In this document: one piece after another, positions 1 to 64,000 of the stretch
Numbering within the stretch: the stretch's first letter is position 1
How the letters are laid out: every line of letters begins with the position of its first letter
Assembly: GCA_001777915.1 (NCBI GenBank)
Contig: MFFN01000003.1
Span: 124,001 to 188,000, forward strand
Source: Candidatus Edwardsbacteria bacterium RifOxyA12_full_54_48
GTDB lineage: Bacteria > Edwardsbacteria > AC1 > EtOH8
Length of the DNA: 64,000 nt
Reading direction: 5' to 3'
Program-made: the position numbers and the translations under genes
The notes under the pieces: generated by a model
Databases searched by the model: none
The model's input: the letters and a program-made list of their open reading frames with translations, nothing else
Told to the model about the DNA's origin: nothing

Positions 1-1018
1 CCATGAAATTGGCATAATCGGTGCTGCTGAAGAAATTGGGGGCCAGGAACAGCAGAAACCAGCCTAAACCTAACAAAAACGACCTTCGGTTCCTGAGGCC
101 CATCAATATCCCGCTTACCAATATCCCGGCTCCGGCCAAAGCTATCACCAGGCTGGTGTCCCGGGGGACCGGGATGGCGGCGAATTTCAACGGGATGACG
201 ATCTTGCCGATATAGCCCAGCAGGCCGCTGGCGATATCGGGCAGACTGTTGACCGTGGTCTCCCCCAGTCCCGGGGCGGCCGTCATTTTCATGAACAGCC
301 ACAAACTGCCTATGACCAGCCACCCGGCAATCAGCTGGAAATACATCTTAAAGACTGCCTCCCTTTTCCCCAGCCAGGCGAACAACAATAGCAGCGCCGG
401 AAGCAACAACGCCGTCTCCTTGGCAAAGACGGCCAGCAGGCCGGAGGCAAAATGCAGGAACAGCCACAGGACCTTCTTCTTTTCCAGATATCTGTCCCAG
501 AATATGAAAGAAGCCAGGACCCAGACGGTCAAAATAATATCGTTGCGCCCCGGGATCCAGGCCACCGCCTGCACCAGGACCGGGTGGATCGAAAAAATGG
601 ATGACGCGATGAAAGAGGCCCTGGCGGAATATTTGAGCGTTACCAGCAGATAGAACAGCAGGCAGCAGCAGGCCGCGTGCAGCAGGATATTGGTCAGGTG
701 ATAGCCCCAGGCGTTTTTTCCGCTGTACAGGGAATCCAGTATGAAGGAGACCGTCAGCAGCGGGCGGTACAGGGCGCCGTTGCCCCCATAGGCATCGGCT
801 TTGAAAGCCCCGACAATGTTGCCGATATCGCCTATCAGGCTGTAATTCTCCACTATCAGTCCGTAGTCATCCATCAGGGTGTAGCCGTGCCGCATAACGG
901 GCAGATATACGGCTATGGCAAGAACCGCCACCGCCAGGCAAAGGACCAATCTCCGGCCAGCCCTCGGCTTGGCATTGGTTTTTATTTTATCTGTTTTTCT
1001 AGGCAAGGCCCGTTTCAA
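1..1018 (-). CDS. GT-C type membrane protein (TMTC/PMT-like), 3' end outside window
   Basis: An open frame runs on the minus strand from about 1018 off the left edge, so the C-terminus is missing. The visible 339 residues hold a basic N-terminus, a first membrane helix, an acidic DD pair in the first outer loop (GYTLMDDYG), and several more hydrophobic helices. The stretch IHPVLVQAVAWIPGRND is typical of GT-C/PMT-like proteins whose C-terminal half usually carries TPR repeats (the TMTC type). Such proteins transfer sugars from lipid donors across the membrane; the substrate cannot be read here. There is no ATG near the front: the frame opens after a stop at 1038-1040, and TTG at 1016-1018 is the most reasonable start. 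It follows the 1042-1743 gene closely, probably in the same transcript. Confidence 0.7.
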   Translation of the reverse strand, partial: MKRALPRKTDKIKTNAKPRAGRRLVLCLAVAVLAIAVYLPVMRHGYTLMDDYGLIVENYSLIGDIGNIVGAFKADAYGGNGALYRPLLTVSFILDSLYSGKNAWGYHLTNILLHAACCCLLFYLLVTLKYSARASFIASSIFSIHPVLVQAVAWIPGRNDIILTVWVLASFIFWDRYLEKKKVLWLFLHFASGLLAVFAKETALLLPALLLLFAWLGKREAVFKMYFQLIAGWLVIGSLWLFMKMTAAPGLGETTVNSLPDIASGLLGYIGKIVIPLKFAAIPVPRDTSLVIALAGAGILVSGILMGLRNRRSFLLGLGWFLLFLAPNFFSSTDYANFM

Positions 1019-1041
1019 AGTATTTTGCTGTTAAGATGTGG

Positions 1042-1743
1042 TCATTCGGCGAAGGCCTTGGCGGCGGCGCTCAAACTATCCAGCAGTTTTTGGTAAGCGG
1101 CCAGATCGGTCAATACCTTTTTCTCCCGGTAGGTGATGCCCTGATCGTCGACCCTGACCCCGGGATACTTATTATAAAGGGACAGCAATGTTTGCTGGAA
1201 CTCGGAGCGCTTTACCAGATACTTGATCTTCATCTCATCCTGGCCGGAGATGTAGACCTTGTTGTCAAGGTCGGGGTTGCCGGTGCTGATGGATTGCTTG
1301 CCGAAAATATTTTTGCCCATCTTGGAAAGGAAGTTGCCCACCACGATGTTCAACCCCATTCCCAGTGGTTGGCTGAACAGCAGCTGCACCACCGTAAAGC
1401 TCTTCTTGTCCTTCTTCTCGGTCCGGATGATGACCTTATAGCCATGGTATTTTCCGGCCACCCGCCAGGGGGAGAATCCCGACACCACCTTTTTGACCAG
1501 CCCCTGGAGGTCGATCCCGGCATCTCTGGGACGATGATAGGCGGGACGGACCGGTTTGCCCTGGCCCATGAATGACAGCGGGTCGGTCTGGCTGAACTCC
1601 AGCCCCAGCTTCAGGGCGATATCCCTCATCTTCTCTTTCTGTTTTTTCAGGCTGAAATAGCTTCCGATAAGGGCCACTGCGAATATTATCGAAAAGAGAA
1701 GAAAGGGGAACAGATCATTTATCATCCCGGGATCGATCTTCAT
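1042..1743 (-). CDS. Hypothetical membrane-anchored protein
   Basis: This 233-residue protein has one strong hydrophobic helix near residues 8-28 followed by a basic stretch and a soluble domain of about 190 residues. I do not recognise the family with certainty. The soluble part has the alternating hydrophobic pattern of a beta-rich domain (YHGYKVIIRTE, SFTVVQLLF) and a motif STGNPDLDNKVYISG that recurs in uncharacterised proteins with a single N-terminal membrane helix. It lies 12 bases downstream of rmuC and just upstream of the GT-C gene, all in one direction, so it is probably co-transcribed. No catalytic residues stand out. Confidence 0.7.
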   Translation of the reverse strand: MKIDPGMINDLFPFLLFSIIFAVALIGSYFSLKKQKEKMRDIALKLGLEFSQTDPLSFMGQGKPVRPAYHRPRDAGIDLQGLVKKVVSGFSPWRVAGKYHGYKVIIRTEKKDKKSFTVVQLLFSQPLGMGLNIVVGNFLSKMGKNIFGKQSISTGNPDLDNKVYISGQDEMKIKYLVKRSEFQQTLLSLYNKYPGVRVDDQGITYREKKVLTDLAAYQKLLDSLSAAAKAFAE

Positions 1744-1755
1744 AAACCACCTCTA

Positions 1756-2874
1756 TTAGGTTATCTCCTTGGTCTGCTCCAGATGTTTTCCCTCCACGCT
1801 CTCCAGCCGGTCCTCGAAGCGGAGCAGCCTCTTCTCGGCCTCCTCGTATTTCTTCCAGGCGTTGCCGATATGGGTGCCCACCACGTCGAACTCCCCCCGG
1901 AATTTGCCCAGGTCCCCGGCCAGTCGGGACAATGATTCGATTATCTCCTGGGCCCTCTCCTCCACCTTCATGCCCCGCAGGCCCAGGATGATGGCCTGCA
2001 GATAGGCATAGAGCGAGTTGGGCGAGACCGGGATAACTTTTTGTTCTATGGCGTAGGTGGAGATGGATTTTTCCTCGCCGAAGTTCTCGTCCTTGATGAT
2101 GGTCTCGTAATAGACGTTCTCGGCCGGGATGTACATCAGGGCGAAATCGAAGGTCCCCTCGTCCGGCAGGATGTACTTGGAGGCTATGGCGTCGGCGTGT
2201 TTCTTGACGTCGGAAACGAATTTCCGGCGCCAGGTCTTGCGCTCCTCGTCGCTCTGGGCCGCCAGCATTTTCTGAAAATTCTCCAGCGGGAACTTGGCAT
2301 CCACCGGCACCAGCTTGTCGGACAGCCTGACCACGGCGTCCACCTTCTCGCCGGAGCGGAAGGTGTACTGCAGTTCAAAATGGTGGGGCGGCAGGATCTG
2401 GGCCAACAGGTCTCCCAAGAAATATTCCCCCATCCCGCCCCGCAGCTTGGGCGACCGGAGGATATCCTGCAACGAAGAGATGTCCTTGCCCATCTCCTGC
2501 ATGGCGTCGGTGGCCTTGGAGAGCACCCCCAGCTGCTTCTGGACCTCCCCGATCACCCGGGCGGCGCTGTCCAGCCGGTCCCCCACCGTTTTGGTGTTGC
2601 CCTCCAGCCGCTGGCTGACCGATTCCATGGAGTTGCCGATCTTGCGGTCCACCTCGGCCAGCCGGGAATCCAGGGTCTGCCGGGTCTCCTGCATGCGCCC
2701 GTCCAGGGAGGTTTTGGTGTCCTGCAGCCACTGGCTCATCAGGTTGAGAGACTGGTCATTCTTGGTGGAATCCTTGAGCTCCCGCAGGGCCCGGTCGGTC
2801 CTTCTCTGCATCAGGAACATCCCCAGCCCGAATATCACAATAACAGCCGACAATAGAACATACATTACGGTCAT
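1756..2874 (-). CDS. rmuC: DNA recombination protein RmuC
   Basis: RmuC proteins limit recombination at inverted repeats and carry a nuclease-like fold. The 372 residues show an N-terminal membrane helix (residues 3-20), a long coiled coil to about residue 135, then the conserved core with RGGMGEYFLGDLLAQILP, FRSGEKVDAVVRL and LVPVDAKFPLENF. The D and K of VDAKFP match the PD-(D/E)xK-like site of the family. A second helical segment closes the protein. The start overlaps the end of the upstream patatin gene by four bases, suggesting translational coupling. Confidence 0.93.
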   Translation of the reverse strand: MTVMYVLLSAVIVIFGLGMFLMQRRTDRALRELKDSTKNDQSLNLMSQWLQDTKTSLDGRMQETRQTLDSRLAEVDRKIGNSMESVSQRLEGNTKTVGDRLDSAARVIGEVQKQLGVLSKATDAMQEMGKDISSLQDILRSPKLRGGMGEYFLGDLLAQILPPHHFELQYTFRSGEKVDAVVRLSDKLVPVDAKFPLENFQKMLAAQSDEERKTWRRKFVSDVKKHADAIASKYILPDEGTFDFALMYIPAENVYYETIIKDENFGEEKSISTYAIEQKVIPVSPNSLYAYLQAIILGLRGMKVEERAQEIIESLSRLAGDLGKFRGEFDVVGTHIGNAWKKYEEAEKRLLRFEDRLESVEGKHLEQTKEIT

Positions 2875-3686
2875 CTTACGTCCTGCCCCAAATTGATTTT
2901 TTTGTTATCGCAGCACCCCTTCAGCTTGTCGATGTTCTGCCGGGCGGCTTCGTAGCCCACATCGATCAGCTGGACGGCGGTCTTCAGGTCCCAGCTGGAT
3001 ATCTCGCCGGTCTGGCATTTTATCAGCACATCCAGCTCCTGCTCGTAGACCTCCAGGATCTTGTCGTTGGCCAGCATCATGGAGCGGACCCCGATCTCGA
3101 AAAGATTGGTGGGCTCGTACTTGCCGGTGGCGAAGGCCACCCCGATCATCAACTCGGGATTATATTTTTTCAGCGGCTTGACCGGCAGGGGATCCTTGAT
3201 CCCGCCGTCCGACAGCAGCCACCGGCCTATCTTGACCGGGGCGAACACCACCGGCACCGAGCAGGAGGCCCGCACCGCCGGGGCGATAAGGTCGTCGGGG
3301 CTGTTGGGGAATATCACCTCGTCCCCCGAGATCAGGTCCACGGTGGACACCGAGAGGGGAAGCTTGAGCTCGCTGAAGCGGCGGTCCTTGCCGATCAGCT
3401 CCTCCACCAATTTCTCTATCGGCTCCGAGGAGACCAGCCCCTTGTTGCGGAAGATCATGGTGGGGGTCATCAGCTGGCTCCAGGAGATGTTCTTGGCGAT
3501 CACCTCCAGCCGGCCGGCGCCTATCCCCGAGGCATACAGGGCCCCGATCAGAGCCCCGCCCGAGGTCCCGGTCAGCACGTCGACCTTGACGTTTTCCTCC
3601 TCCAGGGCCTTCAGCACGCCGATATGGGCCAGGCAGTATCCCACCCCTCCGGCCAAAGCCAGGCCGATCTTCGGTTTGTCATTCAT
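2871..3686 (-). CDS. Patatin-like phospholipase (RssA-like), first copy
   Basis: This 271-residue protein has the patatin fold signature: a glycine-rich loop LALAGGVGY, the nucleophile elbow GTSGG with Ser42, and the DGG of SDGGIKDPLP that supplies the catalytic Asp. Family members hydrolyse acyl chains of phospholipids or related lipids. The glycine-rich loop is unusual: the common GGGxRG is replaced by GGVGYC, so the usual Arg is absent; a second copy at 4196-4981 has the same change. No signal peptide is visible, so it should act in the cytoplasm or at the inner membrane. It precedes rmuC with a four-base overlap. Confidence 0.88.
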   Translation of the reverse strand: MNDKPKIGLALAGGVGYCLAHIGVLKALEEENVKVDVLTGTSGGALIGALYASGIGAGRLEVIAKNISWSQLMTPTMIFRNKGLVSSEPIEKLVEELIGKDRRFSELKLPLSVSTVDLISGDEVIFPNSPDDLIAPAVRASCSVPVVFAPVKIGRWLLSDGGIKDPLPVKPLKKYNPELMIGVAFATGKYEPTNLFEIGVRSMMLANDKILEVYEQELDVLIKCQTGEISSWDLKTAVQLIDVGYEAARQNIDKLKGCCDNKKINLGQDVR

Positions 3687-3726
3687 AGTTGATTAATTAT
3701 GTGGTAATTAAAAAATGAATTTTTGA

Positions 3727-4095
3727 TCATGTTTCCGCGTATTCCTTTATTTTTCTCATCACCCAATCACTTTTATTAAGCACTTCCTCATTGCTAAAGC
3801 GGATGACCTTGATTCCATACCGATTTATTATCTTTGTCCGCAGTTGATCGCAGTCCTTCTGCTGTTCGTGGATGCCTCCGTCCACTTCCACCACCAGATT
3901 GAGTGCTTCACAGTAAAAGTCAGCGATGAAGCCGTGTATGATCTGTTGTCTCCTGAAGTGAAGGCCCATGAACTTATCCGTTTTAACACCATTCCAAAAA
4001 CAATTCTCGGCTAAGGTCATGTTACTCCGCATCCACTTGGCCAGTTTAAGCTTGTCGGAAGATACTTTTTGTAAACGAATAAGTCCGGTCGGCAT
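3727..4095 (-). CDS. DUF559 (Vsr-like endonuclease fold) protein
   Basis: The 122 residues match the DUF559 family, which shares the very-short-patch-repair endonuclease fold. Seen here: LRSNMT-type helix variant (WMRSNMTLAENCFW), FRRQQIIHGFIADFYC, the acidic LVVEVDGGIH and IKVIRFSNEEV near the end. The D in IADFYC and the E/D of VEVDGG are the likely metal ligands. Its base composition is AT-richer than its neighbours. Such genes occur as solitary, probably mobile ORFs; this one sits between two paralogous patatin genes and next to a palindromic repeat pair (4116-4197). A function as a nuclease is inferred from the fold only. Confidence 0.85.
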   Translation of the reverse strand: MPTGLIRLQKVSSDKLKLAKWMRSNMTLAENCFWNGVKTDKFMGLHFRRQQIIHGFIADFYCEALNLVVEVDGGIHEQQKDCDQLRTKIINRYGIKVIRFSNEEVLNKSDWVMRKIKEYAET

Positions 4096-4115
4096 GTTTT
4101 AAGCTCGTTGTTTTT

Positions 4116-4197
4116 GACCTAACCCCTGCCCCTTCCCCATAGGGAAGGGGTTAGGCAAAGTCCCTTCCCTTGTGGGGAAGGGATTTAGGGTTAGGTC
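4116..4197. repeat. Pair of palindromic repeats (TAACCCC family)
   Basis: Two hairpins lie side by side between the DUF559 gene and the second patatin gene. The first pairs CCTAACCCC...CCTTCCC with GGGAAGGGGTTAGG (4118-4155); the second pairs CCCTTCCC with GGGAAGGG (4162-4182) and ends in another GGGTTAGG. The same family occurs at 9538-9898, 9911-9950, 14615-14654 and 61318-61360. Confidence 0.85.
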
Positions 4198-4981
4198 ACT
4201 CCCTTATTGCTTTGATCTTTTCGGCGTTCCTGGCCAGTATATCCTCGGCCGCCATCCGACCGACTTTTATCAGGTCGGTCGCGGCCGCCAGGTCCCAGCG
4301 GCTGCCCCCGCCGATATGGCTCTCTATCATGATGTCGGCGGCCTTCATGGCATCGTCCACCCTTTCCTGGTTGGCGATCCGCAGGGTGCGCAGGGCCACG
4401 TCGAACATGTTCTTGGGCTCGTCCCGGGCTACTTTGAAATCAGCCGCGATCACAAAATCCGCTCCGGCCGCCTTGATCTCGCGCACCGGCAGCGGCACCA
4501 GCATCCCGCCGTCCACCAGCAGCCGGTCCTTGTATCGCACCGGGGAAAAGACCAGCGGAAGGCTGCAGGAGGCCCGGACCGGCAAAGAGATGGTCTGCGA
4601 TTCATCCTCGGGAAACATGATCTTCTGCTCGCTGACCAGGTCCACCGCCGAGACCAGCAGCCGGGTATTCAGATCGGCGAACCGCCGGCCCTTGCCCAGC
4701 AGTTCATCCATCAGGTCCTCGATCGGTTTGGAGGAGCCCAGGCCCTTGAAAAGAAAATGGGGGCCCATCAGCTTGTTCCACTTGATGGACTTGGCGATCT
4801 CCTCTATCCGGTCCAGCCGGATGCCCGAGGCGTAGAGGGCGCCTATCAGGGCCCCGCCCGATGTTCCGGCGATGATGTCCGGTTTAAGGTTGGAATGCTC
4901 CAACGCCTGCAGGACACCGATATGGGTCATGCAGTAGCCCACGCCCCCGGCCAGGGCCAGGCCGATCTTCGGTTTGTTCAT
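4196..4981 (-). CDS. Patatin-like phospholipase (RssA-like), second copy
   Basis: A 261-residue paralogue of the 2871-3686 gene, alike over its full length. It keeps the GTSGG elbow with Ser41 and the VDGG motif with the catalytic Asp, and has the same unusual glycine-rich loop (GGVGYC in place of GGGxRG). No signal peptide is seen. Its stop lies at the edge of a palindromic repeat (4116-4197), and a DUF559 gene separates it from the first copy, so an old tandem duplication has probably been interrupted by later insertions. The role is hydrolysis of lipid acyl groups by family; substrate unknown. Confidence 0.88.
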   Translation of the reverse strand: MNKPKIGLALAGGVGYCMTHIGVLQALEHSNLKPDIIAGTSGGALIGALYASGIRLDRIEEIAKSIKWNKLMGPHFLFKGLGSSKPIEDLMDELLGKGRRFADLNTRLLVSAVDLVSEQKIMFPEDESQTISLPVRASCSLPLVFSPVRYKDRLLVDGGMLVPLPVREIKAAGADFVIAADFKVARDEPKNMFDVALRTLRIANQERVDDAMKAADIMIESHIGGGSRWDLAAATDLIKVGRMAAEDILARNAEKIKAIRE

Positions 4982-5021
4982 GTTAACCTCATCACTTGGG
5001 ATTCTTTTAAGATTGCAAGAG

Positions 5022-6308
5022 TTATTTGCTCAATTCCTTTACCCGTTGCTGGTATTCATGCAACGGCGCTTTTTGCAGGATCTCCCGGTACAACTGCAAG
5101 GCCTTTTCCCTTTCTCCGGCAGACCCGGTAAGAAGGTATGATTCATAATGCAGGTCGGCCTGCTGGGCCGGATCCCAGCCACCTTGGTCCAGCATTTCCT
5201 GAAGCTCCCTGCCCCCTTGGGCCTGCCCGGCCAGCCTGGCCCGCAGCTTGCGGACATTGAACTTCAGTTCCGCAACATTGACCAGTTTGACCAGTTCACT
5301 GGCCTGGCCCAGGTATCTCCCGGCGTTTTGGATATCCTTTAACGCCCAAGCCGTCTCCGTTAGCATGGTCAGAAAATAGCCTTTATAATACTTGAGGCCC
5401 AGAGTTTCGGCCGCCTCCAATGCCCGCAGATATCCTAGCTCGGCTTTACGGTAATCCCCGTTCAGGTATTCTATCTGGGCCAGCTGGCCCAGAGCCACGC
5501 AGCGGTTCTTGTTGTCACCAAAGCGGGCGGCATATTCCAGCCGGATATTTATCAGCTCCGAGGCCGGTTCGAAATCTCCCTCCTGGATCATGATCCCGGC
5601 CAGGTTGCCGGTGGTCATGGCATAGGTCTGTATGTCGCCGGTCTTTTTGGCCAGGGCCAGCCCCTCGTTAAGCAGCTGCCTGGCCGAGCTGAAATCATAA
5701 ACACCCCAGTAAGCCAGGGCCATGTTGCCCAGCAGCTGGGCCAGTTTCACTTCGTTCCCGGATTTTATATATAGCTCCCTAGTCTGCCGATGCAACCGCA
5801 AACATTCTTGGTAATCGCCCTTGTCCCAGTGCAGCATGGCCTGGTTATTGAGCGAGCGAGCCAGCTCTTCGCTGTTGCCGCTGCGCCGGGAGATCTCCAG
5901 GCTCTGGTCAAAAAAATCCCTGGCTTGGTCATACTCGCCCCGGTTGAGGTGAACGGTCCCCATGGCCGACCAGAAACTGTTGAGCCTGGCCCCATCGTTC
6001 ATTTTTTTACAACAGGCCTCTCCCCGGCCATAAAGCTCCAGGGCCTTCTGGTAATCGCCCTTTTTAAACCACAGCCAACCGGCCTCCAGCAGTGATTCCG
6101 CCAGCTCACCGCCGGGATCCGGCAGGGACTCGGACCATTGCAGGTTGGCCGTCCACAACGACAGCGAGGCATCCCACTTTCCGCCCAGCTTGAGCATGGC
6201 GGCCTTCCTAGCCATCACCTGAAAGGGGTGGTATCTTGTTTTTTCCCCGGCAACCTGCCGCTGCCATAGGATTATGCACCTGAATTTATATGCTTTGCGC
6301 AAAGGCAT
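5022..6308 (-). CDS. TPR-repeat protein
   Basis: The 428 residues are built almost entirely of tetratricopeptide repeats; the pattern (Y/W)..G.Y..A...(Y/F) recurs about every 34-40 residues from near residue 70 to 400, e.g. KKGDYQKALELYGRGEA, NRGEYDQARDFFDQSL, DKGDYQECLRLHRQ. Repeats of this longer type resemble the tetratricopeptide arrays of kinesin light chain and regulatory proteins. No signal peptide or catalytic domain is visible, so it is probably a cytoplasmic scaffold. It begins seven bases after the ruvB stop and is probably translated from the same transcript; a link to DNA repair is not shown by its sequence. Confidence 0.8.
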   Translation of the reverse strand: MPLRKAYKFRCIILWQRQVAGEKTRYHPFQVMARKAAMLKLGGKWDASLSLWTANLQWSESLPDPGGELAESLLEAGWLWFKKGDYQKALELYGRGEACCKKMNDGARLNSFWSAMGTVHLNRGEYDQARDFFDQSLEISRRSGNSEELARSLNNQAMLHWDKGDYQECLRLHRQTRELYIKSGNEVKLAQLLGNMALAYWGVYDFSSARQLLNEGLALAKKTGDIQTYAMTTGNLAGIMIQEGDFEPASELINIRLEYAARFGDNKNRCVALGQLAQIEYLNGDYRKAELGYLRALEAAETLGLKYYKGYFLTMLTETAWALKDIQNAGRYLGQASELVKLVNVAELKFNVRKLRARLAGQAQGGRELQEMLDQGGWDPAQQADLHYESYLLTGSAGEREKALQLYREILQKAPLHEYQQRVKELSK

Positions 6309-6315
6309 CGGCCGG

Positions 6316-7332
6316 TCAGACCATGGAGGTCTGCTTATTCCCCGAACTCAGCCCCAAATGCCTGTACGCTCTCTCGGTGGCCTCGCGGCCCCGCGGAGTT
6401 CTCATCAAAAAGCCCTCCTGGATCAGGTACGGCTCGTAGACCTCCTCCACCGTATCGGATTCCTCGCCCACCGCTACCGCCAGGGTGTTCAGGCCCACCG
6501 GCCCGCCGTTGAACTTCTTGATGATGGCCTCCAGTATTCGCTTGTCCATCTCGTCCAGGCCCACCTCGTCCACCTCCAAACGCAATAATGACCTCTGGGC
6601 GATGGCCGCAGTGACATTGCCGTCGCCCTCCACCTGGGCGAAATCGCGAACCCGGCGCAGCAGGCGGTTGGCCACCCGGGGCGTTCCCCGGGAACGCTGG
6701 GCTATCTCCCGGGCCCCGCCGGGATCGATACTGACGCCCAGGATCTTGGCCGAGCGCATGATGATCTGCTCCAGATCGCCGTGGGTGTAATAGTCCAGCC
6801 GGTTGATCATGCCGAAACGGGCCCGCATGGGGGCCGTTAAAAGCCCGGCCCGGGTGGTGGCGCCGATCAGGGTGAATTTGGGAAGATTGAGCCGCACCGA
6901 ACGGGCGCTGGGGCCCTTGTCTATCATGATGTCTATGCAATAGTCCTCCATGGCCGGGTAGATGTATTCCTCCACCATCCGGTTGATGCGGTGGATCTCG
7001 TCGATGAACAGCACATCGTGTTCGCCCAGGTTGGTCAGTATCCCGGCCAGGTCGGCCGGGCGCTCCAGCACCGGTCCGGTGGTGGCCTTGATCTGGACCC
7101 CCATCTCTTTGGCGATGATGTGGGCCAAAGTGGTCTTGCCCAGCCCCGGAGGCCCGCAGAACAGCATGTGGTCTATGGCCTCGCCCCGGCCCTGGGCGGC
7201 CTGGATGAAGACCTTGAGGTTGCCCTTGATCTTGTCCTGGCCCACGAAATCGCTGAAAGTCTGGGGCCGGACCGAGCTGTCGAACTCCAGATCGCCCTCC
7301 AGGACATCGGGTATGGTGATTTTATCCGTCAT
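6316..7332 (-). CDS. ruvB: Holliday junction branch migration ATPase RuvB
   Basis: RuvB is the hexameric AAA+ motor that, loaded by RuvA, drives branch migration of Holliday junctions. The 338 residues show the N-terminal [15 protein letters not shown], Walker [12 protein letters not shown], Walker B FIDEIHR, the sensor [17 protein letters not shown] and the C-terminal winged helix ending in [15 protein letters not shown]. Length and motifs are standard. The gene lies downstream of ruvA, separated by a TPR gene and about 290 bases, an unusual spacing for a ruvAB pair. Confidence 0.97.
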
Positions 7333-7619
7333 ATCTTTATAAATATAATTTACCGCAGAAACACAGAGATTGCGTCATTGTACCCATAAGCGACCCTATC
7401 TTGTTCTTTCCGGTTCCCCGCCTTCAGCGGTGCTGATCTGTCAAAGGCGGACGCCCGGAATTTGCTGTGAGTTACACTGAATATATTTGCTTGTTCAGCA
7501 AATTCAGTCCACCGGCTATTAATGCTTCAGGGCACCGCTGGGCGGTAGAGACTTCTTTGGTTACTTTCTTAGTCATAAGAAAGTAACACTTGTCTCGCGC
7601 CAAAGTATTGATGAATTTG
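7333..7619. other. Gene-free gap between ruvB and TPR gene, with hairpins
   Basis: No convincing gene is seen. The stretch holds an imperfect hairpin around 7477-7507 (CTGAATaTATTTGCT against AGCAAATTCAG) and a perfect 12-base stem at 7560-7587. Short open frames here run into the neighbouring TPR gene in the wrong phase and look like noise. Confidence 0.6.
7560..7587. repeat. Perfect hairpin, 12-base stem
   Basis: GTTACTTTCTTA pairs exactly with TAAGAAAGTAAC across a four-base loop (GTCA). It resembles a dispersed palindromic element more than a terminator, since no T-run follows on either strand. Confidence 0.75.
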
Positions 7620-8912
7620 CTACTGGCCCAATCTTTCCAGCAGAAGTTTGGCCTCAGCGCTTCCCAGCTGGGCCGCCTTCCGGGCATCGGCCAGGGCCGC
7701 CGCCATGTCGCCCCTGATGGCATGCACCCCGGCCCGGTTCAGGTAGCCGTCGCTGAAGGTCGGGTCTATTTCTATCATTTTATTGAAATCAGTTACGGCC
7801 TTGGCATAAAGCTTTTGCTGCAGGTAGACCGCTCCCCGGTTGTTGTAGGCCTGAATGTCAGTTGGATCAAGTTTGATTGCCTTACTGTAATCCAATTGAG
7901 CCAATTTCCAATTTCCCATTTTTTCATAAGTCAGCGCCCGGTTGAAATAGGTCTTGCTGTTGTCCGGTTTCAGCAGCAGTGAACGGTTGAAATCATTCAG
8001 GGCCTGGGTATATTCCTTTAAATGATAATAGGCGATGCCGCGATTGTAATATATCCTGTGATCATTGGCCGATGCTTTAAGCGCCCGGTCATAATCAGGC
8101 ACGGCCTTTTTATGGTCGTTCAGGCGGGCATAGGCGATGCCGCGGTTGACCAAAGAAATGGCATCGTTGGGATCGGCCTCCAGCGATCGGGTGAAGGCGG
8201 TCAGGGCCGTGGTGGCATCGCCCGATTCCAGGGCCGCCAGCCCCTGCTGGGCCGACTGGACCGCCGACAGCTTCTGGGCGCTTTGCAGATATTTTATCTG
8301 GTCGGCAAATCTCGAATTATCAGAACTGGCCCTTTCCAAGGCCTTGTTGAGCTTGGCTATCTCGGCCAGGGCTTTTTCGGAGGAGGCCTTCAGGGATTCC
8401 AGCTCCCTGGTCTTGGTTTTATCCTCCCTCAGCCGGGCGACCGCAGTTGATACGCTGTCAGGATCGGCCTGTATCTGCGCTTTCAGCCAGTAGGTCTTGC
8501 CGTCCCATCTTTGGTCCATGACCTTGGTCTGCACCGCCCCGGCGGTATAGACCGAGATGTCATCCGACACCACCATGCCGTTCTGGACCGTGGTCCCGCT
8601 GACCAAATAGGTGCCGATCTCCTCCAGCAGAAGGCGCTTGACCTCGCTCAGGGCTATGGCCTGGCAGGTCAGTCGGCTGTCGTAGTCGCTGGCCTGGTAG
8701 GTGTATTCGCGGATGAAGGTCTTGGTTGCAGCCTGACAGGGATTGGCAAAGAAAATTAGGGCCGTAATACTAAAAATAGTTGAGGTGTTTCTCTTTAAGC
8801 ATGATATAAAATGATTGTCATGCCTGTGAAGACAGGCATCCAGGCCTAGATTCCCGTCTTCGCGGGAATGACAGACCACTTTATTTATTTCCCAACGTGA
8901 AATTAAATTCAT
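7620..8912 (-). CDS. Exported TPR protein with coiled coil; repeat-derived N-terminus
   Basis: The 430-residue frame holds a signal-like helix (residues 48-61, ending NPCQA), a domain of about 90 residues resembling the FlgT-N/LPP20-like fold (YDSRLTCQAIALSEVKR), a coiled coil (about 155-205), and six TPR units to the end. The signal sequence is not at the front: the only ATG in frame, at 8912, is followed by about 40 residues, 20 of which are encoded by the palindromic repeat 8816-8873 (CHSREDGN...). Either a non-ATG start is used nearer the signal or the repeat was inserted into the 5' end. It lies eight bases after ruvA. Confidence 0.75.
   Translation of the reverse strand: MNLISRWEINKVVCHSREDGNLGLDACLHRHDNHFISCLKRNTSTIFSITALIFFANPCQAATKTFIREYTYQASDYDSRLTCQAIALSEVKRLLLEEIGTYLVSGTTVQNGMVVSDDISVYTAGAVQTKVMDQRWDGKTYWLKAQIQADPDSVSTAVARLREDKTKTRELESLKASSEKALAEIAKLNKALERASSDNSRFADQIKYLQSAQKLSAVQSAQQGLAALESGDATTALTAFTRSLEADPNDAISLVNRGIAYARLNDHKKAVPDYDRALKASANDHRIYYNRGIAYYHLKEYTQALNDFNRSLLLKPDNSKTYFNRALTYEKMGNWKLAQLDYSKAIKLDPTDIQAYNNRGAVYLQQKLYAKAVTDFNKMIEIDPTFSDGYLNRAGVHAIRGDMAAALADARKAAQLGSAEAKLLLERLGQ
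8816..8873. repeat. Palindromic repeat (TGTCAT...ATGACA) in coding sequence
   Basis: The element begins TGTCATGCCTGTG, holds two inner hairpins (GCCTGTgaagACAGGC and TTCCCGtcttCGCGGGAA) and ends GGGAATGACA. It is a member of a repeat type seen in many bacterial genomes, recognisable by the peptide CHSREDGN when translated. A half copy lies at 17860-17888. Confidence 0.85.
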
Positions 8913-8920
8913 GATAAAAT

Positions 8921-9511
8921 TTATTTTCCCTTCAGCGCTTCCCTTATCAACTGCTCCACCGGAGCCTTCTCTCCCAATTTGCCCTTGGCCTTCTCCACCG
9001 CACTTTTGGCCTCGGCGTAATTCAATCCCAGCGACATCATGGCCTCTATGGCCGGGTCGCTGACCGCCGCTCCCTGTCCCCTGATGGTCGGCAGGCCCTC
9101 CACCACCGCCTCGGCGATCTTGCCTTTCAACTCCACCAGCAGTCTCTCGGCGGTCTTCTTGCCCACCCCGGAGATGGCTGTCAGCATGGTCATGTCCTGG
9201 TTGGCCACCGCTTGCTCCAGGTCCTCCGGAGCCATGTGCGACAGCACCGTCAGCGCCAGCTTGGGTCCGATGCCGGAGATCCCGATCAGTATCTTGAAGA
9301 CCTTCCGCTCCTTCTCGCTGGTGAAGCCGAACAGCTGCATGATGTCCTCCTTGACGTGCAGGTAGGTCAGCAGCTTGGCCTGGTTGCCGGCCTCGGGCAG
9401 TTTCTCGAAGGTGTTGAGCGAGATGCTTATCTGATACCCCACCCCCCCGGCCTCGATCACCGCCTCGGCCGGAGTTTTATGGATCAATGTCCCCTTGATG
9501 TGATGATACAT
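8921..9511 (-). CDS. ruvA: Holliday junction DNA helicase subunit RuvA
   Basis: RuvA binds four-way junctions as a tetramer and loads RuvB. The 196 residues show the N-terminal OB fold (MYHHIKGTLI...GVGYQISI), the LFGF segment, two helix-hairpin-helix motifs (GISGIGPKLALTVL and ISGVGKKTAERLLVELKGK) and the C-terminal domain III that contacts RuvB (PAIEAMMSLGLNYAEAKSAV). Length is normal. Upstream, an array of palindromic repeats separates it from ruvC. Confidence 0.97.
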   Translation of the reverse strand: MYHHIKGTLIHKTPAEAVIEAGGVGYQISISLNTFEKLPEAGNQAKLLTYLHVKEDIMQLFGFTSEKERKVFKILIGISGIGPKLALTVLSHMAPEDLEQAVANQDMTMLTAISGVGKKTAERLLVELKGKIAEAVVEGLPTIRGQGAAVSDPAIEAMMSLGLNYAEAKSAVEKAKGKLGEKAPVEQLIREALKGK

Positions 9512-9898
9512 ATCTTTTAAAAATTATTTTCTCATTTTCCCTCTCCAAATTTATTTGGAGAGAGCCTGCACTGAGAAGAATTTTATTTTGCCATACGAAG
9601 TGGGCCGGGGGTGAGGTCCAATTGTCACCCATTCAACCTGCTTTGCACGCTTGGATTCTCAGGGTGACAAATTTCCCTCTCCGCATCGGGGAAGAGCCTG
9701 CACTGAGGAAGCTGTTATATGCCCCCCGAAGTGGGTTGGGGGTTAGGTCCGGGCGATTTATGGATCGCCCCTACAATATCCCTCTCCAAATTTATTTGGA
9801 GAGACTGCACTGTGGGAGGCGGATCATTATGCTTTCGAAGCGGGCCGGGGATGATGTCAAACCGTCACCCGTTCAACTTGTCCGACAGGCTTGATTTC
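9512..9898. repeat. Array of palindromic repeats between ruvA and ruvC
   Basis: No gene is seen in these 387 bases. Three related units of about 80 bases start near 9538, 9670 and 9779; each opens with CCCTCTCC and an AT or GC hairpin, passes through CTGCACTG and ends in a GTGGG(C)CGGGGGTGAGGTCC-like stretch. Between them lie two copies of the GTCACCC...GGGTGAC family (9622-9670 and 9864-9908). The array is non-coding and splits an otherwise tight ruvC-ruvA pair. Confidence 0.8.
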
Positions 9899-9950
9899 TC
9901 AGGGTGACAGTCTCCCCTTCCCGCTTCGGGAAGGGGCAGGGGTTAGGTCA
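9864..9950. repeat. Two repeats forming the 3' end of ruvC
   Basis: A GTCACCC...GGGTGAC unit (9864-9908) supplies the ruvC stop, and the hairpin CCCCTTCCCgcttCGGGAAGGGG followed by CAGGGGTTAGGTCA (9911-9950) encodes the last residues. Confidence 0.8.
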
Positions 9951-10438
9951 GCCTTTTTAACCAATTGCATCAGTGTCCTTCTCTGCAGATGGCATACCGC
10001 CACCGCCAAAGCGTCGGCCGCATCCTCCGACGGAGTGGCCCGCAGTCCCAGCATGGCCCGGATCATGAAGCCCACCTGTCCCTTGCCGGCCCGTCCCTGG
10101 CCCACCACGGACTTCTTCACCTCCAGCGGCGAGTACTCGAACAGCTGGCACCCGGCCTGCTGCACCGCCAAAAGGCAGACCCCCCGGGCGTGGCCCATCA
10201 CCAGCGCGCTGTGGACGTTCTTGCCGTAGAAGGTGGCCTCCACCGCCACCTCGTCGGGCTGATACTGCTCCAGGACCCCCTGAAGCCCGGCGTAGATCAC
10301 CCCCAGCCTGACGGAAAGAGAAACCCCCGGCCGTGCCTTGAGGCATCCGAGGGCTACCACTTTGCGATTTCGGCCGTCGCTTTCCAATACTCCGTATCCG
10401 GTGGTCTGGCTTCCGGGATCAATTCCTAAAATGATCAT
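9899..10438 (-). CDS. ruvC: Holliday junction resolvase RuvC
   Basis: RuvC cuts Holliday junctions symmetrically as a dimer. Visible: IDPGS with Asp7, VEATFYGKN with the catalytic Glu, and the C-terminal SEDAADALAVAVCH with the catalytic Asp. The ATG at 10438 is chosen because the family starts MIILGIDPG; TTG 10453 and GTG 10450 are upstream alternatives. After the last helix (HLQRRTLMQL) the protein continues with a proline-rich tail, DLTPAPSRSGKGRLSP, encoded by the hairpin 9911-9950; the stop codon lies in the adjoining GTCACCC-type repeat. The tail is therefore repeat-derived and probably unstructured. Confidence 0.95.
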   Translation of the reverse strand: MIILGIDPGSQTTGYGVLESDGRNRKVVALGCLKARPGVSLSVRLGVIYAGLQGVLEQYQPDEVAVEATFYGKNVHSALVMGHARGVCLLAVQQAGCQLFEYSPLEVKKSVVGQGRAGKGQVGFMIRAMLGLRATPSEDAADALAVAVCHLQRRTLMQLVKKADLTPAPSRSGKGRLSP

Positions 10439-10444
10439 CTCTTT

Positions 10445-10535
10445 AACCACCAAGACACCAAGTTAATAATTTGATTTTTGCATTTTGAAATTTTCAATGC
10501 AGCCTTTTGCCCTGTGCCTTAGTGCCTTTGTGGTT
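10445..10535. repeat. Inverted repeat (AACCACCAAGACACC family) between yebC and ruvC
   Basis: AACCACCAAGACACCAAG at the left faces CCTTAGTGCCTTTGTGGTT at the right, leaving an AT-rich centre. Related sequences occur near 15996-16050, 17768-17800, 17897-17985 and 54668-54726. The left arm covers the ruvC start region. Confidence 0.7.
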
Positions 10536-10538
10536 CAG

Positions 10539-11288
10539 TTATTTATCCAGTTTGGCCAGGATCTCCGGGGCGATGTCGAAGTTGGCATAGACCTTCTGGG
10601 TGTCGTCGAAGTCCTCCAGCATGTCCATCAGCTTCAGCATGCTCTCGGCGGTCCGCTCGTCCAGCTGGACGGTGTTCTGCGGGATCTTGTTCATCTCGGC
10701 CGAAGTTACCGGGATGCCCTTGGCCTCGACGGCCGACCTCACCGCTTCCAGATTGGAGGGCGCGGTGTAAACCTCGAAGACGCCCTCCTCGGCCTTGACG
10801 TCATCGGCCCCGGCCTCCAGCGCCACGTCCATCAGGGTATCCTCGTCGGTCTTGGATGAGTCTATGGTGATGACCCCCTTGGCCTCGAACATCCAGGCCA
10901 CGCAGCCCTGGGCCCCCATGTTTCCGCCGTATTTGGAGAACAGGTGCCGCAGTTCGGAGGCGGTGCGGTTCTTGTTGTCGGTCACGCAGTCTATCAGCAG
11001 GGCCACCCCGCCCGGTCCGTAGCCTTCGTAGGTGATCTCCTCGTAGGTCACGCCCTCCAGCTCGCCGGTGCCCTTTTTGATGGCCCGCTCGATGTTGTCG
11101 GCCGGCATATTGCTGGCCTTGGCGATGGCAATGGCCGTGCGAAGACGGGGGTTGCCGTCGGGGTCGCCTCCGCCCTGTCTGGCGGCGATGGAGATCTCCT
11201 TTATCACCCGGGTGAAGACCCGGCCCCTGGCGGCGTCTATGCCAGCCTTTTTCCTTTTAATGGTGGCCCATTTTGAATGACCTGACAT
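10539..11288 (-). CDS. yebC: YebC/PmpR (TACO1) family protein
   Basis: YebC-family proteins act on transcription or on ribosomes stalled at proline-rich stretches. The sequence opens [14 protein letters not shown], followed by the [21 protein letters not shown] segment and the [13 protein letters not shown] core, all typical, and ends with an acidic domain ([20 protein letters not shown]). The ATG at 11288 is preferred over an upstream one because AAGGAGG stands directly before it. It heads the yebC-ruvC-ruvA group, an arrangement common in bacteria, with its own promoter at 11379-11408. Confidence 0.96.
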
Positions 11289-11378
11289 GCTGAACCTCCT
11301 TGGCAAACGGCCATGTCCTATTGAAACATGGCGTATATTTGGGTTGAAAGATTATCAGTTAAAACCTTAATATATATG

Positions 11379-11408
11379 ATTTTACCGTAAAAGGCCCGGG
11401 CTTGTCAA
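11379..11408 (-). promoter_or_regulatory. Promoter of yebC-ruv genes
   Basis: On the minus strand TTGACA (11403-11408) and TAAAAT (11379-11384) are separated by 18 bases. The predicted start would leave an untranslated leader of roughly 80 bases before yebC. Confidence 0.65.
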
Positions 11409-11427
11409 GGACTAAGAAATCTTAGGC

Positions 11428-12615
11428 CTATGACCAGTGATCTTCCATCAAACCGGATATCGGTTCGCTTAAAAGGTCGGCGGTTCTTATTGCCGGCGGC
11501 TGCCCCCCCTCCTTGAATTTGGCCGCCAGCAGGCCGAAGGAGATCCTTTCGATCCCGGCCGCTTTCAGCCCCGCCCGGTAGATCTGATAGGTCCGCTGAA
11601 AGGTCCCATAATCCCGGGGGCCGGATTTCTGATAGGCCTCCTGCAGGGCATATTCCGCCGCTTCCTTCTCATCGCTGTGCCTGAGGATGAGATTCCGGAA
11701 ATCCTTTTCCGGCAGATATTTTCCCAGCCATAACAGGATGTCCTTATCCTCGTTGCAGCCCAGGTGCAAAGTGGTCTGGCAGATCCCGCCGTATTCCAGG
11801 TGCTCCTTGGCTCCGGCCAGAATATCTTCGACCAACTCCCGCCCGCTGATCCCGCCCTCCCGGTTCCAGGCCTTGACCAGCCCCGGTGCTGAAGGAGGAT
11901 TGGAGACTATCCGGTCGAATTTATCCTTGCCCGTCGATTGGTACAGGTCACCGCAAACGAACTCCACGTTTCCGATGCCGTTAAGCAGGGCATTGAATTT
12001 CGCCAGATCTATAGCCCGGGGGTTGATATCCACCCCGGTCACTTTTTCGGCTGATTTTGACAATATCAGCGACTGCAGGCCGGAACCGCATCCCAGGTCC
12101 AGCGCAGCCTTGCACGGAGTTCTGATCAGCCACCGCGACATGATGTTGGAGGTCTTGTCCAGCCGCCACACCAGATTGTCGGATGAAAGGTATTCATTCT
12201 TGGCGTAATCATCGACGTTCAAGAAAACCTTGTCGGTGGCTATCAATAGATCCTCGAACGGCAGCAGGGTGAAATTGGCGTGGATATCCTCCTGATCCGT
12301 TGTGCAGATTCCGAGGCTGCACAGCAATTCCAGATCGGCGGTTCCCAAAGTCTGTTCGATAATATCCTTTTTACCCGGCAATCCCAAGACGAACAGGCTG
12401 GCAAGATGATTCAAAGGAGCACCCTTCTCGGCAAGTCTCTCCACCAACAGCGGAAGAAGGCGGTATTCCAAGGGGTAGAGGTCAGGCAGACCTTCCAAGC
12501 CCAGGATTTCCTGGACCTTCCCGGCGGCCAATCCCAAAGATTTTAATTTCCGTCCCAGTTGTCCGATCCCGGCCGGATCGATGTTTTCGTATGATAAGGG
12601 TTTTTCGAGGTTCAT
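11428..12615 (-). CDS. Class I SAM-dependent methyltransferase (RsmC/PrmC-like)
   Basis: The 395 residues end in a methyltransferase domain: motif I LDLGCGSGLQSLIL, the acidic GVDINPRAIDLAKFN, and NPP in RIVSNPPSAPG, which marks enzymes that methylate an exocyclic or amide nitrogen (rRNA, tRNA or glutamine side chains). The first 150 residues form a helical N-terminal domain that probably recognises the substrate. No partner is adjacent: the kinase-DUF454 gene lies 45 bases upstream and yebC downstream on its own promoter. The exact substrate cannot be told from the sequence. Confidence 0.85.
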   Translation of the reverse strand: MNLEKPLSYENIDPAGIGQLGRKLKSLGLAAGKVQEILGLEGLPDLYPLEYRLLPLLVERLAEKGAPLNHLASLFVLGLPGKKDIIEQTLGTADLELLCSLGICTTDQEDIHANFTLLPFEDLLIATDKVFLNVDDYAKNEYLSSDNLVWRLDKTSNIMSRWLIRTPCKAALDLGCGSGLQSLILSKSAEKVTGVDINPRAIDLAKFNALLNGIGNVEFVCGDLYQSTGKDKFDRIVSNPPSAPGLVKAWNREGGISGRELVEDILAGAKEHLEYGGICQTTLHLGCNEDKDILLWLGKYLPEKDFRNLILRHSDEKEAAEYALQEAYQKSGPRDYGTFQRTYQIYRAGLKAAGIERISFGLLAAKFKEGGQPPAIRTADLLSEPISGLMEDHWS

Positions 12616-12660
12616 GGATATACCCCTGATTGGTTTTGTTGATCGAAATCATAATAGGGT

Positions 12661-13614
12661 TTATTCGGCGAGTTCGTTCCCCTTATGCTTCAGCGTCTTG
12701 AATGAGAGTATGTGCCAGGTTACCCCGGCTGCTATCAGAAACAGGATGGCTCTCACTGCCATCAGCTTGATAACAAACCAGGCCGAAAATGCTATGGTGA
12801 TCCACAAGGCCGAGACCGACAGTATTTTTAGTTTGAGCGGGATGCCCCGGCGGTCCCGGTAGTTTTTTATATAGCTCCCAAACCACCGGTTGGACATCAG
12901 CCAGTCATGGAATCTCTGTGAGCTTCTGGCGTAACATACCGCCGCCAATAAAAGGAACGGCGTGGTGGGCAGCAGCGGCAGGAATATTCCAATAACGCCC
13001 AGCCCGACAGAGACGGTGCCTGCAATCACCAAGATTATTCTCAAAAATTTGCTATCGGTTTTTTGTTTCATTACGGTGCTTTTTGAACCATATTTTTCGA
13101 TTTCACTCATCATTTTTTGGGCGATTTCTGCCGGCGAGTCCGCAGAGAATATCTTTATGTCGCCCAGTTCTTTGTATTTAGGATACCTACGATTGAATTT
13201 ATTTCTTTCCGTTTCCTCCGTATATCCCAGCCCCCGTTCAAGCTGACGTTTAACGACGATATCGGCGCTTTTCTCCAATGATTCCGAAGGAAGCAGTAAA
13301 ATTGACACCCCCTGCTCTCTCCCGGTTTTAATATGTCCTTCCGCCAGGCCTTCTCCGCTATCGTATGTAAAAAATCCCGAAGACAAGGCGAATACGCAAT
13401 CCGGGGGGATCTTTTCTAAAATTTCATAAAATAACCGGGAATTTTCCTGACAATATCTTTCGTAGCCCTGTTCATTTATATAATCATCGATATTGCCGAG
13501 TTTATTGATGTACTCCTCATCCAGATCGATGGATTCGCATCCCAGCCTATTAGCCAATAACCTGCCGCAGGTAGTTTTACCCACGCCGCCCGGGCCAATG
13601 ATAAATATTTTCAT
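12661..13614 (-). CDS. Shikimate-kinase-like P-loop domain fused to DUF454 membrane domain
   Basis: Residues 1-175 are a shikimate-kinase/AAA-like domain with Walker A GPGGVGKTT (7-15), an acidic ESIDLDEEY after strand 2, and a LID-like arginine region (RQLERGLGYTEET). Residues from about 185 to 317 match DUF454 (YbaN family): GVIGIFLPLLPTTPFLLLA, YARSSQRFHDWL and a GSYIKNYRDRRGIPLKLK turn, with three to four membrane helices. ATG 13614 is chosen because it gives the canonical kinase start and lies two bases after the upstream stop. The two halves usually occur as separate proteins. Composition is AT-richer than the surroundings. Substrate unknown. Confidence 0.82.
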   Translation of the reverse strand: MKIFIIGPGGVGKTTCGRLLANRLGCESIDLDEEYINKLGNIDDYINEQGYERYCQENSRLFYEILEKIPPDCVFALSSGFFTYDSGEGLAEGHIKTGREQGVSILLLPSESLEKSADIVVKRQLERGLGYTEETERNKFNRRYPKYKELGDIKIFSADSPAEIAQKMMSEIEKYGSKSTVMKQKTDSKFLRIILVIAGTVSVGLGVIGIFLPLLPTTPFLLLAAVCYARSSQRFHDWLMSNRWFGSYIKNYRDRRGIPLKLKILSVSALWITIAFSAWFVIKLMAVRAILFLIAAGVTWHILSFKTLKHKGNELAE

Positions 13615-13616
13615 TT

Positions 13617-14207
13617 TTATTTGATGTAACCCTTGACTATCGTATCCTCGATCAGCCCTTTGGCATAATCCCACAGTGTTTTTGAGCCTTCACCGATCCG
13701 GCTGTTTATTTCCATCACTTTACCCGCCGGCACATTATGTTCCTTCCAGGAATGACCCCGAGAACGACAATTTTGGACCACCGGGCCCAGACGATCCAAC
13801 GCCATCGCGAACTTCGCTTCCGATGTACCCTGGTTTTCGTACTCTTCCCATAAGGAGATCATTTCATCCCGTTGCTCAGGCGGCAGCAGGCCGAATATCC
13901 TTTCGGCAGCTGCTTTTTCGTTTTTGCATTTGGCTTCCTTCAAACTGTCATCATATATGAAGGTATCCCCGGCGTCTATCTCGACGATATCGTGTATCAA
14001 ACCAATTTTCATGACCTTTAGGATATCTATATCCGGATCATTGGCATGTTCCTTTAGGATCAAGGCCATCATGGCGAAGTGCCAGGAATGCTCGGCGTCA
14101 TTTTCATAACGGGAGTTGTCCAGTATTTTCGTCCGCCGAAATATGGATTTGAGCTTGTCGATCTCTATTATGAATTCTATCTGCTGTTGCAATTTGTTGT
14201 CTGCCAT
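13617..14207 (-). CDS. HD-domain phosphohydrolase (YfbR/HDDC2-like)
   Basis: A 196-residue protein with the HD metal motif: H in DAEHSWHFAMMAL, HD in GLIHDIVEIDAGD, and a later D in ALDRLGPVVQN. Proteins of this family remove phosphate from deoxynucleoside 5'-monophosphates, and that is the likeliest activity here. It is followed after two bases by the kinase-DUF454 gene, so the two are probably co-translated; both are AT-richer than cysS upstream. Confidence 0.88.
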   Translation of the reverse strand: MADNKLQQQIEFIIEIDKLKSIFRRTKILDNSRYENDAEHSWHFAMMALILKEHANDPDIDILKVMKIGLIHDIVEIDAGDTFIYDDSLKEAKCKNEKAAAERIFGLLPPEQRDEMISLWEEYENQGTSEAKFAMALDRLGPVVQNCRSRGHSWKEHNVPAGKVMEINSRIGEGSKTLWDYAKGLIEDTIVKGYIK

Positions 14208-14232
14208 TTTACTCCTATAAATTTTAACAAAC

Positions 14233-14254
14233 GACCCAGGCTCTCGCCTGGGTC
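14233..14254 (-). terminator. Terminator after cysS
   Basis: GACCCAGG pairs with CCTGGGTC over a six-base loop just past the cysS stop; a T-rich stretch follows on the minus strand. Confidence 0.75.
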
Positions 14255-14260
14255 ATCAAA

Positions 14261-15670
14261 TTATTCCCCGAACTTTTTGGGCCGAACCGTCTGTCCCTTG
14301 GGCCCATCCTCCACTACAAAGCCCAGATTCGATATCTTATTTCTCAACCGGTCGGATTCGGCCCAGTTCTTGGCCGCCCGGGCCTCCTGGCGCCTCAGGA
14401 TCAGATCCTCTATTTCGGCGGGGATGGCCGATCCTTCGGTGGTTTCTGTCAATTTCAGCCCCAAAACCCGGTCGAAATCTTTTATTAGGCCCAATTTCTG
14501 GGCTGCATCCAGGCTGTTATCTTTCAGAAGGTCCCAAAGGATGGCCAGCACCTGCGGCATATTCAGGTCGTCATTGATTGCTTCTAAGAATTTCTTTTTT
14601 CTTTTTTCCACAGTCTCCCCTCTCCCCTCGGGGGAGGGGCCGGGGGTGGGGTCAAGCCTCTTGACCTCCGATCTCAGATTCTCCAACGCCCGCTGGGCCG
14701 CGGTCAAAGATTCGTAGGTAAAGCTCAACTGCGAACGGTAGTGCCCGGTAAAGCAGAAATAACGGTAGGCCAAAGGATCGTATCCCTTGTCCATCAGGGT
14801 CTGCAGGGTAAGGAATTCCCCGGAGGACTTGGCCATCTTCTCCTGCCCCAGTTGCAGAAAATACCCGTGCAGCCAGTAATTGGCCAGGTTGGTGCCGTGG
14901 CAGGCCTGGGTCTGGGCGATCTCGTTGGTGTGATGCACCGCAATGGCGTCCTCCCCGCCGCAGTGGATGTCGAACAGCGGCCCCAGGTATTTGGCGGCCA
15001 TGGCCGAGCACTCTATATGCCAGCCGGGAAAACCCTGGCCCCATGGGCTTTCCCACTCCATCTGCCTCTTGACCCCTTCGGGACTGAACTTCCACAGGGC
15101 AAAGTCGGTGGGATGCTTCTTCTCGCCCATATCTATCCGGGCGCCGGCCAACAGGTCCTGCACCACTATATTGGTGAGGACCCCGTATTTCTTAAGCTTG
15201 GCGGTGTCAAAATATATCCCGTCAGACGTCCGGTAGGTGTAGCCCTTCTGCTCTATGCACCGGATGGTCTCGATCTGCTCCTTTATATGATCGGTGGCCT
15301 TGCACCAGATATGCGGCTCCTGGATGTTCAGGTTCCCGAGGTCGCTCTTAAAGGCTTCGGTATATTCCCCGGCGATCTCCCAGGCGGTCTTGCCGGTGCG
15401 GCGGGAGCCCTTCTCCATCTTGTCCTCGCCGGAATCGGCGTCGGATTCCAGATGCCCCACGTCGGTGATGTTCATGACATGATTGACCTGCAATCCGTTG
15501 TACTCCAGCACCCGTCGCAGAACGTCCTCGAAGACGTAGGTGCGCAGGTTGCCGATATGGGCGTGATCGTAGACCGTCGGACCGCAGGTGTACATGCCCG
15601 CCTGGCCGGGCTTTAAGGGAACGAACTCCTCCTTGGCGCGGCTCAATGTGTTGTAAAGTTTTATGGTCAT
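14261..15670 (-). CDS. cysS: Cysteinyl-tRNA synthetase
   Basis: This class I synthetase charges tRNA-Cys. Visible: zinc ligand C29 in MYTCGPTVYD, the HIGH-type motif HAHIGN, GWHIECSAMAAKYLG with further zinc ligands, HHTNEIAQTQA, and KMSKS-type KMAKSSG. The ATG at 15670 has AAGGAGG six bases upstream; TTG 15673 is rejected. The catalytic part is normal. In the linker to the helical domain, where homologues vary, 13 residues (DPTPGPSPEGRGE) are encoded by a palindromic repeat at 14615-14654 inserted in frame. The gene has a good promoter at 15693-15722 and a terminator at 14233-14254. Confidence 0.96.
   Translation of the reverse strand: MTIKLYNTLSRAKEEFVPLKPGQAGMYTCGPTVYDHAHIGNLRTYVFEDVLRRVLEYNGLQVNHVMNITDVGHLESDADSGEDKMEKGSRRTGKTAWEIAGEYTEAFKSDLGNLNIQEPHIWCKATDHIKEQIETIRCIEQKGYTYRTSDGIYFDTAKLKKYGVLTNIVVQDLLAGARIDMGEKKHPTDFALWKFSPEGVKRQMEWESPWGQGFPGWHIECSAMAAKYLGPLFDIHCGGEDAIAVHHTNEIAQTQACHGTNLANYWLHGYFLQLGQEKMAKSSGEFLTLQTLMDKGYDPLAYRYFCFTGHYRSQLSFTYESLTAAQRALENLRSEVKRLDPTPGPSPEGRGETVEKRKKKFLEAINDDLNMPQVLAILWDLLKDNSLDAAQKLGLIKDFDRVLGLKLTETTEGSAIPAEIEDLILRRQEARAAKNWAESDRLRNKISNLGFVVEDGPKGQTVRPKKFGE
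14615..14654. repeat. Palindromic repeat inside cysS, in frame
   Basis: CCCCTCTCCCCTC and GGGGGAGGGG form the hairpin, followed by CCGGGGGTGGGGTCA. It belongs to the same family as 4116-4197 and 9911-9950. Confidence 0.85.
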
Positions 15671-15692
15671 CAATTCCTCCTTGATTGGGATA

Positions 15693-15722
15693 ATTATAGT
15701 TTCAAGCCTTGCCCTTTGTCAA
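15693..15722 (-). promoter_or_regulatory. Promoter of cysS
   Basis: On the minus strand TTGACA (15717-15722) and TATAAT (15693-15698) are 18 bases apart, about 25 bases before the cysS start codon; both boxes are exact consensus. Confidence 0.8.
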
Positions 15723-16157
15723 CCATAAAGATAGATAATTGAACGCGGATTTAAACAGATTTTGACTGATACCTCGGATTCGGGACACCAATGCTTTCCC
15801 AAATCAATTCCCTGAATCAGTTCTTATCTCAAAATCAGCCCCATCCCCTTTATCCATTTCAAAACCTATCCGTTTGAATCCGTAAAGATCCGTTCAATCC
15901 GTGTTCCATTCCCCTTGTCCGATTTTTTCCGATTTTGGTTGACTTGCCCTATCAAATATGATAATTTTTATGGTTAGTGCTTGCTCATTCCTTTCACCAC
16001 AAAGCTATGCACTGAGTTTATCGAAGTGACACCAAGGCACCAAGGGTTTTATATCCTTTATTACTTTTACATAAAAGGTATTGATAAAAAGCCGTGTGAA
16101 TCCGTGTCCTGTTGAAAAACTGCAATCAATTCTAACCCCAAGATAAGGAGGCCCGCC
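15723..16157. other. Gene-free region with degenerate repeats between divergent genes
   Basis: No coding frame is convincing. The left part (15734-15905) is an imperfect inverted repeat whose arms read AACGCGGATTTAAACAGA and TCCGTTCAATCCGTGTT; the middle (15996-16050) carries the ACCACAAAG...ACACCAAGG repeat, and GTGTGAATCCGTGTCCTG recurs near 16095. The right end holds the leader and AAGGAGG of the 16158 gene. Confidence 0.6.
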
Positions 16158-16655
16158 ATGCCGGATGCCAGCGATAAAGTAAGGAATTTCATGGAAAAGA
16201 TGTTCCGGATAGTTCCGGGATACGGCGGCTACGCCGAGAAGGAATCGCGCCGCAATACCGACAAACTATTGCGCCTGCACCTGGCCGGGCAGCTGGACGG
16301 GGTCAAGTCGGCCTTCGACCGCTTTATATCTGACATGACCAAGCAAAAGGGGCATCTGGAGCTGATGTCGGACGCCTCATCCGTCACCAAACTGCTGGAG
16401 AAGGTGATCGACCGGCTTAAATACGCCGAATACGGCTATTCCGGTTTCTTCGACAGCCCTAAGGTGCTGGAGCCGCAGTTGGACGCCCTCTACCAGTTCG
16501 ACATCGATCTTTCGCAGAGCATCATGGACCTTAAGAACAAGGTGGCCCAGATCAAGCCGGACTCCTCAATCCTGAAGGCGCTGTTGGAGGACCTGCGGAG
16601 ATTCGACGACAGGCTGAATGCCAGGCATGAAGCGATAACTGAAAGCCAGAAATAA
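16158..16655 (+). CDS. Small hypothetical protein paired with zinc-ribbon SPFH protein
   Basis: I do not recognise this 165-residue protein. It is charged, without signal or membrane helix, and predicted largely helical (e.g. TKLLEKVIDRLKYAEYGYSGFF, ALLEDLRRFDDRLNARH). AAGGAGG precedes the ATG at a good distance. It lies 85 bases upstream of the SPFH/zinc-ribbon gene on the same strand, so a shared function is likely; small helical partners encoded next to bacterial SPFH proteins are common, but the role is unknown. Confidence 0.75.
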   Translation: MPDASDKVRNFMEKMFRIVPGYGGYAEKESRRNTDKLLRLHLAGQLDGVKSAFDRFISDMTKQKGHLELMSDASSVTKLLEKVIDRLKYAEYGYSGFFDSPKVLEPQLDALYQFDIDLSQSIMDLKNKVAQIKPDSSILKALLEDLRRFDDRLNARHEAITESQK

Positions 16656-16740
16656 CAGCGTAGCAATCGAGATACAATAGACATGCCATGGACATTCTAT
16701 TGTATGACAACCGTATAACAATCGTAACAAGGAGACAAAG

Positions 16741-17766
16741 ATGGCCAAGATAATGGAAGTCATAGAATATTTTGACAATACCGGCAATCAGCTGGTGCAC
16801 CGGGTTCCCGAGGACGGCTCGGGCGAGACCAAGATCGGCTCCCAGCTGGTGGTCCGGGAAAGCCAACAGGCCGTGTTCTTCCGGGACGGCAAGGCCATGG
16901 ATGTCTTCGGGGCCGGCCGCCATACATTGACCACCATGAACCTGCCGATCCTGACCGGGATGCTCAAGGGGGTATTCGACGGCAAGAGCCCCTTCCGGGT
17001 GGAGGTCTATTTCGTCAACTCCAAGGTATTCACCGACCTGAAATGGGGCACCTCGGAGCCCATCCCCTTTCGCGACTCCGAACTGCAGATGATCCGCCTG
17101 CGATCCTTCGGCATCTACTCCACCAGGGTCAAGGATCCCCAGCTGTTCGTCAACAAGATGGTGGGCACCCAGGGGTTGTATACCACCGAGCAGATCGACG
17201 GGTTCTTGAAGAACGTAATCGTGTCCCGGCTGGCCGATTACTTGGGCGAGAACTACCAGACCATCCTGGATGTGGCCCAGCATTACGATGAGTTGGGCAC
17301 CGGCCTGAAAGCCAGACTGCAGGAGGATTTCGGCAAGTACGGCCTGGAGATGGTGGACCTGTACATCAGCGCCATCACCCCCCCGCCGGAGGTTCAGGCC
17401 CGGATGGACGAGCGGGCCGGGATGGCCGCGGTGGGCGATCTGAACCAGTATATGAAGTTCAAGGCGGCCAACGCCATGGGAGACGCCGCCAAACAGGAAG
17501 GCGGCGCAGCCGGAGCCGGCGTGGGCATGGGTGCCGGGATAGGAATGGGCATGATGATGCCCGGCATGCTGCAGCAGGCCATGGCCAGCGGGCCGATGGC
17601 CGCCTGCCCCAAGTGCGGCACCCAGAACCAGACCACCGCCAAGTTCTGCTCCAACTGCGGCGGCCCGATGGCGGTGACCCCGGCCACCACCCCCTGCCCC
17701 AAGTGCGGCAAACCGGTGGCGTCTGGCAGCAAGTTCTGCAACGACTGCGGAGCGAAGCTGGGTTAA
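16741..17766 (+). CDS. SPFH-domain protein with two C-terminal zinc ribbons (YdjI-like)
   Basis: The 341-residue protein has an SPFH/Band 7-like core (about 20-215), with VFFRDGKAMDVFGAGRHTL and an FLKNVIVSRLADYLGENY helix, then a glycine/methionine-rich segment (AGAGVGMGAGIGMGMMMPG) and two zinc ribbons, CPKCG...CSNCGG and CPKCG...CNDCGA. There is no N-terminal membrane helix. This is the architecture of B. subtilis YdjI and other virion-core-protein-like SPFH proteins, which associate with membranes under envelope stress. Start AAGGAGACAAAGATG is well supported. A prohibitin-like gene lies downstream at 18082. Confidence 0.88.
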   Translation: MAKIMEVIEYFDNTGNQLVHRVPEDGSGETKIGSQLVVRESQQAVFFRDGKAMDVFGAGRHTLTTMNLPILTGMLKGVFDGKSPFRVEVYFVNSKVFTDLKWGTSEPIPFRDSELQMIRLRSFGIYSTRVKDPQLFVNKMVGTQGLYTTEQIDGFLKNVIVSRLADYLGENYQTILDVAQHYDELGTGLKARLQEDFGKYGLEMVDLYISAITPPPEVQARMDERAGMAAVGDLNQYMKFKAANAMGDAAKQEGGAAGAGVGMGAGIGMGMMMPGMLQQAMASGPMAACPKCGTQNQTTAKFCSNCGGPMAVTPATTPCPKCGKPVASGSKFCNDCGAKLG

Positions 17767-18081
17767 CCGAACCACAAAGACACCAAGACACTAAGGCTCA
17801 GAGACTTTTTCGTCATTGCGTGAATGACATCGTAGTTTGACTTGCGAAGCAATCTACCGTGTCATTCCTGTGCAGACAGGAATCCAGGTACTATTGAACC
17901 ACAAAGGGCAAAGAGCACAGAGTCTCTTTTTCTTTTAACTTTGAACTTTCTACTTTAAACTCATATTGCCACAGAGGCACAAAGGTTTTTATTCGTTTTA
18001 CTTTATACTTGCAGCTTTAAACCTATGAAGGGCAGACCTGCATCAGCCCATCTATCAGCAAAATATTAAAGGAGGTCCCCC
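17767..18081. other. Repeat-rich gap between two SPFH-type genes
   Basis: No gene is seen. The stretch is a patchwork of dispersed repeats: ACCACAAAGACACCAAGACA (17768-17788), CGTCATTGCGTGAATGACA with GCGAAGCAATCT (17812-17853), the hairpin CATTCCTGTgcagACAGGAAT (17863-17883), another ACCACAAAGGGCAAAG (17897-17912) and CCACAGAGGCACAAAGG (17969-17985). The right end carries AAGGAGG for the next gene. Confidence 0.7.
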
Positions 18082-18969
18082 ATGTTTTTCATATTCACAC
18101 TGATCGTCGCTTTCGTAGCCGGATACATGTGGTTCTCGGCCGGCAAAAAGACCCAGCAGTTCAACGAAGCCTTTGCCAAGAACAAGGCCGTCTCCGGCAT
18201 CGTGGCCGTATTCTTTTTGATAGTAGCTGTCTTCCAGATGCTGACCGTCATCCCGGCCGGGTACGTCGGCATAGTGGACTTCTTCGGCAACGTCTCCGCT
18301 AAAACCCTCAAATCGGGGATAAATTTGCGCAACCCTCTGGCCCGGATCGTTAAATTCTCCATCAAAACACAGGAAATGTCCGAGGATATGCACGTGCCGT
18401 CCAAAGAGGGACTTACCGTTCAGCTGGATGCCACCGTGCTGTTCCACCTTGATCCCGACAAGGCCGCCGAGGTTTATAAAACGGTCGGCCCGGATTACGT
18501 CAATATCATCCTGGTGCCGCAATTCCGCTCGGTATGCCGTGGGGTTACCGCCCTATACGAGGCCAAGGCGCTTTATACCTCCCAGCGAGAGGAACTGGCC
18601 CGGCTGATTCAAGTGGACCTGGAAAAGATGGTGGCCGCCCGAGGCATTGTGATCGAGACCACTCCCCTGCGACGGGTAACCCTCCCGAACAAAGTGACCG
18701 ACGCCGTCGAGGAGAAGCTCAAAGCCGAACAGGAAAGCCAGCGGATGGAGTTCATTCTGACCAAGGAAAAGCAAGAGGCCGAACGAAAACGCATCGAGGC
18801 CCAGGGCATCTCCGATTTCCAGAACATTGTAGCCAAGGGCATCAGCGAGCCGCTGTTAAGATGGAAAGGCATCGAGGCCACCGAGAAGCTGGCTCAGTCG
18901 CCCAACGCCAAGGTCATAGTCATCGGCGCCGGCAAGGACGGCCTGCCGATAATACTGGATACAAAATAG
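18082..18969 (+). CDS. Prohibitin-family (SPFH/Band 7) membrane protein
   Basis: The 295 residues start with two hydrophobic segments (1-18 and about 37-55), then a Band 7 domain with VIPAGYVGIVDFFGNVS and LKSGINLRNP, then a charged helical coiled coil (AEQESQRMEFILTKEKQEAERKRIEAQGIS) and a C-terminal VIVIGAGKDGLPIIL. This matches prohibitin-type proteins that form large membrane rings with proteases or other partners. AAGGAGG stands upstream of the ATG. It is separated from the other SPFH gene by repeats, so co-regulation is possible but not shown. Confidence 0.9.
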   Translation: MFFIFTLIVAFVAGYMWFSAGKKTQQFNEAFAKNKAVSGIVAVFFLIVAVFQMLTVIPAGYVGIVDFFGNVSAKTLKSGINLRNPLARIVKFSIKTQEMSEDMHVPSKEGLTVQLDATVLFHLDPDKAAEVYKTVGPDYVNIILVPQFRSVCRGVTALYEAKALYTSQREELARLIQVDLEKMVAARGIVIETTPLRRVTLPNKVTDAVEEKLKAEQESQRMEFILTKEKQEAERKRIEAQGISDFQNIVAKGISEPLLRWKGIEATEKLAQSPNAKVIVIGAGKDGLPIILDTK

Positions 18970-18980
18970 GTCCGTTGACT

Positions 18981-19024
18981 GTCACCCTGAGAAGACATTT
19001 CACCCGCCAGTTTGAATGGGTGAC
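18981..19024. repeat. GTCACCC...GGGTGAC repeat
   Basis: A 44-base element with seven-base inverted ends, reverse-oriented relative to its relatives at 9622-9670 and 9864-9908, with which it shares GTCACCCATTCAA and TTCTCAGGGTGAC. It follows the prohibitin stop by 11 bases. Confidence 0.75.
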
Positions 19025-19095
19025 AGCATATTACGATTCAATATGTACCCTTATATCCTGACAATCAGGGCACTAACTTTAACCGGAGAACATCT

Positions 19096-19353
19096 GTGAT
19101 CAAAGAATTGGGACTGCTGGCAGGCTTTCTGACCACCCTCAGCTTTCTGCCTCAGGTGGTAAAAAGCCTGAAGACCAAGCACATGGACGATTTCAACATC
19201 TGGTTTTTGATATTGATGATCGTCGGCCTCTCCCTGTGGACCGTCTACGGGTTCATGATCAAACAGCTGCCCATCATCATCGCCAATCTGGCCACCATAT
19301 CATTGAACCTGATGCTGCTGGGGCTCAAGATCAAATATCAAAAACAGAAATAA
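19096..19353 (+). CDS. SemiSWEET sugar transporter
   Basis: The 85 residues hold three membrane helices with the PQ motif in the first (LAGFLTTLSFLPQVVKSLK), as in SemiSWEETs, the bacterial half-size relatives of SWEET sugar facilitators that work as dimers. The second helix is FNIWFLILMIVGLSLWTVYG, and the third is IIIANLATISLNLMLL. The start is GTG, with CGGAGAA eight bases upstream. It precedes the large secreted protein at 19373 by 19 bases, so the two are probably co-transcribed; sugar uptake linked to glycan breakdown is a plausible reading. Confidence 0.92.
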   Translation: MIKELGLLAGFLTTLSFLPQVVKSLKTKHMDDFNIWFLILMIVGLSLWTVYGFMIKQLPIIIANLATISLNLMLLGLKIKYQKQK

Positions 19354-19372
19354 GGACATCAAGCCGAACAAC

Positions 19373-21640
19373 ATGCACAAGATCACCCTTTTCTCCTGCC
19401 TGGCCGCCATCACCATACTGACGGCGGGGCTTGACAACGCCGGTCCTAAAGCATCTTATCTTGAAACCGACCAAGGTGAATACTACCGCTACCAGATCGT
19501 CAAGCTGAGCCTGAAGCAGGATACCCTGTTTAAGGCAAACCCCGATTCCGCCTCCTTGCAGATATCCTTCCGCCACGGCGACAGCCTGATATCCGGAGTC
19601 GGCAATTGCTCGGGGATAAGCCTTAAATATGACAAAACAGACAGCAACTGGCGCGGCACCTGGGCCATGCCCTGGAACCCGCCGCTGGGCGTTTACCGGG
19701 CTGTTTTAAATGTTTATTCTGACAAAATCATAACGGACTCTACTAATTTAATACTTTCCGACTCCATTACTTTTATTGTCCGATCCCGCCCCCCCCGCTC
19801 CATCCCCGACGGCTTCTGCGCCATGACCATCGAGAGCGCCGGGAATATGCTCAACGCCAAGCTTCCCTCTCCGGTTAAAACCCAGAAGCATTGGACCAAT
19901 TTTGCCGATTGGGCCAAATATCTGGGGGCCGATGCTGTCTGGTATTCGGTGGGCTGGACCATCGAGGGATATCCCGGGATCAACGACAAAAATCCCTGGG
20001 TCAAGGAGAATTTCAAGGTGTTCCCCAAACTGGCCGAGGAATGCCACAAACGGGGCCTCAAGTTCGGCGGGTACGTGGGCAGCTATCTGTTATGGGGCCC
20101 CACCCTGCGGAAACTCAAATACGATTATTCATTTGAAGCCAAAAACGGACGGGTGTTCCCCAACCACCACGTCAGCCTGGACGATGCCAAGCGCCGGGCC
20201 GATATTGTGAAGATATTGAAGCTGCTGCAGGAAGATCCCAATGTGGACTTCATCGGGCTGGATTACATCCGGCCGGGCGCCGGCGGATACGAAACAGTGG
20301 ACGAATTCGTGGAGCAGATGAACATCGAAAAACCGGCCGGCTGGAACAGGTGGGGCAAAAAGGACCGGATGCTGTGGGTGGCCCGGCAGGTAAAACCCAT
20401 GTCCGACAAGCCCATCCGGGCCCGCTGGCAGTGGTGGCAGGCCCACCGTTCGGCCAGCGCGGTGGAAAAGCTGATAGCCGAGGCCGGGGTTAGCAAGCCG
20501 GTATGGGGCTTCACCCTGGGCTGGGACAAAGGACACGAACACGGCCAGGACCCGCCGATGATGAACGATGCCGGTCTGGACCTGGACGCCATGATGATCT
20601 ATGAATCCAACGCCCAGCAGTGTTTCGAGATGACCAACGTCTGGTCGAAATATCTCAAAGGCGATGAGGTCCAGATGATGGCCGGCCAGCAGATAGATTG
20701 GATATTATTGCAGAAAAGCACTGTCCCTCCCGCTCCCGAGGAATTCTACTGGCGTTTGACCGATGCCATCAAGGGCACCTCCGACGGCGGCCGGGTCAAG
20801 GGGTTGTTCTGGCACGATATGTTCCGAGGCATCCGGGGCCGCAAGGGACCGCACACCAGCCAGGAATGGCTGATCGTGGGAGCCGCGGCCTTCTCGAAGC
20901 TCAGGCAGGAGCTGGGGACATTGCCCCTGGATTCAAGGATGATCTCCCAAGCCGGGAAAACCGGGCTTCATATAAAGCTCAACCGGCCCTTGGAAAAGGT
21001 TAGCATAGAGCCGTTGACCAATGCCTCACCCGGCAAAATCAGCACTATCCAGCTTGACGATGGCCTGACCGACACCACCATTATCCTGGGAAAATCACCG
21101 GCCAGCGGTTTGGCGGCCTACCGCCTGACCTGGGGAAGCGACGACCACCGGGACCAGGTGGTGGTCTTCAGTTATTATCCCCACCCTTATATTGAGAAAC
21201 CCTTCCGCCCGCTCCAGTCGTTCAGGGCCGGCGGCGATCTGTTGGTCGCTTTGCAGCCCGGCAGGAAAAACCTGGCCAGATCTGTCACCGCCGCCAAGCT
21301 AGCCCGGGAGAAGGGCCTGGTGGTCAATAAAACGATGGTGGACAGTCTCTATCCGTCCTTGGGGTATAAATACTCCAAACTGTTGATAATCGCCGGGGAT
21401 AGCCTGTCGCCATCGGAAAAAACGGCTTTGGATTGTCTCATCTCCCGGTTCCCCGGATTGGCGGTTGCCGCCTGGGGCCAAGGGGACAGTCTGTCTAATC
21501 TGCCGGGGGCGAATATGATCCGGCTCAAAGGCGATATCATCGCCGATCCAGCCTATCTGAGTTTTGTCAATAGCCCCGCCCAGGCTCCCATAAGAAACGG
21601 CTCCAGTGGGGTGAAATTATCGTTATATCTTGACAAATAA
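19373..21640 (+). CDS. Secreted protein with GHL10/DUF4015-like TIM-barrel (putative glycoside hydrolase)
   Basis: A 755-residue protein with an N-terminal signal peptide (residues 1-24). Residues 25-150 look like a beta-sandwich domain; about 155-520 resemble glycoside-hydrolase-like TIM barrels of the GHL10/DUF4015 type, with VFPKLAEECHKRGLKFGGYVG, VDFIGLDYIRPGAGG (the Asp is the usual catalytic-site position), KPIRARWQWWQAH and DLDAMMIYES. The remaining 230 residues are beta-rich and unassigned. No T9SS-type C-terminal domain is apparent. It stands between a SemiSWEET gene and a PorV-like barrel. Activity on a glycan is inferred from fold resemblance only. Confidence 0.75.
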   Translation: MHKITLFSCLAAITILTAGLDNAGPKASYLETDQGEYYRYQIVKLSLKQDTLFKANPDSASLQISFRHGDSLISGVGNCSGISLKYDKTDSNWRGTWAMPWNPPLGVYRAVLNVYSDKIITDSTNLILSDSITFIVRSRPPRSIPDGFCAMTIESAGNMLNAKLPSPVKTQKHWTNFADWAKYLGADAVWYSVGWTIEGYPGINDKNPWVKENFKVFPKLAEECHKRGLKFGGYVGSYLLWGPTLRKLKYDYSFEAKNGRVFPNHHVSLDDAKRRADIVKILKLLQEDPNVDFIGLDYIRPGAGGYETVDEFVEQMNIEKPAGWNRWGKKDRMLWVARQVKPMSDKPIRARWQWWQAHRSASAVEKLIAEAGVSKPVWGFTLGWDKGHEHGQDPPMMNDAGLDLDAMMIYESNAQQCFEMTNVWSKYLKGDEVQMMAGQQIDWILLQKSTVPPAPEEFYWRLTDAIKGTSDGGRVKGLFWHDMFRGIRGRKGPHTSQEWLIVGAAAFSKLRQELGTLPLDSRMISQAGKTGLHIKLNRPLEKVSIEPLTNASPGKISTIQLDDGLTDTTIILGKSPASGLAAYRLTWGSDDHRDQVVVFSYYPHPYIEKPFRPLQSFRAGGDLLVALQPGRKNLARSVTAAKLAREKGLVVNKTMVDSLYPSLGYKYSKLLIIAGDSLSPSEKTALDCLISRFPGLAVAAWGQGDSLSNLPGANMIRLKGDIIADPAYLSFVNSPAQAPIRNGSSGVKLSLYLDK

Positions 21641-21684
21641 GCTTTTATGAATTATCATTAAATGTTAAAATATGTTAAACTTTT

Positions 21685-22680
21685 ATGATATGTCAATTGT
21701 CTAAAGTGATGATACGCAGAACAATTAAAATGGTGGTTTTTTGTTTCTTATCTCTGCCCTTCCCGGCTATGGCCTCAAAATACGCCGGGGAATTTCTGAA
21801 TGTAGGGCTGGGATCGGCCGCCATGGGTATGGGCGGAGCTTATGTATCTATAGCCAATGACGCTTTTGCCGGCTACTGGAATCCGGCCGGAACCTCATCG
21901 GCCAGCCATCAGATAATCTTCGCCCATTCCAATAATTTCGGTTCGCTGGTGGCCCACGATGCTCTGGGATACTCCCGTCCCATGGGACAATATGCCCTGG
22001 GGCTGGTATATATCAGATTATCGGTCAAGGACATACCCTACACCAACCAGGCCCTGATCGACCTGAACAACAACGGCATAATGGATTCCGGAGAGAGGCT
22101 GGATTACTCCCAGATCATTTATAATGGCGAGGTAGAATCGGCCTTATTGTTGAATTATAGCCGTAAATGTAATCCTGAGACCCGCTGGGGCCTTAATCTG
22201 AAATTCGTCAATAAATCAGTGGGGCCCAGTTCGGCCTGGGGATTGGGTCTCGATGCCGGATTGATGACCGTCTGGAAAGAAAAGATAAAACTGGGCCTAA
22301 ACCTGCAGGATATAACCACCACTTATCTGGCTTGGGATAACGGCACCAGGGAAGTGATCTCTCCCGCCGTAAAGCTGGGGGCGTCCTACCACCCCTCCAT
22401 CGCCGGGGATAAGCCGCTGGCCCTGGCCCTGGGCGGCGATTTAAGATTCGAGGGGCGGCAATCCGCCGCCAATTACCACCTGGGCAGCCTGAGCCTGGAC
22501 CTTCATTGGGGCCTGGAATACTGGCTGAAAAAAAGGATCGCTTTAAGATTGGGCGGAGATCAGGGTCGGTTTACCGCCGGGGCCGGACTTAAACTGGGGC
22601 GCTTCAATTTCGATTACGCCTATATGGCCCATAAATATCTGGAAAGCTCCACCCGGCTCTCCGGTGCATTCACATTTTGA
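21685..22680 (+). CDS. PorV/PorQ-family outer-membrane barrel protein
   Basis: The 331 residues begin with a signal peptide (ending PFPAMA) and the family hallmark FLNVGLGSAAMGMGGAYVSIANDAFAGYWNPAG. Alternating beta-strand patterns fill the rest, and it ends on a strand with Phe (LSGAFTF). Relatives include the PorV shuttle of type IX secretion and many FadL-like barrels of unknown role. The start is uncertain: ATG 21685 or ATG 21709, the latter giving a better signal peptide. It follows the secreted TIM-barrel gene directly. A second family member is at 41355-42359. Confidence 0.88.
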   Translation: MICQLSKVMIRRTIKMVVFCFLSLPFPAMASKYAGEFLNVGLGSAAMGMGGAYVSIANDAFAGYWNPAGTSSASHQIIFAHSNNFGSLVAHDALGYSRPMGQYALGLVYIRLSVKDIPYTNQALIDLNNNGIMDSGERLDYSQIIYNGEVESALLLNYSRKCNPETRWGLNLKFVNKSVGPSSAWGLGLDAGLMTVWKEKIKLGLNLQDITTTYLAWDNGTREVISPAVKLGASYHPSIAGDKPLALALGGDLRFEGRQSAANYHLGSLSLDLHWGLEYWLKKRIALRLGGDQGRFTAGAGLKLGRFNFDYAYMAHKYLESSTRLSGAFTF

Positions 22681-22703
22681 CAATTTGGATATGAGTTCGC
22701 CTG

Positions 22704-23303
22704 ATGATCATTCAACGCGAAATACGACGCAAGGCGTTCCACATAATGGCCGGCTTGGCCCTTCCGGCTTTGTACTATGTCTTCATGCTGATCCACCAGA
22801 CCACCCTGGCCAAATGGATAATCGCCGCCGTCGCCCTGGCTATCCTGGTGGTGGACATCATCCGTCTGAAACACCTGTTTATTAAAATAATTTTTCTGGA
22901 TATCTTCGGCCCCCTGTTAAGAAAGCACGAGATCTCGGCCCTCACCGGAGCCACTTACCTGATGCTTTCATCCCTGACCTGTTTCGCACTTTTCAGAGAC
23001 TCCATCGCCATACTGGCCATCTCCTACCTGATAGTCGGAGATTCGCTGGCGGCTTTGGTGGGTCGGAGCGTAGGCCGGATCAAATTCTTTGAAAAATCGT
23101 TCGAGGGGGCCGGGGCCGGCCTGGCGGGATGCCTGGCCATCGGACTGATAATAATGCACCTGCCCGGGACCGATATTGGCTTCTGGGAAATGGCCGCCGG
23201 GGCGGCCACCGCGGCCGTCGTTGAGATGCTGCCCATCCCGCTGGATGACAATATAAGGATACCTTTGGCCGCGGGGGCGGTAATGCAGCTGTTCTCCCAA
23301 TAA
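22704..23303 (+). CDS. SEC59/dolichol-kinase-like CTP-dependent lipid kinase
   Basis: A 199-residue integral membrane protein with about six helices. The motifs fit the dolichol/phytol/diacylglycerol kinase family: REIRRKAFHIMAGL at the N-terminus, YLIVGDSLAALVGRSVGR, KSFEGAGAGLAGCLA and VEMLPIPLDDNIRIPLAAG. These enzymes phosphorylate a lipid alcohol using CTP. The lipid cannot be told from the sequence. Start ATG 22704 lies 23 bases after the barrel gene. Confidence 0.85.
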   Translation: MIIQREIRRKAFHIMAGLALPALYYVFMLIHQTTLAKWIIAAVALAILVVDIIRLKHLFIKIIFLDIFGPLLRKHEISALTGATYLMLSSLTCFALFRDSIAILAISYLIVGDSLAALVGRSVGRIKFFEKSFEGAGAGLAGCLAIGLIIMHLPGTDIGFWEMAAGAATAAVVEMLPIPLDDNIRIPLAAGAVMQLFSQ

Positions 23304-23360
23304 ACATATTTTTTATTACCAATTAACCAATTAAATCTAAACCTAACGAAGGAGCCCACT

Positions 23361-24857
23361 ATGGCCTTTAAGAGAACCTTTACGCTTATTCTGGTACTGG
23401 CCTTGAGCGCCGCAGGCACCCTGGTCGCCAAGGACAAAGTCACCAAAGAAGACCCCGAGATGTTACTATCGCAGATGGCCCAGCTGAGCCTGAAATACCA
23501 GGACTATCCCCAGGCCGTCTCCGCATATAATAAACTTCTGGAGAGCTACCCCCAGTCGACAAGGGCCAAGGATTATACCTATTATCTGGCCCTGGCCTAT
23601 GAGCGGTCAAACAATTTCCAGACCTCCGCCGAGAACTACCAGAAGGTGGTCACCGATTATAAAAATGTCAAATCCGCCATACCCGGCATAGACAGTCTAT
23701 CCCTGGAAGGGGTCGGCCGTTGTTTCAACAAGAATTTTAAGGAATATGCCGCCATCATCAACGGACAGCCCATGACCAAGCTGGAGCTGGATGCCGAGCT
23801 GGAGAAGGTTCCCTCCCACTACCGTACCCAGTTCGAAGGCGATGCCGGCCGGAAGAAGTTTCTGGATCAGATCATCGAACGCCAGCTGCTTTACGCCGAG
23901 GCCCAGAAACAGGGGATTATCAACAACCCGGAGATCTTTCAGCGCATCAAGGATACCGAGCAGAACCTGCTGATCAGAGGTTTATACGATCAGGAGGTCA
24001 TACAAAAGGCCCAGCCCTCCGAGAAGGAAGTAAGGGATTACTACAAAAAAAATATCAAGGAGTACCAGACCCCGGAGCAGGTAAGGGCCAGCCAGATCGT
24101 GGTTGACAACTATGCCCAGGCCCAGAAGATATACCAGGAATTGAAATCAAAAAAAGGCCAGCCCTTTGACACTTTGGTGGCCAAATACTCCATCGCCCCC
24201 AATGCCCGGAGCAACGGCAGCCTGGGATTGATCAACAAGGATCAGAAGCCATCGCCGGAGCCGGTTCTGTTCAAAACCGCCAAAGGCAAATATTCCAAGG
24301 TGATACCTGCCCAGCCCCGCTTTGCCGTGGTCAGGTTGGTGAATAAGGAAGGCAAGAAGTTGCATCTTAACTGGATCGTCGCCGGGACCGAGGATGAGGC
24401 CAAAAAGATGATTGCCGAGCTCAAGGCAACGCCCGACTCATTCGGGGCCATAGCCGCCAAGAGGTCCCTGGATGCCAGTAAGGACCAGGGCGGGGATCTG
24501 GGCTTGGTGAATAAGGACCAAGTGGCCCCCGAGGTTTTCAAAGCTGCCTCCGGCCTGAAAGCCGGCAAATTCACTACCAAACCGGTCAAATATTTTGCCC
24601 AATACGCCATTTATCGCATCGATGACAAGATCAAGGCCGGGGTCAGGGATTTTCAGCAGGTCCAGGCCCAGATAAGCGGGCAGCTTCAGAAAGAGCGCCA
24701 GCAGGCCCTTTATGACGGACTGCTGAAGAGGTTGAAGGAAGAGGCCAAGATAGAATATCTAATCGAAGTTCCGGAGCCTGCCAAGATGGAAGAAAAACCG
24801 GTTGAAAAACCGGAGCCCAAGGGAAAACTCCAAAAGAACGCCAAGCCCAGAAAGTAA
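23361..24857 (+). CDS. Periplasmic parvulin peptidyl-prolyl isomerase with TPR and two rotamase-like domains
   Basis: The 498-residue protein has a signal peptide (to about VAK), two TPR-like units (residues 30-100), a SurA/PpiD-type chaperone helix region (ELDAELEKVPSHYRTQF, FLDQIIERQLLYAEA) and two parvulin domains, one near 215-320 (VRASQIVVDNYAQAQKIYQEL, GSLGLINKDQ) and one near 325-430 (LHLNWIVAGTEDEAKKMIAEL, GGDLGLVNKDQ). The tail is basic and proline-rich. Such proteins help fold outer-membrane proteins. The leader has AAGGAG before the ATG. The strong terminator 24872-24913 ends the transcript. Confidence 0.88.
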   Translation: MAFKRTFTLILVLALSAAGTLVAKDKVTKEDPEMLLSQMAQLSLKYQDYPQAVSAYNKLLESYPQSTRAKDYTYYLALAYERSNNFQTSAENYQKVVTDYKNVKSAIPGIDSLSLEGVGRCFNKNFKEYAAIINGQPMTKLELDAELEKVPSHYRTQFEGDAGRKKFLDQIIERQLLYAEAQKQGIINNPEIFQRIKDTEQNLLIRGLYDQEVIQKAQPSEKEVRDYYKKNIKEYQTPEQVRASQIVVDNYAQAQKIYQELKSKKGQPFDTLVAKYSIAPNARSNGSLGLINKDQKPSPEPVLFKTAKGKYSKVIPAQPRFAVVRLVNKEGKKLHLNWIVAGTEDEAKKMIAELKATPDSFGAIAAKRSLDASKDQGGDLGLVNKDQVAPEVFKAASGLKAGKFTTKPVKYFAQYAIYRIDDKIKAGVRDFQQVQAQISGQLQKERQQALYDGLLKRLKEEAKIEYLIEVPEPAKMEEKPVEKPEPKGKLQKNAKPRK

Positions 24858-24871
24858 GCAAAAGACTTTCC

Positions 24872-24913
24872 AATAAATAAGAGGCTGGGAGTATATCCAG
24901 CCTCTTATTTATT
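24872..24913 (+). terminator. Strong terminator after the parvulin gene
   Basis: AATAAATAAGAGGCTGG pairs exactly over 17 bases with CCAGCCTCTTATTTATT, loop of 8, A-rich before and T-rich after, so it could work in both directions. Confidence 0.85.
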
Positions 24914-24941
24914 GACTTTGGTAAAAGGATTAGGCTATAAT
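24912..24941 (+). promoter_or_regulatory. Promoter of galT
   Basis: TTGACT (24912-24917) and TATAAT (24936-24941) with an 18-base spacer; the -35 box begins on the last bases of the preceding terminator. galT starts at 24975. Confidence 0.72.
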
Positions 24942-24974
24942 AAACATAATAATTTCAGCAATCAAAATATAATT

Positions 24975-25976
24975 ATGCCTGAATTAAGAAAAGATCCTAT
25001 CATCGGCCGCTGGGTCATCATCTCCACCGAAAGAGGCAAACGGCCGGTTGATTATGAAGTGGTGCCGGAGCCAGCCAAGAAAGGCGGGTGCCCCTTTTGC
25101 TACGGCAACGAGGCACTCACCCCCCCGGAGATAATGGCCGTACGTCCCCCGGGCTCCCCGGCCAACGGTCCGGGTTGGGAACTGCGGGTAGTGCCCAACA
25201 AGTTTCCGGCCCTCCGGGTTGAAGGCCAGTTGGATAAATCGGGCGAAGGACTTTACGACAAAATGACCGGCATTGGAGCCCACGAGATTTTTATCGAAAA
25301 TCCAGTGCACGATCTTCATCTGGCCGATATGAAGACGGACCAAATCGCGGAGCTGCTGCAGGCCTTTGTGGCCAGAATGCAGGATTTGAAGCGCGACATC
25401 CGACTCAAATACCTGATGATCTTCAAAAACCAGGGGTTCCGGGCCGGGGCCACCATGGAGCACAGCCATTCCCAGCTTATCGCCACGCCCATAGTCCCCA
25501 AGACCATCAAGGAGGAACTGGAAGGCTCACTGGAATATTATAAATACAAAGAACGCTGCGTTTTCTGCGACATCATCAAGCAGGAGATCGAAGATGCCCG
25601 CCGGCTGGTCATTGAGAATGACAGATTCATCAGCATCGTACCCTATGCCGCCCGATTTCCTTTCGAGACCTGGATTCTGCCAAAGAAGCATCTGTCCAGC
25701 TTTGAGGACAGCGCAGTTCCTGATCTGAAGATGCTGGCCGAGATCCTAAAAGGGACACTGCTGCGCATGAATCGCTCGGTCAACACCCCGCCCTATAATC
25801 TGGTCCTCCACACCGCCCCTTGCGATCGGCCCAATATCGACCACTATCACTGGCATATAGAGATCATGCCCCGCTTGACCAGGGTGGCTGGATTTGAAAG
25901 GGGCACCGGATTTTATATTAATCCCACCCCCCCGGAGGAGGCGGCTGCATTTTTAAGGGAGGTCGCTATAAGTTGA
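24975..25976 (+). CDS. galT: Galactose-1-phosphate uridylyltransferase
   Basis: GalT exchanges UMP between UDP-glucose and galactose-1-phosphate (Leloir pathway) or acts as a related nucleotidyltransferase. Seen: DPIIGRWVIISTERGKRP, zinc site CPFC, the catalytic HSHSQ with nucleophilic His (the middle residue is Ser rather than the more common Pro), a second CVFCD pair, and HYHWHIEIMPRLTR. ATG 24975 is used because homologues begin with MPELRKDP; an upstream ATG lies at 24912, inside the promoter. It overlaps glgA by four bases. Confidence 0.92.
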   Translation: MPELRKDPIIGRWVIISTERGKRPVDYEVVPEPAKKGGCPFCYGNEALTPPEIMAVRPPGSPANGPGWELRVVPNKFPALRVEGQLDKSGEGLYDKMTGIGAHEIFIENPVHDLHLADMKTDQIAELLQAFVARMQDLKRDIRLKYLMIFKNQGFRAGATMEHSHSQLIATPIVPKTIKEELEGSLEYYKYKERCVFCDIIKQEIEDARRLVIENDRFISIVPYAARFPFETWILPKKHLSSFEDSAVPDLKMLAEILKGTLLRMNRSVNTPPYNLVLHTAPCDRPNIDHYHWHIEIMPRLTRVAGFERGTGFYINPTPPEEAAAFLREVAIS

Positions 25977-27436
25977 CCGAACGGCCGTTGAACATAATAA
26001 CCATCGCTTCCGAGATGGTCCCATTCGCCAAAACCGGAGGGCTGGCGGATGTCGCCGGCTCCCTGGCTCAGATGTACCAACAAGCGGGGCACCGGTCCAT
26101 AGCCATCGTGCCGCATTATCAGGCTAGCGATAAAAATATTCTGCAAGCTGAATCGACCGGCATCGAATTCGAGGTCCCGATTGGCCACGGCACCGAGAAA
26201 ATAACAGTTTTTAGATCCCGAGCCGTTCCCGGGGTCACCAGCTACCTCATCGATCATCCCTATTTCAACAGCCGGGCCGGACTGTACGGCACCGCCCAGG
26301 GCGATTACCAGGACAACGCCCAGAGGTTCATCCTGTTTGCCCGGGCCTCGCTGGAGTTGATCATCCGGCTGGGGGTGAACTTCGATATAGTCCACTGCCA
26401 CGATTGGCAGTGCGGACTGATCCCGGTGTATCTGAAGAACATATATTACAATGACCCCGTTATCAAGGATACCAAAACGGTCTTCACCATCCATAATTTG
26501 GCCTTTCAGGGGTTATTCCCGCCCGAAACCATGCTGGCGGCCGGGCTGCCCTGGTCCCTCTTTCACATTGACGGCCTGGAATTCTACGGCAAGATGAATT
26601 TTTTAAAAGGCGGTCTGTCCTTTTCCGACCACATCACCACGGTCAGCCCCAATTATGCCCGGGAGATACTGACCCCGGAGTTCGGCTGCGGTCTGCACGG
26701 ACTGTTGAACATCCTGCAGCATAAACTTAGCGGGATCATAAACGGAATAGATTATTCCGAGTGGGACCCCGGGACCGACAGGTTTCTGCCGGCCAGATAT
26801 TACGCAACTGACTTTACCAGCAAACAGACCTCTAAAAGACTTCTTTGCAGGAGATTCGGCCTAAAATACCAGGCCGAAAAACCCCTGCTGGGAATGGTCT
26901 CACGGCTGTCCGCTCAAAAGGGCCTGGATATATTGGTCGAATGTCTGCCCCGATTATTCGAAAGCAACCTGGATATCGCAATCCTGGGTACCGGAGATAT
27001 CGGATACCATGAACTGCTGATCAGCCGGCAGCAGCAGCATCCGGAACGACTCGGGCTGAAGCTGGCCTTTGACAATGAAATGGCCCATCTGACCTATGCC
27101 GGCTCGGATATGTTCCTGATGCCCTCCCGATATGAGCCCTGCGGGCTGGGGCAGTTGATAGCGTTAAGATACGGCGCTATACCCATAGTCCGGAATACCG
27201 GCGGGCTGGCCGATACCGTGGTCGATTATAACCAGGGACTTCAAAAAGCCAACGGATTCTCTTTCAATGAATACTCCCCGACGGCTTTTTCCGGGGCGAT
27301 CTCCCGAGCCCTCAACTTGTTCGAGGATCAACCGTCCTGGCAGCAGCTGATGAGCAGCGCCATGTCCTGCGATTATTCCTGGAAGGCATCGGCCCGGAAG
27401 TATCTGGATTTATTCTATAAATTATTAGCGGAATGA
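25973..27436 (+). CDS. glgA: Glycogen synthase (ADP-glucose type)
   Basis: GlgA extends alpha-1,4-glucan from ADP-glucose. The 487 residues show the N-terminal EMVPFAKTGGLADVAGSL with the KxGGL nucleotide-binding motif, DWQCGLIPVYL, KGLSFSDHITTVSPNYA-like segment and the GT5 C-terminal domain (PLLGMVSRLSAQKGLDI, MPSRYEPCGLGQLIALRYG, NTGGLADTV). The start is TTG 25973, overlapping the galT stop, which implies translational coupling. Confidence 0.94.
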   Translation: MTERPLNIITIASEMVPFAKTGGLADVAGSLAQMYQQAGHRSIAIVPHYQASDKNILQAESTGIEFEVPIGHGTEKITVFRSRAVPGVTSYLIDHPYFNSRAGLYGTAQGDYQDNAQRFILFARASLELIIRLGVNFDIVHCHDWQCGLIPVYLKNIYYNDPVIKDTKTVFTIHNLAFQGLFPPETMLAAGLPWSLFHIDGLEFYGKMNFLKGGLSFSDHITTVSPNYAREILTPEFGCGLHGLLNILQHKLSGIINGIDYSEWDPGTDRFLPARYYATDFTSKQTSKRLLCRRFGLKYQAEKPLLGMVSRLSAQKGLDILVECLPRLFESNLDIAILGTGDIGYHELLISRQQQHPERLGLKLAFDNEMAHLTYAGSDMFLMPSRYEPCGLGQLIALRYGAIPIVRNTGGLADTVVDYNQGLQKANGFSFNEYSPTAFSGAISRALNLFEDQPSWQQLMSSAMSCDYSWKASARKYLDLFYKLLAE

Positions 27437-27442
27437 CAGTTT

Positions 27443-28033
27443 ATGGCCCTTATAAATCGAGCCTCCCGTGAGATCAGCTGCAAGATCGTTTATTACGGCC
27501 CCGGCCTGGGCGGCAAGACCACCAACCTCCGACAGATCTACCAGAAGGTTGACCCCCAGGCCAAGAGCCAGCTGATATCGCTGGCCACCGAACTGGACCG
27601 CACCCTATTCTTCGATTTCATGCCGCTGGACCTGGGAACCATTCAGGGATACAAGACCAAATTCCATTTATACACCGTCCCCGGCCAGGTGTTCTACAAT
27701 GCCAGCCGCAAGCTGGTGCTGAGGGGCGTCGACGGGATAGTATTTGTGGCCGATTCCCAGCGGGAAAGGTATGAGGACACCCTGGCCAGCTTTGCCAATT
27801 TAAAGGAGAACCTGGCCGAGATGTCCCTTTCCATAGAGACCATACCGCTGGTCCTTCAGTATAATAAAAGAGACCTGCCCAATATCGTATCCCTGGACGA
27901 ACTGAAATCCCAGCTGAACGGCAATAACTTGCCCGACTTCGAGGCCGTAGCCAGCCAAGGCATCGGTGTTTTTGAGACCTTAAAGGAGGTTGCCCGTCAG
28001 GTGCTGAGAAATATCGGCAACCGGTCGCTATAG
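27443..28033 (+). CDS. mglA: MglA-like small Ras-family GTPase
   Basis: MglA is a bacterial Ras-like GTPase that sets cell polarity and motility in Myxococcus. The 196 residues have Walker A GPGLGGKTT, VPGQVFYNASRKLVLRGVDGIVFVADS (the Walker B region with the bacterial VPGQ in place of DxxG), and NKRD (YNKRDLPN). It begins six bases after glgA and ends before a terminator at 28051-28082. No roadblock protein of the MglB type lies next to it, so its regulator must be elsewhere. Confidence 0.93.
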   Translation: MALINRASREISCKIVYYGPGLGGKTTNLRQIYQKVDPQAKSQLISLATELDRTLFFDFMPLDLGTIQGYKTKFHLYTVPGQVFYNASRKLVLRGVDGIVFVADSQRERYEDTLASFANLKENLAEMSLSIETIPLVLQYNKRDLPNIVSLDELKSQLNGNNLPDFEAVASQGIGVFETLKEVARQVLRNIGNRSL

Positions 28034-28050
28034 AGTATAATAAGGATTAT

Positions 28051-28082
28051 CAAGACCAATCGAATCGCTTCGGTTGGTCTTG
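28051..28082 (+). terminator. Terminator between mglA and recG
   Basis: CAAGACCAATCGAA and TTCGGTTGGTCTTG form a hairpin with one G-T pair, followed by TTTG. It lies 11 bases before the recG start. Confidence 0.65.
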
Positions 28083-28093
28083 TTTGCAAGAAA

Positions 28094-30157
28094 ATGCCAG
28101 AAACAAATATTCAATATTTAAAAGGAGTGGGGCCTAAAAGGGCCCTGCTTTTCAATAAGCTGGGGATAGTTTCAGTGAGGGATCTGTTGTACTATCCTCC
28201 CCGGAGATACCTGGATCGCAGCCTGATAAAAAATATCCGGGATATCAGGGTGGGCGATAATGTAACCTTGTTCGGCCAGGTGTCCGACAAGGGGTTAGTC
28301 CATACCCGCCGTAATTTCACCATCTTCAATCTGCTAGTGAGCGACGACACCGGCTACCTGCTTTGTAAATGGTTCAACCAGCCCTACTTGAAGGATCGTT
28401 TCCAGATAGGCGACCGCATTGTGGTCTCGGGGCTGGTGCTGTCCGACCACGGACTTTCTATGGCCAACCCGGAATATGAGCTGCTGGACAGCGAGGACGC
28501 CGAACTGATCCATACCGGACGAATAGTTCCCCTCCACCCCGCCACCGGCGGACTTTCGGCCAAACAGATCAGGCAGGTGATAAAGTCCGCCTTGGAAGGA
28601 TATCTGCAACAGATCGCAGAACCCCTTCCCCCGGAGCTTATCATGGCAAAAGATCTGATGGGTATACGGCAGGCCATCTCCCAGCTTCATTTTCCCGATG
28701 CCCCGGAAATATTGGAGCAGGCTCACCGCCGCCTGGCCTTTGAAGAATTACTATATCTGGAACTGATCCTTTTTCTCAAGAAGAACGCCCTGCAGATACA
28801 CGGAGTCGGAGCCAAGATTAACTCATCTGACTGGAAAAATGACTTTTCCTCCCTCCTCCCATTTACACTGACCGGGGCCCAAATACGGGTGATCGGAGAG
28901 ATATCAAATGACATTGGACAAACGAGGCCCATGCACCGTCTGCTTCAGGGCGATGTCGGATCCGGCAAGACCATGGTGGCCCTGGCAGCCATGATACAGG
29001 CCGTAAGGGGCGGGACCCAGGCCAGCCTTATGGCCCCCACCGAACTGCTGGCCGAACAGCATTACAATTTCCTGCACCCTTGGTTTGACAGGCTGGGCAT
29101 GACTTCGGCCCTCCTGACCAGCAAGATTAAAAGTAAGCAACGAGCTGAGATCTACCAGGGGCTTAGCGACGGCAGGCTAAACGTCTGTGTGGGGACCCAG
29201 GCATTGGTCCAGGAATCTGTCGAATTTGCCAATCTGGGCCTGGCCATAATCGATGAACAGCACCGCTTCGGAGTAAGACAGCGGGCGGATTTCCGCTTCA
29301 AGGGGAAGCACCCCCACACCCTGGTCATGACCGCCACACCAATACCCAGGACCCTGGCCATAACGGTATACGGGGATCTGGACGTCTCCACCATCGATCA
29401 GATGCCTCAGGGGAGGCGGAGCATAACCACCAAGTGGACCGCCGAGGCCAACCGTTCCAAAGTATATGATTTCATCGAACAGCAGTTGGAACAAGGAAGG
29501 CAGGCTTACGTGGTCTACCCGGTTATCGAGGAATCGGATAAAACCGAGTTGAAGGCCGCCATCAAGATGCACCGCACCCTGTCCCAGGATTATTTCAAGG
29601 GCCGCCGGGTGGGCCTGATGCACGGTCAGCTGCCTACCGAGGACCGGCAGGCGGTGATGGAGGACTTTCGGGATCATCGGATCGATATTCTGGTCTCCAC
29701 CACAGTTATCGAGGTGGGCATAGACGTGCCCAACGCCAATGTTATGTTCATCGAACAGGCCGAAAGATTCGGCCTGTCCCAGTTGCACCAGCTGAGGGGC
29801 CGGGTCGGCCGGGGCAGCCACAAATCATACTGCATCTTGATGGCCGGGCCAAAACTGACGCTCGAGGCCAGACTCAGGCTGGACACCATGCAGAGCCTGA
29901 GTGACGGCTTTAAAATTGCCGAGAAGGATCTGGAACTGCGGGGTCCGGGAGAATTTTGGAGCACCCGGCAGCACGGCCTCCCGCAGCTGAAAATAGCTGA
30001 TCTGTCCAGGGATGCCGATTTGATAGCTCCGGCCCGGGAAGAGGCCAAAAATATCCTGGCCGGCGACCCTGATCTTTCTAAAGAAAATCATAGGGGCATC
30101 AAGGCCGGGCTTCAGGCTTTTCATCCTGAAGCGGACAAGTTCACCGCCATCGGGTAA
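28094..30157 (+). CDS. recG: ATP-dependent DNA helicase RecG
   Basis: RecG remodels stalled forks and branched DNA. The 687 residues show the N-terminal wedge/OB domain (VRDLLYYPPRRYLDRS, IGDRIVVSGLV), Walker A GDVGSGKTMVA, DEQHRFGV, ATPIPRTLA, the helicase C domain (VYPVIEESD, TTVIEVGIDVPNANVMFIEQAERFG) and LRGRVGRGSHKSYC. Length is normal. It is the last gene before the bidirectional terminator at 30160-30188. Confidence 0.97.
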   Translation: MPETNIQYLKGVGPKRALLFNKLGIVSVRDLLYYPPRRYLDRSLIKNIRDIRVGDNVTLFGQVSDKGLVHTRRNFTIFNLLVSDDTGYLLCKWFNQPYLKDRFQIGDRIVVSGLVLSDHGLSMANPEYELLDSEDAELIHTGRIVPLHPATGGLSAKQIRQVIKSALEGYLQQIAEPLPPELIMAKDLMGIRQAISQLHFPDAPEILEQAHRRLAFEELLYLELILFLKKNALQIHGVGAKINSSDWKNDFSSLLPFTLTGAQIRVIGEISNDIGQTRPMHRLLQGDVGSGKTMVALAAMIQAVRGGTQASLMAPTELLAEQHYNFLHPWFDRLGMTSALLTSKIKSKQRAEIYQGLSDGRLNVCVGTQALVQESVEFANLGLAIIDEQHRFGVRQRADFRFKGKHPHTLVMTATPIPRTLAITVYGDLDVSTIDQMPQGRRSITTKWTAEANRSKVYDFIEQQLEQGRQAYVVYPVIEESDKTELKAAIKMHRTLSQDYFKGRRVGLMHGQLPTEDRQAVMEDFRDHRIDILVSTTVIEVGIDVPNANVMFIEQAERFGLSQLHQLRGRVGRGSHKSYCILMAGPKLTLEARLRLDTMQSLSDGFKIAEKDLELRGPGEFWSTRQHGLPQLKIADLSRDADLIAPAREEAKNILAGDPDLSKENHRGIKAGLQAFHPEADKFTAIG

Positions 30158-30159
30158 CA

Positions 30160-30188
30160 AAAAGCCCCCGCCACAGGCGGGGGCTTTT
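30160..30188. terminator. Bidirectional terminator between recG and the barrel gene
   Basis: AAAAGCCCCCGCC and GGCGGGGGCTTTT pair exactly over 13 bases around a three-base loop; A and T runs on both sides serve converging genes. Confidence 0.92.
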
Positions 30189-30208
30189 CAATCATTGAGG
30201 TAGGTTTA

Positions 30209-30871
30209 TTAAAATCCTTTCAATTCTATGGCCGCTCCAATGCCGAAACCGGACATATCCAGTTCCCGTTCCCAGCCGCCGTCCTCTTCGCGGGCTACAG
30301 TGGTGCCGTTATAAGATGCTTCCAAGAGCAGGGCGCTGCGCAGCCCCATCCCGATCCTGGCTCCGCCCCTGACCCGCCAGCCGAAACCGGTGTAAAAACC
30401 GTCATCCGGGCCCTGGGTGATCTTATCGACGGCGATGGTGGTATCCTTGTAATCATAGGAAACCTTGGCCAGTCCCCACCCCAGGTCGCCCCCTACATAG
30501 GGTCTTATGGCCCCACCGGCGGGGATGGTGATGTTCAGGCTGGCCCACAAGGGCAGATATGTGACCTTATGCTCGTAAAGCACCTTGACCATGGTAGTGG
30601 TGGTTATCCCGGTGGTGCTGGAGGTATCGGCCTCCTGCTTCTCCTCGAAGCTTTTGCCGAAATATTCCAGCCCCAGAGACAAATTGACCATATCATCCAC
30701 CGCATTGCCGACCCCCAGGCCAAGCAGAAGTCCGCCGCTGCCCTTCACCCCGGAGGGGTTGTAATATCCGCCTTTCAGTATTAGGACATTGTTGGCAAAA
30801 GGCAGCATCCCGGCATGGGCTACGGCCGTCAGGCAGAGGACAGCCAGTATAGCTATTGATATCTTTTTCAT
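30209..30871 (-). CDS. Small outer-membrane beta-barrel protein
   Basis: The 220 residues begin with a clear signal peptide (MKKISIAILAVLCLTAVAHAG) and continue with alternating hydrophobic/polar strands, glycine- and aromatic-rich, ending in a strand with terminal Phe (IGAAIELKGF), as for an eight-stranded OmpA/OmpW-type barrel. Function unknown. It lies 21 bases downstream of the ferredoxin gene and ends at the shared terminator, so it may be part of that transcript. Confidence 0.85.
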   Translation of the reverse strand: MKKISIAILAVLCLTAVAHAGMLPFANNVLILKGGYYNPSGVKGSGGLLLGLGVGNAVDDMVNLSLGLEYFGKSFEEKQEADTSSTTGITTTTMVKVLYEHKVTYLPLWASLNITIPAGGAIRPYVGGDLGWGLAKVSYDYKDTTIAVDKITQGPDDGFYTGFGWRVRGGARIGMGLRSALLLEASYNGTTVAREEDGGWERELDMSGFGIGAAIELKGF

Positions 30872-30892
30872 GTTTACAGCTATTTATTGTTA

Positions 30893-31099
30893 TTAATAAT
30901 CCTGTTCGGCCAGCACTATGGCGGAAACCGGACAGGCATCCACGCAAGCCCCGCATTCGGTGCAGGCATCGGCCTTGACCACCACCGCCTTGTCCGAGGG
31001 CATGTCCAGCACGCTGGTAGGACAGGCCGAAACGCAGGCCCCGCAGCCAATACAGGCCTCAACATCGATCTTGGGATAGGTTTTCTTGGGCATCTTCAA
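30893..31099 (-). CDS. 2[4Fe-4S] ferredoxin
   Basis: The 68 residues hold two cluster motifs, CIGCGACVSACP and CTECGACVDACP, in a bacterial-type ferredoxin with few extra residues. It would carry electrons at low potential; the hydrogenase at 51-61 kb is one conceivable partner but is far away. It starts 11 bases after the half-ferritin gene, in the same operon. Confidence 0.95.
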   Translation of the reverse strand: MKMPKKTYPKIDVEACIGCGACVSACPTSVLDMPSDKAVVVKADACTECGACVDACPVSAIVLAEQDY

Positions 31100-31110
31100 C
31101 TCCTTGTAAA

Positions 31111-31341
31111 TTATTTCTTCTTATCCATTTTGGCGATATCCTTGAGCACCAGATTCTTTTTCTGGGTCAGGATTCTCTCATGTTTTAATTCCTCGGAAAC
31201 CAGCTGTTTGAAGAGGCCCTTCACATCGTACTCATACGAATAGGTGGCCTCCCGGGCGTATCTCTCCTGGGCCTGCCTTTCGAACCTGATGGCCATGTCC
31301 AGGGCCTTGACCAGTTTATTTGCCAGCTTGAGGTCTTCCAT
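31111..31341 (-). CDS. Half-size ferritin-like (rubrerythrin-type) protein
   Basis: A 76-residue protein with two predicted helices. The first (MAIRFERQAQERYAREA) has the E...Y pattern of rubrerythrin helix A, the second (LFKQLVSEELKHERIL) carries the EExxH iron motif. A normal ferritin-like domain needs two such helix pairs, so this protein would bind a di-iron site only as a dimer. No rubredoxin-type CxxC is present; a ferredoxin gene follows 11 bases downstream. Confidence 0.85.
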   Translation of the reverse strand: MEDLKLANKLVKALDMAIRFERQAQERYAREATYSYEYDVKGLFKQLVSEELKHERILTQKKNLVLKDIAKMDKKK

Positions 31342-31389
31342 TGGGTCTCCTTAATAATTTATTGATATTTCATTCAACTACTGCAGTGA

Positions 31390-31418
31390 ATATTATCACA
31401 AGAAGCGCATTTTAGCAA
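31390..31418 (-). promoter_or_regulatory. Promoter of the ferritin-like/ferredoxin genes
   Basis: On the minus strand TTGCTA (31413-31418) and TAATAT (31390-31395), spacer 17, upstream of the 31341 start, which has AAGGAGA before it. Confidence 0.5.
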
Positions 31419-31425
31419 GAGGCAT

Positions 31426-32421
31426 TTAAAAAAGCTGCGGATTTTCCGCCGCCCCCTCCTCCCTGGCCAGGTAGATGAAGCGGTCTATCAGATTTACATA
31501 TTCGCTCCAACGTTTGCTGTTGACACCCTCCCGCCTTATTATCCTTTCGTAGGCCGCGGCATGGGCATCCATAAGATCGCAATGGTGCACCACCAGGGCC
31601 TCCAGGGTGGCCGGAACCACCGGGGATCCCTTCTCCTTCTCCCCGTGGTGGGAGAGCAGGATGTGTCTGAGCCGCTTGGCCGATTCCCGGGGGAAGTCCT
31701 TTATTTTGGCCATCCTCTCCAGAAGCATCTGGTCGCCCAGCACTATATGCCCCATCAGGCGGCCGTCGTCGGAATAATCCACGAAACTGCTCACAGTAAA
31801 TTCCCTGATCTTGCCGATGTCGTGCAGCAGGCATCCGGTGATCAGGATGTCGGGATCCAGCAGCTGGTAATTTTTCAGGGCCGCCCGGGCCAGCCGGCAG
31901 ACCGAGACCGTGTGCTCGGCCAACCCGCCTATCCACCCGTGGTGCCACAGCTTGGCTGCCGGCGCCTCCAGGAATTCCCTCATGAATTCTCGATCATCGA
32001 AGAACAGTTTCAACAACTTTGCCAAAGCGGGATTCTTGATCCCCGCCATCTCCGCTCTTAGGAACGATTCTAGCTCGCTGCGGGTGAATGCGGAGGAAGC
32101 CAATATTTCTGCCAGATCGTACTCGTTTCTTTCACATTTGCGAATATTTTCTATCCTCAGCTGAACGTTGTCCTTGTATCTGCCCACCACCGCCTTGACC
32201 TGGACCACATCGCCGGGAGAGATCTGCTTATAGACCGCATCGGCCTCATTCCATAGCACCGCATCCACACGGCCGGTGGCGTCGCCCACCTCCAGGGAAA
32301 GGAAGGATTTCCCGTCCGATTCCTTGGTCTTGATCTCCACCTTACGCAAGGCGTAATTTTCTATCAGATCCTTGCCCTGCATCTCCCCATTTTTAAGTTG
32401 TTTTATGCTTATTCGGCTCAT
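31426..32421 (-). CDS. yhaM: 3'-5' exoribonuclease YhaM
   Basis: The 331 residues combine an N-terminal OB-fold (about 15-95, with SLEVGDATGRVDAVLW) and an HD phosphohydrolase domain (HTVSVCRLARAALKNY, LLHDIGKIREF, HHGEKEKGSP, HHCDLMDA). This is the architecture of YhaM, a metal-dependent 3'-5' exoribonuclease. Start ATG 32421 has TGGAGT upstream, and a promoter at 32446-32474 faces it. Confidence 0.92.
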   Translation of the reverse strand: MSRISIKQLKNGEMQGKDLIENYALRKVEIKTKESDGKSFLSLEVGDATGRVDAVLWNEADAVYKQISPGDVVQVKAVVGRYKDNVQLRIENIRKCERNEYDLAEILASSAFTRSELESFLRAEMAGIKNPALAKLLKLFFDDREFMREFLEAPAAKLWHHGWIGGLAEHTVSVCRLARAALKNYQLLDPDILITGCLLHDIGKIREFTVSSFVDYSDDGRLMGHIVLGDQMLLERMAKIKDFPRESAKRLRHILLSHHGEKEKGSPVVPATLEALVVHHCDLMDAHAAAYERIIRREGVNSKRWSEYVNLIDRFIYLAREEGAAENPQLF

Positions 32422-32445
32422 CTTTGTACTCCATCTGTTCGGTTA

Positions 32446-32474
32446 ATTTTATCCATAAATTCAGATATTGTCAA
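32446..32474 (-). promoter_or_regulatory. Promoter of yhaM
   Basis: On the minus strand TTGACA (32469-32474) and TAAAAT (32446-32451), spacer 17. It lies directly after the terminator at 32479-32513. Confidence 0.75.
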
Positions 32475-32478
32475 CAAG

Positions 32479-32513
32479 ATAAATAGCCCGTTCTAAATGA
32501 ACGGGCTATTTAT
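32479..32513 (-). terminator. Terminator after the RND operon
   Basis: ATAAATAGCCCGTTC and GAACGGGCTATTTAT pair exactly over 15 bases with a five-base loop, 14 bases beyond the RND stop codon; A- and T-rich flanks. Confidence 0.88.
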
Positions 32514-32527
32514 ACTCTGGGGGAAAT

Positions 32528-35500
32528 TTATTTCCTCAGCCTTTCCTCAAACAAGACATACAAAGTCGGCACAAAGATCAATGTCAGCAAGGTGGAGGCC
32601 GTCAGGCCGCTGATCACCGAAATGGCAAGCGGCGCCGAGGTTTCCGCGCTCTCTCCTATCCCCAGGGCCATAGGCGTCATGCCCACTATGGTGGTCAGAG
32701 TGGTCATCAGGATCGGGCGCAGCCGGGTATGTCCCGATTGGATCACCGCCTGATAAAGGCCCAGCCCTTTCCGCCGCAACACATTGGCGTAATCCACCAG
32801 CAGGATGGCATTGGAGACCACGATGCCCACCAGCATGATGATGCCGATGAAGGCGATCACCGAAAAATTGTGCCCGGTCAGGAACAGGCCCCAGACCACG
32901 CCCACGATGCCCAGCGGCACCGAGAACATGATGACGAAGGGATCCAGCAGCGATTCGAACTGCGAGGCCAGCACCATGTAAACCAGCATGATGGCCAACA
33001 GGGTGGCATAAAACAGGTTCTTGAAACTGTCGGCCATGTCCTTGGCCGAGCCGCCCACCTCCACAGTGAAGCCTTCGGGGATGCTCATCTTTCTTATCTT
33101 ATCGGCCAGTTCGCCGTTGATGGCCCCGATGGCCCGGCCGGTGGCGTTGGCCGTGACGGAGACGATCCGCTGCTGGTTCTTGCGGCTGATATCCACCGGA
33201 CCAAAGGCCTTTTGGATCCTGGCGATGTTGGAGACCGCCACCAGCTGCCCCATCGGGCTCATTACTTTAAGGTTCTTGATGTCCGGGACCCGGGTGCGGT
33301 CATTCTCCTGAAAACGGACCACCACGTCGTATTCCTTGCCGAACTTGCTGTCGCGGAAACGGGTGACGGTCCTGCCCTTGAAGGCCGTCTCCACCGCCGA
33401 GGCCACCTGGTAAATGCTCAGGCCCATGGCCCCGGCCTTGTCGCGATCCACGATCACCTGCAGTTCGGGCATTCCTTCCTGGCGGGTGATGTTCACATCC
33501 CTGGTGCCGTTGACCGAGGCCATCAGCTGCTTGACCTGCTCCGCCAGCTTCCGGGAGTCTTCCAGGTCGTATCCCTGGATGTCCACCTGGATGGCCCCGC
33601 CGGCGCCCATGCTCATGATCTGGGAGATCAGGCTGCCGGAAAGGAACACTACCTGGGCGTCGGGGATGGCCGAGAACCTGGCCCTCAGAATGGTTATGAT
33701 CTGATCGACGCTTCGGCTCCGCTGGGAGCGCGGACCTATCTTGACCCGCATGGCTCCGATGTTGGGCCCGGTTCCGGCCATGGCCTTGCGCATCCCCTCG
33801 CCTTCGCCAAAAGTGGTATAGAGGGTCCGGGTTTCCGGGACCTCGGCTTTAACGACATCCTCCATCCGCTGTATGATGCTTCCGGTCTGCCTGAAGGAGG
33901 TGCCCACCGGCATGGTCAGATTAACGGTGAATTCCCCCTCGTCGCTGGAGGGGATGAACTCGGAATCAACCACGGCAAACAGAGACAGGCTGGCCACCAC
34001 CACTCCCAGGGTGATCCCCATCACCACCTTCTTGTGGGCCAGGGACCAGGTCAGGGCCTTTTGATAGAAACTGTCCATGCCGTCCTGCCATTTGCCTATC
34101 TTAGCCATCAGGCTTTTCCACCAGGAAGCGCCGGCCTCGATGACCTCATGCTTTTCCACCTTCAGGAAACGGCTGGTCAGCAGCGGCAGTAGCATCATAG
34201 ACACGAAGTACGAGCCGATCAGGGAGAACGACACGGTGTAGGCCATGGGCCGGAACAGCACCCCGGCGATGCCGGAGACGAAGGCGATCGGCAGGAAGAC
34301 CACGATAGTGGTGATGGTGGCCGCCAGCACCGCCATGGACACCTGGTCCGATCCTTTCAGGGCGGCCTCCTCAGGGCTTTGCCCGTCCTCGCGGTGGCGG
34401 TAGATGTTCTCCAGCACCACGATGGAATCGTCCACCAGGCGCCCCACTCCCAGGGCCAGCCCGCCCAAGGTCATGATGTTCAGGGTCATGCTCCGGAAAT
34501 AGAGCAGGACAAAAGTGACGATGATGGAGAACGGTATGGACAGCGAAATGATCAGGGTGCTGGAGAAGTTGCGCAGGAAAAGGATTATGATCAGGATGGC
34601 CAGCAGGGATCCGCCGATGGCCTCGGTCTGCAGGGTTTTGACCGATTCCCGGATGAACTCGGCGGAATCAAAGGCCGTCGACAGCTTGATGTCGGATGGC
34701 ATCTGTTTTTGCATCTCCTTGATCTTGGCCTGGATCTTGTTGCTGACCGCCACGGTGTTGGAACCGGACTGTTTCTGGATGACCAGGGCCACCGAGCGCT
34801 GTCCGTTGAGCTTGGTCTCGGTGTCAATTTCGGTAAAACTGTCCTCCACCTTGGCGATATCCCGGAGGTAGAGCGGGGTTCCGCCCCGGTGGCCGATGAC
34901 GGTGGCCGAGATCTGCTCCACGCTCTTGAACTCGCCCGGGATCCGGATCAGGAAGTCCAGCTGGCCGCTTTTAAGGTGGCCTCCGGGCAGGTTCAGGTTC
35001 GAGGTCATCAGGGACTGACCTATCTGATCAAAGGAGAGGCCTAGGGCCTCCATCCTGGTGCGGTCGATGTTGACCTGGATCTGGCGGTCCTGACCACCCT
35101 GCACGGTCACCGCAGCCACCCCCGGGATCCGGGCCAGCCGGTCCTTGAGGTTGTCGTCGCAGTACTGGCGAAGTTCGGAGACCCCCCGGGGGCTGGATAC
35201 CCCCACCACCATCACCGGCATCAGGGCCGGATCGAATTTGACAATGGTGGGATTCTGGACCCCAGCCGGCAGATGTGATTTGACCAGATCTATTTTCTCC
35301 CGGACATCTATGGCTGCGGCATCGATATCGGTGCCCCAGTCAAATTCCAGAGTGATCATCGAGGAGCCTTCCTTGGAGGTGGAATGCACATTCTTGACGT
35401 TGCGCACCATGCTGACCACGCTCTCCATGGGGCGGCTGACCATGGCCTCCACCTCGGCCGGCCCCACTCCCGGATAATCGGTCATCACCGCCACGATGGG

Positions 35501-35626
35501 GAAGGACATGTCGGGCAGCAGGTCGATGTTCAGGTTGGCCAGGGCCACCAGTCCGATGATGGTGACGCCGATGAATATCATGAAGACCGTCACCGGGCGC
35601 TTGATCCCGAATTCAGAAAGCATCAT
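32528..35626 (-). CDS. RND efflux transporter (HAE1/AcrB family)
   Basis: A 1032-residue inner-membrane pump that trimerises with an adaptor and TolC. Seen: the first helix KRPVTVFMIFIGVTIIG, FDWGTDIDAAAIDVREKI in the porter domain, the proton-relay DD in LGVGRLVDDSIVVLENIYRH, and two repeats of about 500 residues. The family relates to multidrug efflux RND proteins; substrate class is not evident. It is the last gene of the mla-tetR-efflux operon, three bases after the adaptor gene, and is followed by the terminator at 32479-32513. Confidence 0.95.
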   Translation of the reverse strand: MMLSEFGIKRPVTVFMIFIGVTIIGLVALANLNIDLLPDMSFPIVAVMTDYPGVGPAEVEAMVSRPMESVVSMVRNVKNVHSTSKEGSSMITLEFDWGTDIDAAAIDVREKIDLVKSHLPAGVQNPTIVKFDPALMPVMVVGVSSPRGVSELRQYCDDNLKDRLARIPGVAAVTVQGGQDRQIQVNIDRTRMEALGLSFDQIGQSLMTSNLNLPGGHLKSGQLDFLIRIPGEFKSVEQISATVIGHRGGTPLYLRDIAKVEDSFTEIDTETKLNGQRSVALVIQKQSGSNTVAVSNKIQAKIKEMQKQMPSDIKLSTAFDSAEFIRESVKTLQTEAIGGSLLAILIIILFLRNFSSTLIISLSIPFSIIVTFVLLYFRSMTLNIMTLGGLALGVGRLVDDSIVVLENIYRHREDGQSPEEAALKGSDQVSMAVLAATITTIVVFLPIAFVSGIAGVLFRPMAYTVSFSLIGSYFVSMMLLPLLTSRFLKVEKHEVIEAGASWWKSLMAKIGKWQDGMDSFYQKALTWSLAHKKVVMGITLGVVVASLSLFAVVDSEFIPSSDEGEFTVNLTMPVGTSFRQTGSIIQRMEDVVKAEVPETRTLYTTFGEGEGMRKAMAGTGPNIGAMRVKIGPRSQRSRSVDQIITILRARFSAIPDAQVVFLSGSLISQIMSMGAGGAIQVDIQGYDLEDSRKLAEQVKQLMASVNGTRDVNITRQEGMPELQVIVDRDKAGAMGLSIYQVASAVETAFKGRTVTRFRDSKFGKEYDVVVRFQENDRTRVPDIKNLKVMSPMGQLVAVSNIARIQKAFGPVDISRKNQQRIVSVTANATGRAIGAINGELADKIRKMSIPEGFTVEVGGSAKDMADSFKNLFYATLLAIMLVYMVLASQFESLLDPFVIMFSVPLGIVGVVWGLFLTGHNFSVIAFIGIIMLVGIVVSNAILLVDYANVLRRKGLGLYQAVIQSGHTRLRPILMTTLTTIVGMTPMALGIGESAETSAPLAISVISGLTASTLLTLIFVPTLYVLFEERLRK

Positions 35627-35628
35627 GA

Positions 35629-36525
35629 TTATTTGCCTCCCACGATCTCCACCGCCGATCCCTGGGCCACGGTGTGCTGGCCGGCCACGATCAGTTTATC
35701 CCCGAAAGACAGGCCGGACTTGACGGAACTGGTTTCGCCCATGTCCAGTTCGACAACGATCTGCCGGGCTGCCGCCTGGCCGTTCTCCGCCACGAATACC
35801 ATGGCGCCGGTTTCACGCTCGATGATGGCGGTGGTGGGTATGACCATGGCCTTGAGGTGGCGTTTGATTTTTATGCTGGCCCGGGCGTACATCCCCGGAC
35901 GTATCTTCATGCCGGGATTCTTGATGGCGATCTCGGCCTTGACCGTGCGGCTTAGGTAATCCACCGTGGGCGACATCTGGCTGACCGAACCGTAAAATGT
36001 CTGGTCCGGCCAGGCATCTATCGATATCTGGGCGCCCGCTCCGGTCCTGATCCGTGATATCTCCGCCTCGGGGACCTGGATCACCAATTTGACCTGGTGA
36101 TAATCGGCGATCTGGAATAAGGGCATGCCCGGGGTCACGTGGCCGCCGGTGTCAAGATACTTTTTGGTAAGCCAGCCCGAAATAGGGGCTTCCAACCAGG
36201 CCTCCTTGAACTCCACCCCGATCTCATCGCGGTCTATGGACACCACATTCTGGCCCTTGTCCACCCAGGCCCCTTCTTCCATCAGATATTTTATGATCTT
36301 TCCGGAAACCTTGGAAGGGACCTCGGTCTGGTTCTCGGCCATCATGGTTCCGGACAGGTTTATGGTCTCGTCATAGTCAGAGGGAGAAACAGTCAAAACC
36401 TCCACTGGAAATTTTTGAGCCTGCTCGGTCACAGCTTTTTTGCCAGCAATCGACCTTATTACTTTGAACCCCAGGAAAAGGGTTATCATTGCGGCTATGG
36501 TAATGAGAATTATCTTGCCCTTCAT
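35629..36525 (-). CDS. RND periplasmic adaptor (membrane fusion protein)
   Basis: A 298-residue adaptor: N-terminal membrane helix (MKGKIILITIAAMITLFLG), lipoyl/barrel-sandwich halves (VPSKVSGKIIKYLMEEGAWVD, LEAPISGWLTKKYLDTGGHV), a beta-barrel and membrane-proximal domain with IRPGMYARASI and FGDKLIVAGQHTV. It is shorter than most adaptors because the alpha-helical hairpin is minimal, as in HlyD-type partners with short coiled coils. AAGGAG precedes the start. It lies between tolC and the RND gene. Confidence 0.92.
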   Translation of the reverse strand: MKGKIILITIAAMITLFLGFKVIRSIAGKKAVTEQAQKFPVEVLTVSPSDYDETINLSGTMMAENQTEVPSKVSGKIIKYLMEEGAWVDKGQNVVSIDRDEIGVEFKEAWLEAPISGWLTKKYLDTGGHVTPGMPLFQIADYHQVKLVIQVPEAEISRIRTGAGAQISIDAWPDQTFYGSVSQMSPTVDYLSRTVKAEIAIKNPGMKIRPGMYARASIKIKRHLKAMVIPTTAIIERETGAMVFVAENGQAAARQIVVELDMGETSSVKSGLSFGDKLIVAGQHTVAQGSAVEIVGGK

Positions 36526-36678
36526 GAAGAACCTGGCTCCTTTTACAGTATATTCTTTGTTTTATGTTATCTACCGGCACTGGGTTTGGTGTTTTATTGC
36601 CCTGATCTCCGACAAAACAGATCCCCCGGCTAAGCGCTTTAAATTTTGGATGCCGGTCACAATTTAAAGTCATCCGCC

Positions 36679-38028
36679 CTATTTGAGAATCGCCCCCACC
36701 GCCCTCTCCAGTTTGGCCAGGCTGACCAGGTAGTCATGCAGGGCCTGGATCTTGTTGGTCTTGGCCTGGGTCAGGGCCACTTCGGCATCCAATACATCCA
36801 GGTTAGTGGCCTGGCCGTTCTCATAGCGGGTTTGAGCTATATTCAGAGCTTGTTGGGCCTGCTGCACAGCCTTCTCCTGTGAAGAAATGGCCTTTTCATT
36901 GGCCTTCATCGTAAGGTAATTGGCCGAAATCTCAAGTTTTATCCCGTCCTCCACCATTTCTTTTGCCAATTTAAGTTGTTGGGCATTGGCCTTGGCTTCC
37001 TTGATCTTGCCAAGCCCGGAACCGCCGTCAAACAAGGGCCAGCTGGCGGAGACCCCCACGTCCCAGTTCTTCTGCCATTCGTCCGAACCGGAGAAACCTG
37101 ATCCCTTGCTGTAGGAATAATCGGCTAGCAGTGCCACGGTAGGCTGGTAGCTGGCATAGGATATCAGCTTGGCCTTATCAACCATTTTTTGCCTGATCAA
37201 AATTGATTTATATTCCGGCCTGGCTTGAAAAGCCCGCCCTACAAGCAGAGCGCTGTCCGCCTCCACCATATGAAATACCATAGAATCACTCAAAACCACC
37301 GGTGCATTCAGCTCCCGATTTAGGACCATATTGAATGAGTGCCGGGAAAGCTCCGCCGCATTCTGCATGCGAATAAGCGGAGGCTGCATATTAGAAAGCT
37401 GGACCTCGGCCCGCAATAAATCGTAACGGGAGACCATCCCCTTTTGATATAAAGTCTGCACCCGTGCCAAGTGTTTTTCTATGGACGATACTGCCTCTTG
37501 GGTGACGGCGTAGGCGCTTTGGGCCAGCAGCAGCCCGTAATAGGCCTGTTTGACCGCATAGATCACCCCGGCCCTGGCGCTGTCGTAAGATTCCCCGGCG
37601 GCCTGGCGGTTCAGCCGGCTTATCTGATAGCCCTGCCATATTTTTCCGCCGGTGTAGACCGGCCAACTAGCGGACAATTTACCGGTATAGGTGTTACCGA
37701 TCTTATCCGAGACTATCGAAGCACTGGACATGCGCACCACATCTCCGGTAGGAATATAATTGCTGTCAAGCACAGGAGGAAAGTAGGATTGCCCGACTTT
37801 CATGTCAATCAGACTGTTCAGCCTAACTATGCTGCCGGATGCCGAAAGTTGGGGAACCAGATATCCCCTGGCCGTCATCAATTGACCGTCGGCGGCGCTG
37901 ACCTTGTATCGGGCGATTTTCAGGGCGGCGTTTTGCTTCAGGGCCAGATCTATGGCTTGGTTTAATGACATATCCTCCGCCGCCGCAAAGGATGCAAAAA
38001 GGATCGCTACGGCAACTGCTGTTCTCAT
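36679..38028 (-). CDS. tolC: TolC-family outer-membrane efflux protein
   Basis: The protein has a signal peptide (MRTAVAVAILFASFAAA) and two repeats of the TolC helix-rich pattern (LNQAIDLALKQNAALKIARYKV; SYDSARAGVIYAVKQAYYGLL; later NYLTMKANEKAISSQEKAVQQ). ATG 38028 is preferred over 38052 because it starts the signal peptide directly and avoids an overlap of 23 bases with tetR. The family forms the outer-membrane channel of the RND pump. A 150-base gap separates it from the adaptor gene. Confidence 0.92.
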   Translation of the reverse strand: MRTAVAVAILFASFAAAEDMSLNQAIDLALKQNAALKIARYKVSAADGQLMTARGYLVPQLSASGSIVRLNSLIDMKVGQSYFPPVLDSNYIPTGDVVRMSSASIVSDKIGNTYTGKLSASWPVYTGGKIWQGYQISRLNRQAAGESYDSARAGVIYAVKQAYYGLLLAQSAYAVTQEAVSSIEKHLARVQTLYQKGMVSRYDLLRAEVQLSNMQPPLIRMQNAAELSRHSFNMVLNRELNAPVVLSDSMVFHMVEADSALLVGRAFQARPEYKSILIRQKMVDKAKLISYASYQPTVALLADYSYSKGSGFSGSDEWQKNWDVGVSASWPLFDGGSGLGKIKEAKANAQQLKLAKEMVEDGIKLEISANYLTMKANEKAISSQEKAVQQAQQALNIAQTRYENGQATNLDVLDAEVALTQAKTNKIQALHDYLVSLAKLERAVGAILK

Positions 38029-38029
38029 T

Positions 38030-38677
38030 TTATTTAGTTCCTTTGGTATCATATTTGGTTATGCCGCTTAAATAGAAATTAACCAGGAATTTTAAATCTT
38101 CTTTATTATTTATTTTCTGCTGATGCCAAAAGGAGTTCATCGCATTTCCGTGTATCAGGTTAAAAAATGCGGCGGCGGCTTTTTCGGTGTCGATTTTATC
38201 AAAAAATCCCTGGTGGATGCCTTCCTGAAGCACCCCGGAGACCGATAGTATCAGGCTCCTGAAATGAACCTTCATTTTTTCCTGCATTTTATGCATCAAC
38301 ACCCCGGGCTGATTGCGGGTCATCAACTGCATCAGATCCACATTCTCCTCAAACAGCCGCAGTATGGTTTTTATCATTATAGATATTTTCTCGGGCGGGG
38401 GAAGGCCGCTGCTGCTGGTTTCCTTAATGACCTTTTCTAAGTTATGAATTGTCTCCTCCAGAACCGAAAAGAAAAGATCCTCCTTACTCTCAAAATAGCC
38501 GTATAAGGTGCCCTTGGCCAGCTCCGCCTTCTCGGCGATCTCGTCCAAGGTGGTTTCGTGAAGCCCTTTTTCAGCGAATATAACCCTGGCGGCATGAAGG
38601 ATCTCCGTCCGACGGACAAGTCTTTCCCGTTCCTTGCGCGGCAGTTTTCCCTGGGTATTCTCTTTCATTTCAGACAT
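38030..38677 (-). CDS. TetR/AcrR-family transcriptional regulator
   Basis: The 215 residues hold an N-terminal helix-turn-helix (ILHAARVIFAEKGLHETTLDEIAEKAELAKGTLYGYF in the order typical of the family, ending in YFESKEDLF) and a helical ligand-binding domain. The gene sits inside the operon, between mlaD and tolC. The palindrome at 41250-41265, next to the operon promoter, has the shape of a TetR-type operator, so this protein very likely represses its own operon and responds to a lipid or a pump substrate. Confidence 0.93.
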   Translation of the reverse strand: MSEMKENTQGKLPRKERERLVRRTEILHAARVIFAEKGLHETTLDEIAEKAELAKGTLYGYFESKEDLFFSVLEETIHNLEKVIKETSSSGLPPPEKISIMIKTILRLFEENVDLMQLMTRNQPGVLMHKMQEKMKVHFRSLILSVSGVLQEGIHQGFFDKIDTEKAAAAFFNLIHGNAMNSFWHQQKINNKEDLKFLVNFYLSGITKYDTKGTK

Positions 38678-38683
38678 CTTCCT

Positions 38684-39643
38684 TTAAAATATGCTAACGC
38701 CAAGGTATTTCTTGGGATTGGCTTTCATATCCTTTATCAGTTGGTTCAGTTCATCGGAAGATCCCTTGAGTTTCTGGTACAGCTCTTCGTCCTTGGATAG
38801 CTTGCCCAAAGTGCCCTCCCCTTTTTCGATCCTGCTTATTATAACACTGAGTTTCTGCGAAGTAGAGTCAAGGGAATTGTAAAGGTCCGGCTCCCGCAGC
38901 AACCTGCCCAGACTGCCCTGGCCCCGCTTGAGGCTGTCGGAGATGATGTTGAGGCTAGACATGGACTGATTGAGGTTGTCATACAGGGAGGGGTCGTTCA
39001 TCAGCTTGCCGATGGTCCCCTTGTTGCCCTTGATCAGCAGTATCAGATGGTTCATGCTGACCATGACCGAATCAAGGTTGGTATACAATCGGGGATCATC
39101 TATCATTTTGCCCAGGGTGCCGGTGCCCTTTTCAATCTTCTTCATGATCACATTGAGCGAGATCGCCGTGGAATTCAGGGTGTCCGATATTTCGGCCACT
39201 TTGCCCATTATCTCCTCGGGTGCCATCACTGCTATAGTGGGCAGTTCATCGTCGTTTTCCATCATCGGCCGGTCCATCGATGCCGGCACTATCTCCACCA
39301 ATTTATCGCCCAACAGCCCCATGCTGCTGATCCTGGCCAGGGAACCCTGGCGGATCCTGGGCTGGGCCTGCTTTTCTATCCTTAAGCGGGCCTCCACTTT
39401 TTGGTGGCCGCCGACCTCCACCAGGGCGATCTTATTGACCACCCCCACCTGGAACCCGGAGACCCTCACCGGGGCGCCTTCCTGCAGGCCGCTGACGTCG
39501 TCAAACCGGGCGTTCAGGAAATAACGCTGTTTTAAAAAACCCTGGCGTTCTCCCACCGAAAGCACCGCCACCAGGCCCACTGCCAGGCCCACGGTTATCA
39601 GCAGGCCCACCTTGAATTCGTGGGACAGTTTATTGATTGGCAT
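38684..39643 (-). CDS. mlaD: MCE-family lipid-binding protein MlaD-like
   Basis: A 319-residue protein with an N-terminal membrane helix (VGLLITVGLAVGLVAVLSVG), the MCE domain (residues 35-120, YFLNARFDDVSGLQEGAPVRVSGFQVGVV), and a long helical C-terminus with repeats of the GTLGKMIDDP / GTIGKLMNDP / GSLGRLLREP type, each about 45 residues apart. MlaD holds lipids between inner and outer membrane. It overlaps mlaF by 14 bases. The repeated helix tail is longer than in E. coli MlaD and resembles those of mycobacterial-type or FCB MCE proteins. Confidence 0.9.
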   Translation of the reverse strand: MPINKLSHEFKVGLLITVGLAVGLVAVLSVGERQGFLKQRYFLNARFDDVSGLQEGAPVRVSGFQVGVVNKIALVEVGGHQKVEARLRIEKQAQPRIRQGSLARISSMGLLGDKLVEIVPASMDRPMMENDDELPTIAVMAPEEIMGKVAEISDTLNSTAISLNVIMKKIEKGTGTLGKMIDDPRLYTNLDSVMVSMNHLILLIKGNKGTIGKLMNDPSLYDNLNQSMSSLNIISDSLKRGQGSLGRLLREPDLYNSLDSTSQKLSVIISRIEKGEGTLGKLSKDEELYQKLKGSSDELNQLIKDMKANPKKYLGVSIF

Positions 39644-40373
39644 TTTCGATCGTTCCCCCTTTAATGAAATCCTGGACGAATTTTAATTTTGAGCCCTTGA
39701 GTTCGCTGGAGGTGCCGGAGAAAAGTATCTCCCCGTCCTTGATCACCTCGAAGCGGTCGGCCACCTTAAAGGCGTTGGCTATCTCGTGGGTCACCACTAT
39801 TGAACCCACCTTGAGTTCATCCTTCAGTTTGTTTATCAGCTCGTTGATCTTGCGGGAGGTCAGGGGATCCAGGCCGGTGGTGGGCTCATCATAGAACATG
39901 TAGCGCGGTTCCAGCACTATGGCCCGGGCCAGGGCCACCCTTTTTTTCATGCCGCCGGAAAGCTCCGAGGGCATCAGCCGTTCGCTGCCGGCAAGCTCCA
40001 CAAAGCTCAGGGCCTGGGCCACTTTTTGGGAGATCTCATCTTCCGACAGTTTCAGATGTTCCCGCAAGGGGTAAGCCACGTTCTCCTTGACGTTCATGGA
40101 ATCGAACAACGCCGCCCCCTGGAAAAGCATCCCGATCTTTTTCCGCAAGGGCAGCATCTGCCCCTCGGTATAACCAGTGGTGTCCTCGCCGTCGATCATT
40201 ATCCGTCCCTGGTCCTGTTTGAGCAGCCGGAGGATTATCTTCAGGGTCACGCTCTTGCCGCAGCCGGAACGGCCCAGTATCGCCAGGGTTTCGCCCTGAT
40301 CTATCCTGAGGTTGACCCCTTTTAAGACCGGTTTGCCCTCAAAGGATTTATGGATGTCGAACAACTCAATCAT
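39630..40373 (-). CDS. mlaF: Mla-type ABC transporter ATPase MlaF-like
   Basis: The 247 residues carry Walker A GRSGCGKS, the Q-loop, signature SGGMKKRVALARA and Walker B MFYDEPTTGLDPLT, with HE switch. MlaF energises movement of phospholipids through MlaE and MlaD. The start overlaps nothing upstream; an 80-base gap separates it from mlaE. Confidence 0.93.
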   Translation of the reverse strand: MIELFDIHKSFEGKPVLKGVNLRIDQGETLAILGRSGCGKSVTLKIILRLLKQDQGRIMIDGEDTTGYTEGQMLPLRKKIGMLFQGAALFDSMNVKENVAYPLREHLKLSEDEISQKVAQALSFVELAGSERLMPSELSGGMKKRVALARAIVLEPRYMFYDEPTTGLDPLTSRKINELINKLKDELKVGSIVVTHEIANAFKVADRFEVIKDGEILFSGTSSELKGSKLKFVQDFIKGGTIENANQ

Positions 40374-40454
40374 CAGATTTTTTACGTTTATTGTTTACAG
40401 TTCATTGATTGCTGATAATATCACAAACCCCTATCATCAAAACCCAAATTCCTG

Positions 40455-41228
40455 TCACATTCCCAGCAGAAACAGCACCTTGGTGATGAAAGCATCCAGC
40501 AGAAAGACCAGCACCGAAGAAACCACCACCGTGCGGGTCACCGCGTCGCCCACCCCCTTGGTGCCGCCCCGGGCGGTAAGGCCGAAGTAGCAGGCCACGA
40601 TGGAGACCATCCCCCCGAACACTATGGGTTTTATGAATCCGCTGATCAGGTCGTTGAAGACCAGGGAATTGATCACCGAGGTCCGGTAAAAATTGGCGGT
40701 CAGCCCCAGGTTCATCACGCTGACCAGCATCCCGCCCAGGATCCCGATCAGGTCGCCCACCACCACCAGGATGGGCAGCATGATCACCGCCGCAAAGAAC
40801 CTGGTCAGCACCAGCTTCCGGATGGGGTCGGTGGCCAGGGCCCGCATGGCGTCTATCTGTTCCGAGACCTGCATCGAACCCAGCTCGGCGGTGATGCCCG
40901 CCCCCACCCGCCCGGCGAAGACCAGGGATATCAAAACCGGACCCAGCTCCCGAACCAGGGAAACAGAGACTATGCCTCCCACATAGAGCTTGGCCCCAAA
41001 GCGCATCAGGGCGTAGCCGATCTGGAAGGCCAGCACGAATCCGGTGAAGAACGAGGTCAGCACCACGATCGGCAGGGAACCCACTCCCACCCGGTCCATC
41101 TGCTCCCAGATCAATTTCGGATAATAGGGCGGCCGGACCAGTCTTTTGGCCACCTCCCAGTGGAAGGCAAAAAACCGGTATACCTCCGAAAGGACCCCGG
41201 ATATTTTATTGATGAGGTATCTATTCAT
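40455..41228 (-). CDS. mlaE: Mla-type ABC transporter permease MlaE-like
   Basis: A 257-residue membrane protein of the MlaE/DUF140 family with six helices and the family motifs VGVGSLPIVVLTSFFTGFVLAFQ-like entry, FAGRVGAGITAELGSMQVSEQIDAMRALATDP, and the C-terminal GVGDAVTRTVV. It is the first gene of the operon; the promoter and operator lie 22-68 bases before the start. Confidence 0.94.
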   Translation of the reverse strand: MNRYLINKISGVLSEVYRFFAFHWEVAKRLVRPPYYPKLIWEQMDRVGVGSLPIVVLTSFFTGFVLAFQIGYALMRFGAKLYVGGIVSVSLVRELGPVLISLVFAGRVGAGITAELGSMQVSEQIDAMRALATDPIRKLVLTRFFAAVIMLPILVVVGDLIGILGGMLVSVMNLGLTANFYRTSVINSLVFNDLISGFIKPIVFGGMVSIVACYFGLTARGGTKGVGDAVTRTVVVSSVLVFLLDAFITKVLFLLGM

Positions 41229-41249
41229 TATACTTGTAGTTCATTTATT

Positions 41250-41265
41250 GACTGACCAGTCAGTC
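41250..41265. promoter_or_regulatory. TetR-type operator palindrome
   Basis: GACTGACCAGTCAGTC is a perfect palindrome with seven-base arms, 22 bases before the mlaE start and immediately downstream of the -10 box. This is the typical shape and position of operators bound by TetR/AcrR-family repressors, and the operon contains a tetR gene. Confidence 0.8.
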
Positions 41266-41267
41266 GG

Positions 41268-41296
41268 ATTATATCAATATGACCCGGATTTGTCAA
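41268..41296 (-). promoter_or_regulatory. Consensus promoter of the mla-tetR-efflux operon
   Basis: On the minus strand TTGACA (41291-41296) and TATAAT (41268-41273), spacer exactly 17, both boxes perfect consensus. Such a strong promoter next to an operator fits a tightly repressed operon. Confidence 0.88.
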
Positions 41297-41313
41297 TAGG
41301 GCCGTAAATAAAT

Positions 41314-41340
41314 AAAACGCCCGGACGAACCGGGCGTTTT
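41314..41340 (-). terminator. Terminator after the PorV-like gene
   Basis: AAAACGCCCGG and CCGGGCGTTTT pair over 11 bases with a five-base loop; A- and T-runs on both sides. It separates the tam-porV transcript from the mla operon. Confidence 0.88.
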
Positions 41341-41354
41341 AAAGGGCCTCTGGT

Positions 41355-42359
41355 CTATTCAAGAAAAAGGCTCAACGATGCCATATAGATCTTCTGCCTG
41401 GCCCCGTCGGCCGAAGCCTTCTGATCCATGCTGGCGGCATCCACCAAGATCCTTTTGTAAATATAACCCAGCCCCAGGGACCAGTCGTATTCGCCGTCCG
41501 GGGCTTTTCTATATTGGCTGGCCCCGGCCCGGAAAACCACGGCCCCGTAGCCCGGTATATTATGTTTGTATTCACCTCCCGCCATATATTTAAGTTCCGG
41601 TACCCCCTTCCCCCAGAACTTTTCGGCGCTGGCTGTGATCTTGGGCAACTTGCCATTGAACCAGGAGATCCCCCCGGATATCTTGGGTTTCAGCTTGTCG
41701 TCGCCAAAATCCTTCCAATAGACCTTGCCGGCCAGATTTTGGATAGTGATGCCGACCTTCAACGGTTCCCGGCCTCCGTGAAAGCCAAGGTCCAGGCCGT
41801 ACCCGATCCCGCTTTCATCGATGATCTCAGCCCGGCTCCATAGGGTGTCCAACTTTTTCTGCTTGACCTCTGTCATCCTGGCCGAGATCAGCTTGGCCGA
41901 TAATCCCAAAGACATTGACTGATGCAAGTCATCCTTCTTGGAGATGGCAAAGGCAAACTCATCAACTCCGTATTTCAAATAATTATTTACCGAGTCTGAT
42001 CCTTCTAAGGTAAATTCTGACCCGATAGAGCGGGCCACCGAGCGCCAGGATATTCCTATGCCCTTCCCGGCAAAAACGATATAGTTGAGCCGCTTGGGGC
42101 CGGAAAAGATCGGTTCGAAAAACAGCCCCCGGGAATGCAGATAGCTGCAGGAGGCCATTGACCAGTTGATATTGCCCAGTCCGGCCGGGTTCCAAAAGGT
42201 TAGGTTGGGGTCGCTATCGTCGGCAACGATGCTGCCGGAAAGGGCCGCCGCCCTGGCCCCCACCGCCGGCCCCTGGTAGGTCAGCCAATCTATGGGCGAA
42301 GCCGACAGAAAAGAAGCGGCAAAAAGAGCCATACTCAACAAGATTGTTTTCTTCTGCAT
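41355..42359 (-). CDS. PorV/PorQ-family outer-membrane barrel protein, second copy
   Basis: A 334-residue protein with a signal peptide (MQKKTILLSMALFAASFLSA) and the family opening VGARAAALSGSIVADDSDPNLTFWNPAGLG. The rest follows the strand pattern of a FadL/PorV-like barrel and ends MASLSLFLE. Role unknown. It follows tamB by nine bases and ends the transcript. Confidence 0.85.
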   Translation of the reverse strand: MQKKTILLSMALFAASFLSASPIDWLTYQGPAVGARAAALSGSIVADDSDPNLTFWNPAGLGNINWSMASCSYLHSRGLFFEPIFSGPKRLNYIVFAGKGIGISWRSVARSIGSEFTLEGSDSVNNYLKYGVDEFAFAISKKDDLHQSMSLGLSAKLISARMTEVKQKKLDTLWSRAEIIDESGIGYGLDLGFHGGREPLKVGITIQNLAGKVYWKDFGDDKLKPKISGGISWFNGKLPKITASAEKFWGKGVPELKYMAGGEYKHNIPGYGAVVFRAGASQYRKAPDGEYDWSLGLGYIYKRILVDAASMDQKASADGARQKIYMASLSLFLE

Positions 42360-42368
42360 TTCCCCGTC

Positions 42369-45300
42369 TTAATATTTGAATTTCATTCTGATGCCCAAGT
42401 TTATTTTTGGTTCTTCGCTGTTCTCATCCTTGGAGCGCTGGATGAACAGGGCGCTCCTTTTGCCGAACAGGTATTCGGCCCGGAACTCATCGCTAAGGTC
42501 AGCGGCAAAACCCCGGGTGTAACTGACGAAAACATTCCGGGTGACGTACTTGCCCAGCGTCACCTGGGCGCCCTTTTCCTGGCCGGTATAGGTCTTCATC
42601 TTCACCACATCCACCAGCCCAGTCTTTTTCTGGATCAGGCCGCCCAGCATATTGCTCAGGTAATCCGCTCCCCGGTTTATAAACTGTTCGGTCAGGTCAC
42701 CGTTGCCTTCTCCCTCAAGCTTCATCCCCGCTGACATCATGGTCAGGATGTCCTGCTCGGACATCGAGGGATCGGAACTGAAGGACAGCTTGGGCTGCAA
42801 AGCCGAGCCGCCCACCTTCAGAAAAACCTTGGTTCGGGCCTCATCGCTCAGCTCGGTCTGGGCCGATAAATTCAGCTCCGGGTTGATGACCGCCGCATTG
42901 GTGAAGGTTAGCTGGCCTTCGGTGATGTCAAATCTCCGGTCCAGGAAACGATACTCTCCGCGGATGGTCTCCAGGCGGCCCGAAAGGAACAGCACGTTCT
43001 GCTGCATGCGGACGTTAAGATTCTCTATCTTCAGTTCGATGTCGGCGTCGGCGTTCCTGAGCCAGATCCCCTGGGAGCCGGTGATCGACAGGTCCAGGTC
43101 CATCGGTTTGGACCCGCCCTCCGGCGGCGGGGGCTCCTCGGCCGGCGCGAAGGGCAGGGTGATCAGGGCCGAATTGGCAAACACCTCCCCTTTGATCTTG
43201 GGGTAATTGACCGTCCCGCCGATCTCGATCCGGGCGTTGACATTCCCCTCGATGAAGGGGATGTTCCTGACCGGGGCCTTGTCCACCACGATCAGGAAGT
43301 ACATGGTGGTGGGGATGAATTTGCTCAGGATGATCTCGCCGCGTTTTATCTCCACCTTGCCCTGGTTTTCGGTGCTGGCGGTGATGTTGTCTATCACCAG
43401 GCTGTCGGCATTGAAATGGGCGAAGGCCTGAACCTTGTGCAGGTACATACCGAAGGGACGAAGCACCATTTTGGCGTTGGCGATGGTCATCTCGCCGCTC
43501 AACAGGGGCTTGACTGGCGTGCCGGAGAGCTTGACGCTCAGGTCCACCTTTCCCTCGTAGACGCTTAACAGCTCGGCCATGGGAAAGAAGGCCCAGGTTC
43601 CGATATCCCTGAGTGTTATCTCTCCGGACATCGGTTTGTCCAGCAGCTTGCCAGCCCCGGGGCCCATCCCCAGGTTTATGGGAATGCTGAGGGTGATCTC
43701 AGATAGCTGGCCGTAACGGGTGACGGTCAGTTTGCTCAGATTGAAGACCTGATCGACATAGCGGCAATCGATCGCTACCCGATCGGCGGTGAATTGCTCA
43801 AATCGCGCATTATTAAGAGTAAGGCTGGCCGCCATCTCCGGAGCATTAAGGCTGCCTGCTATTTTTATGTCAAAATCCAACAGGCCGTGGACTGTTTTTT
43901 TGAGATTGAGCAGTTCCACTATCCTGCGGCTGTCAATGGCATCACCATTAAGCTCAAGGTAGATGCTTTTATCGCTGTGGTAAAATCCCTCCAGCGCTAA
44001 AGACCCCCGCCCGGCAATAAGTTTGGTGGGTTCCAGCTTTATGTTGGATCCTTCAATGGACAGATGTATCGGCTGGCTGTTGACCACCGTCTGATCACCG
44101 AAATTATAGAACAGCTTGCTGATGGCCAGGTTTATCTGTTTTCCTTTAATTTCGACCATCCCGGTGGCCAGGGCCTCGGTGATGGAATCCTTGACCACGT
44201 GCAGCGAAAGCCCCCCCCAGTCCAGGCCCCGCAGTTCGGTCAGCAGCTCCACCCGTTCAATGTCCTGACCGCCGATGGACAGGCCGGTGGCCACGAATTT
44301 GCCGTCCCCCTGCGGTTTGGACACCACCTGCTTCAGGGACATGCTTCCGTCAAAGTAAAGGCAGGAGACATTGGATATTACCGCCTCCTTCAAGCGGAAG
44401 GTGCCTATCACATCGGGGTCCTTGGTCAGGCCGGAGATCAGCCCGGTGAAGCGCAGTTTGCCCTGCAGATCTTTCATCCCCAGCAGGGCCCCAAATTGGT
44501 CCAGCTCTATTTCATCGGTCTCCACATCCACACTGAGGGCATCTTTGAAGATGTCCCCTTTGACCTTCAGTTTAGCCTGTCCGCTGGCTAGATCAAATTT
44601 TTCTATGGAGACGGTCTGATCGGCGTAAACCAGATTGCAGATCAGCTGATCCACCGGAATGGAGTTGACCAGGCTTTTATTCAATATCAGATCGACTGTC
44701 GCCCGGGCCTTTGGGGGATCGAATCCCCTGCCCTTTATCCGAAGATCCCCGTTGATCTCCGTTTTCAACGGGGCGCTCCCTTTTGCCAAGGCGGCGCCGA
44801 AGTCGCTTTGATTGAACAGCAGAGTAAAATCATAGACCCTGTTCTTCAAATCCACCCGGCCCTGGCCCTCGATATTTCCCTTCCCGGCATTCAAATATAG
44901 CTTGGTCAGGGTTACCAGGGTGTCCTTCACCTGAATCTTAACATCTAAGCCGGATAGTTCCAAACCATTTATCTTCAGCTCCCGGGAACGGATCGAAAGG
45001 CTGCCCTGCGGAGAGGACAGGCTCCCTTTGAGATTGCCCGAAACGGCAACATTCCCCGACCAGTCCTGCCCCTCCGATCTTATGATCCGGGGGATTTCAG
45101 CCATTCCGATATTGAGGTCCAGCTGCGATAGATCGATTTCCTGGGTTCTGGGATTAAATTTCACCGATAAATTTATCCGGCTGTTTCCCGTGTTCAGATC
45201 GAAGTTATTCAGCTTGATGGTATCGCCGGATAATGCAAAATCGCCCGATCCCTTGGTCAAATTTATATTGCGGGTTTTATCATAGGCTCTGATTTTTTTA

Positions 45301-45875
45301 AGGGTGGCCGACAGCTTATCCCCGCCCATCTTCAGACCCAATTGGATGTCGATGTCCTGGACCTGTTGCTTGTTTCCCGGGGTCTCGATGGAGACCGACA
45401 GATTCTTGAAAGAGATGTCCTCCACCGACAGCGGGGGGAGGTTCAGTTTGCCCTTGGGTTTGGTGGTGTCGGACTTGAACAGGCCGTCGAAGTTCCAGGC
45501 TCCGCTGCTGTCCCGGACCAGGCAGACAACGGCATCGGTCACCTCCACCTTCCCGATGACCAGCCTCCTCCTGGCGGCGGAATACCAGGGGTGGGCCTGA
45601 AGCTTTATCCGGGGAGCGCAGAGCAGCTGGCCGCGCACCAAGGAATCCCGGGAGGCGATGGCCACATCGCTTATCAAGACAGTGAAAGGGAAATGAAATT
45701 CTACCGCCCCGACGGAAAACTCGCGGCCCAAGACCTCCGACAAGGACCTATTGGTTTCCAGCTTGACCTCATTCTGAAATCTGGGGCTGGGCAGATAAAT
45801 AACCAGGATCAGCAGACCCAGAAGGATGATCCCGCCCAAAATGGCAATGGTTATGTTACTATGTTTACTTTTCAT
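42369..45875 (-). CDS. tamB: TamB-like translocation and assembly module protein
   Basis: The 1168 residues have an N-terminal membrane anchor (about 8-28), an AsmA-like start, long beta-repeat rod and the C-terminal DUF490/TamB domain (GNGDLTEQFINRGADYLSNMLGG, VTRNVFVSYTRGFAADLSDEFRAEYLFGKRSALF), ending in a Tyr strand (GIRMKFKY). TamB-type rods move lipids or help barrel proteins from inner to outer membrane. It overlaps the Omp85 gene upstream by one base, as in a TamA-TamB pair. Confidence 0.93.
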   Translation of the reverse strand: MKSKHSNITIAILGGIILLGLLILVIYLPSPRFQNEVKLETNRSLSEVLGREFSVGAVEFHFPFTVLISDVAIASRDSLVRGQLLCAPRIKLQAHPWYSAARRRLVIGKVEVTDAVVCLVRDSSGAWNFDGLFKSDTTKPKGKLNLPPLSVEDISFKNLSVSIETPGNKQQVQDIDIQLGLKMGGDKLSATLKKIRAYDKTRNINLTKGSGDFALSGDTIKLNNFDLNTGNSRINLSVKFNPRTQEIDLSQLDLNIGMAEIPRIIRSEGQDWSGNVAVSGNLKGSLSSPQGSLSIRSRELKINGLELSGLDVKIQVKDTLVTLTKLYLNAGKGNIEGQGRVDLKNRVYDFTLLFNQSDFGAALAKGSAPLKTEINGDLRIKGRGFDPPKARATVDLILNKSLVNSIPVDQLICNLVYADQTVSIEKFDLASGQAKLKVKGDIFKDALSVDVETDEIELDQFGALLGMKDLQGKLRFTGLISGLTKDPDVIGTFRLKEAVISNVSCLYFDGSMSLKQVVSKPQGDGKFVATGLSIGGQDIERVELLTELRGLDWGGLSLHVVKDSITEALATGMVEIKGKQINLAISKLFYNFGDQTVVNSQPIHLSIEGSNIKLEPTKLIAGRGSLALEGFYHSDKSIYLELNGDAIDSRRIVELLNLKKTVHGLLDFDIKIAGSLNAPEMAASLTLNNARFEQFTADRVAIDCRYVDQVFNLSKLTVTRYGQLSEITLSIPINLGMGPGAGKLLDKPMSGEITLRDIGTWAFFPMAELLSVYEGKVDLSVKLSGTPVKPLLSGEMTIANAKMVLRPFGMYLHKVQAFAHFNADSLVIDNITASTENQGKVEIKRGEIILSKFIPTTMYFLIVVDKAPVRNIPFIEGNVNARIEIGGTVNYPKIKGEVFANSALITLPFAPAEEPPPPEGGSKPMDLDLSITGSQGIWLRNADADIELKIENLNVRMQQNVLFLSGRLETIRGEYRFLDRRFDITEGQLTFTNAAVINPELNLSAQTELSDEARTKVFLKVGGSALQPKLSFSSDPSMSEQDILTMMSAGMKLEGEGNGDLTEQFINRGADYLSNMLGGLIQKKTGLVDVVKMKTYTGQEKGAQVTLGKYVTRNVFVSYTRGFAADLSDEFRAEYLFGKRSALFIQRSKDENSEEPKINLGIRMKFKY

Positions 45876-47674
45876 CAGAAGGCGTGACCCAAGTTGATAT
45901 AGAACAGACCTTCCTTAAAATCCACGGTCTCCTCAGTCTTGACCGCATAGTCTACCCTGATCGGTCCCACCGGAGTGATGAACCTCAGGCCCAGGCCGGT
46001 CCCCCCCTGGTATTGGCTCCACTTCACATCCCCAAAACCGGACCAGACATTCCCGGCATCCACAAAGACGGCCGCCCCGAACATCCAGTATATCGGGATC
46101 CGTAGTTCAAAATTTCCGTTGACCAGCATATTGGTGATGCTGGTGGTGTCGGTGGTGATCTCGTCGGTCTTGTAGCCCCTCAGGTTCATGCCCCCGCCCA
46201 GCTTCAGCCTCTCCTGGATGGGCACCGGCCCGTTGCGGCCGTAGGTGTATATCCCGGCAGCTCTGACCCTCCAGGCCACCACCAGGCCCCGGCCGATGCC
46301 GTGGAACATGGAGATGTCTCCGGAGCTCCTGCGGTAATCGTTGGAGCCGCCCAGCACCGAACCGGCGTTATCCACCCGAAAAGAGGAGTTCACTCCTTTA
46401 TGGGGGTTGAACATGTCGTCCCGGCTGTCGAAGCTGGCGGTCAGGAATACGTCGCTGGTGGTGTTCTGGGTCTCCTCCAGGAACTCGTATTTGTACCCGA
46501 TGTAGGCCTGGAGGAATTTGGCCAGGCTTTTACCGATCTTGGCCTCGCCTCCGATGCGGCTGAGCTGCTGCCAGAAGGAACTTTCCTGCCTCTCCCGTTT
46601 GTAGTAGACCGAACCGCTGGCCTTGTAAGAGGTGCTTAAAAAGTACGGTTCCAGGTAATCCAGGTAATAGTTATTGGTGTAGGCATGCATCCGGCTCTGG
46701 GCATTCCTCTGCAGACCATACGATGCTTCGCTCTTTAGGGTTAACTTCTGCAAGTTCCCGAAGATATTGTCGCTTCCCCATTCCAAGCCGCCCTGGACCC
46801 TGTCGGGGGTTTCAAAGCCGAAATTGAAGCCCACCCAGTTGGTCTTATCCTCCTTGACCACCATCCGCAGATCCACCGTATCGCGTTTTTCTTCCATCCC
46901 CTCCATTTCGAACTTGGCCTCGGTGAACAGCCCCAGGGCATAGACCCGCTGCTGATTGTAATAGACCTTGGAGGGCATGAATATCTCTCCGGGTTTAAGG
47001 GTGAATTCCCGTTCTATCACCCGGTCCCTGACCTTTTTATTACCCTCTATCCGGATCTCCCCCAGCCGGACCTGAGTCCCCTCGGTGATGCTGAACAGAA
47101 TGTCCGAAGTGTAGGGATCTTCTGTCTCCATTACCGTATCGTTGACAGCGGTATAGATATGCCCCCGCTCGGCGTAGAGGGCCACTATGCCTGAAGAGGT
47201 CTGGTTTATGGCCGGGAGGTTCAGCGGATCGCCGGTCTTAACCTTGAGAAGCGATAACAGCAGGGAATCGGACAATATTTGATTGCCGCTAAACCGGAGT
47301 TGCCCGATCTTCCTGATGTTGCCTTCCTCAATGGTAAGGATACAGTCCAATTCCTGTCTTTCGGAACGGAAATATTTCTCCGTATTTATGAATTTCGCGT
47401 CAAGATAACCTTTCTTGCGGTACATATAGATGATCTTCCGCGTGTCCTGCTCAAAATTATATTCGTCGTAACGCTTACCGGATTCGCTGGTCATTTTGGA
47501 CCGCAGTTCCTTCTCGGAAAAGGCCGTATTCCCGACGAACGTTACATTACCCAGCTTCAGGCGGGGGCCTCCCTCGTCAACCGGTTCGGCCATCTTATCG
47601 ACCGCCTTCTTTCCGCAGGCCCCAAACAGCAATGCCAGGGATAGCAGCAAAATATGTACTAAATTTCTTTTCAC
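45875..47674 (-). CDS. Lipoprotein-type Omp85 protein (TamL/TamA-like)
   Basis: A 599-residue Omp85 protein with a lipoprotein signal (hydrophobic to LLFGAC, Cys20; the -3 Phe is a weaker lipobox), three to four POTRA domains (about 45-330; SEKELRSKMTSESGKRYDEYNFEQDTRKIIYMYRKKGY) and a 16-stranded barrel with KLGGGMNLRGYKTDEI-type VRGY/F equivalent (MNLRGY) and a final Phe (YINLGHAF). TamL, the lipoprotein variant of TamA, is known in Bacteroidetes; pairing with tamB here supports this. BamA itself would be elsewhere. Confidence 0.88.
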   Translation of the reverse strand: MKRNLVHILLLSLALLFGACGKKAVDKMAEPVDEGGPRLKLGNVTFVGNTAFSEKELRSKMTSESGKRYDEYNFEQDTRKIIYMYRKKGYLDAKFINTEKYFRSERQELDCILTIEEGNIRKIGQLRFSGNQILSDSLLLSLLKVKTGDPLNLPAINQTSSGIVALYAERGHIYTAVNDTVMETEDPYTSDILFSITEGTQVRLGEIRIEGNKKVRDRVIEREFTLKPGEIFMPSKVYYNQQRVYALGLFTEAKFEMEGMEEKRDTVDLRMVVKEDKTNWVGFNFGFETPDRVQGGLEWGSDNIFGNLQKLTLKSEASYGLQRNAQSRMHAYTNNYYLDYLEPYFLSTSYKASGSVYYKRERQESSFWQQLSRIGGEAKIGKSLAKFLQAYIGYKYEFLEETQNTTSDVFLTASFDSRDDMFNPHKGVNSSFRVDNAGSVLGGSNDYRRSSGDISMFHGIGRGLVVAWRVRAAGIYTYGRNGPVPIQERLKLGGGMNLRGYKTDEITTDTTSITNMLVNGNFELRIPIYWMFGAAVFVDAGNVWSGFGDVKWSQYQGGTGLGLRFITPVGPIRVDYAVKTEETVDFKEGLFYINLGHAF

Positions 47675-47680
47675 GGATAA

Positions 47681-48634
47681 TTATATCTTCAATTTGCCTT
47701 TTTCCATCAGCAGCTTCCCGTCCACCCAGACGCTGGGATTGCGCACGATGCCGTCCTGGTGGCTGGATACACTTACCTTGCCGCCAAATCCGCTGTTATC
47801 GCCAAAGGCGATATGGATGGTGGTCAGGGCCTTCTCATCCTCCAGGATGTTGCCGGTGATCTTGGCCCGAGGGTTTATCCCGATGCCGAACTCGGCCACG
47901 TTGAAGGCGTTTTTCCCGTGCCGGGAAAGCATCTCCCACAAATTATCAGCCTCACGCCCGCCTTTCATGCCGACTGCAAAACCACGGGAGATGGCTATCT
48001 CAATCGGTTTTTTCAAAATACCGGTATCGCCGATGGAGCCGTCCACCACCAGCCGGCCCTGGGCGGTGCCCTCCACCGGGGCCAGGTAGACCTCGCCGGC
48101 CGGCAGGTTGGTGAATCCGCCGGAGTCTGGGATGATGCCGGTATCGGGCTCCGCCCGGCGGCCTTTGATGGAGAATGACAGGCTGGTCCCGCGCTCGGTT
48201 TTGATCAAAACCTTATCGGCGTATTGCAATGAACGGCATAGGCGCTCTCCCACTATTTCCATCTTCTTATAGTCAACATCGATGGTTCTGGACATCATAT
48301 CCAAAGTTATCCCCGGCATGCTGGCTATCCTGGCCCGGGCTTTTGAAGCATTTTTCCTGGCCCGGGTATGGGACAGCGATTTGGTGGTGGCCAGAAAGAC
48401 GGCGTCGCTTTTCAGCATGGCCGCGGCCACCTGCTCCGGAGGTTCCTGCCCGTTGTTCCCCCTCTCCGGCATTATCATCAGCACCGCATCGCGGCACAGC
48501 GGCCGGGCGGCCCGATAAAATACCTGGCCGGATTCAAGATTGCCGTCATCCGTGATCACCAGAACCGTTTCAGTTTTCTTTACCGCCAGACACTGTTCCA
48601 AGGCCACCTTGACCGCCCGATCGATCTTGTTCAT
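47681..48634 (-). CDS. M29-family aminopeptidase (AmpS/T-like)
   Basis: The protein resembles metallo-aminopeptidases of family M29: the metal-binding E of LPAGEVYLAPVEGTA, E in NVAEFGIGINPRA, H in TTIHIAFGDNSGFGG, and H in SSHQDGIV. The ATG at 48634 is used because an upstream ATG (48736) would run deep into murA. It lies between murA and the Omp85 gene in the same transcript. M29 enzymes release N-terminal residues from peptides. Confidence 0.85.
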   Translation of the reverse strand: MNKIDRAVKVALEQCLAVKKTETVLVITDDGNLESGQVFYRAARPLCRDAVLMIMPERGNNGQEPPEQVAAAMLKSDAVFLATTKSLSHTRARKNASKARARIASMPGITLDMMSRTIDVDYKKMEIVGERLCRSLQYADKVLIKTERGTSLSFSIKGRRAEPDTGIIPDSGGFTNLPAGEVYLAPVEGTAQGRLVVDGSIGDTGILKKPIEIAISRGFAVGMKGGREADNLWEMLSRHGKNAFNVAEFGIGINPRAKITGNILEDEKALTTIHIAFGDNSGFGGKVSVSSHQDGIVRNPSVWVDGKLLMEKGKLKI

Positions 48635-48669
48635 ATTCTCTCTTATACCACGATTGTTAAAATTAAATT

Positions 48670-49944
48670 TTAAACCGCCATTTTCTGATGCACCCGGCGG
48701 ATCTTGGCGCCCAGTTTCTTCAGTTTCCGCTCCCATCTCTCATAACCCCTATCCAGATGGTATATGCGGTTGACCTCGGTCTTCCCCTCGGCCTTGAGCC
48801 CGGCGATGACCAGGGCCGCCGAAGCCCTCAGGTCGGAGCCCATCACCGGAGCCCCGGTCAACTCGGGCACGCCCTTTATCACGGCGCTTTTGCCCTCAAC
48901 CTTGATATCGGCCCCCAAACGCTGCAGCTCGGGAACATGCATAAATCGGTTCTCGAAGATGGTCTCGGTTATCACCGAAAGGCCCGAGGCAATGGTCATC
49001 AGGGTCATCATCTGGGGCTGCATATCGGTGGGAAATCCGGGATAGGGGGCGATGGTCAGATCTATCGGTCTTACCCGCCGCCGGGCTTCCACGGTCACCA
49101 TCTCGTCGCCGGCCGCCACTTTGACCCCCATGGCCCTCAGGGCATCGATGACCGCAGCCAGATGGTCCGGCCGGCAGTCCTCGATGGTCAGGCAGCCGCC
49201 GCTGATGGCTGCCGCTATCATCAAAGATCCGGTCTCGATGCGGTCGGGGATCATCCTGGTCTCGGCCGGCCTCAAGCCCTCCACCCCGGCGATGGTCATT
49301 ACCGGAGTGCCGGCGCCGGTGATGTCCGCTCCCATGGATACCAGCATCTGGGCGGTGGATACCACCTCGGGCTCCAGGGCCGCCGATTCGATGACCGTGA
49401 TCCCTTTGGCCAAAACCGCCGCCATCATCACATTGATGGTGGCCCCCACCGAAACCCCGTGGGTACCGGCCAAAAGCAGCCGGGCCCCTTTAAGCGGCCT
49501 GCCTTGGGCCTGGACATAGCCGTGAAGTATCTGAATTTTGGCCCCCAGGGCCTCCATGCCTTTCAAGTGAAGGTCTATTGGACGGGCCCCGATGGAGCAC
49601 CCCCCCGGCAGGGACACTTTGGCTTTTCCGAACCTGGCCAGCAGGGGCCCCAGCACATAATAGGAGGCCCTCATCTGCTTGACGATCTCATATTCGGCTT
49701 CGCACTTAAGCTTGTCAGGAACATCGATGACCATCCGGTTGTCTTCGAAATCCACTTTGGCTCCCAACCGGATAAGCAGGCGCCTCATGGTGCGCACATC
49801 CATCACATTGGGAACGTTGGTCAGGACGGACCTTCCCGGTGCCAGCAGGCAGGCCGCCATGGCCGGCAGCACCGCGTTCTTGGCTCCCGAGGCCCGGACC
49901 ATGCCGGACAGCGGCCGGCCCCCATCGATGACGAATTTATCCAC
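48670..49944 (-). CDS. murA: UDP-N-acetylglucosamine 1-carboxyvinyltransferase
   Basis: MurA makes the first committed step of peptidoglycan synthesis, joining enolpyruvate to UDP-GlcNAc. The 424 residues show GMVRASGAKNAVLPAMAA, MRASYYVLGPLLARFGKAKVSLPGGCSIGARP (with the loop Cys of the active site in GGCSIG, the fosfomycin target), TDMQPQMMTLMTIA and DLRASAALVIAGL. The leader contains a 16-base palindrome at 50043-50058. Confidence 0.96.
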   Translation of the reverse strand: MDKFVIDGGRPLSGMVRASGAKNAVLPAMAACLLAPGRSVLTNVPNVMDVRTMRRLLIRLGAKVDFEDNRMVIDVPDKLKCEAEYEIVKQMRASYYVLGPLLARFGKAKVSLPGGCSIGARPIDLHLKGMEALGAKIQILHGYVQAQGRPLKGARLLLAGTHGVSVGATINVMMAAVLAKGITVIESAALEPEVVSTAQMLVSMGADITGAGTPVMTIAGVEGLRPAETRMIPDRIETGSLMIAAAISGGCLTIEDCRPDHLAAVIDALRAMGVKVAAGDEMVTVEARRRVRPIDLTIAPYPGFPTDMQPQMMTLMTIASGLSVITETIFENRFMHVPELQRLGADIKVEGKSAVIKGVPELTGAPVMGSDLRASAALVIAGLKAEGKTEVNRIYHLDRGYERWERKLKKLGAKIRRVHQKMAV

Positions 49945-50042
49945 TTCGCTCCCGTTATAAACAATTCATTGTTGTCCAGTTTGGGGTGTATTGATATTCT
50001 GTAGAACGATGCAGAAGATGCCCCGGACAAAAGCCCGACGAC

Positions 50043-50058
50043 TTTGAAACGTTTCAAA
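50043..50058. promoter_or_regulatory. Perfect 16-base palindrome upstream of murA
   Basis: TTTGAAACGTTTCAAA is its own reverse complement; it lies within a longer imperfect stem (GACG...CGTC around it, GCAGAAGATG/CATTCTTCTGC outside), about 100 bases before murA. Its centre AAACGTTT recalls LacI-family operators, but a hairpin or repeat element is also possible. Confidence 0.55.
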
Positions 50059-50127
50059 CGTCATTCTTCTGCTCATCGGACAATTCAAACAATGCCCAAC
50101 AGCATAGACTGGCATCTCAAACCATGA

Positions 50128-50313
50128 TCAATCCTGCTTCTTGCTCCCCTTGATCGGCTGGGCCTCGTCTATCAGCATTACCGGAATATCATCCTTGATA
50201 TTGTAGCCCAGCTTGCAGGACCAGCACAACAGTTTCTGTTCTTGGGGAAGGTACTCCAGCTGGCCCTTGCATTTGGGGCAGGCCAGAATATCCAGCAATT
50301 TCTGATCCAACAT
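50128..50313 (-). CDS. Trm112-like zinc-ribbon protein
   Basis: The 61 residues form a Trm112/UPF0434-type small zinc protein: LDILACPKCKGQLEYL and LLCWSCKLGYNIKDDIPVML hold the two CxxC pairs and the closing motif typical of the family. ATG 50313 gives the standard start (MLDQKLLDILACP). Such proteins bind and activate methyltransferases. It lies 72 bases downstream of the hydrogenase maturation protease gene. Confidence 0.9.
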   Translation of the reverse strand: MLDQKLLDILACPKCKGQLEYLPQEQKLLCWSCKLGYNIKDDIPVMLIDEAQPIKGSKKQD

Positions 50314-50385
50314 AATCACTCCATCCTTTACTAGAATTGGGAGGCCGTTATTTATTATACCTTTATTTTTTTTGTAAATCAACCT

Positions 50386-50910
50386 TCAGGGGCGGCCTTC
50401 CGGCGGGGCCTTCATCTTATCCAGGATGGCCCGATGCAGAAAGTGGGAGATGGTTTTGACGCTCTCTGCCACCGGCCGGCTCATGGGCACTTCCAGCTGG
50501 ATCTGCCCGGCCTGGATGCCCAGGGCGATGATCCTGGCCCCGGTTATCTTCTCCAGATAGTCGCCCAAAAAAGACAGCGGCATGGTATGGGTGGAGTGCA
50601 TCATGGAGTGCATATCCTTATGGTTCAGAAAGGCCACCTCCCCCACCGGCCGCCCCATATCGGCGGCATCTATGAATATCACCAGATCGGGTTTTGTGTT
50701 CCTGACCAGGCCGGAAAAATTCTCGGGATTGGTCCCGGCCACCAGCACTTGGGCAAAACTTTCGTGATCGCAGTCCTGTAGCATCATCCGCAGTTCCCGG
50801 GCCACCAGCGAGCCGGCGGCATCGTCGCCCATCATCTCGTTGCCGATGCCGAAGATCATCAGCCTGACGGAAGTTTCGACGGCCGAAGCCACCGGATCGG
50901 TCCATTCCAT
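50386..50910 (-). CDS. [NiFe] hydrogenase maturation protease (HycI-like)
   Basis: This endopeptidase trims the C-terminus of a [NiFe] hydrogenase large subunit after nickel insertion. The nickel-sensing residues are seen: GIGNEMMGDDAAG (Asp/Glu), VIFIDAADMGRPVG (Asp) and HTMPLSF (His). ATG 50910 is the likely start because homologues begin just before the GIGN motif; an upstream ATG (50985) adds 25 residues. Its neighbour, the large subunit at 52500-53687, has a C-terminal tail of the cleavable kind, so the substrate is probably that protein. Confidence 0.9.
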   Translation of the reverse strand: MEWTDPVASAVETSVRLMIFGIGNEMMGDDAAGSLVARELRMMLQDCDHESFAQVLVAGTNPENFSGLVRNTKPDLVIFIDAADMGRPVGEVAFLNHKDMHSMMHSTHTMPLSFLGDYLEKITGARIIALGIQAGQIQLEVPMSRPVAESVKTISHFLHRAILDKMKAPPEGRP

Positions 50911-51088
50911 ATTTCGCTCCAGTAAATAATTCCCGGGGAAACAGCCGGTGCTCCCGAATTGCGCTGACTGATGTTGTTCAGGCATCTGGCAGATCAGCTT
51001 GACTTAATGGGCTGATAAAATCCGGGCCTTGGTCTTTTTGGTGTATTTCGCGGGGAAAGTTTTCTTCAGGCAATTGGTCATGCATAAA

Positions 51089-51115
51089 ATGGCCGGACAC
51101 GTAATGCCCGACCAT
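51089..51115 (-). terminator. Probable terminator after the hydrogenase subunit genes
   Basis: On the minus strand ATGGTCGG can pair with CCGGCCAT (one G-T pair) over an 11-base loop, followed by TTTTATGC. It lies between the NuoI-like gene and the protease gene, so the latter may be read separately or by read-through. Confidence 0.5.
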
Positions 51116-51135
51116 CGTTTAAACCGGCGCCGTAA

Positions 51136-51516
51136 TTATTTATAAACGATCTTCAGCGCTCCGCGGTCGAAGGCGGCATCCTCGAACTCGGTATTCATGT
51201 GAATGGCCTTCTTGGGACAGACCTCGGCGCACTGGGCGCAGTGGGAACAACGGTCCAGGTAGAAGGTCATGGAGAATCTCTTGGAAACCTTGCCGGCCTC
51301 ATCGGTGGTCTCGGATTCCTTGTGGATCTCCAGAGCCTCGGAGGGACAGTCCTTGACGCACATCTGGCAGCCGATGCACAGACTGGGGTCCATCACCGGA
51401 TGGCCCCGAAAGCCCTTGGGCACCCCGATCTTTTGGAAAGGATACTGGACGGTGGCCGGTTTTTTGAACAGGTGCTTTAGCACCTCTGGCAGCATCGCTC
51501 CTAATCTTAAACTCAT
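51136..51516 (-). CDS. Hydrogenase iron-sulfur subunit (NuoI/EchF-like)
   Basis: The 126 residues hold two [4Fe-4S] motifs, CIGCQMCVKDCP and CSHCAQCAEVCP, in the layout of NuoI and group 4 hydrogenase ferredoxin-like subunits. It carries electrons from a soluble donor (probably ferredoxin) to the hydrogenase core. ATG 51516 overlaps the stop of the NuoH-like gene; a longer upstream start lies inside that gene. Confidence 0.92.
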   Translation of the reverse strand: MSLRLGAMLPEVLKHLFKKPATVQYPFQKIGVPKGFRGHPVMDPSLCIGCQMCVKDCPSEALEIHKESETTDEAGKVSKRFSMTFYLDRCSHCAQCAEVCPKKAIHMNTEFEDAAFDRGALKIVYK

Positions 51517-52484
51517 TGCAGATACCCCTTCAAGAATATTACGATTACCAGCTGCAGCAGGGCCAGCGGGGCCAGCCATTTCCAGCTGAAGGAAATCATC
51601 TGGTCGATCCGGAGCCGGGCGGTCACCGCTCGCATGGCGGACAAGATGAAGACCACGATCAAGGTCTTGACAATGAACCAGATGAACCCGGGGATCAGCC
51701 CTCCCGGGAAGCCGCCCATGAACAGGGCGGCGATCATGCCTGCGCCCACCACCATCTGGATGTCGGCCAGCAGACGGAACATGGCCAGTTTGCGGCCGGA
51801 ATATTCGGTAAAGGCGCCGCCCACCACCTCGGTCTCGGCATGAGGGATGTCGAACGGCACCCTCTCCAGTTTGGCCTGCAAGGTGATCACCGCCACGGCG
51901 AAGGCGAAGATGTTGATCAGCAGATGCCAGGGATTGGCCTGATAGTAGGCGGCGATCTCAGCCATTCTCCAGCTGCCGGCCATCACCGCCGGGGACAGGA
52001 TGGCCAGGAACATCGGTACTTCGTAGGCGAACAACAAGGTCAGCACCCGGACCCCGCCGATGGCGGCGTACATGCTGGCCGAGGCCCAGCCGGCCAGAAA
52101 ATAGGCGAAGCTGGGAAGCGACAGCAGGTAGGCAATGACGATGATATCCCCCTGGAAAGAGGTGGCCGACTGGAAGGTAGGGCTGAAATGCCACACCGGC
52201 AGCAGCAGCCCGGCGGTCAGCACCGAGGTCAGGGCCAGTATGGGAACGGCATTGAACAGCTTTTTATCGGCCTCCTTGGGAACGATATCCTCCTTGGCCA
52301 TCAGCTTGACGAAGTCGGCGATGGGCTGCAGGATGCCGTGGCTCCCGGTATGCATGGGGCCCATCCGGTTCTGAAACTTGGCGTATAATTTCCGGTCCAC
52401 CCACTCCACGAAAGTGGAATATAAGAACAGGAACAGCAGGCCAGGATAGACCAGCAGATAGAGAAATATTTTCAATATATCCAT
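51513..52484 (-). CDS. Membrane subunit NuoH/EchB-like
   Basis: The 323 residues form the NuoH-type ion-channel anchor with eight helices; RKLYAKFQNRMGPMHTGSHGILQPIADFVKLMAKED, FLLAGWAS-like helix, and EVPMFLAIL and VPFDIPHAETEVVGGAFTEYSG are the family signatures. It links the peripheral arm to the antiporter-like subunits. It overlaps the NuoI-like gene by four bases. Confidence 0.94.
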   Translation of the reverse strand: MDILKIFLYLLVYPGLLFLFLYSTFVEWVDRKLYAKFQNRMGPMHTGSHGILQPIADFVKLMAKEDIVPKEADKKLFNAVPILALTSVLTAGLLLPVWHFSPTFQSATSFQGDIIVIAYLLSLPSFAYFLAGWASASMYAAIGGVRVLTLLFAYEVPMFLAILSPAVMAGSWRMAEIAAYYQANPWHLLINIFAFAVAVITLQAKLERVPFDIPHAETEVVGGAFTEYSGRKLAMFRLLADIQMVVGAGMIAALFMGGFPGGLIPGFIWFIVKTLIVVFILSAMRAVTARLRIDQMISFSWKWLAPLALLQLVIVIFLKGYLQ

Positions 52485-52499
52485 CTTTACCTCTTATTA

Positions 52500-53687
52500 T
52501 TATAGCTTGATTCCGCGTTTGCGGTAGAAATCTATCCCGTACTGGCGCAGGGTCTCCCAGTTCCAGACCTTCTGGTTGCCCTTGGGGTCGGTGATGATGG
52601 CCATCCGGTCGGTGCATGACAGGCAGGGATCGATGGCCGCCATCACGATGGGGATATCGGCCACATAGCCGCCCCGAAGCATGTACAGGGTGGCCGGCCA
52701 GTTGGCCAGGGTGGGGGCCCTGACCTTCACCCGATCCGGCTTGTCGGTGCCGTTGGAGCGGATATAGTGAATGCACTCGCCCCGCTGGGCCTCGGCCCGG
52801 CTGACCACCTCGCCCTCGGGAACCTTGCGGGGGGCCTTGACCCGAATATCTCCCGCCGGAAGGTTATTGAGGATGTATTCGCAGATATTGTAAGATTCCA
52901 TCAGTTCCTTGGCCCGAACCACCACCCTGGCCAGCACATCCCCGCCCTCGTCGGTGACGATATTGAAGGGAATATGCTCACCGAAACCGGCATAGGGATC
53001 ATCCTGGCGGACGTCGAAATCGACCCCGGAAGCCCGGGTGGTAGGTCCGGCGGCGTTAAGCTCCAGAGCCTTGGCCTTGGGCAATAGGCCTACCCCGGCG
53101 ATCCTGGCCACCAACGTCGGCTCGGTGGCGCCGATGTTCAGATAATACGGGGTCCGGGCCTTGAGGGCGGCGATGCCGTCCAGGACCTTCTTGATCTGCA
53201 TCTCGTCCAGGTCCCGGCGCACCCCGCCGAAGGTCTGCATGCCGTAGTTGACCCGGTTGCCCGAGATCATCTCCAGGATGTCCTCAACGATCTCGCGGTC
53301 CCGCCAGGTGTACATGAAGAAAGTGTCGAAGCCCACCTCGTGCCCGGCCACCCCCAGCCATAAAAGATGGGAATGGACCCGCTCCAGCTCGCCCATCAGA
53401 CAGCGGATGAACAGCCCCCGTTTGGGCGGCTCGATGCCCATCAATTTCTCCACCCCCTGGGCGAAGACGGTCATGTGGACGTTGGAGCAGATGCCGCAGA
53501 CCCTTTCCAGCAGGAAAAGGTCCTGGATATACGTCCGCTCTTCGCAGCCCTTCTCTATGCCCCGGTGGTTATAGCCCAAGCGGAGATCGGCATCGACCAC
53601 CGTCTCGCCATCCACCAGGAAGCGGAATGAAGTGGGCTCTTTTAAAGCCGGATGCTGCGGGCCTACTGGTAATATAAATGTGCTCAT
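52500..53687 (-). CDS. Group 4 [NiFe] hydrogenase large subunit (NuoD-related)
   Basis: The 395 residues align with NuoD over the full length (LRLGYNHRGIEKG, GRFEA-equivalent segment MQTFGGVRRDL) but carry the two hydrogenase CxxC motifs: ERVCGICSNVH (Cys64, Cys67) and DPCLSCTDR (Cys355, Cys358). Nickel and iron would sit there. After Arg361 there are 34 further residues, like the tail removed by HycI-type proteases. It overlaps the NuoC-like gene by four bases. Hence this is a hydrogenase and not a quinone-reducing complex I. Confidence 0.93.
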   Translation of the reverse strand: MSTFILPVGPQHPALKEPTSFRFLVDGETVVDADLRLGYNHRGIEKGCEERTYIQDLFLLERVCGICSNVHMTVFAQGVEKLMGIEPPKRGLFIRCLMGELERVHSHLLWLGVAGHEVGFDTFFMYTWRDREIVEDILEMISGNRVNYGMQTFGGVRRDLDEMQIKKVLDGIAALKARTPYYLNIGATEPTLVARIAGVGLLPKAKALELNAAGPTTRASGVDFDVRQDDPYAGFGEHIPFNIVTDEGGDVLARVVVRAKELMESYNICEYILNNLPAGDIRVKAPRKVPEGEVVSRAEAQRGECIHYIRSNGTDKPDRVKVRAPTLANWPATLYMLRGGYVADIPIVMAAIDPCLSCTDRMAIITDPKGNQKVWNWETLRQYGIDFYRKRGIKL

Positions 53688-54145
53688 TCTATGACTCCCT
53701 TCTCCCGGTTATAGTGCCAATCCTTACGCAAGGGGTAGATGCCCTGGGGCCAGTCATCGGGCAGGACCAGCGGGCGCATATCGGGATGGCCTTCAAAATT
53801 TATGCCCACCAGATCGTGGACCTCCCTTTCATAGAAAATCGCCCCGGGATAGACCGCTATGGTTGTGGGCAGCACCGGATTATTTCGATCGGTTTGGAGG
53901 CGAAGCATCAGGGCCATGCCGTTCTGGGCGAAGTGATACAGGGCCTCCAGCTTGTCCCCGGTGTCCCGGCCGGTGATGGTGGACAGATGGTAGAACCCGG
54001 CCTTCTCCTTTAGCACCCGGCAGGCCTCCACGGCATCGGCCCGGTCCACCCATAAGGTCATCCGGCGGGGGAAGGGATTGATCAGCTCTTTGATCTTGCC
54101 CTTCAGGTTTTCCTCCAGGATCTTTTTTATTTCCTCAAAGGTCAT
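53684..54145 (-). CDS. NuoC-like 30-kDa subunit
   Basis: A 153-residue protein matching the NuoC (30-kDa) family: RMTLWVDRADAVEACRVLKE, STITGRDTGDKLEALYHFA and the signature FYEREVHDLVGINFEGHPDMRPLVLPDDW. In many group 4 hydrogenases this domain is fused to the large subunit; here it is separate. The leader has AGGAG, preceded by five TATTCTG repeats (54158-54192). Confidence 0.92.
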   Translation of the reverse strand: MTFEEIKKILEENLKGKIKELINPFPRRMTLWVDRADAVEACRVLKEKAGFYHLSTITGRDTGDKLEALYHFAQNGMALMLRLQTDRNNPVLPTTIAVYPGAIFYEREVHDLVGINFEGHPDMRPLVLPDDWPQGIYPLRKDWHYNREKGVIE

Positions 54146-54157
54146 TTTTATCTCCTG

Positions 54158-54192
54158 TATTCTGTATTCTGTATTCTGTATTCTGTATTCTG
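54158..54192. repeat. Five tandem TATTCTG heptamers
   Basis: The unit occurs five times exactly in the 54-base gap between the NuoB- and NuoC-like genes, just before the NuoC ribosome-binding site on the minus strand. Confidence 0.92.
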
Positions 54193-54199
54193 GGAAACG

Positions 54200-54631
54200 T
54201 CAGCCGTTCTTCAAAGCGCCCAGCAGCTTGGCCACCCCGTCGATGATGGCATCGGGCTTGGCCGCGCAGCCGGGGATATAGGCATTGACCGGGATCACCT
54301 GGTCGACCCCCTCCAGCACGCTGTAACAACCCCGGAAAACGTTTCCGGAGCAGGCGCAGGCGCCCACCGCCACCACAAACTTGGGCTCGGCCATCTGCTC
54401 GTAGATCCTCTTCAAGCGGGCGGCCTGCTGCCTGGTCACCGCTCCGGTGCATACCAGCACGTCGGCGTGGCGGGGGGTGGATTTAAGCAGCGCCCCGAAG
54501 CGCTCCAGATCGAACCGGGGCATCAGGGCGGCCAGGGTTTCGATGTCGCATCCGTTGCAGGCTCCGCTGTTGAAATGGAGCAGCCAGGGAGATGACACCC
54601 GGGACCATTTGACCAGTTTTTCTAAAGCCAT
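54200..54631 (-). CDS. Hydrogenase small subunit (NuoB-like)
   Basis: A 143-residue iron-sulfur subunit. The first pair is CNGCD (Cys25, Cys28), as in hydrogenases and unlike the adjacent Cys pair of complex I NuoB; then GACACSG and PGCAAKP supply the rest of the proximal [4Fe-4S] site. It carries electrons to the [NiFe] site. An inverted repeat (54668-54726) lies between it and the NuoA-like gene. Confidence 0.93.
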   Translation of the reverse strand: MALEKLVKWSRVSSPWLLHFNSGACNGCDIETLAALMPRFDLERFGALLKSTPRHADVLVCTGAVTRQQAARLKRIYEQMAEPKFVVAVGACACSGNVFRGCYSVLEGVDQVIPVNAYIPGCAAKPDAIIDGVAKLLGALKNG

Positions 54632-54667
54632 AATTGTATCCTTAATATTGTAATATTACTTATTCTC

Positions 54668-54726
54668 AACCGCCAAGGCGCTAAGACACAATCACAATTA
54701 TTTGGCGTCTTGGAGTCTTGGTGGTT
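54668..54726. repeat. Inverted repeat (AACCGCCAAG family)
   Basis: AACCGCCAAGGCGCTAAGAC faces GTCTTGGAGTCTTGGTGGTT across an AT-rich centre, in the gap between the NuoA- and NuoB-like genes. It is related to 10445-10535. Confidence 0.75.
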
Positions 54727-54730
54727 CGGT

Positions 54731-55075
54731 TCACTTCAGGATCAGGGCGATGATGGAGAACCAGATCATCAGCAGATAGAAGATGCCCAGGATGGCGAAG
54801 GCCAGCGACCCGCCGGGGATGGTGGCGATCACCAGGGCCGCCACGTGCATCATGGTGAAGAACAAGGCGGCATGGAAGAACTGGCGGTAGCCCACCTGAA
54901 GCTTTTTCCCCAGGAAATCCTCTCCGCAGGCATACTGGCAGAGCTTGGCGCCCTCGTCCTTCAGTTTGGGGGCCATCACGTCTCCCAGCTTGTAGATCAG
55001 GTAGGAGACCAAAGCGAAGAGGCCGAACCCGATGAACGGGGTGATCAGTATATTCCACTGGCTGAAAATTGACAT
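54731..55075 (-). CDS. NuoA-like membrane subunit
   Basis: The 114 residues contain three helices and the NuoA motif KLCQYACGEDF (the loop Cys) between helix 1 and 2. NuoA belongs to complex I and its closest relatives; most group 4 hydrogenases lack it. Its presence in a cluster with a true [NiFe] large subunit is the unusual point of this locus. Confidence 0.88.
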   Translation of the reverse strand: MSIFSQWNILITPFIGFGLFALVSYLIYKLGDVMAPKLKDEGAKLCQYACGEDFLGKKLQVGYRQFFHAALFFTMMHVAALVIATIPGGSLAFAILGIFYLLMIWFSIIALILK

Positions 55076-55171
55076 GTTGATATCCTCGTTTATTTTTGCT
55101 TTAATATCTTCCCCACGAAAAACACGAAATTTTATTATTAGTTTATTTCGCGTGTTCAGCGGGTAAGGTTC

Positions 55172-55471
55172 CTACCCCTTCAGCCTGGTCAGGCTGCGGA
55201 CGTCCAGATTCCCGGTGTTCTTATAGGCGTTGATCACCAGGGCCAGGGCCACCGCCACGATGGAGACCTCGATCACGATGAAGGTGATCACCAGGCTCTG
55301 GGAGAAGAAGGTCTCCCCCCGGGCATACCCGGCGGTGATGAAGGACAGCACCGCCGACTTGGCCATGATCTCCAGGCCGATCAGCAGTTTGATCATGTTG
55401 CGGCTGGTCAGCAGGCAGTACAGCCCGATGAAGAACAGCAGGCCGACGAATATCAGATTGATCATTACCAT
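55172..55471 (-). CDS. NuoK/MrpC-like membrane subunit
   Basis: A 99-residue protein with three helices and GLYCLLTSRNMIKLLIGLEIMAKSAVLSFI with the Glu of helix 2 and ITFIVIEVSIVAVALALVI with the Glu of helix 3, as in NuoK. It forms part of the ion path next to NuoJ. It overlaps the NuoJ-like gene by seven bases. Confidence 0.9.
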   Translation of the reverse strand: MVMINLIFVGLLFFIGLYCLLTSRNMIKLLIGLEIMAKSAVLSFITAGYARGETFFSQSLVITFIVIEVSIVAVALALVINAYKNTGNLDVRSLTRLKG

Positions 55472-55998
55472 AGTTTGTGCCCTCCATCCTTGGCTTTTTC
55501 GGCCTCTATCTTATCCTGGGCGGTCAGCGGTTTCTCCCGGAACAGGGCCAGCACCCCGAACACTCCTCCGAAGATCACCGCGATCTGCCCGATCAGGTCC
55601 ATGGAGCGGATGCCCCACAGGGTGGCCCCGAAGCTTTTCTCGGCATTGCCGTATCCGGCCGGAATATTGGAGAACAGCCCCTTCATCACCAGCAGGTCGA
55701 TGAGGCCGAACAGCACCAGAAACAGCGGGAACAGGTACATCGGCCAGCGTGATTCCTTCACCGCTTCCTCCGTCTTGGTCAGGGCGATGGTGGAGACGAA
55801 CAGCACCGTGATCAGCCCGGCCACCACCGACAGTTCGAACACCGCGGCATAGGGCGAATCCATCCGGTACAGCACCACCGCCAGCACGGCGCTCATGAAG
55901 GCCAGGCTCAGGGCCGCCCGCAGCAGGTCCTTGAAGAACACCGCCATGCAGGCCAGACCGGCCAGCATTATCAGCAGTATAAGATTTATGACATCCAT
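55465..55998 (-). CDS. NuoJ-like membrane subunit
   Basis: A 177-residue membrane protein with five helices, resembling NuoJ: FFKDLLRAALSLAFMSAVLAVVLYRMDSPYAAVFELSVVAGLITVLFVSTIA. The Glu in AAVFELSV and the alternating helices fit the ion-path role. The last 35 residues are a charged tail of unknown role. Confidence 0.85.
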   Translation of the reverse strand: MDVINLILLIMLAGLACMAVFFKDLLRAALSLAFMSAVLAVVLYRMDSPYAAVFELSVVAGLITVLFVSTIALTKTEEAVKESRWPMYLFPLFLVLFGLIDLLVMKGLFSNIPAGYGNAEKSFGATLWGIRSMDLIGQIAVIFGGVFGVLALFREKPLTAQDKIEAEKAKDGGHKLW

Positions 55999-56051
55999 TT
56001 TGACTCCAATGTGTATATTTGAAGTTTACAATCGTCTATCAGTAACCCGAA

Positions 56052-57533
56052 CTATTGCCCGAACATTGAAAACCCGTTGGCCCCGATGGAATTGCTCAGG
56101 GCGATCATGCCCGGCTGGATCAGCTTGGCGGTGACCCAGGGGTAGAACAGGCCCACCAGCAGGCACAGGGCCGCCAGGCAGAAGGTGGCCAGGGCCATGT
56201 AGAAAGGCACTTCCTTGACCTTCTCCAAACCGGCCGCCAGCTTGCCGAAGAAGGCCTTCCGCTGCATCAGCAGGAAGTACCACAGGGTCAGGATGCTGGT
56301 GGCTATGGCGATGGCGGCCACCCCGACATGATTGGCCTCCACCAGGGCCACGATGATCAGCAGCTTGCTCCAGAAACCGTTGAAGGGCGGGATCCCGGCG
56401 ATGGAGAAGGTCCCGATGGTGGTGGTCAGGCTGGTGATGGGCATTTTATGGCCCACCCCGCCCAGCTTGGAGAGGTCCCTGGTGCCGGTGGCGTATTCGG
56501 TGGCCCCGGCGTCGAGGAACAGCAGGCTCTTGAAGGTGGCGTGGTTGAACAGGTGGAACAGGGCCCCCATGATCCCCAGCGGGGTTCCCAGCCCCAGGCC
56601 CACCACGATGTAGCCGATCTGGCTGATGGACGAATAGGCCAGCATCCGCTTGAAATCGTTCTGGCCCAGGGCGATCAGTGCGCCGATGACCATCGAGGCC
56701 ACCCCCAGCCAGATCATGGCCTGGGAGACCGAGGCCGGCAGGCCGAAGATGTCGTACACCACCCGGGTCAGGGCGTAGATGCCGGAGACCTTGATCAGCA
56801 CCCCGGACAGCATGGCCGAGATGGGCGCCGGGGCCGAGGGATGGGCATCCGGCAGCCAGGCATGGAACGGCACCATGGCCGCCTTCAGGCCGAAGCCCAT
56901 CAGGAACAGGGCCAGGCACAGGCCGATCAGCTTTAGGCTCATGCCGGTTCCCACCATCAGGCCCAGTTCCTTGAAGTTCATGGTGCCGGTCATCAGGTAG
57001 ATGAAGGACATGGCCAGCAGGATGCCGGTGGTGGCGACTACCGACAGCATCAGGTACTTGAAGGCCGCCTCCACCTCGTCGTGCTTCTGGCCGAAGGCCA
57101 CCAAAGCGTACGAGGCCACCGCCGCCACCTCCAGGAAGACGTACATGTTGAACAGATCGACGGTCAGCACCAGCCCGTTCATCCCGGCCACCATCAGCAG
57201 GAACAGGGCGTAGTACGATCCCTTGGCCCCGTAATGTTCCATGTAATTGATGGAATAGATGCAGGCGAACAGCGAGATCAGGCTGATGGTCAAAAGCAGC
57301 AGCAGCGAGAAGCCGTCCAGCATCAGGCCGGCCTTGAGGGGCAGGCCGATGGCCGCGGCATCCCACAGGATGCGGTGCCCGGCCGATATCAGGCGAATCT
57401 GGGACAGGCTCAGGGCCAGCAGGGCCGCCATGGTGAGCGTGCCCAGGATGTCGGGCAGTCCTTTCCACAGCCTGGAGACCAGCGGCATCAGGGCTGCCAT
57501 GGCCAGGGGTATGACTATGAATAAAAGCAACAT
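56052..57533 (-). CDS. NuoN-like antiporter subunit
   Basis: A 493-residue protein with about 14 helices of the NuoL/M/N-Mrp family. Key residues: Glu in YVFLEVAAVASYAL (TM5), Lys in GFGLKAAMVPFHAWLPDAHPSAP (TM7), and Lys in SGVLIKVSGIYAL (TM8). It moves protons or sodium in step with the electron transfer. Confidence 0.93.
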   Translation of the reverse strand: MLLLFIVIPLAMAALMPLVSRLWKGLPDILGTLTMAALLALSLSQIRLISAGHRILWDAAAIGLPLKAGLMLDGFSLLLLLTISLISLFACIYSINYMEHYGAKGSYYALFLLMVAGMNGLVLTVDLFNMYVFLEVAAVASYALVAFGQKHDEVEAAFKYLMLSVVATTGILLAMSFIYLMTGTMNFKELGLMVGTGMSLKLIGLCLALFLMGFGLKAAMVPFHAWLPDAHPSAPAPISAMLSGVLIKVSGIYALTRVVYDIFGLPASVSQAMIWLGVASMVIGALIALGQNDFKRMLAYSSISQIGYIVVGLGLGTPLGIMGALFHLFNHATFKSLLFLDAGATEYATGTRDLSKLGGVGHKMPITSLTTTIGTFSIAGIPPFNGFWSKLLIIVALVEANHVGVAAIAIATSILTLWYFLLMQRKAFFGKLAAGLEKVKEVPFYMALATFCLAALCLLVGLFYPWVTAKLIQPGMIALSNSIGANGFSMFGQ

Positions 57534-57572
57534 GTTTACAAGCTCCGCTATATTATATCAGTTGACGTATTT

Positions 57573-59453
57573 TTACTTGACCAGGACCGCCAGGTACAGC
57601 ACCAGCAGGGCGAATCCGCCCACCACCCAGGCCAGATAATTGGCATACAGCCCGTTGTGGTATTCCTTGAGCACCCCGGTGGCCACCCCGCCGACGAATA
57701 CGATCAGCCTCTCGTAGACGGCGTCGATCCCGCGGTCCACCACCTTGAACACCGTCCAGGCGGCGCCTTTGAGCAGGCCGTTCACGAACCACTCGTAGAT
57801 GTCGAACACCCGGGCCTCGGCCCAGTCATACAATGTATGCATCACCGGCAGGTTGTGAATGGGCTCGGAAGCCAGGTAGGCCTGGCCCTGGCCCTTCTTG
57901 ACGCCGTATTTATGAAGCAGGAAGGCTATCACCAGGCAGGCCATGGAGACCCACACGATCCAGTTGAGGTGGAATGTCCAGAACTCCATATGCCCGGCGT
58001 GGCCCTCCAGGATGGCCCTTCCCTCCAGCACCGGCTGGATCAGGTATTTTAACGGCAGCTTGCTGTAGACCCCGAACAGGATGCAGCCCAGGGCGATCAC
58101 CAGCATGGGAACGGTCATGGCTAGTCCGGGATCCTTGGGAGCCTTGTTGGGCATCTCGGGACTCTGCTGTCCGAAATAGGTGGCATGGCCCAGCTTTAAG
58201 AACGAAGCAAAGGTGAAGATGGCCCCGATCCAGGCGGCGATGGGAAATATCATGATGCCGGTCTCCACCGCCCCGTGGAACACCAGCTCCTTGGAGACGA
58301 ACCCGTTGAAGGGCGGCACGCCGGAGATGGCGAAGGCCGCCACCCAGAAGGCCACCCCGGTGATGGGCATCAATTTGAAAAGCCCGCCCAGTTTTTTCAG
58401 CTCGGTGGTGCCGGCCTGCTTCTCCACCGCCCCGCCGGTCAGGAACAGGGTGCACTTGTACATGGCGTGGTTGAGCATGTGGAACAGCCCGCCCACGATC
58501 CCGGCCGGCACCCCGGTGCCGATGCCCAGGATCATATAGCCCACCTGGCTGATGGCGTGGAACGACAGCAGTTTCTTGTAATCCTTCTGGACCAGGGCCA
58601 TCATCACCGCCAGAACGATGGTGACGGCGCCGATGGTCATCAAAAAGATGGACATGGTGCTGTTCATGTGGATGGTGAACATCTCAAGGCTGATCCGGCC
58701 CAGCATGTAGATGCCCAGCAGTTTCTCCAGGGCCGCCGGCAGGTAGGCCATGAACGGCAACGGGGCGTCGATGGCGGCATCCGGGATCCAGGTGTGGAAC
58801 GGCATGGCGCCGGCCTTGGCCATGGCCCCCAGGCCCATCAGCACGAAGGCGGCCGCCCCCAGGCCCATCGGCTCCAGGTGGATCTCGGACATGGTCAGGG
58901 TGCCGGACAGCTGCCAGGCGAAGATGATGCCCAGGATCATGGCGAAATCGGCGATGCCGGAGATCACCAAAGCCTTGGTGGCGGTCTTGAAGGCCTCCTT
59001 GTTGCCCACCGAGATCATGCCGTACAGGGTGGCCAGCAGCGACTCCCAGAAGAACAACATCACCACGAAGTTGTTGGCCAGGATGGCCCCGTTGGCCAGT
59101 CCGGCGGTCAGCAGAAAGTAGGCGAAATATTCCTTGGAGCGGTTCTTCCCCTCCATGAAGGAGGCGGTGTACAGGGCCAGCAGGATCTCGAAGCCGGCCG
59201 CCGCCAAAAGGATGAAGCGCGGGAAATGGTAGGCCCACAGATCGAAGTTTATCCCAAAGCTGGTCCAGGGCACGAATAATCTTAAACCTTCTCCCCCGGC
59301 CTTGAAGATGACCGCCGCGTAATACATGGTGATGGCGGTGGCGATCAGGGCCAGGATCTCCTTGCCCCATTTGACGGACTTGGGCAGGATGAAGGTCAGC
59401 ACCCCGGCGATGATGGGGACCAGGATCGGTATCAGCAGAATGTTCGGATTCAT
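57573..59453 (-). CDS. NuoL-like antiporter subunit with C-terminal extension
   Basis: The 626 residues include the antiporter core (Glu in VMLFFWESLLATLYGM, Lys in GAMAKAGAMPFHTWIPDAAIDAP, Lys in LPAALEKLLGIYML) and about 120 extra residues at the end with amphipathic and hydrophobic helices, which could serve as the lateral helix of complex I NuoL. It overlaps the next upstream gene by four bases. Confidence 0.92.
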   Translation of the reverse strand: MNPNILLIPILVPIIAGVLTFILPKSVKWGKEILALIATAITMYYAAVIFKAGGEGLRLFVPWTSFGINFDLWAYHFPRFILLAAAGFEILLALYTASFMEGKNRSKEYFAYFLLTAGLANGAILANNFVVMLFFWESLLATLYGMISVGNKEAFKTATKALVISGIADFAMILGIIFAWQLSGTLTMSEIHLEPMGLGAAAFVLMGLGAMAKAGAMPFHTWIPDAAIDAPLPFMAYLPAALEKLLGIYMLGRISLEMFTIHMNSTMSIFLMTIGAVTIVLAVMMALVQKDYKKLLSFHAISQVGYMILGIGTGVPAGIVGGLFHMLNHAMYKCTLFLTGGAVEKQAGTTELKKLGGLFKLMPITGVAFWVAAFAISGVPPFNGFVSKELVFHGAVETGIMIFPIAAWIGAIFTFASFLKLGHATYFGQQSPEMPNKAPKDPGLAMTVPMLVIALGCILFGVYSKLPLKYLIQPVLEGRAILEGHAGHMEFWTFHLNWIVWVSMACLVIAFLLHKYGVKKGQGQAYLASEPIHNLPVMHTLYDWAEARVFDIYEWFVNGLLKGAAWTVFKVVDRGIDAVYERLIVFVGGVATGVLKEYHNGLYANYLAWVVGGFALLVLYLAVLVK

Positions 59454-60919
59454 CTCAATACCCCCAATATATCATGAATGGCAGGATTTCCCAGAACGTC
59501 GCGGACGGCGATGTTGACCAGGTCCATGGGGTACTTGACCAGGATCCCGGCGGCCAGCGAAAGGACGGCCAGCGAGGCCACCACCCACACCATGGTCGGA
59601 GTCCCCTCTTTATGGGCATGGATGCTGTGGTCCCGGGCCTCGCCCAGAAAGACCAGGGTGAACAGCCGCATCAGATAGACCAGGGTCAGCACCGCGGTGA
59701 AGATGGCCAGGGCGCCGATGGCGATGTGGTTGGACTTGATGATGCCCTGGATCACCATGAATTTGGAGAAGAAGCCTCCGAAGGGCGGCACCCCCACGAT
59801 GGAGAAGACGCACATGATGAAGGCCACCGCGGTGATGGGCATGGCCTTGATCAGCCCGCCCATCTTGGTGATGTCCTTGGTGCCGGTGCCGTGCTCGATG
59901 ACCCCGGCGGCCAAAAAGAGGCCGCCCTTGGCCAGCCCGTGCATCAGGATGAACAGCAGGGCCCCGGCCACCCCGATGGTGTTGAAGGCCGCCAGGCCCA
60001 TGAAGATGTAGCCGATCTGGCTGACGGTGGACAGGGCCAGGATCCTCTTGATGTTGGTTTCTATCAGGGCCGCGCTGGCCGAGACCATGGCCGAGATCAG
60101 GCCCAGGATCATCAGGTAGGTCTGCCAGTCGCCGGGGATGACGAAGGTGTAGTTGAATATCCGGGCGAAGGCGTAGACCCCGATCTTGACCAGCACCGCG
60201 GCGTGGAGCAGGGCGGTCACCGGGGTGGGCGCCACGCCGGCGTCAGGCAGCCAGGTGTGGAACGGCAGAGTGGCGCTCTTGGCGAAGATGCCCATGGTGA
60301 TCAGGGCCACCGCCAGGCCGCCGATGGGGAAGCCCCGCATATCCAGCATGTTGAAGGTACCGGTCTTGGCGTAGACCAGGGCGAAACCCAGCAGCATGAA
60401 CACCGCCCCCCCGGCCGTGACCAAAAAGGCCTTGTCGGCCTTGATCACCACTTCCCTGTCGCGGAAGAAGCCGATCAGGCGCCAGGAGCAGATGCCGGTG
60501 ATCTCCCAGAAGACGTACATCAGGATCATGTTGGCCGAGAACACCAGGCCCATCATGGCCCCCAAAAACAAAACCACCATCAGAAAGTATTCCTGCTGAT
60601 AGTGGTAATCCTTGATATAACCCAGCGAGTAGATGATGATCAGGGTGCTGATCAGGGACGAGGCGATGGCCATGAAGACCGACAGCCCGTCCACCACGAA
60701 GGTGGCATCCACTCCCAGACCGATGGCCCGCTGGAAGACGTGGGTCTCCCCCGAGAAGGCCGCCGGCAATAGTGTGACGGCAAAAAAAGTAGTGGCCAGC
60801 CCCAGAATCACCGCCCAGGCATTGCGCCCTGGCTTGGAGGCCAGCCCTATCAAAGGCAAGGTAAAGGCCCCGATGATAGGGACCAGTATCGTTGCCAGCA
60901 AAGAGAATTCCCACCCCAT
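59450..60919 (-). CDS. NuoM/MrpD-like antiporter subunit, first gene of the hydrogenase operon
   Basis: A 489-residue antiporter-like subunit: Glu in LMYVFWEITGICSWRLIGFF, Lys in GIFAKSATLPFHTWLPDAGVAPTP and Lys in AAVLVKIGVYAFAR. It begins the transcript; TAGGAG stands five bases before the ATG. Upstream lies a structured, possibly mobile element (60937-61116). Confidence 0.93.
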   Translation of the reverse strand: MGWEFSLLATILVPIIGAFTLPLIGLASKPGRNAWAVILGLATTFFAVTLLPAAFSGETHVFQRAIGLGVDATFVVDGLSVFMAIASSLISTLIIIYSLGYIKDYHYQQEYFLMVVLFLGAMMGLVFSANMILMYVFWEITGICSWRLIGFFRDREVVIKADKAFLVTAGGAVFMLLGFALVYAKTGTFNMLDMRGFPIGGLAVALITMGIFAKSATLPFHTWLPDAGVAPTPVTALLHAAVLVKIGVYAFARIFNYTFVIPGDWQTYLMILGLISAMVSASAALIETNIKRILALSTVSQIGYIFMGLAAFNTIGVAGALLFILMHGLAKGGLFLAAGVIEHGTGTKDITKMGGLIKAMPITAVAFIMCVFSIVGVPPFGGFFSKFMVIQGIIKSNHIAIGALAIFTAVLTLVYLMRLFTLVFLGEARDHSIHAHKEGTPTMVWVVASLAVLSLAAGILVKYPMDLVNIAVRDVLGNPAIHDILGVLR

Positions 60920-60936
60920 AAAAACTCCTAATGCTG

Positions 60937-61116
60937 TATTAAATTGCTAAACTTTGGCAAAGGCCATCTTATTTTTTGCGATGCCATAAATGACATCGCT
61001 GGTATTGCCAACAAGGCCGCAAAGCGGCCTTTGTGAAGATGCCCAGCGGTAGCCTTTAGGCTATCGCGCCCCAAGCAAGGCGCCTATAATGGGAATTTGC
61101 CAAAGAGTATTAAATT
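60937..61116. mobile_element. Possible MITE-like element with hairpins in the hydrogenase leader
   Basis: The stretch is flanked by the nine-base direct repeat TATTAAATT (60937-60945 and 61108-61116), with inverted CTTTGGCAAA (60952-60961) and TTTGCCAAAG (61096-61105) just inside. The inner part holds three hairpins: 60978-60999 (GCGATG/CATCGC), 61013-61031 (AAGGCCGC/GCGGCCTT) and 61046-61067 (GCGGTAGCC/GGCTATCGC). It has no coding frame of its own. Confidence 0.55.
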
Positions 61117-61417
61117 AAATGGAAACAAGATATTTTACAATAAATGGCCCGGCATGTCAAGGGTAAATTATCCGGGCTGTTTAAGGGGTGGATAACAATT
61201 AGTGGTATTAATGCGGACCGGGTGGCACTATCTGTAGTGGCGGACTTTGCTTTATAACCCAGCCTTTCGGCTAACTCACCCCGGTCATTCACTTTAGCTC
61301 CGAATATAGAGCAATGACCTTCCCCTCTCTTATAAAGAGAGGGGAATAAAAGGGGTGAGTCAACAAGAAACCCCGCCGTAAGGCGGGGCTTTACAAAAAT
61401 CACTTTAATAATTGAAA
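61117..61417. other. Gap with repeats and terminator, no gene supported
   Basis: A repeat of the palindromic family (61318-61360, CCCCTCTCTTATAAAGAGAGGGG) and the terminator 61369-61388 lie here. A 97-codon open frame covers the stretch but is partly made of the repeat, has no ribosome-binding site and resembles no family. Confidence 0.6.
61369..61388 (-). terminator. Terminator of the 61418-62098 gene
   Basis: On the minus strand CCCCGCC and GGCGGGG pair over a four-base loop and are followed by TTTCTTGTT. Confidence 0.8.
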
Positions 61418-62098
61418 TTATCTGTTTATTTCTTTTTTAAGCGTTTTTATCGACTCAGAAACAACTTCTCCCAATATCCCATCAGCCCATTTTTGTGTTG
61501 CACTTAAAACCGGCAATGCTTTATTATCCCCAAGTCTGCCTAAAAACGCAGCAGCATCTACACATGCTAATTGTTCTTCCGCATTCCTGTTGTAATAAAG
61601 TTCTTTATTTGAAACAATATCAATTAGATATTTAAAATTCTCAGAATAATTAATATCATTGTAACAATATATATACGACATTATCACTTTTTCCCGATCT
61701 GTAGAGCCAATATAATCTTTAATTACATCACTTGCCCCTTTTTCGGTAATATCTGATAATCCTAAAAGTATTGATATTTTCTTTTCATATGTACAAGAAG
61801 ATAATATTTTTGATAGCAAGGGAATAGCCATTTCTTTATTTATTAAAAACAAAGCGCACGAAGCTTCGCTTATTGCATTAATACTTTTATTGTTTTCTAC
61901 TTCTATCGCTGCAATTTTAAAAGAATTTTTCGTTTTAATATTCTGCAGTTTAAGTAATGTCTCTTTCCTTTCACGTAATTTGCCACTTAACATTATTACC
62001 TTGTAAGTTGCTAAAGAACTATCTTGACAGGCCATTAAATCAGGTGCCATATTGATAAAGATAGCCGCAAAAAGTAATAGTATTACCATTGGTTTCAT
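61418..62098 (-). CDS. Exported helical-repeat protein, AT-rich
   Basis: The 226 residues have a signal peptide (to about MAPDLMA) and a run of helical units of 35-40 residues, e.g. ASCALFLINKEMAIPLLSKIL, ASDVIKDYIGSTDREKVIM, AAAFLGRLGDNKALPVLSATQ, similar to HEAT repeats. Function unknown. The gene is much AT-richer than the hydrogenase genes, as for a transferred gene. It has its own promoter (62177-62206) and terminator (61369-61388). Confidence 0.75.
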   Translation of the reverse strand: MKPMVILLLFAAIFINMAPDLMACQDSSLATYKVIMLSGKLRERKETLLKLQNIKTKNSFKIAAIEVENNKSINAISEASCALFLINKEMAIPLLSKILSSCTYEKKISILLGLSDITEKGASDVIKDYIGSTDREKVIMSYIYCYNDINYSENFKYLIDIVSNKELYYNRNAEEQLACVDAAAFLGRLGDNKALPVLSATQKWADGILGEVVSESIKTLKKEINR

Positions 62099-62176
62099 TT
62101 ATTATATCCTCAGTGGTATTTTATTAATAATATCGTTTTATTTATAATAAACTTACCGGGAAATAACTGCATCGGA

Positions 62177-62206
62177 AGCATACCAAAATCCCTATCCCCC
62201 TGTCAA
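62177..62206 (-). promoter_or_regulatory. Promoter of the helical-repeat gene
   Basis: On the minus strand TTGACA (62201-62206) and TATGCT (62177-62182), spacer 18. The same boxes occur at 63968-63997. Confidence 0.65.
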
Positions 62207-62211
62207 CAAGA

Positions 62212-62269
62212 AACCCCGCCTTTCGGCCCGCCTGCCATAGCAAGCTATGTGCGGCGGACAGGCGGGGTT
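62212..62269 (-). terminator. Terminator after hicA
   Basis: AACCCCGCC (62212-62220) and GGCGGGGTT (62261-62269) are the ends of a larger hairpin with inner stems (GCCTGCC.../GGCGGACAGGC). It sits about 70 bases past the hicA stop. Confidence 0.65.
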
Positions 62270-62339
62270 CCTACTATAATCTCTCAATTGTATATTTAAG
62301 AGTTTAATTATCCAATCAGCCATTTGTATTTCAATTTAC

Positions 62340-62564
62340 TCAAGAAACAAGTCTGACGAACTCATCAACGCTTAACCCCGTTTGGCGGATTATGGCTCTC
62401 AATGTTCCCCGATCCAATACTTTGTGGTCGGGTACAACTACCTGGCAGAACGGATCGTCCCGCCGCACCACCATATGGCTTCCGTTTTGCCGCTTGAAGT
62501 AAAATCCGGCCTTCTGCAGTGCTTTCAGGCACTGTTGGCCGGATACAACCGGCAGCCCGCTCAT
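62340..62564 (-). CDS. hicA: HicA-type mRNA interferase toxin
   Basis: The 74 residues have the double-stranded RNA-binding-like HicA fold with the catalytic His30 in GSHMVVRR, preceded by LQKAGFYFKRQN. HicA cleaves mRNA when its antitoxin is degraded. The gene overlaps hicB by four bases, with hicB first. Confidence 0.92.
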   Translation of the reverse strand: MSGLPVVSGQQCLKALQKAGFYFKRQNGSHMVVRRDDPFCQVVVPDHKVLDRGTLRAIIRQTGLSVDEFVRLVS

Positions 62565-62767
62565 ACCGCCAGAAGCATGGCGTTGAATTTCTCTTTGGGT
62601 GCGGGAATATTGTCTTCCTGCAAAGCTGCCAGATAGACTTCTATGGCTTCGCGGGCATTGGCTATGGCTTCTTCCTTGGTTTTACCCTGGGTAATACAAC
62701 CGGGCAAACTGGGGCATTCGGCCACCCAAAAGCCGTCATCCCCGGCGTAAATAAAAACCTGGCGCAT
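62561..62767 (-). CDS. hicB: HicB-type antitoxin
   Basis: A 68-residue protein with a partial RNase H-like HicB fold (VFIYAGDDGFWVAECPSLPGC, GKTKEEAIANAREAIEVYLAAL) and a short tail. ATG 62767 has AAGGAGG upstream; a longer ATG start at 62806 lies over the promoter. It neutralises HicA. No DNA-binding domain is visible at the C-terminus, so autoregulation would need a partner. Confidence 0.92.
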   Translation of the reverse strand: MRQVFIYAGDDGFWVAECPSLPGCITQGKTKEEAIANAREAIEVYLAALQEDNIPAPKEKFNAMLLAV

Positions 62768-62796
62768 ATTATACGGCCTCCTTAAAATCCATGGAA

Positions 62797-62825
62797 ATAA
62801 TAACACGTTAAATATGAATTGTCAA
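62797..62825 (-). promoter_or_regulatory. Promoter of hicBA
   Basis: On the minus strand TTGACA (62820-62825) and TATTAT (62797-62802), spacer 17, directly beside the terminator at 62832-62853. Confidence 0.75.
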
Positions 62826-62831
62826 GAAAGA

Positions 62832-62853
62832 AACCCCGCCTTTCGGCGGGGTT
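62832..62853 (-). terminator. Terminator of the PD40 lipoprotein gene
   Basis: AACCCCGCC and GGCGGGGTT pair over a four-base loop, followed on the minus strand by TCTTTCTTG. Confidence 0.85.
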
Positions 62854-62878
62854 AGAATTTATTATATTCAGTATTTAG

Positions 62879-63931
62879 CTATCGCCAATCCAATGAACCG
62901 TCGTCGCTCCATTTTTTATATTTTCCTTGTTTCTTACCATCTCTTATATCCGATACCTGCACCGTTGTGGTTATACTTCTTTCCATTGTGCCATCAACCG
63001 TCGTCACCCATATTTCATGACCTTGCGCAGGACTAATTGCGGAACGGCAGTACGCAATAAGCTTGCCGTCTGGCGACCACACTGGCGAATTGCAATGAAA
63101 TCTGCCAGACGTTACCTGCCGCACATTGCCACCGTCCGCGTCCATTATAAAAACATGATCGCCACCGCTCCGCCCGGAAATAAAAGCGATTTGTTTCCCA
63201 TCAGGTGAAAAGGCAGGATCGGCATCACGTGCCGGATGGCTTGTCAGCTTTTGCAGGTTTGTGCCGTCGTTGTCAATCGTAAAAATATCATGGTTTGCTT
63301 GTATACCACGGCCACTAAACCCAAAAAAGACTACTTTCTTGCCATCAGATGCCCATCGGGGTTTGCCGAAATACTCACCTAGAGCTATTGTTTCATACCT
63401 TGTTTCAGCGTAGATATCCTTGATCAATAACAATGGCCTTGGTCCCCTCATACTGAGGAGTCGTGCTACTATAGTGGAACCATCTGGCGACAACGACATA
63501 TCACCCAGGGAATATATTGTGTCGCAATAGTAATTAACCAAGCATTTACGGTCATCACCATCAATGTTCATCATCCAATATGATTGCTTATATTGCGATG
63601 GCTTGATATATGTTTCTTGAAGGTAGATTATTTTTTTACCATCCGGCGTCCAGCAGGGGTACATATCTCTGATTACCTTAGCTTCACCGCTATCCATTGT
63701 TAAATGCGATGCACTTAACGCTTTTAGCCCAATTCCATTTGCGTCAACCATATAGATTCGTTCTTTTGTTGCGTAGCCTTCCTCACGATCAGAAGAAAAT
63801 ACAATTTTCCCTTTTAGTTCATCAAGTGGTATTAATGGCTTTTTAGGAGTGGGATCCACCATGAACGAGCCACAGCCCGTAGAAATCATTATCAGCAATA
63901 TTACAACAAATCCGAATTTAATTCTTTTCAT
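62879..63931 (-). CDS. TolB-like PD40-repeat lipoprotein
   Basis: A 350-residue lipoprotein (lipobox ISTGC) with about six PD40/TolB-type propeller blades, each with a W(S/T)PDGK-like turn (CWTPDGKKIIYL, LSPDGSTIVAR, RWASDGKKVVFF, AFSPDGKQIAFISGR, VWSPDGKLIAYC). ATG 63931 is preferred over 63949 since it starts the signal sequence. Such proteins bind partners at the cell envelope; the exact partner is unknown. Confidence 0.88.
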   Translation of the reverse strand: MKRIKFGFVVILLIMISTGCGSFMVDPTPKKPLIPLDELKGKIVFSSDREEGYATKERIYMVDANGIGLKALSASHLTMDSGEAKVIRDMYPCWTPDGKKIIYLQETYIKPSQYKQSYWMMNIDGDDRKCLVNYYCDTIYSLGDMSLSPDGSTIVARLLSMRGPRPLLLIKDIYAETRYETIALGEYFGKPRWASDGKKVVFFGFSGRGIQANHDIFTIDNDGTNLQKLTSHPARDADPAFSPDGKQIAFISGRSGGDHVFIMDADGGNVRQVTSGRFHCNSPVWSPDGKLIAYCRSAISPAQGHEIWVTTVDGTMERSITTTVQVSDIRDGKKQGKYKKWSDDGSLDWR

Positions 63932-63967
63932 GTTTTTACCTTTATCCATAAATATTTATTTGTAAGA

Positions 63968-63997
63968 AGCATATCAAAATCTTCATCCACCTGTCAA
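63968..63997 (-). promoter_or_regulatory. Promoter of the PD40 lipoprotein gene
   Basis: On the minus strand TTGACA (63992-63997) and TATGCT (63968-63973), spacer 18, the same layout as at 62177-62206. Confidence 0.65.
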
Positions 63998-64000
63998 CAA

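Follow-up and report, generated by a model that had tools for sequence, protein, structure and literature searches.

The window, the whole stretch of 64,000 nucleotides that was analyzed, contains on its reverse strand a single frame of 317 codons that joins a domain of the shikimate kinase fold to a DUF454 domain (Table 1). The frame opens with ATG at 13614 and is read through to its end without an interrupting stop. This ATG has a positional counterpart, also ATG, in the orthologues of two further species (G002/L002 and G003/L003). An alternative start, GTG at 13674, lies within the HD gene and would give a protein of 337 aa.

Table 1. Genes and features at the locus of the fusion gene
Feature	Coordinates	Strand	Basis or remark
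cysS (cysteinyl-tRNA synthetase)	14261..15673	(-)	upstream anchor of the locus
HD_3 family hydrolase gene, 196 aa	13617..14207	(-)	upstream, same strand, two bases from the fusion ATG
Fusion gene, 317 aa, shikimate-kinase-fold domain + DUF454	12661..13614	(-)	ORF, Pfam, orthologues G002/L002 and G003/L003
Kinase half, residues 1-182	13069..13614	(-)	residue 182 is the Met matching the start of stand-alone DUF454
Junction TCAAAAAGCACCGTAATG, internal in-frame ATG	13069..13086	(-)	TAATG stop/start overlap in the +1 frame after a five-A run
DUF454 half, residues 183-317	12661..13068	(-)	positively charged loop (230-257) between two hydrophobic stretches (188-229 and 258-308)
SAM-dependent methyltransferase gene	11428..12615	(-)	downstream anchor of the locus

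Analysis with Pfam assigned residues 10-172 of the protein to SKI (PF01202, E = 3.7e-15), with model positions 2-158 of 159 matched and a score of 56.8 bits against a gathering cut-off of 22.1. Residues 192-307 were assigned to DUF454 (PF04304, E = 3.7e-41; 140.2 bits against a cut-off of 35.1), with the model matched completely (1-115 of 115). The Walker A motif, GPGGVGKTT, is intact. The upstream gene is a full-length member of the HD_3 family (PF13023, E = 2.1e-50; 171.3 bits against 22.5; model positions 1-165 of 165). Thus, the original prediction of an in-frame kinase-DUF454 fusion with an intact Walker A, preceded at two bases by an HD gene, was correct in both respects. What is new and interesting is the arrangement of the two domains in one protein. 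AlphaFold2 models of the three fusion proteins available had a mean pLDDT of 46.8 and a pTM of 0.27, which makes them untrustworthy.

Two sets of repeats were also observed elsewhere in the window. Positions 9533-9937, in and next to the ruvA-ruvC interval, contain direct repeats with 102-nt copies 240 bases apart at 75%, as well as two 31-nt copies with the palindrome CTCCAAATTTATTTGGAG. At positions 56594-60304 there are diverged direct repeats of two families, with three copies each (79 and 67 nt) spaced approximately 1.5-1.9 kb apart; these are probably paralogous genes in a row.

Conservation of the fused frame

The fusion is intact in three of the four genomes of the genus, which were assembled separately and have one junction in common. 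A protein search of 98 genomes gave matches in 36 at E <= 0.001, with full-length cover in only three, all from this one genus: the genome of the window (G000), G002 (87-88% amino acid identity) and G003 (79-80%). A contig scan identified two relatives among 113 candidate stretches, and these proved to be the same G002 and G003 contigs (L002 and L003), so that the fusion-bearing genomes number three in total. No fusion was found outside the genus, either among the 98 genomes by protein search or among plasmid records, where 62 records matched the full-length fusion and none reached 80% query cover. The literature matches listed for a shikimate kinase/DUF fusion held nothing relevant. The expectation that the fusion would turn up in other genomes was thus borne out for two further species, in which the frame is unsplit, and for no species beyond the genus.

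At the junction, the DNA of the five-A run and the in-frame ATG is identical in all three genomes. Deleting one A of the run in silico gives a kinase of 180 aa that ends in a TAATG overlap. Among the three fusion species, pairwise dN/dS was 0.14-0.17 in the DUF454 half and 0.20-0.21 in the kinase half; for comparison, cysS gave 0.08-0.12 and the HD gene 0.07-0.14. These values indicate that the fused frame is under purifying selection. From its recurrence in three species, the common junction and dN/dS values of 0.14-0.21 for the two halves, we conclude that the fused frame is real and maintained.

An accidental read-through would explain the same frame differently: one change removed the stop of the kinase gene, and the cell tolerates a protein whose two halves function separately and whose tether is meaningless. 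Consistent with this, the end of the kinase meets the start of DUF454, and the fusion has an ATG at the position that corresponds to the start of the stand-alone protein; a single A separates the frame from the 180-aa kinase with its TAATG overlap, and the six members of the kinase subfamily found outside the genus are all stand-alone. However, the fused frame has been kept in three species at 79-87% identity and at the dN/dS values given above, which is time enough for stops or frameshifts to have accumulated if the join were harmful or neutral. We therefore consider a mere read-through somewhat unlikely. The internal ATG might allow DUF454 to be made alone as well. A programmed +1 frameshift at the A run, yielding separate products, was considered and set aside, as nothing beyond the run itself speaks for it; five As are few for a programmed frameshift.

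The HD gene and the history of the locus

The HD gene lies one or two bases upstream of the fusion, on the same strand, in all three kinase-bearing genomes of the genus. At E <= 1e-8 it was identified in four of 21 genomes, namely the three kinase carriers and G009, whose match is only 30% identical; this remote match was the only one among the other seven genomes of the family. A YfbR-like match of the HD gene (E = 2.8e-13) was weaker than that to HD_3, and the score against the equivalog model of the YfbR 5'-deoxynucleotidase (NF003009) was 35.9 bits, as compared to a cut-off of 122.

The original prediction had suggested that the two enzymes form a phosphorylation-dephosphorylation pair on a small molecule. 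In its sharpest form, the HD hydrolase, as a relative of the YfbR-type 5'-deoxynucleotidases, and the kinase would work in opposite directions on a nucleotide or nucleoside at the membrane. The adjacency of the genes in three of three carriers, their near-absence from the rest of the family and the YfbR-like match all agree with such a pair. Against it, the YfbR equivalog cut-off is missed, and searches by tblastn near the six stand-alone kinase loci (Salmonella, Klebsiella, Burkholderia, Methylorubrum, G744 and G634) revealed no HD relative. Nor, among the proteins with an annotated function, was a kinase present within 3.5 kb of the HD relative at three plasmid loci from the 53 matching records. 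Thus, the co-inheritance of HD and kinase genes was observed within this genus only, and such neighboring genes did not appear at the loci searched outside it. In addition, the dS between the window and L002 is 0.52 for the HD gene and 0.13 for the kinase half, showing that the two were not inherited as one tract throughout. We regard an opposing pair acting on a nucleotide or nucleoside as unlikely, and a kinase/phosphatase cycle of the two enzymes in more general terms as possible.

The fourth genome of the genus, the sister species G001, is rated 99% complete and gave neither a kinase nor an HD gene in a genome-wide search. Its cysS ends approximately 110 bases before the end of contig C5, and these bases hold no HD gene. 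They contain a frame, MMQKIIKKPLRIILVISGTLF, that aligns with residues 182-202 of the fusion (MKQKTDSKFLRIILVIAGTVS in the window), and contig C39 picks up at DUF454 residue 208 and runs to the end of the domain. The ends of C5 and C39 share no overlap, so that the stand-alone DUF454 rests on the inferred linkage of these ends; with this linkage, G001 very likely has a DUF454 protein that starts at the equivalent of the internal Met182 of the fusion. In G005 and G007, which represent two other genera, the methyltransferase gene directly follows cysS.

According to one account, a pair of HD and kinase genes was inserted between cysS and DUF454, after which kinase and DUF454 were joined end to start. 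The fusion protein would then exist because the HD and kinase genes came to abut DUF454 from directly upstream and the kinase lost its stop, although the order of these events may have differed. Phylogenetic trees of cysS, the methyltransferase gene and yebC placed G001 beside G003 when built from DNA (support 93) and grouped it with G002 and G003 when built from protein (support 86); the remaining branches had supports of 53 and 32. The grouping in the DNA tree would favor a loss in G001 or a transfer over a single gain. In GC content, the kinase half, at 43.6% in the window and 41-44% across species, lies below cysS (56-57%) and the window as a whole (54.7%). Its neighbors are low as well, with 47% in the HD gene and 43-50% in the DUF454 half, which makes the low GC a property of the interval rather than of the kinase.

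Between the window and L002, dS was 0.13 for the kinase half, 0.36 for yebC, 0.46 for cysS, 0.52 for the HD gene, 0.80 for the DUF454 half and 0.85 for the methyltransferase gene. A sliding comparison of the two sequences showed 98-100% identity over approximately 270 bases (13026-13295) that cover the end of the kinase and the start of DUF454, and a drop to 62-80% over the end of DUF454. The nearly identical tract and the low dS of the kinase are likely to reflect recombination between the two species, although one 90-base window in cysS is also 98% identical and the effect is smaller in the comparison with L003. The low dS of the kinase could also be read as extra constraint; in view of the tract over the junction, this reading was set aside.

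The interval between cysS and the methyltransferase gene is a variable spot. A gene for an APH/choline-kinase-like phosphotransferase follows the fusion in L002 (5941-6813) and L003 (5941-6810) and is absent from the window (12615-12661). One further gene, unmatched in Pfam, is present in L003, and two other genes occupy the interval in G001.

Active site of the kinase half

Searches for the kinase subfamily suggest that it is rare and patchy in its distribution, given how few genomes and plasmids matched. Among 386 diverse genomes, with at most eight candidates scored per genome, the subfamily profile matched six at E <= 1e-12. The three fusion genomes scored approximately 300 bits and three other genomes 49-59 bits; of the latter, the protein of G021 is by sequence a canonical shikimate kinase with the GGG motif, and those of G155 and G315 are only 34% and 25% identical. 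Among 398 Pseudomonadota genomes, again with no more than eight candidates scored in each, two genomes of one genus matched at E ~1e-52, both with stand-alone proteins. G154 was assigned to the Pseudomonadota from its RpoB, which matches that of E. coli over 299 residues at 77% identity. The kinase half matched 16 plasmid records at E <= 1e-3, with a top identity of 44%. Viral contigs contained no relative of the kinase alignment, as searched with one peptide pattern, and none of DUF454; the DNA of the Salmonella plasmid kinase gene was unmatched in the E. coli genomes. Five phage records matched the kinase domain (E = 3e-4 to 1e-3), and PHROGs yielded weak matches at most.

Among PDB sequences, entries for shikimate kinase matched at E = 4.7e-8 to 2e-3. 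The two designed TIM barrels that ranked above them did so by virtue of repeated short stretches, each of E >6, and were discarded. A match to VakA in a defense library (E = 3e-6 for the fusion and 4e-4 for the Salmonella plasmid kinase) was read as a generic match between P-loop kinases.

To compare active sites, nine members of the subfamily were aligned with nine AroK/AroL comparators; a tenth sequence, L024, was dropped because of a wrongly picked frame. The kinase of the window has retained Asp32, Arg127 and Arg143 in addition to Walker A, and the latter motif and the equivalents of Asp34, Arg117 and Arg136 are present in all nine subfamily members. In the window, Arg58 is replaced by Cys55, Glu61 by Asn58 and GGG by SSGF. 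The substitutions recur across the subfamily: the Arg58 column reads C, C, S, L, L, A, K, V and V, as compared to Arg in 9/9 comparators, and the GGG columns, GGG in 9/9 comparators, begin with S, S and read SSG followed by F in 9/9 members. The column of Glu61, which we take to be part of the shikimate site, is Asn in all nine members and Glu in all nine comparators. A residue table of shikimate sites comprises Arg58, Gly79-81, Asp34, Arg117 and Arg136 (PMC2593004), and for the enzyme of M. tuberculosis, Arg58 and Arg136 are described as associated with the shikimate carboxyl group (PMC3646032). The subfamily thus has the Asp34/Arg117/Arg136 set and lacks Arg58 and Gly79-81.

Chorismate synthase (PF01264) was not found in any of ten genomes (G000-G006 and G010-G012, seven of them from the family and G010 only 59% complete), with 14 of 14 controls positive. 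This result suggests that the family is unable to make chorismate by the usual route. Scores of the fusion against the NCBIfam models of AroK and AroL were 29.9-32.8 bits, as compared to cut-offs of 161-195, and against the SKI-type homoserine kinase NF040667 29.7 bits, as compared to 197. Given that chorismate synthase was not found in the seven family genomes tested, the host included, and that Arg58 and GGG are lost, the kinase very probably does not act on shikimate. The "shikimate-kinase-like" label of the original prediction therefore holds for the fold and should not be extended to the function.

That the protein is nevertheless the organism's own shikimate kinase, relocated to the membrane, is very improbable. 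In its favor, SKI is the top full Pfam match of the N-terminal half, and the genome, with a completeness rating of 100%, has no other SKI protein above the cut-off, which is what would be expected of a genuine AroK. The detection of chorismate synthase in 0/7 family genomes tested against 14/14 controls, the loss of Arg58 and GGG in 9/9 members and the low AroK/AroL scores argue against it. Least credible of all is a sequencing or assembly error that fused two genes by one base in the A run, as the same five-A run and open frame occur in three separately assembled species, even though one base fewer would bring back the stop.

Two plasmid proteins annotated as "shikimate kinase", from Salmonella (L041, 7989-8531) and Klebsiella (L042, 7989-8543), were also observed to lack Arg58 and GGG, and judging from these residues the name is probably wrong. 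Downstream of the kinase at L057 lies a GNAT gene whose product is 39% identical over 131 residues to the DUF454-fused GNAT of G006 (see below). A linked set of kinase and GNAT was not upheld: no GNAT follows the kinase in L058, which is from the same genus as L057, and the GNAT of the Klebsiella plasmid aligns over 23-46 residues only.

The DUF454 half and comparison with known systems

Taking together the conserved fusion, the DUF454 without a kinase in the sister species, the missing chorismate synthase and the altered active site, we propose, with a probability of roughly 60%, that the fusion is a small-molecule kinase with a substrate other than shikimate, held at the inner membrane by DUF454. 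The N-terminal half would belong to a rare subfamily of shikimate-kinase-like P-loop kinases and use ATP to phosphorylate a hydroxyl of another small metabolite. The C-terminal half, a whole DUF454 protein, would anchor the kinase to the inner membrane on its cytoplasmic side, and the HD enzyme may take part in the same process.

Hydropathy and charge are consistent with such an anchor. The two hydrophobic stretches of the DUF454 half are each long enough for a hairpin and flank a loop rich in Lys and Arg, and E. coli YbaN follows the same plan. By the positive-inside rule, both the N and the C terminus of DUF454 should be on the cytoplasmic side. The same placement is argued for by the kinase, which needs ATP at the N terminus, and by a GNAT acetyltransferase fused to the C terminus of DUF454 in the sister genus g4. 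The latter protein, one frame of 285 aa, was found at 1042-1899 (-) of L008 (G008) and at 5401-6258 (-) of L059 (G006), with the GNAT in the protein of G006 assigned by Pfam; in G009, the remaining g4 genome, the protein search gave no DUF454 match. These proteins suggest that DUF454 can anchor enzymes at either end.

Reports on DUF454 genes point in several places to iron. Lists of Fur regulons include ybaN of E. coli (PMC7157518, PMC10164565), iron restriction is reported to induce a DUF454 gene in Avibacterium (PMC7970244), and in Salmonella screens ybaN is grouped with iron acquisition or with oxidative stress (PMC11267905, PMC12440568). An iron-metabolism table includes a DUF454 protein (PMC13167830), and a ybaN mutant is named among the E. 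coli diets that extend worm lifespan (PMC12706066). At four of the 11 DUF454 loci displayed, we observed neighbors of an iron or redox type, picked by eye and with no background count: a Fur-family regulator (G054), catalases (G073 and G005), a ZIP transporter (G073) and a disulfide oxidoreductase (G062). Neither these loci nor the excerpts of the ybaN literature consulted linked DUF454 to a kinase or an HD protein. A broader reading would make DUF454 a cytoplasm-facing membrane platform for one class of metabolite, perhaps linked to iron or redox stress, that recruits modifying enzymes, with the kinase N-terminal here and the GNAT C-terminal in the sister genus. We consider this reading distinctly unlikely; if true, the kinase subfamily would offer a first enzymatic way to learn what is bound or moved by DUF454/YbaN.

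For the membrane-tethered kinase proposed here, the conserved fusion constrains both halves: the kinase would act beside the membrane, and the two ends of DUF454 should lie on the cytoplasmic side. The substrate of the kinase would make the vague link between DUF454 and iron testable. A fused kinase had been put forward in the original prediction as a clue to the function of DUF454. The fusion on which this idea was built is real; as a general clue it is weak, since it was seen in one uncultured genus only, with a DUF454 lacking the kinase at the same place in the sister species, and it is no proof of a role for DUF454.

The kinase half resembles the SKI family enzymes AroK and AroL in its P-loop fold, Walker A motif and equivalents of Asp34, Arg117 and Arg136, and differs from them in the loss of Arg58, in Asn for Glu61 and SSG-F for GGG, and in a host in which chorismate synthase was not found. 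Shikimate-kinase-like proteins without shikimate kinase activity have been described from plants (PMC2593004), and a SKI-like homoserine kinase of Desulfovibrio (NF040667; PMC5764234) is reported as a precedent within the family for another hydroxyl substrate, although the fusion kinase is not a member of that group. The kinase half is also comparable to the plasmid proteins WP_168445559.1 of Salmonella and WP_186516283.1 of Klebsiella, which belong to the same subfamily (44% and 41% identity) and have the same changed active site. Unlike the fusion, these are stand-alone and plasmid-borne, and a DUF454 or HD relative is absent within 8 kb on each side.

The DUF454 half is comparable to E. coli YbaN (PF04304, NF007818), with a complete domain and 40% identity over 129 residues. 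YbaN, in contrast, is a stand-alone protein of 125 aa encoded upstream of apt, and the fusion scored 104.3 bits against the YbaN equivalog model, below its cut-off of 163. The DUF454-GNAT proteins of G006 and G008 share with the fusion the joining of DUF454 to a small-molecule enzyme, whereas they carry an acetyltransferase at the C terminus instead of a kinase at the N terminus and are encoded at another locus.
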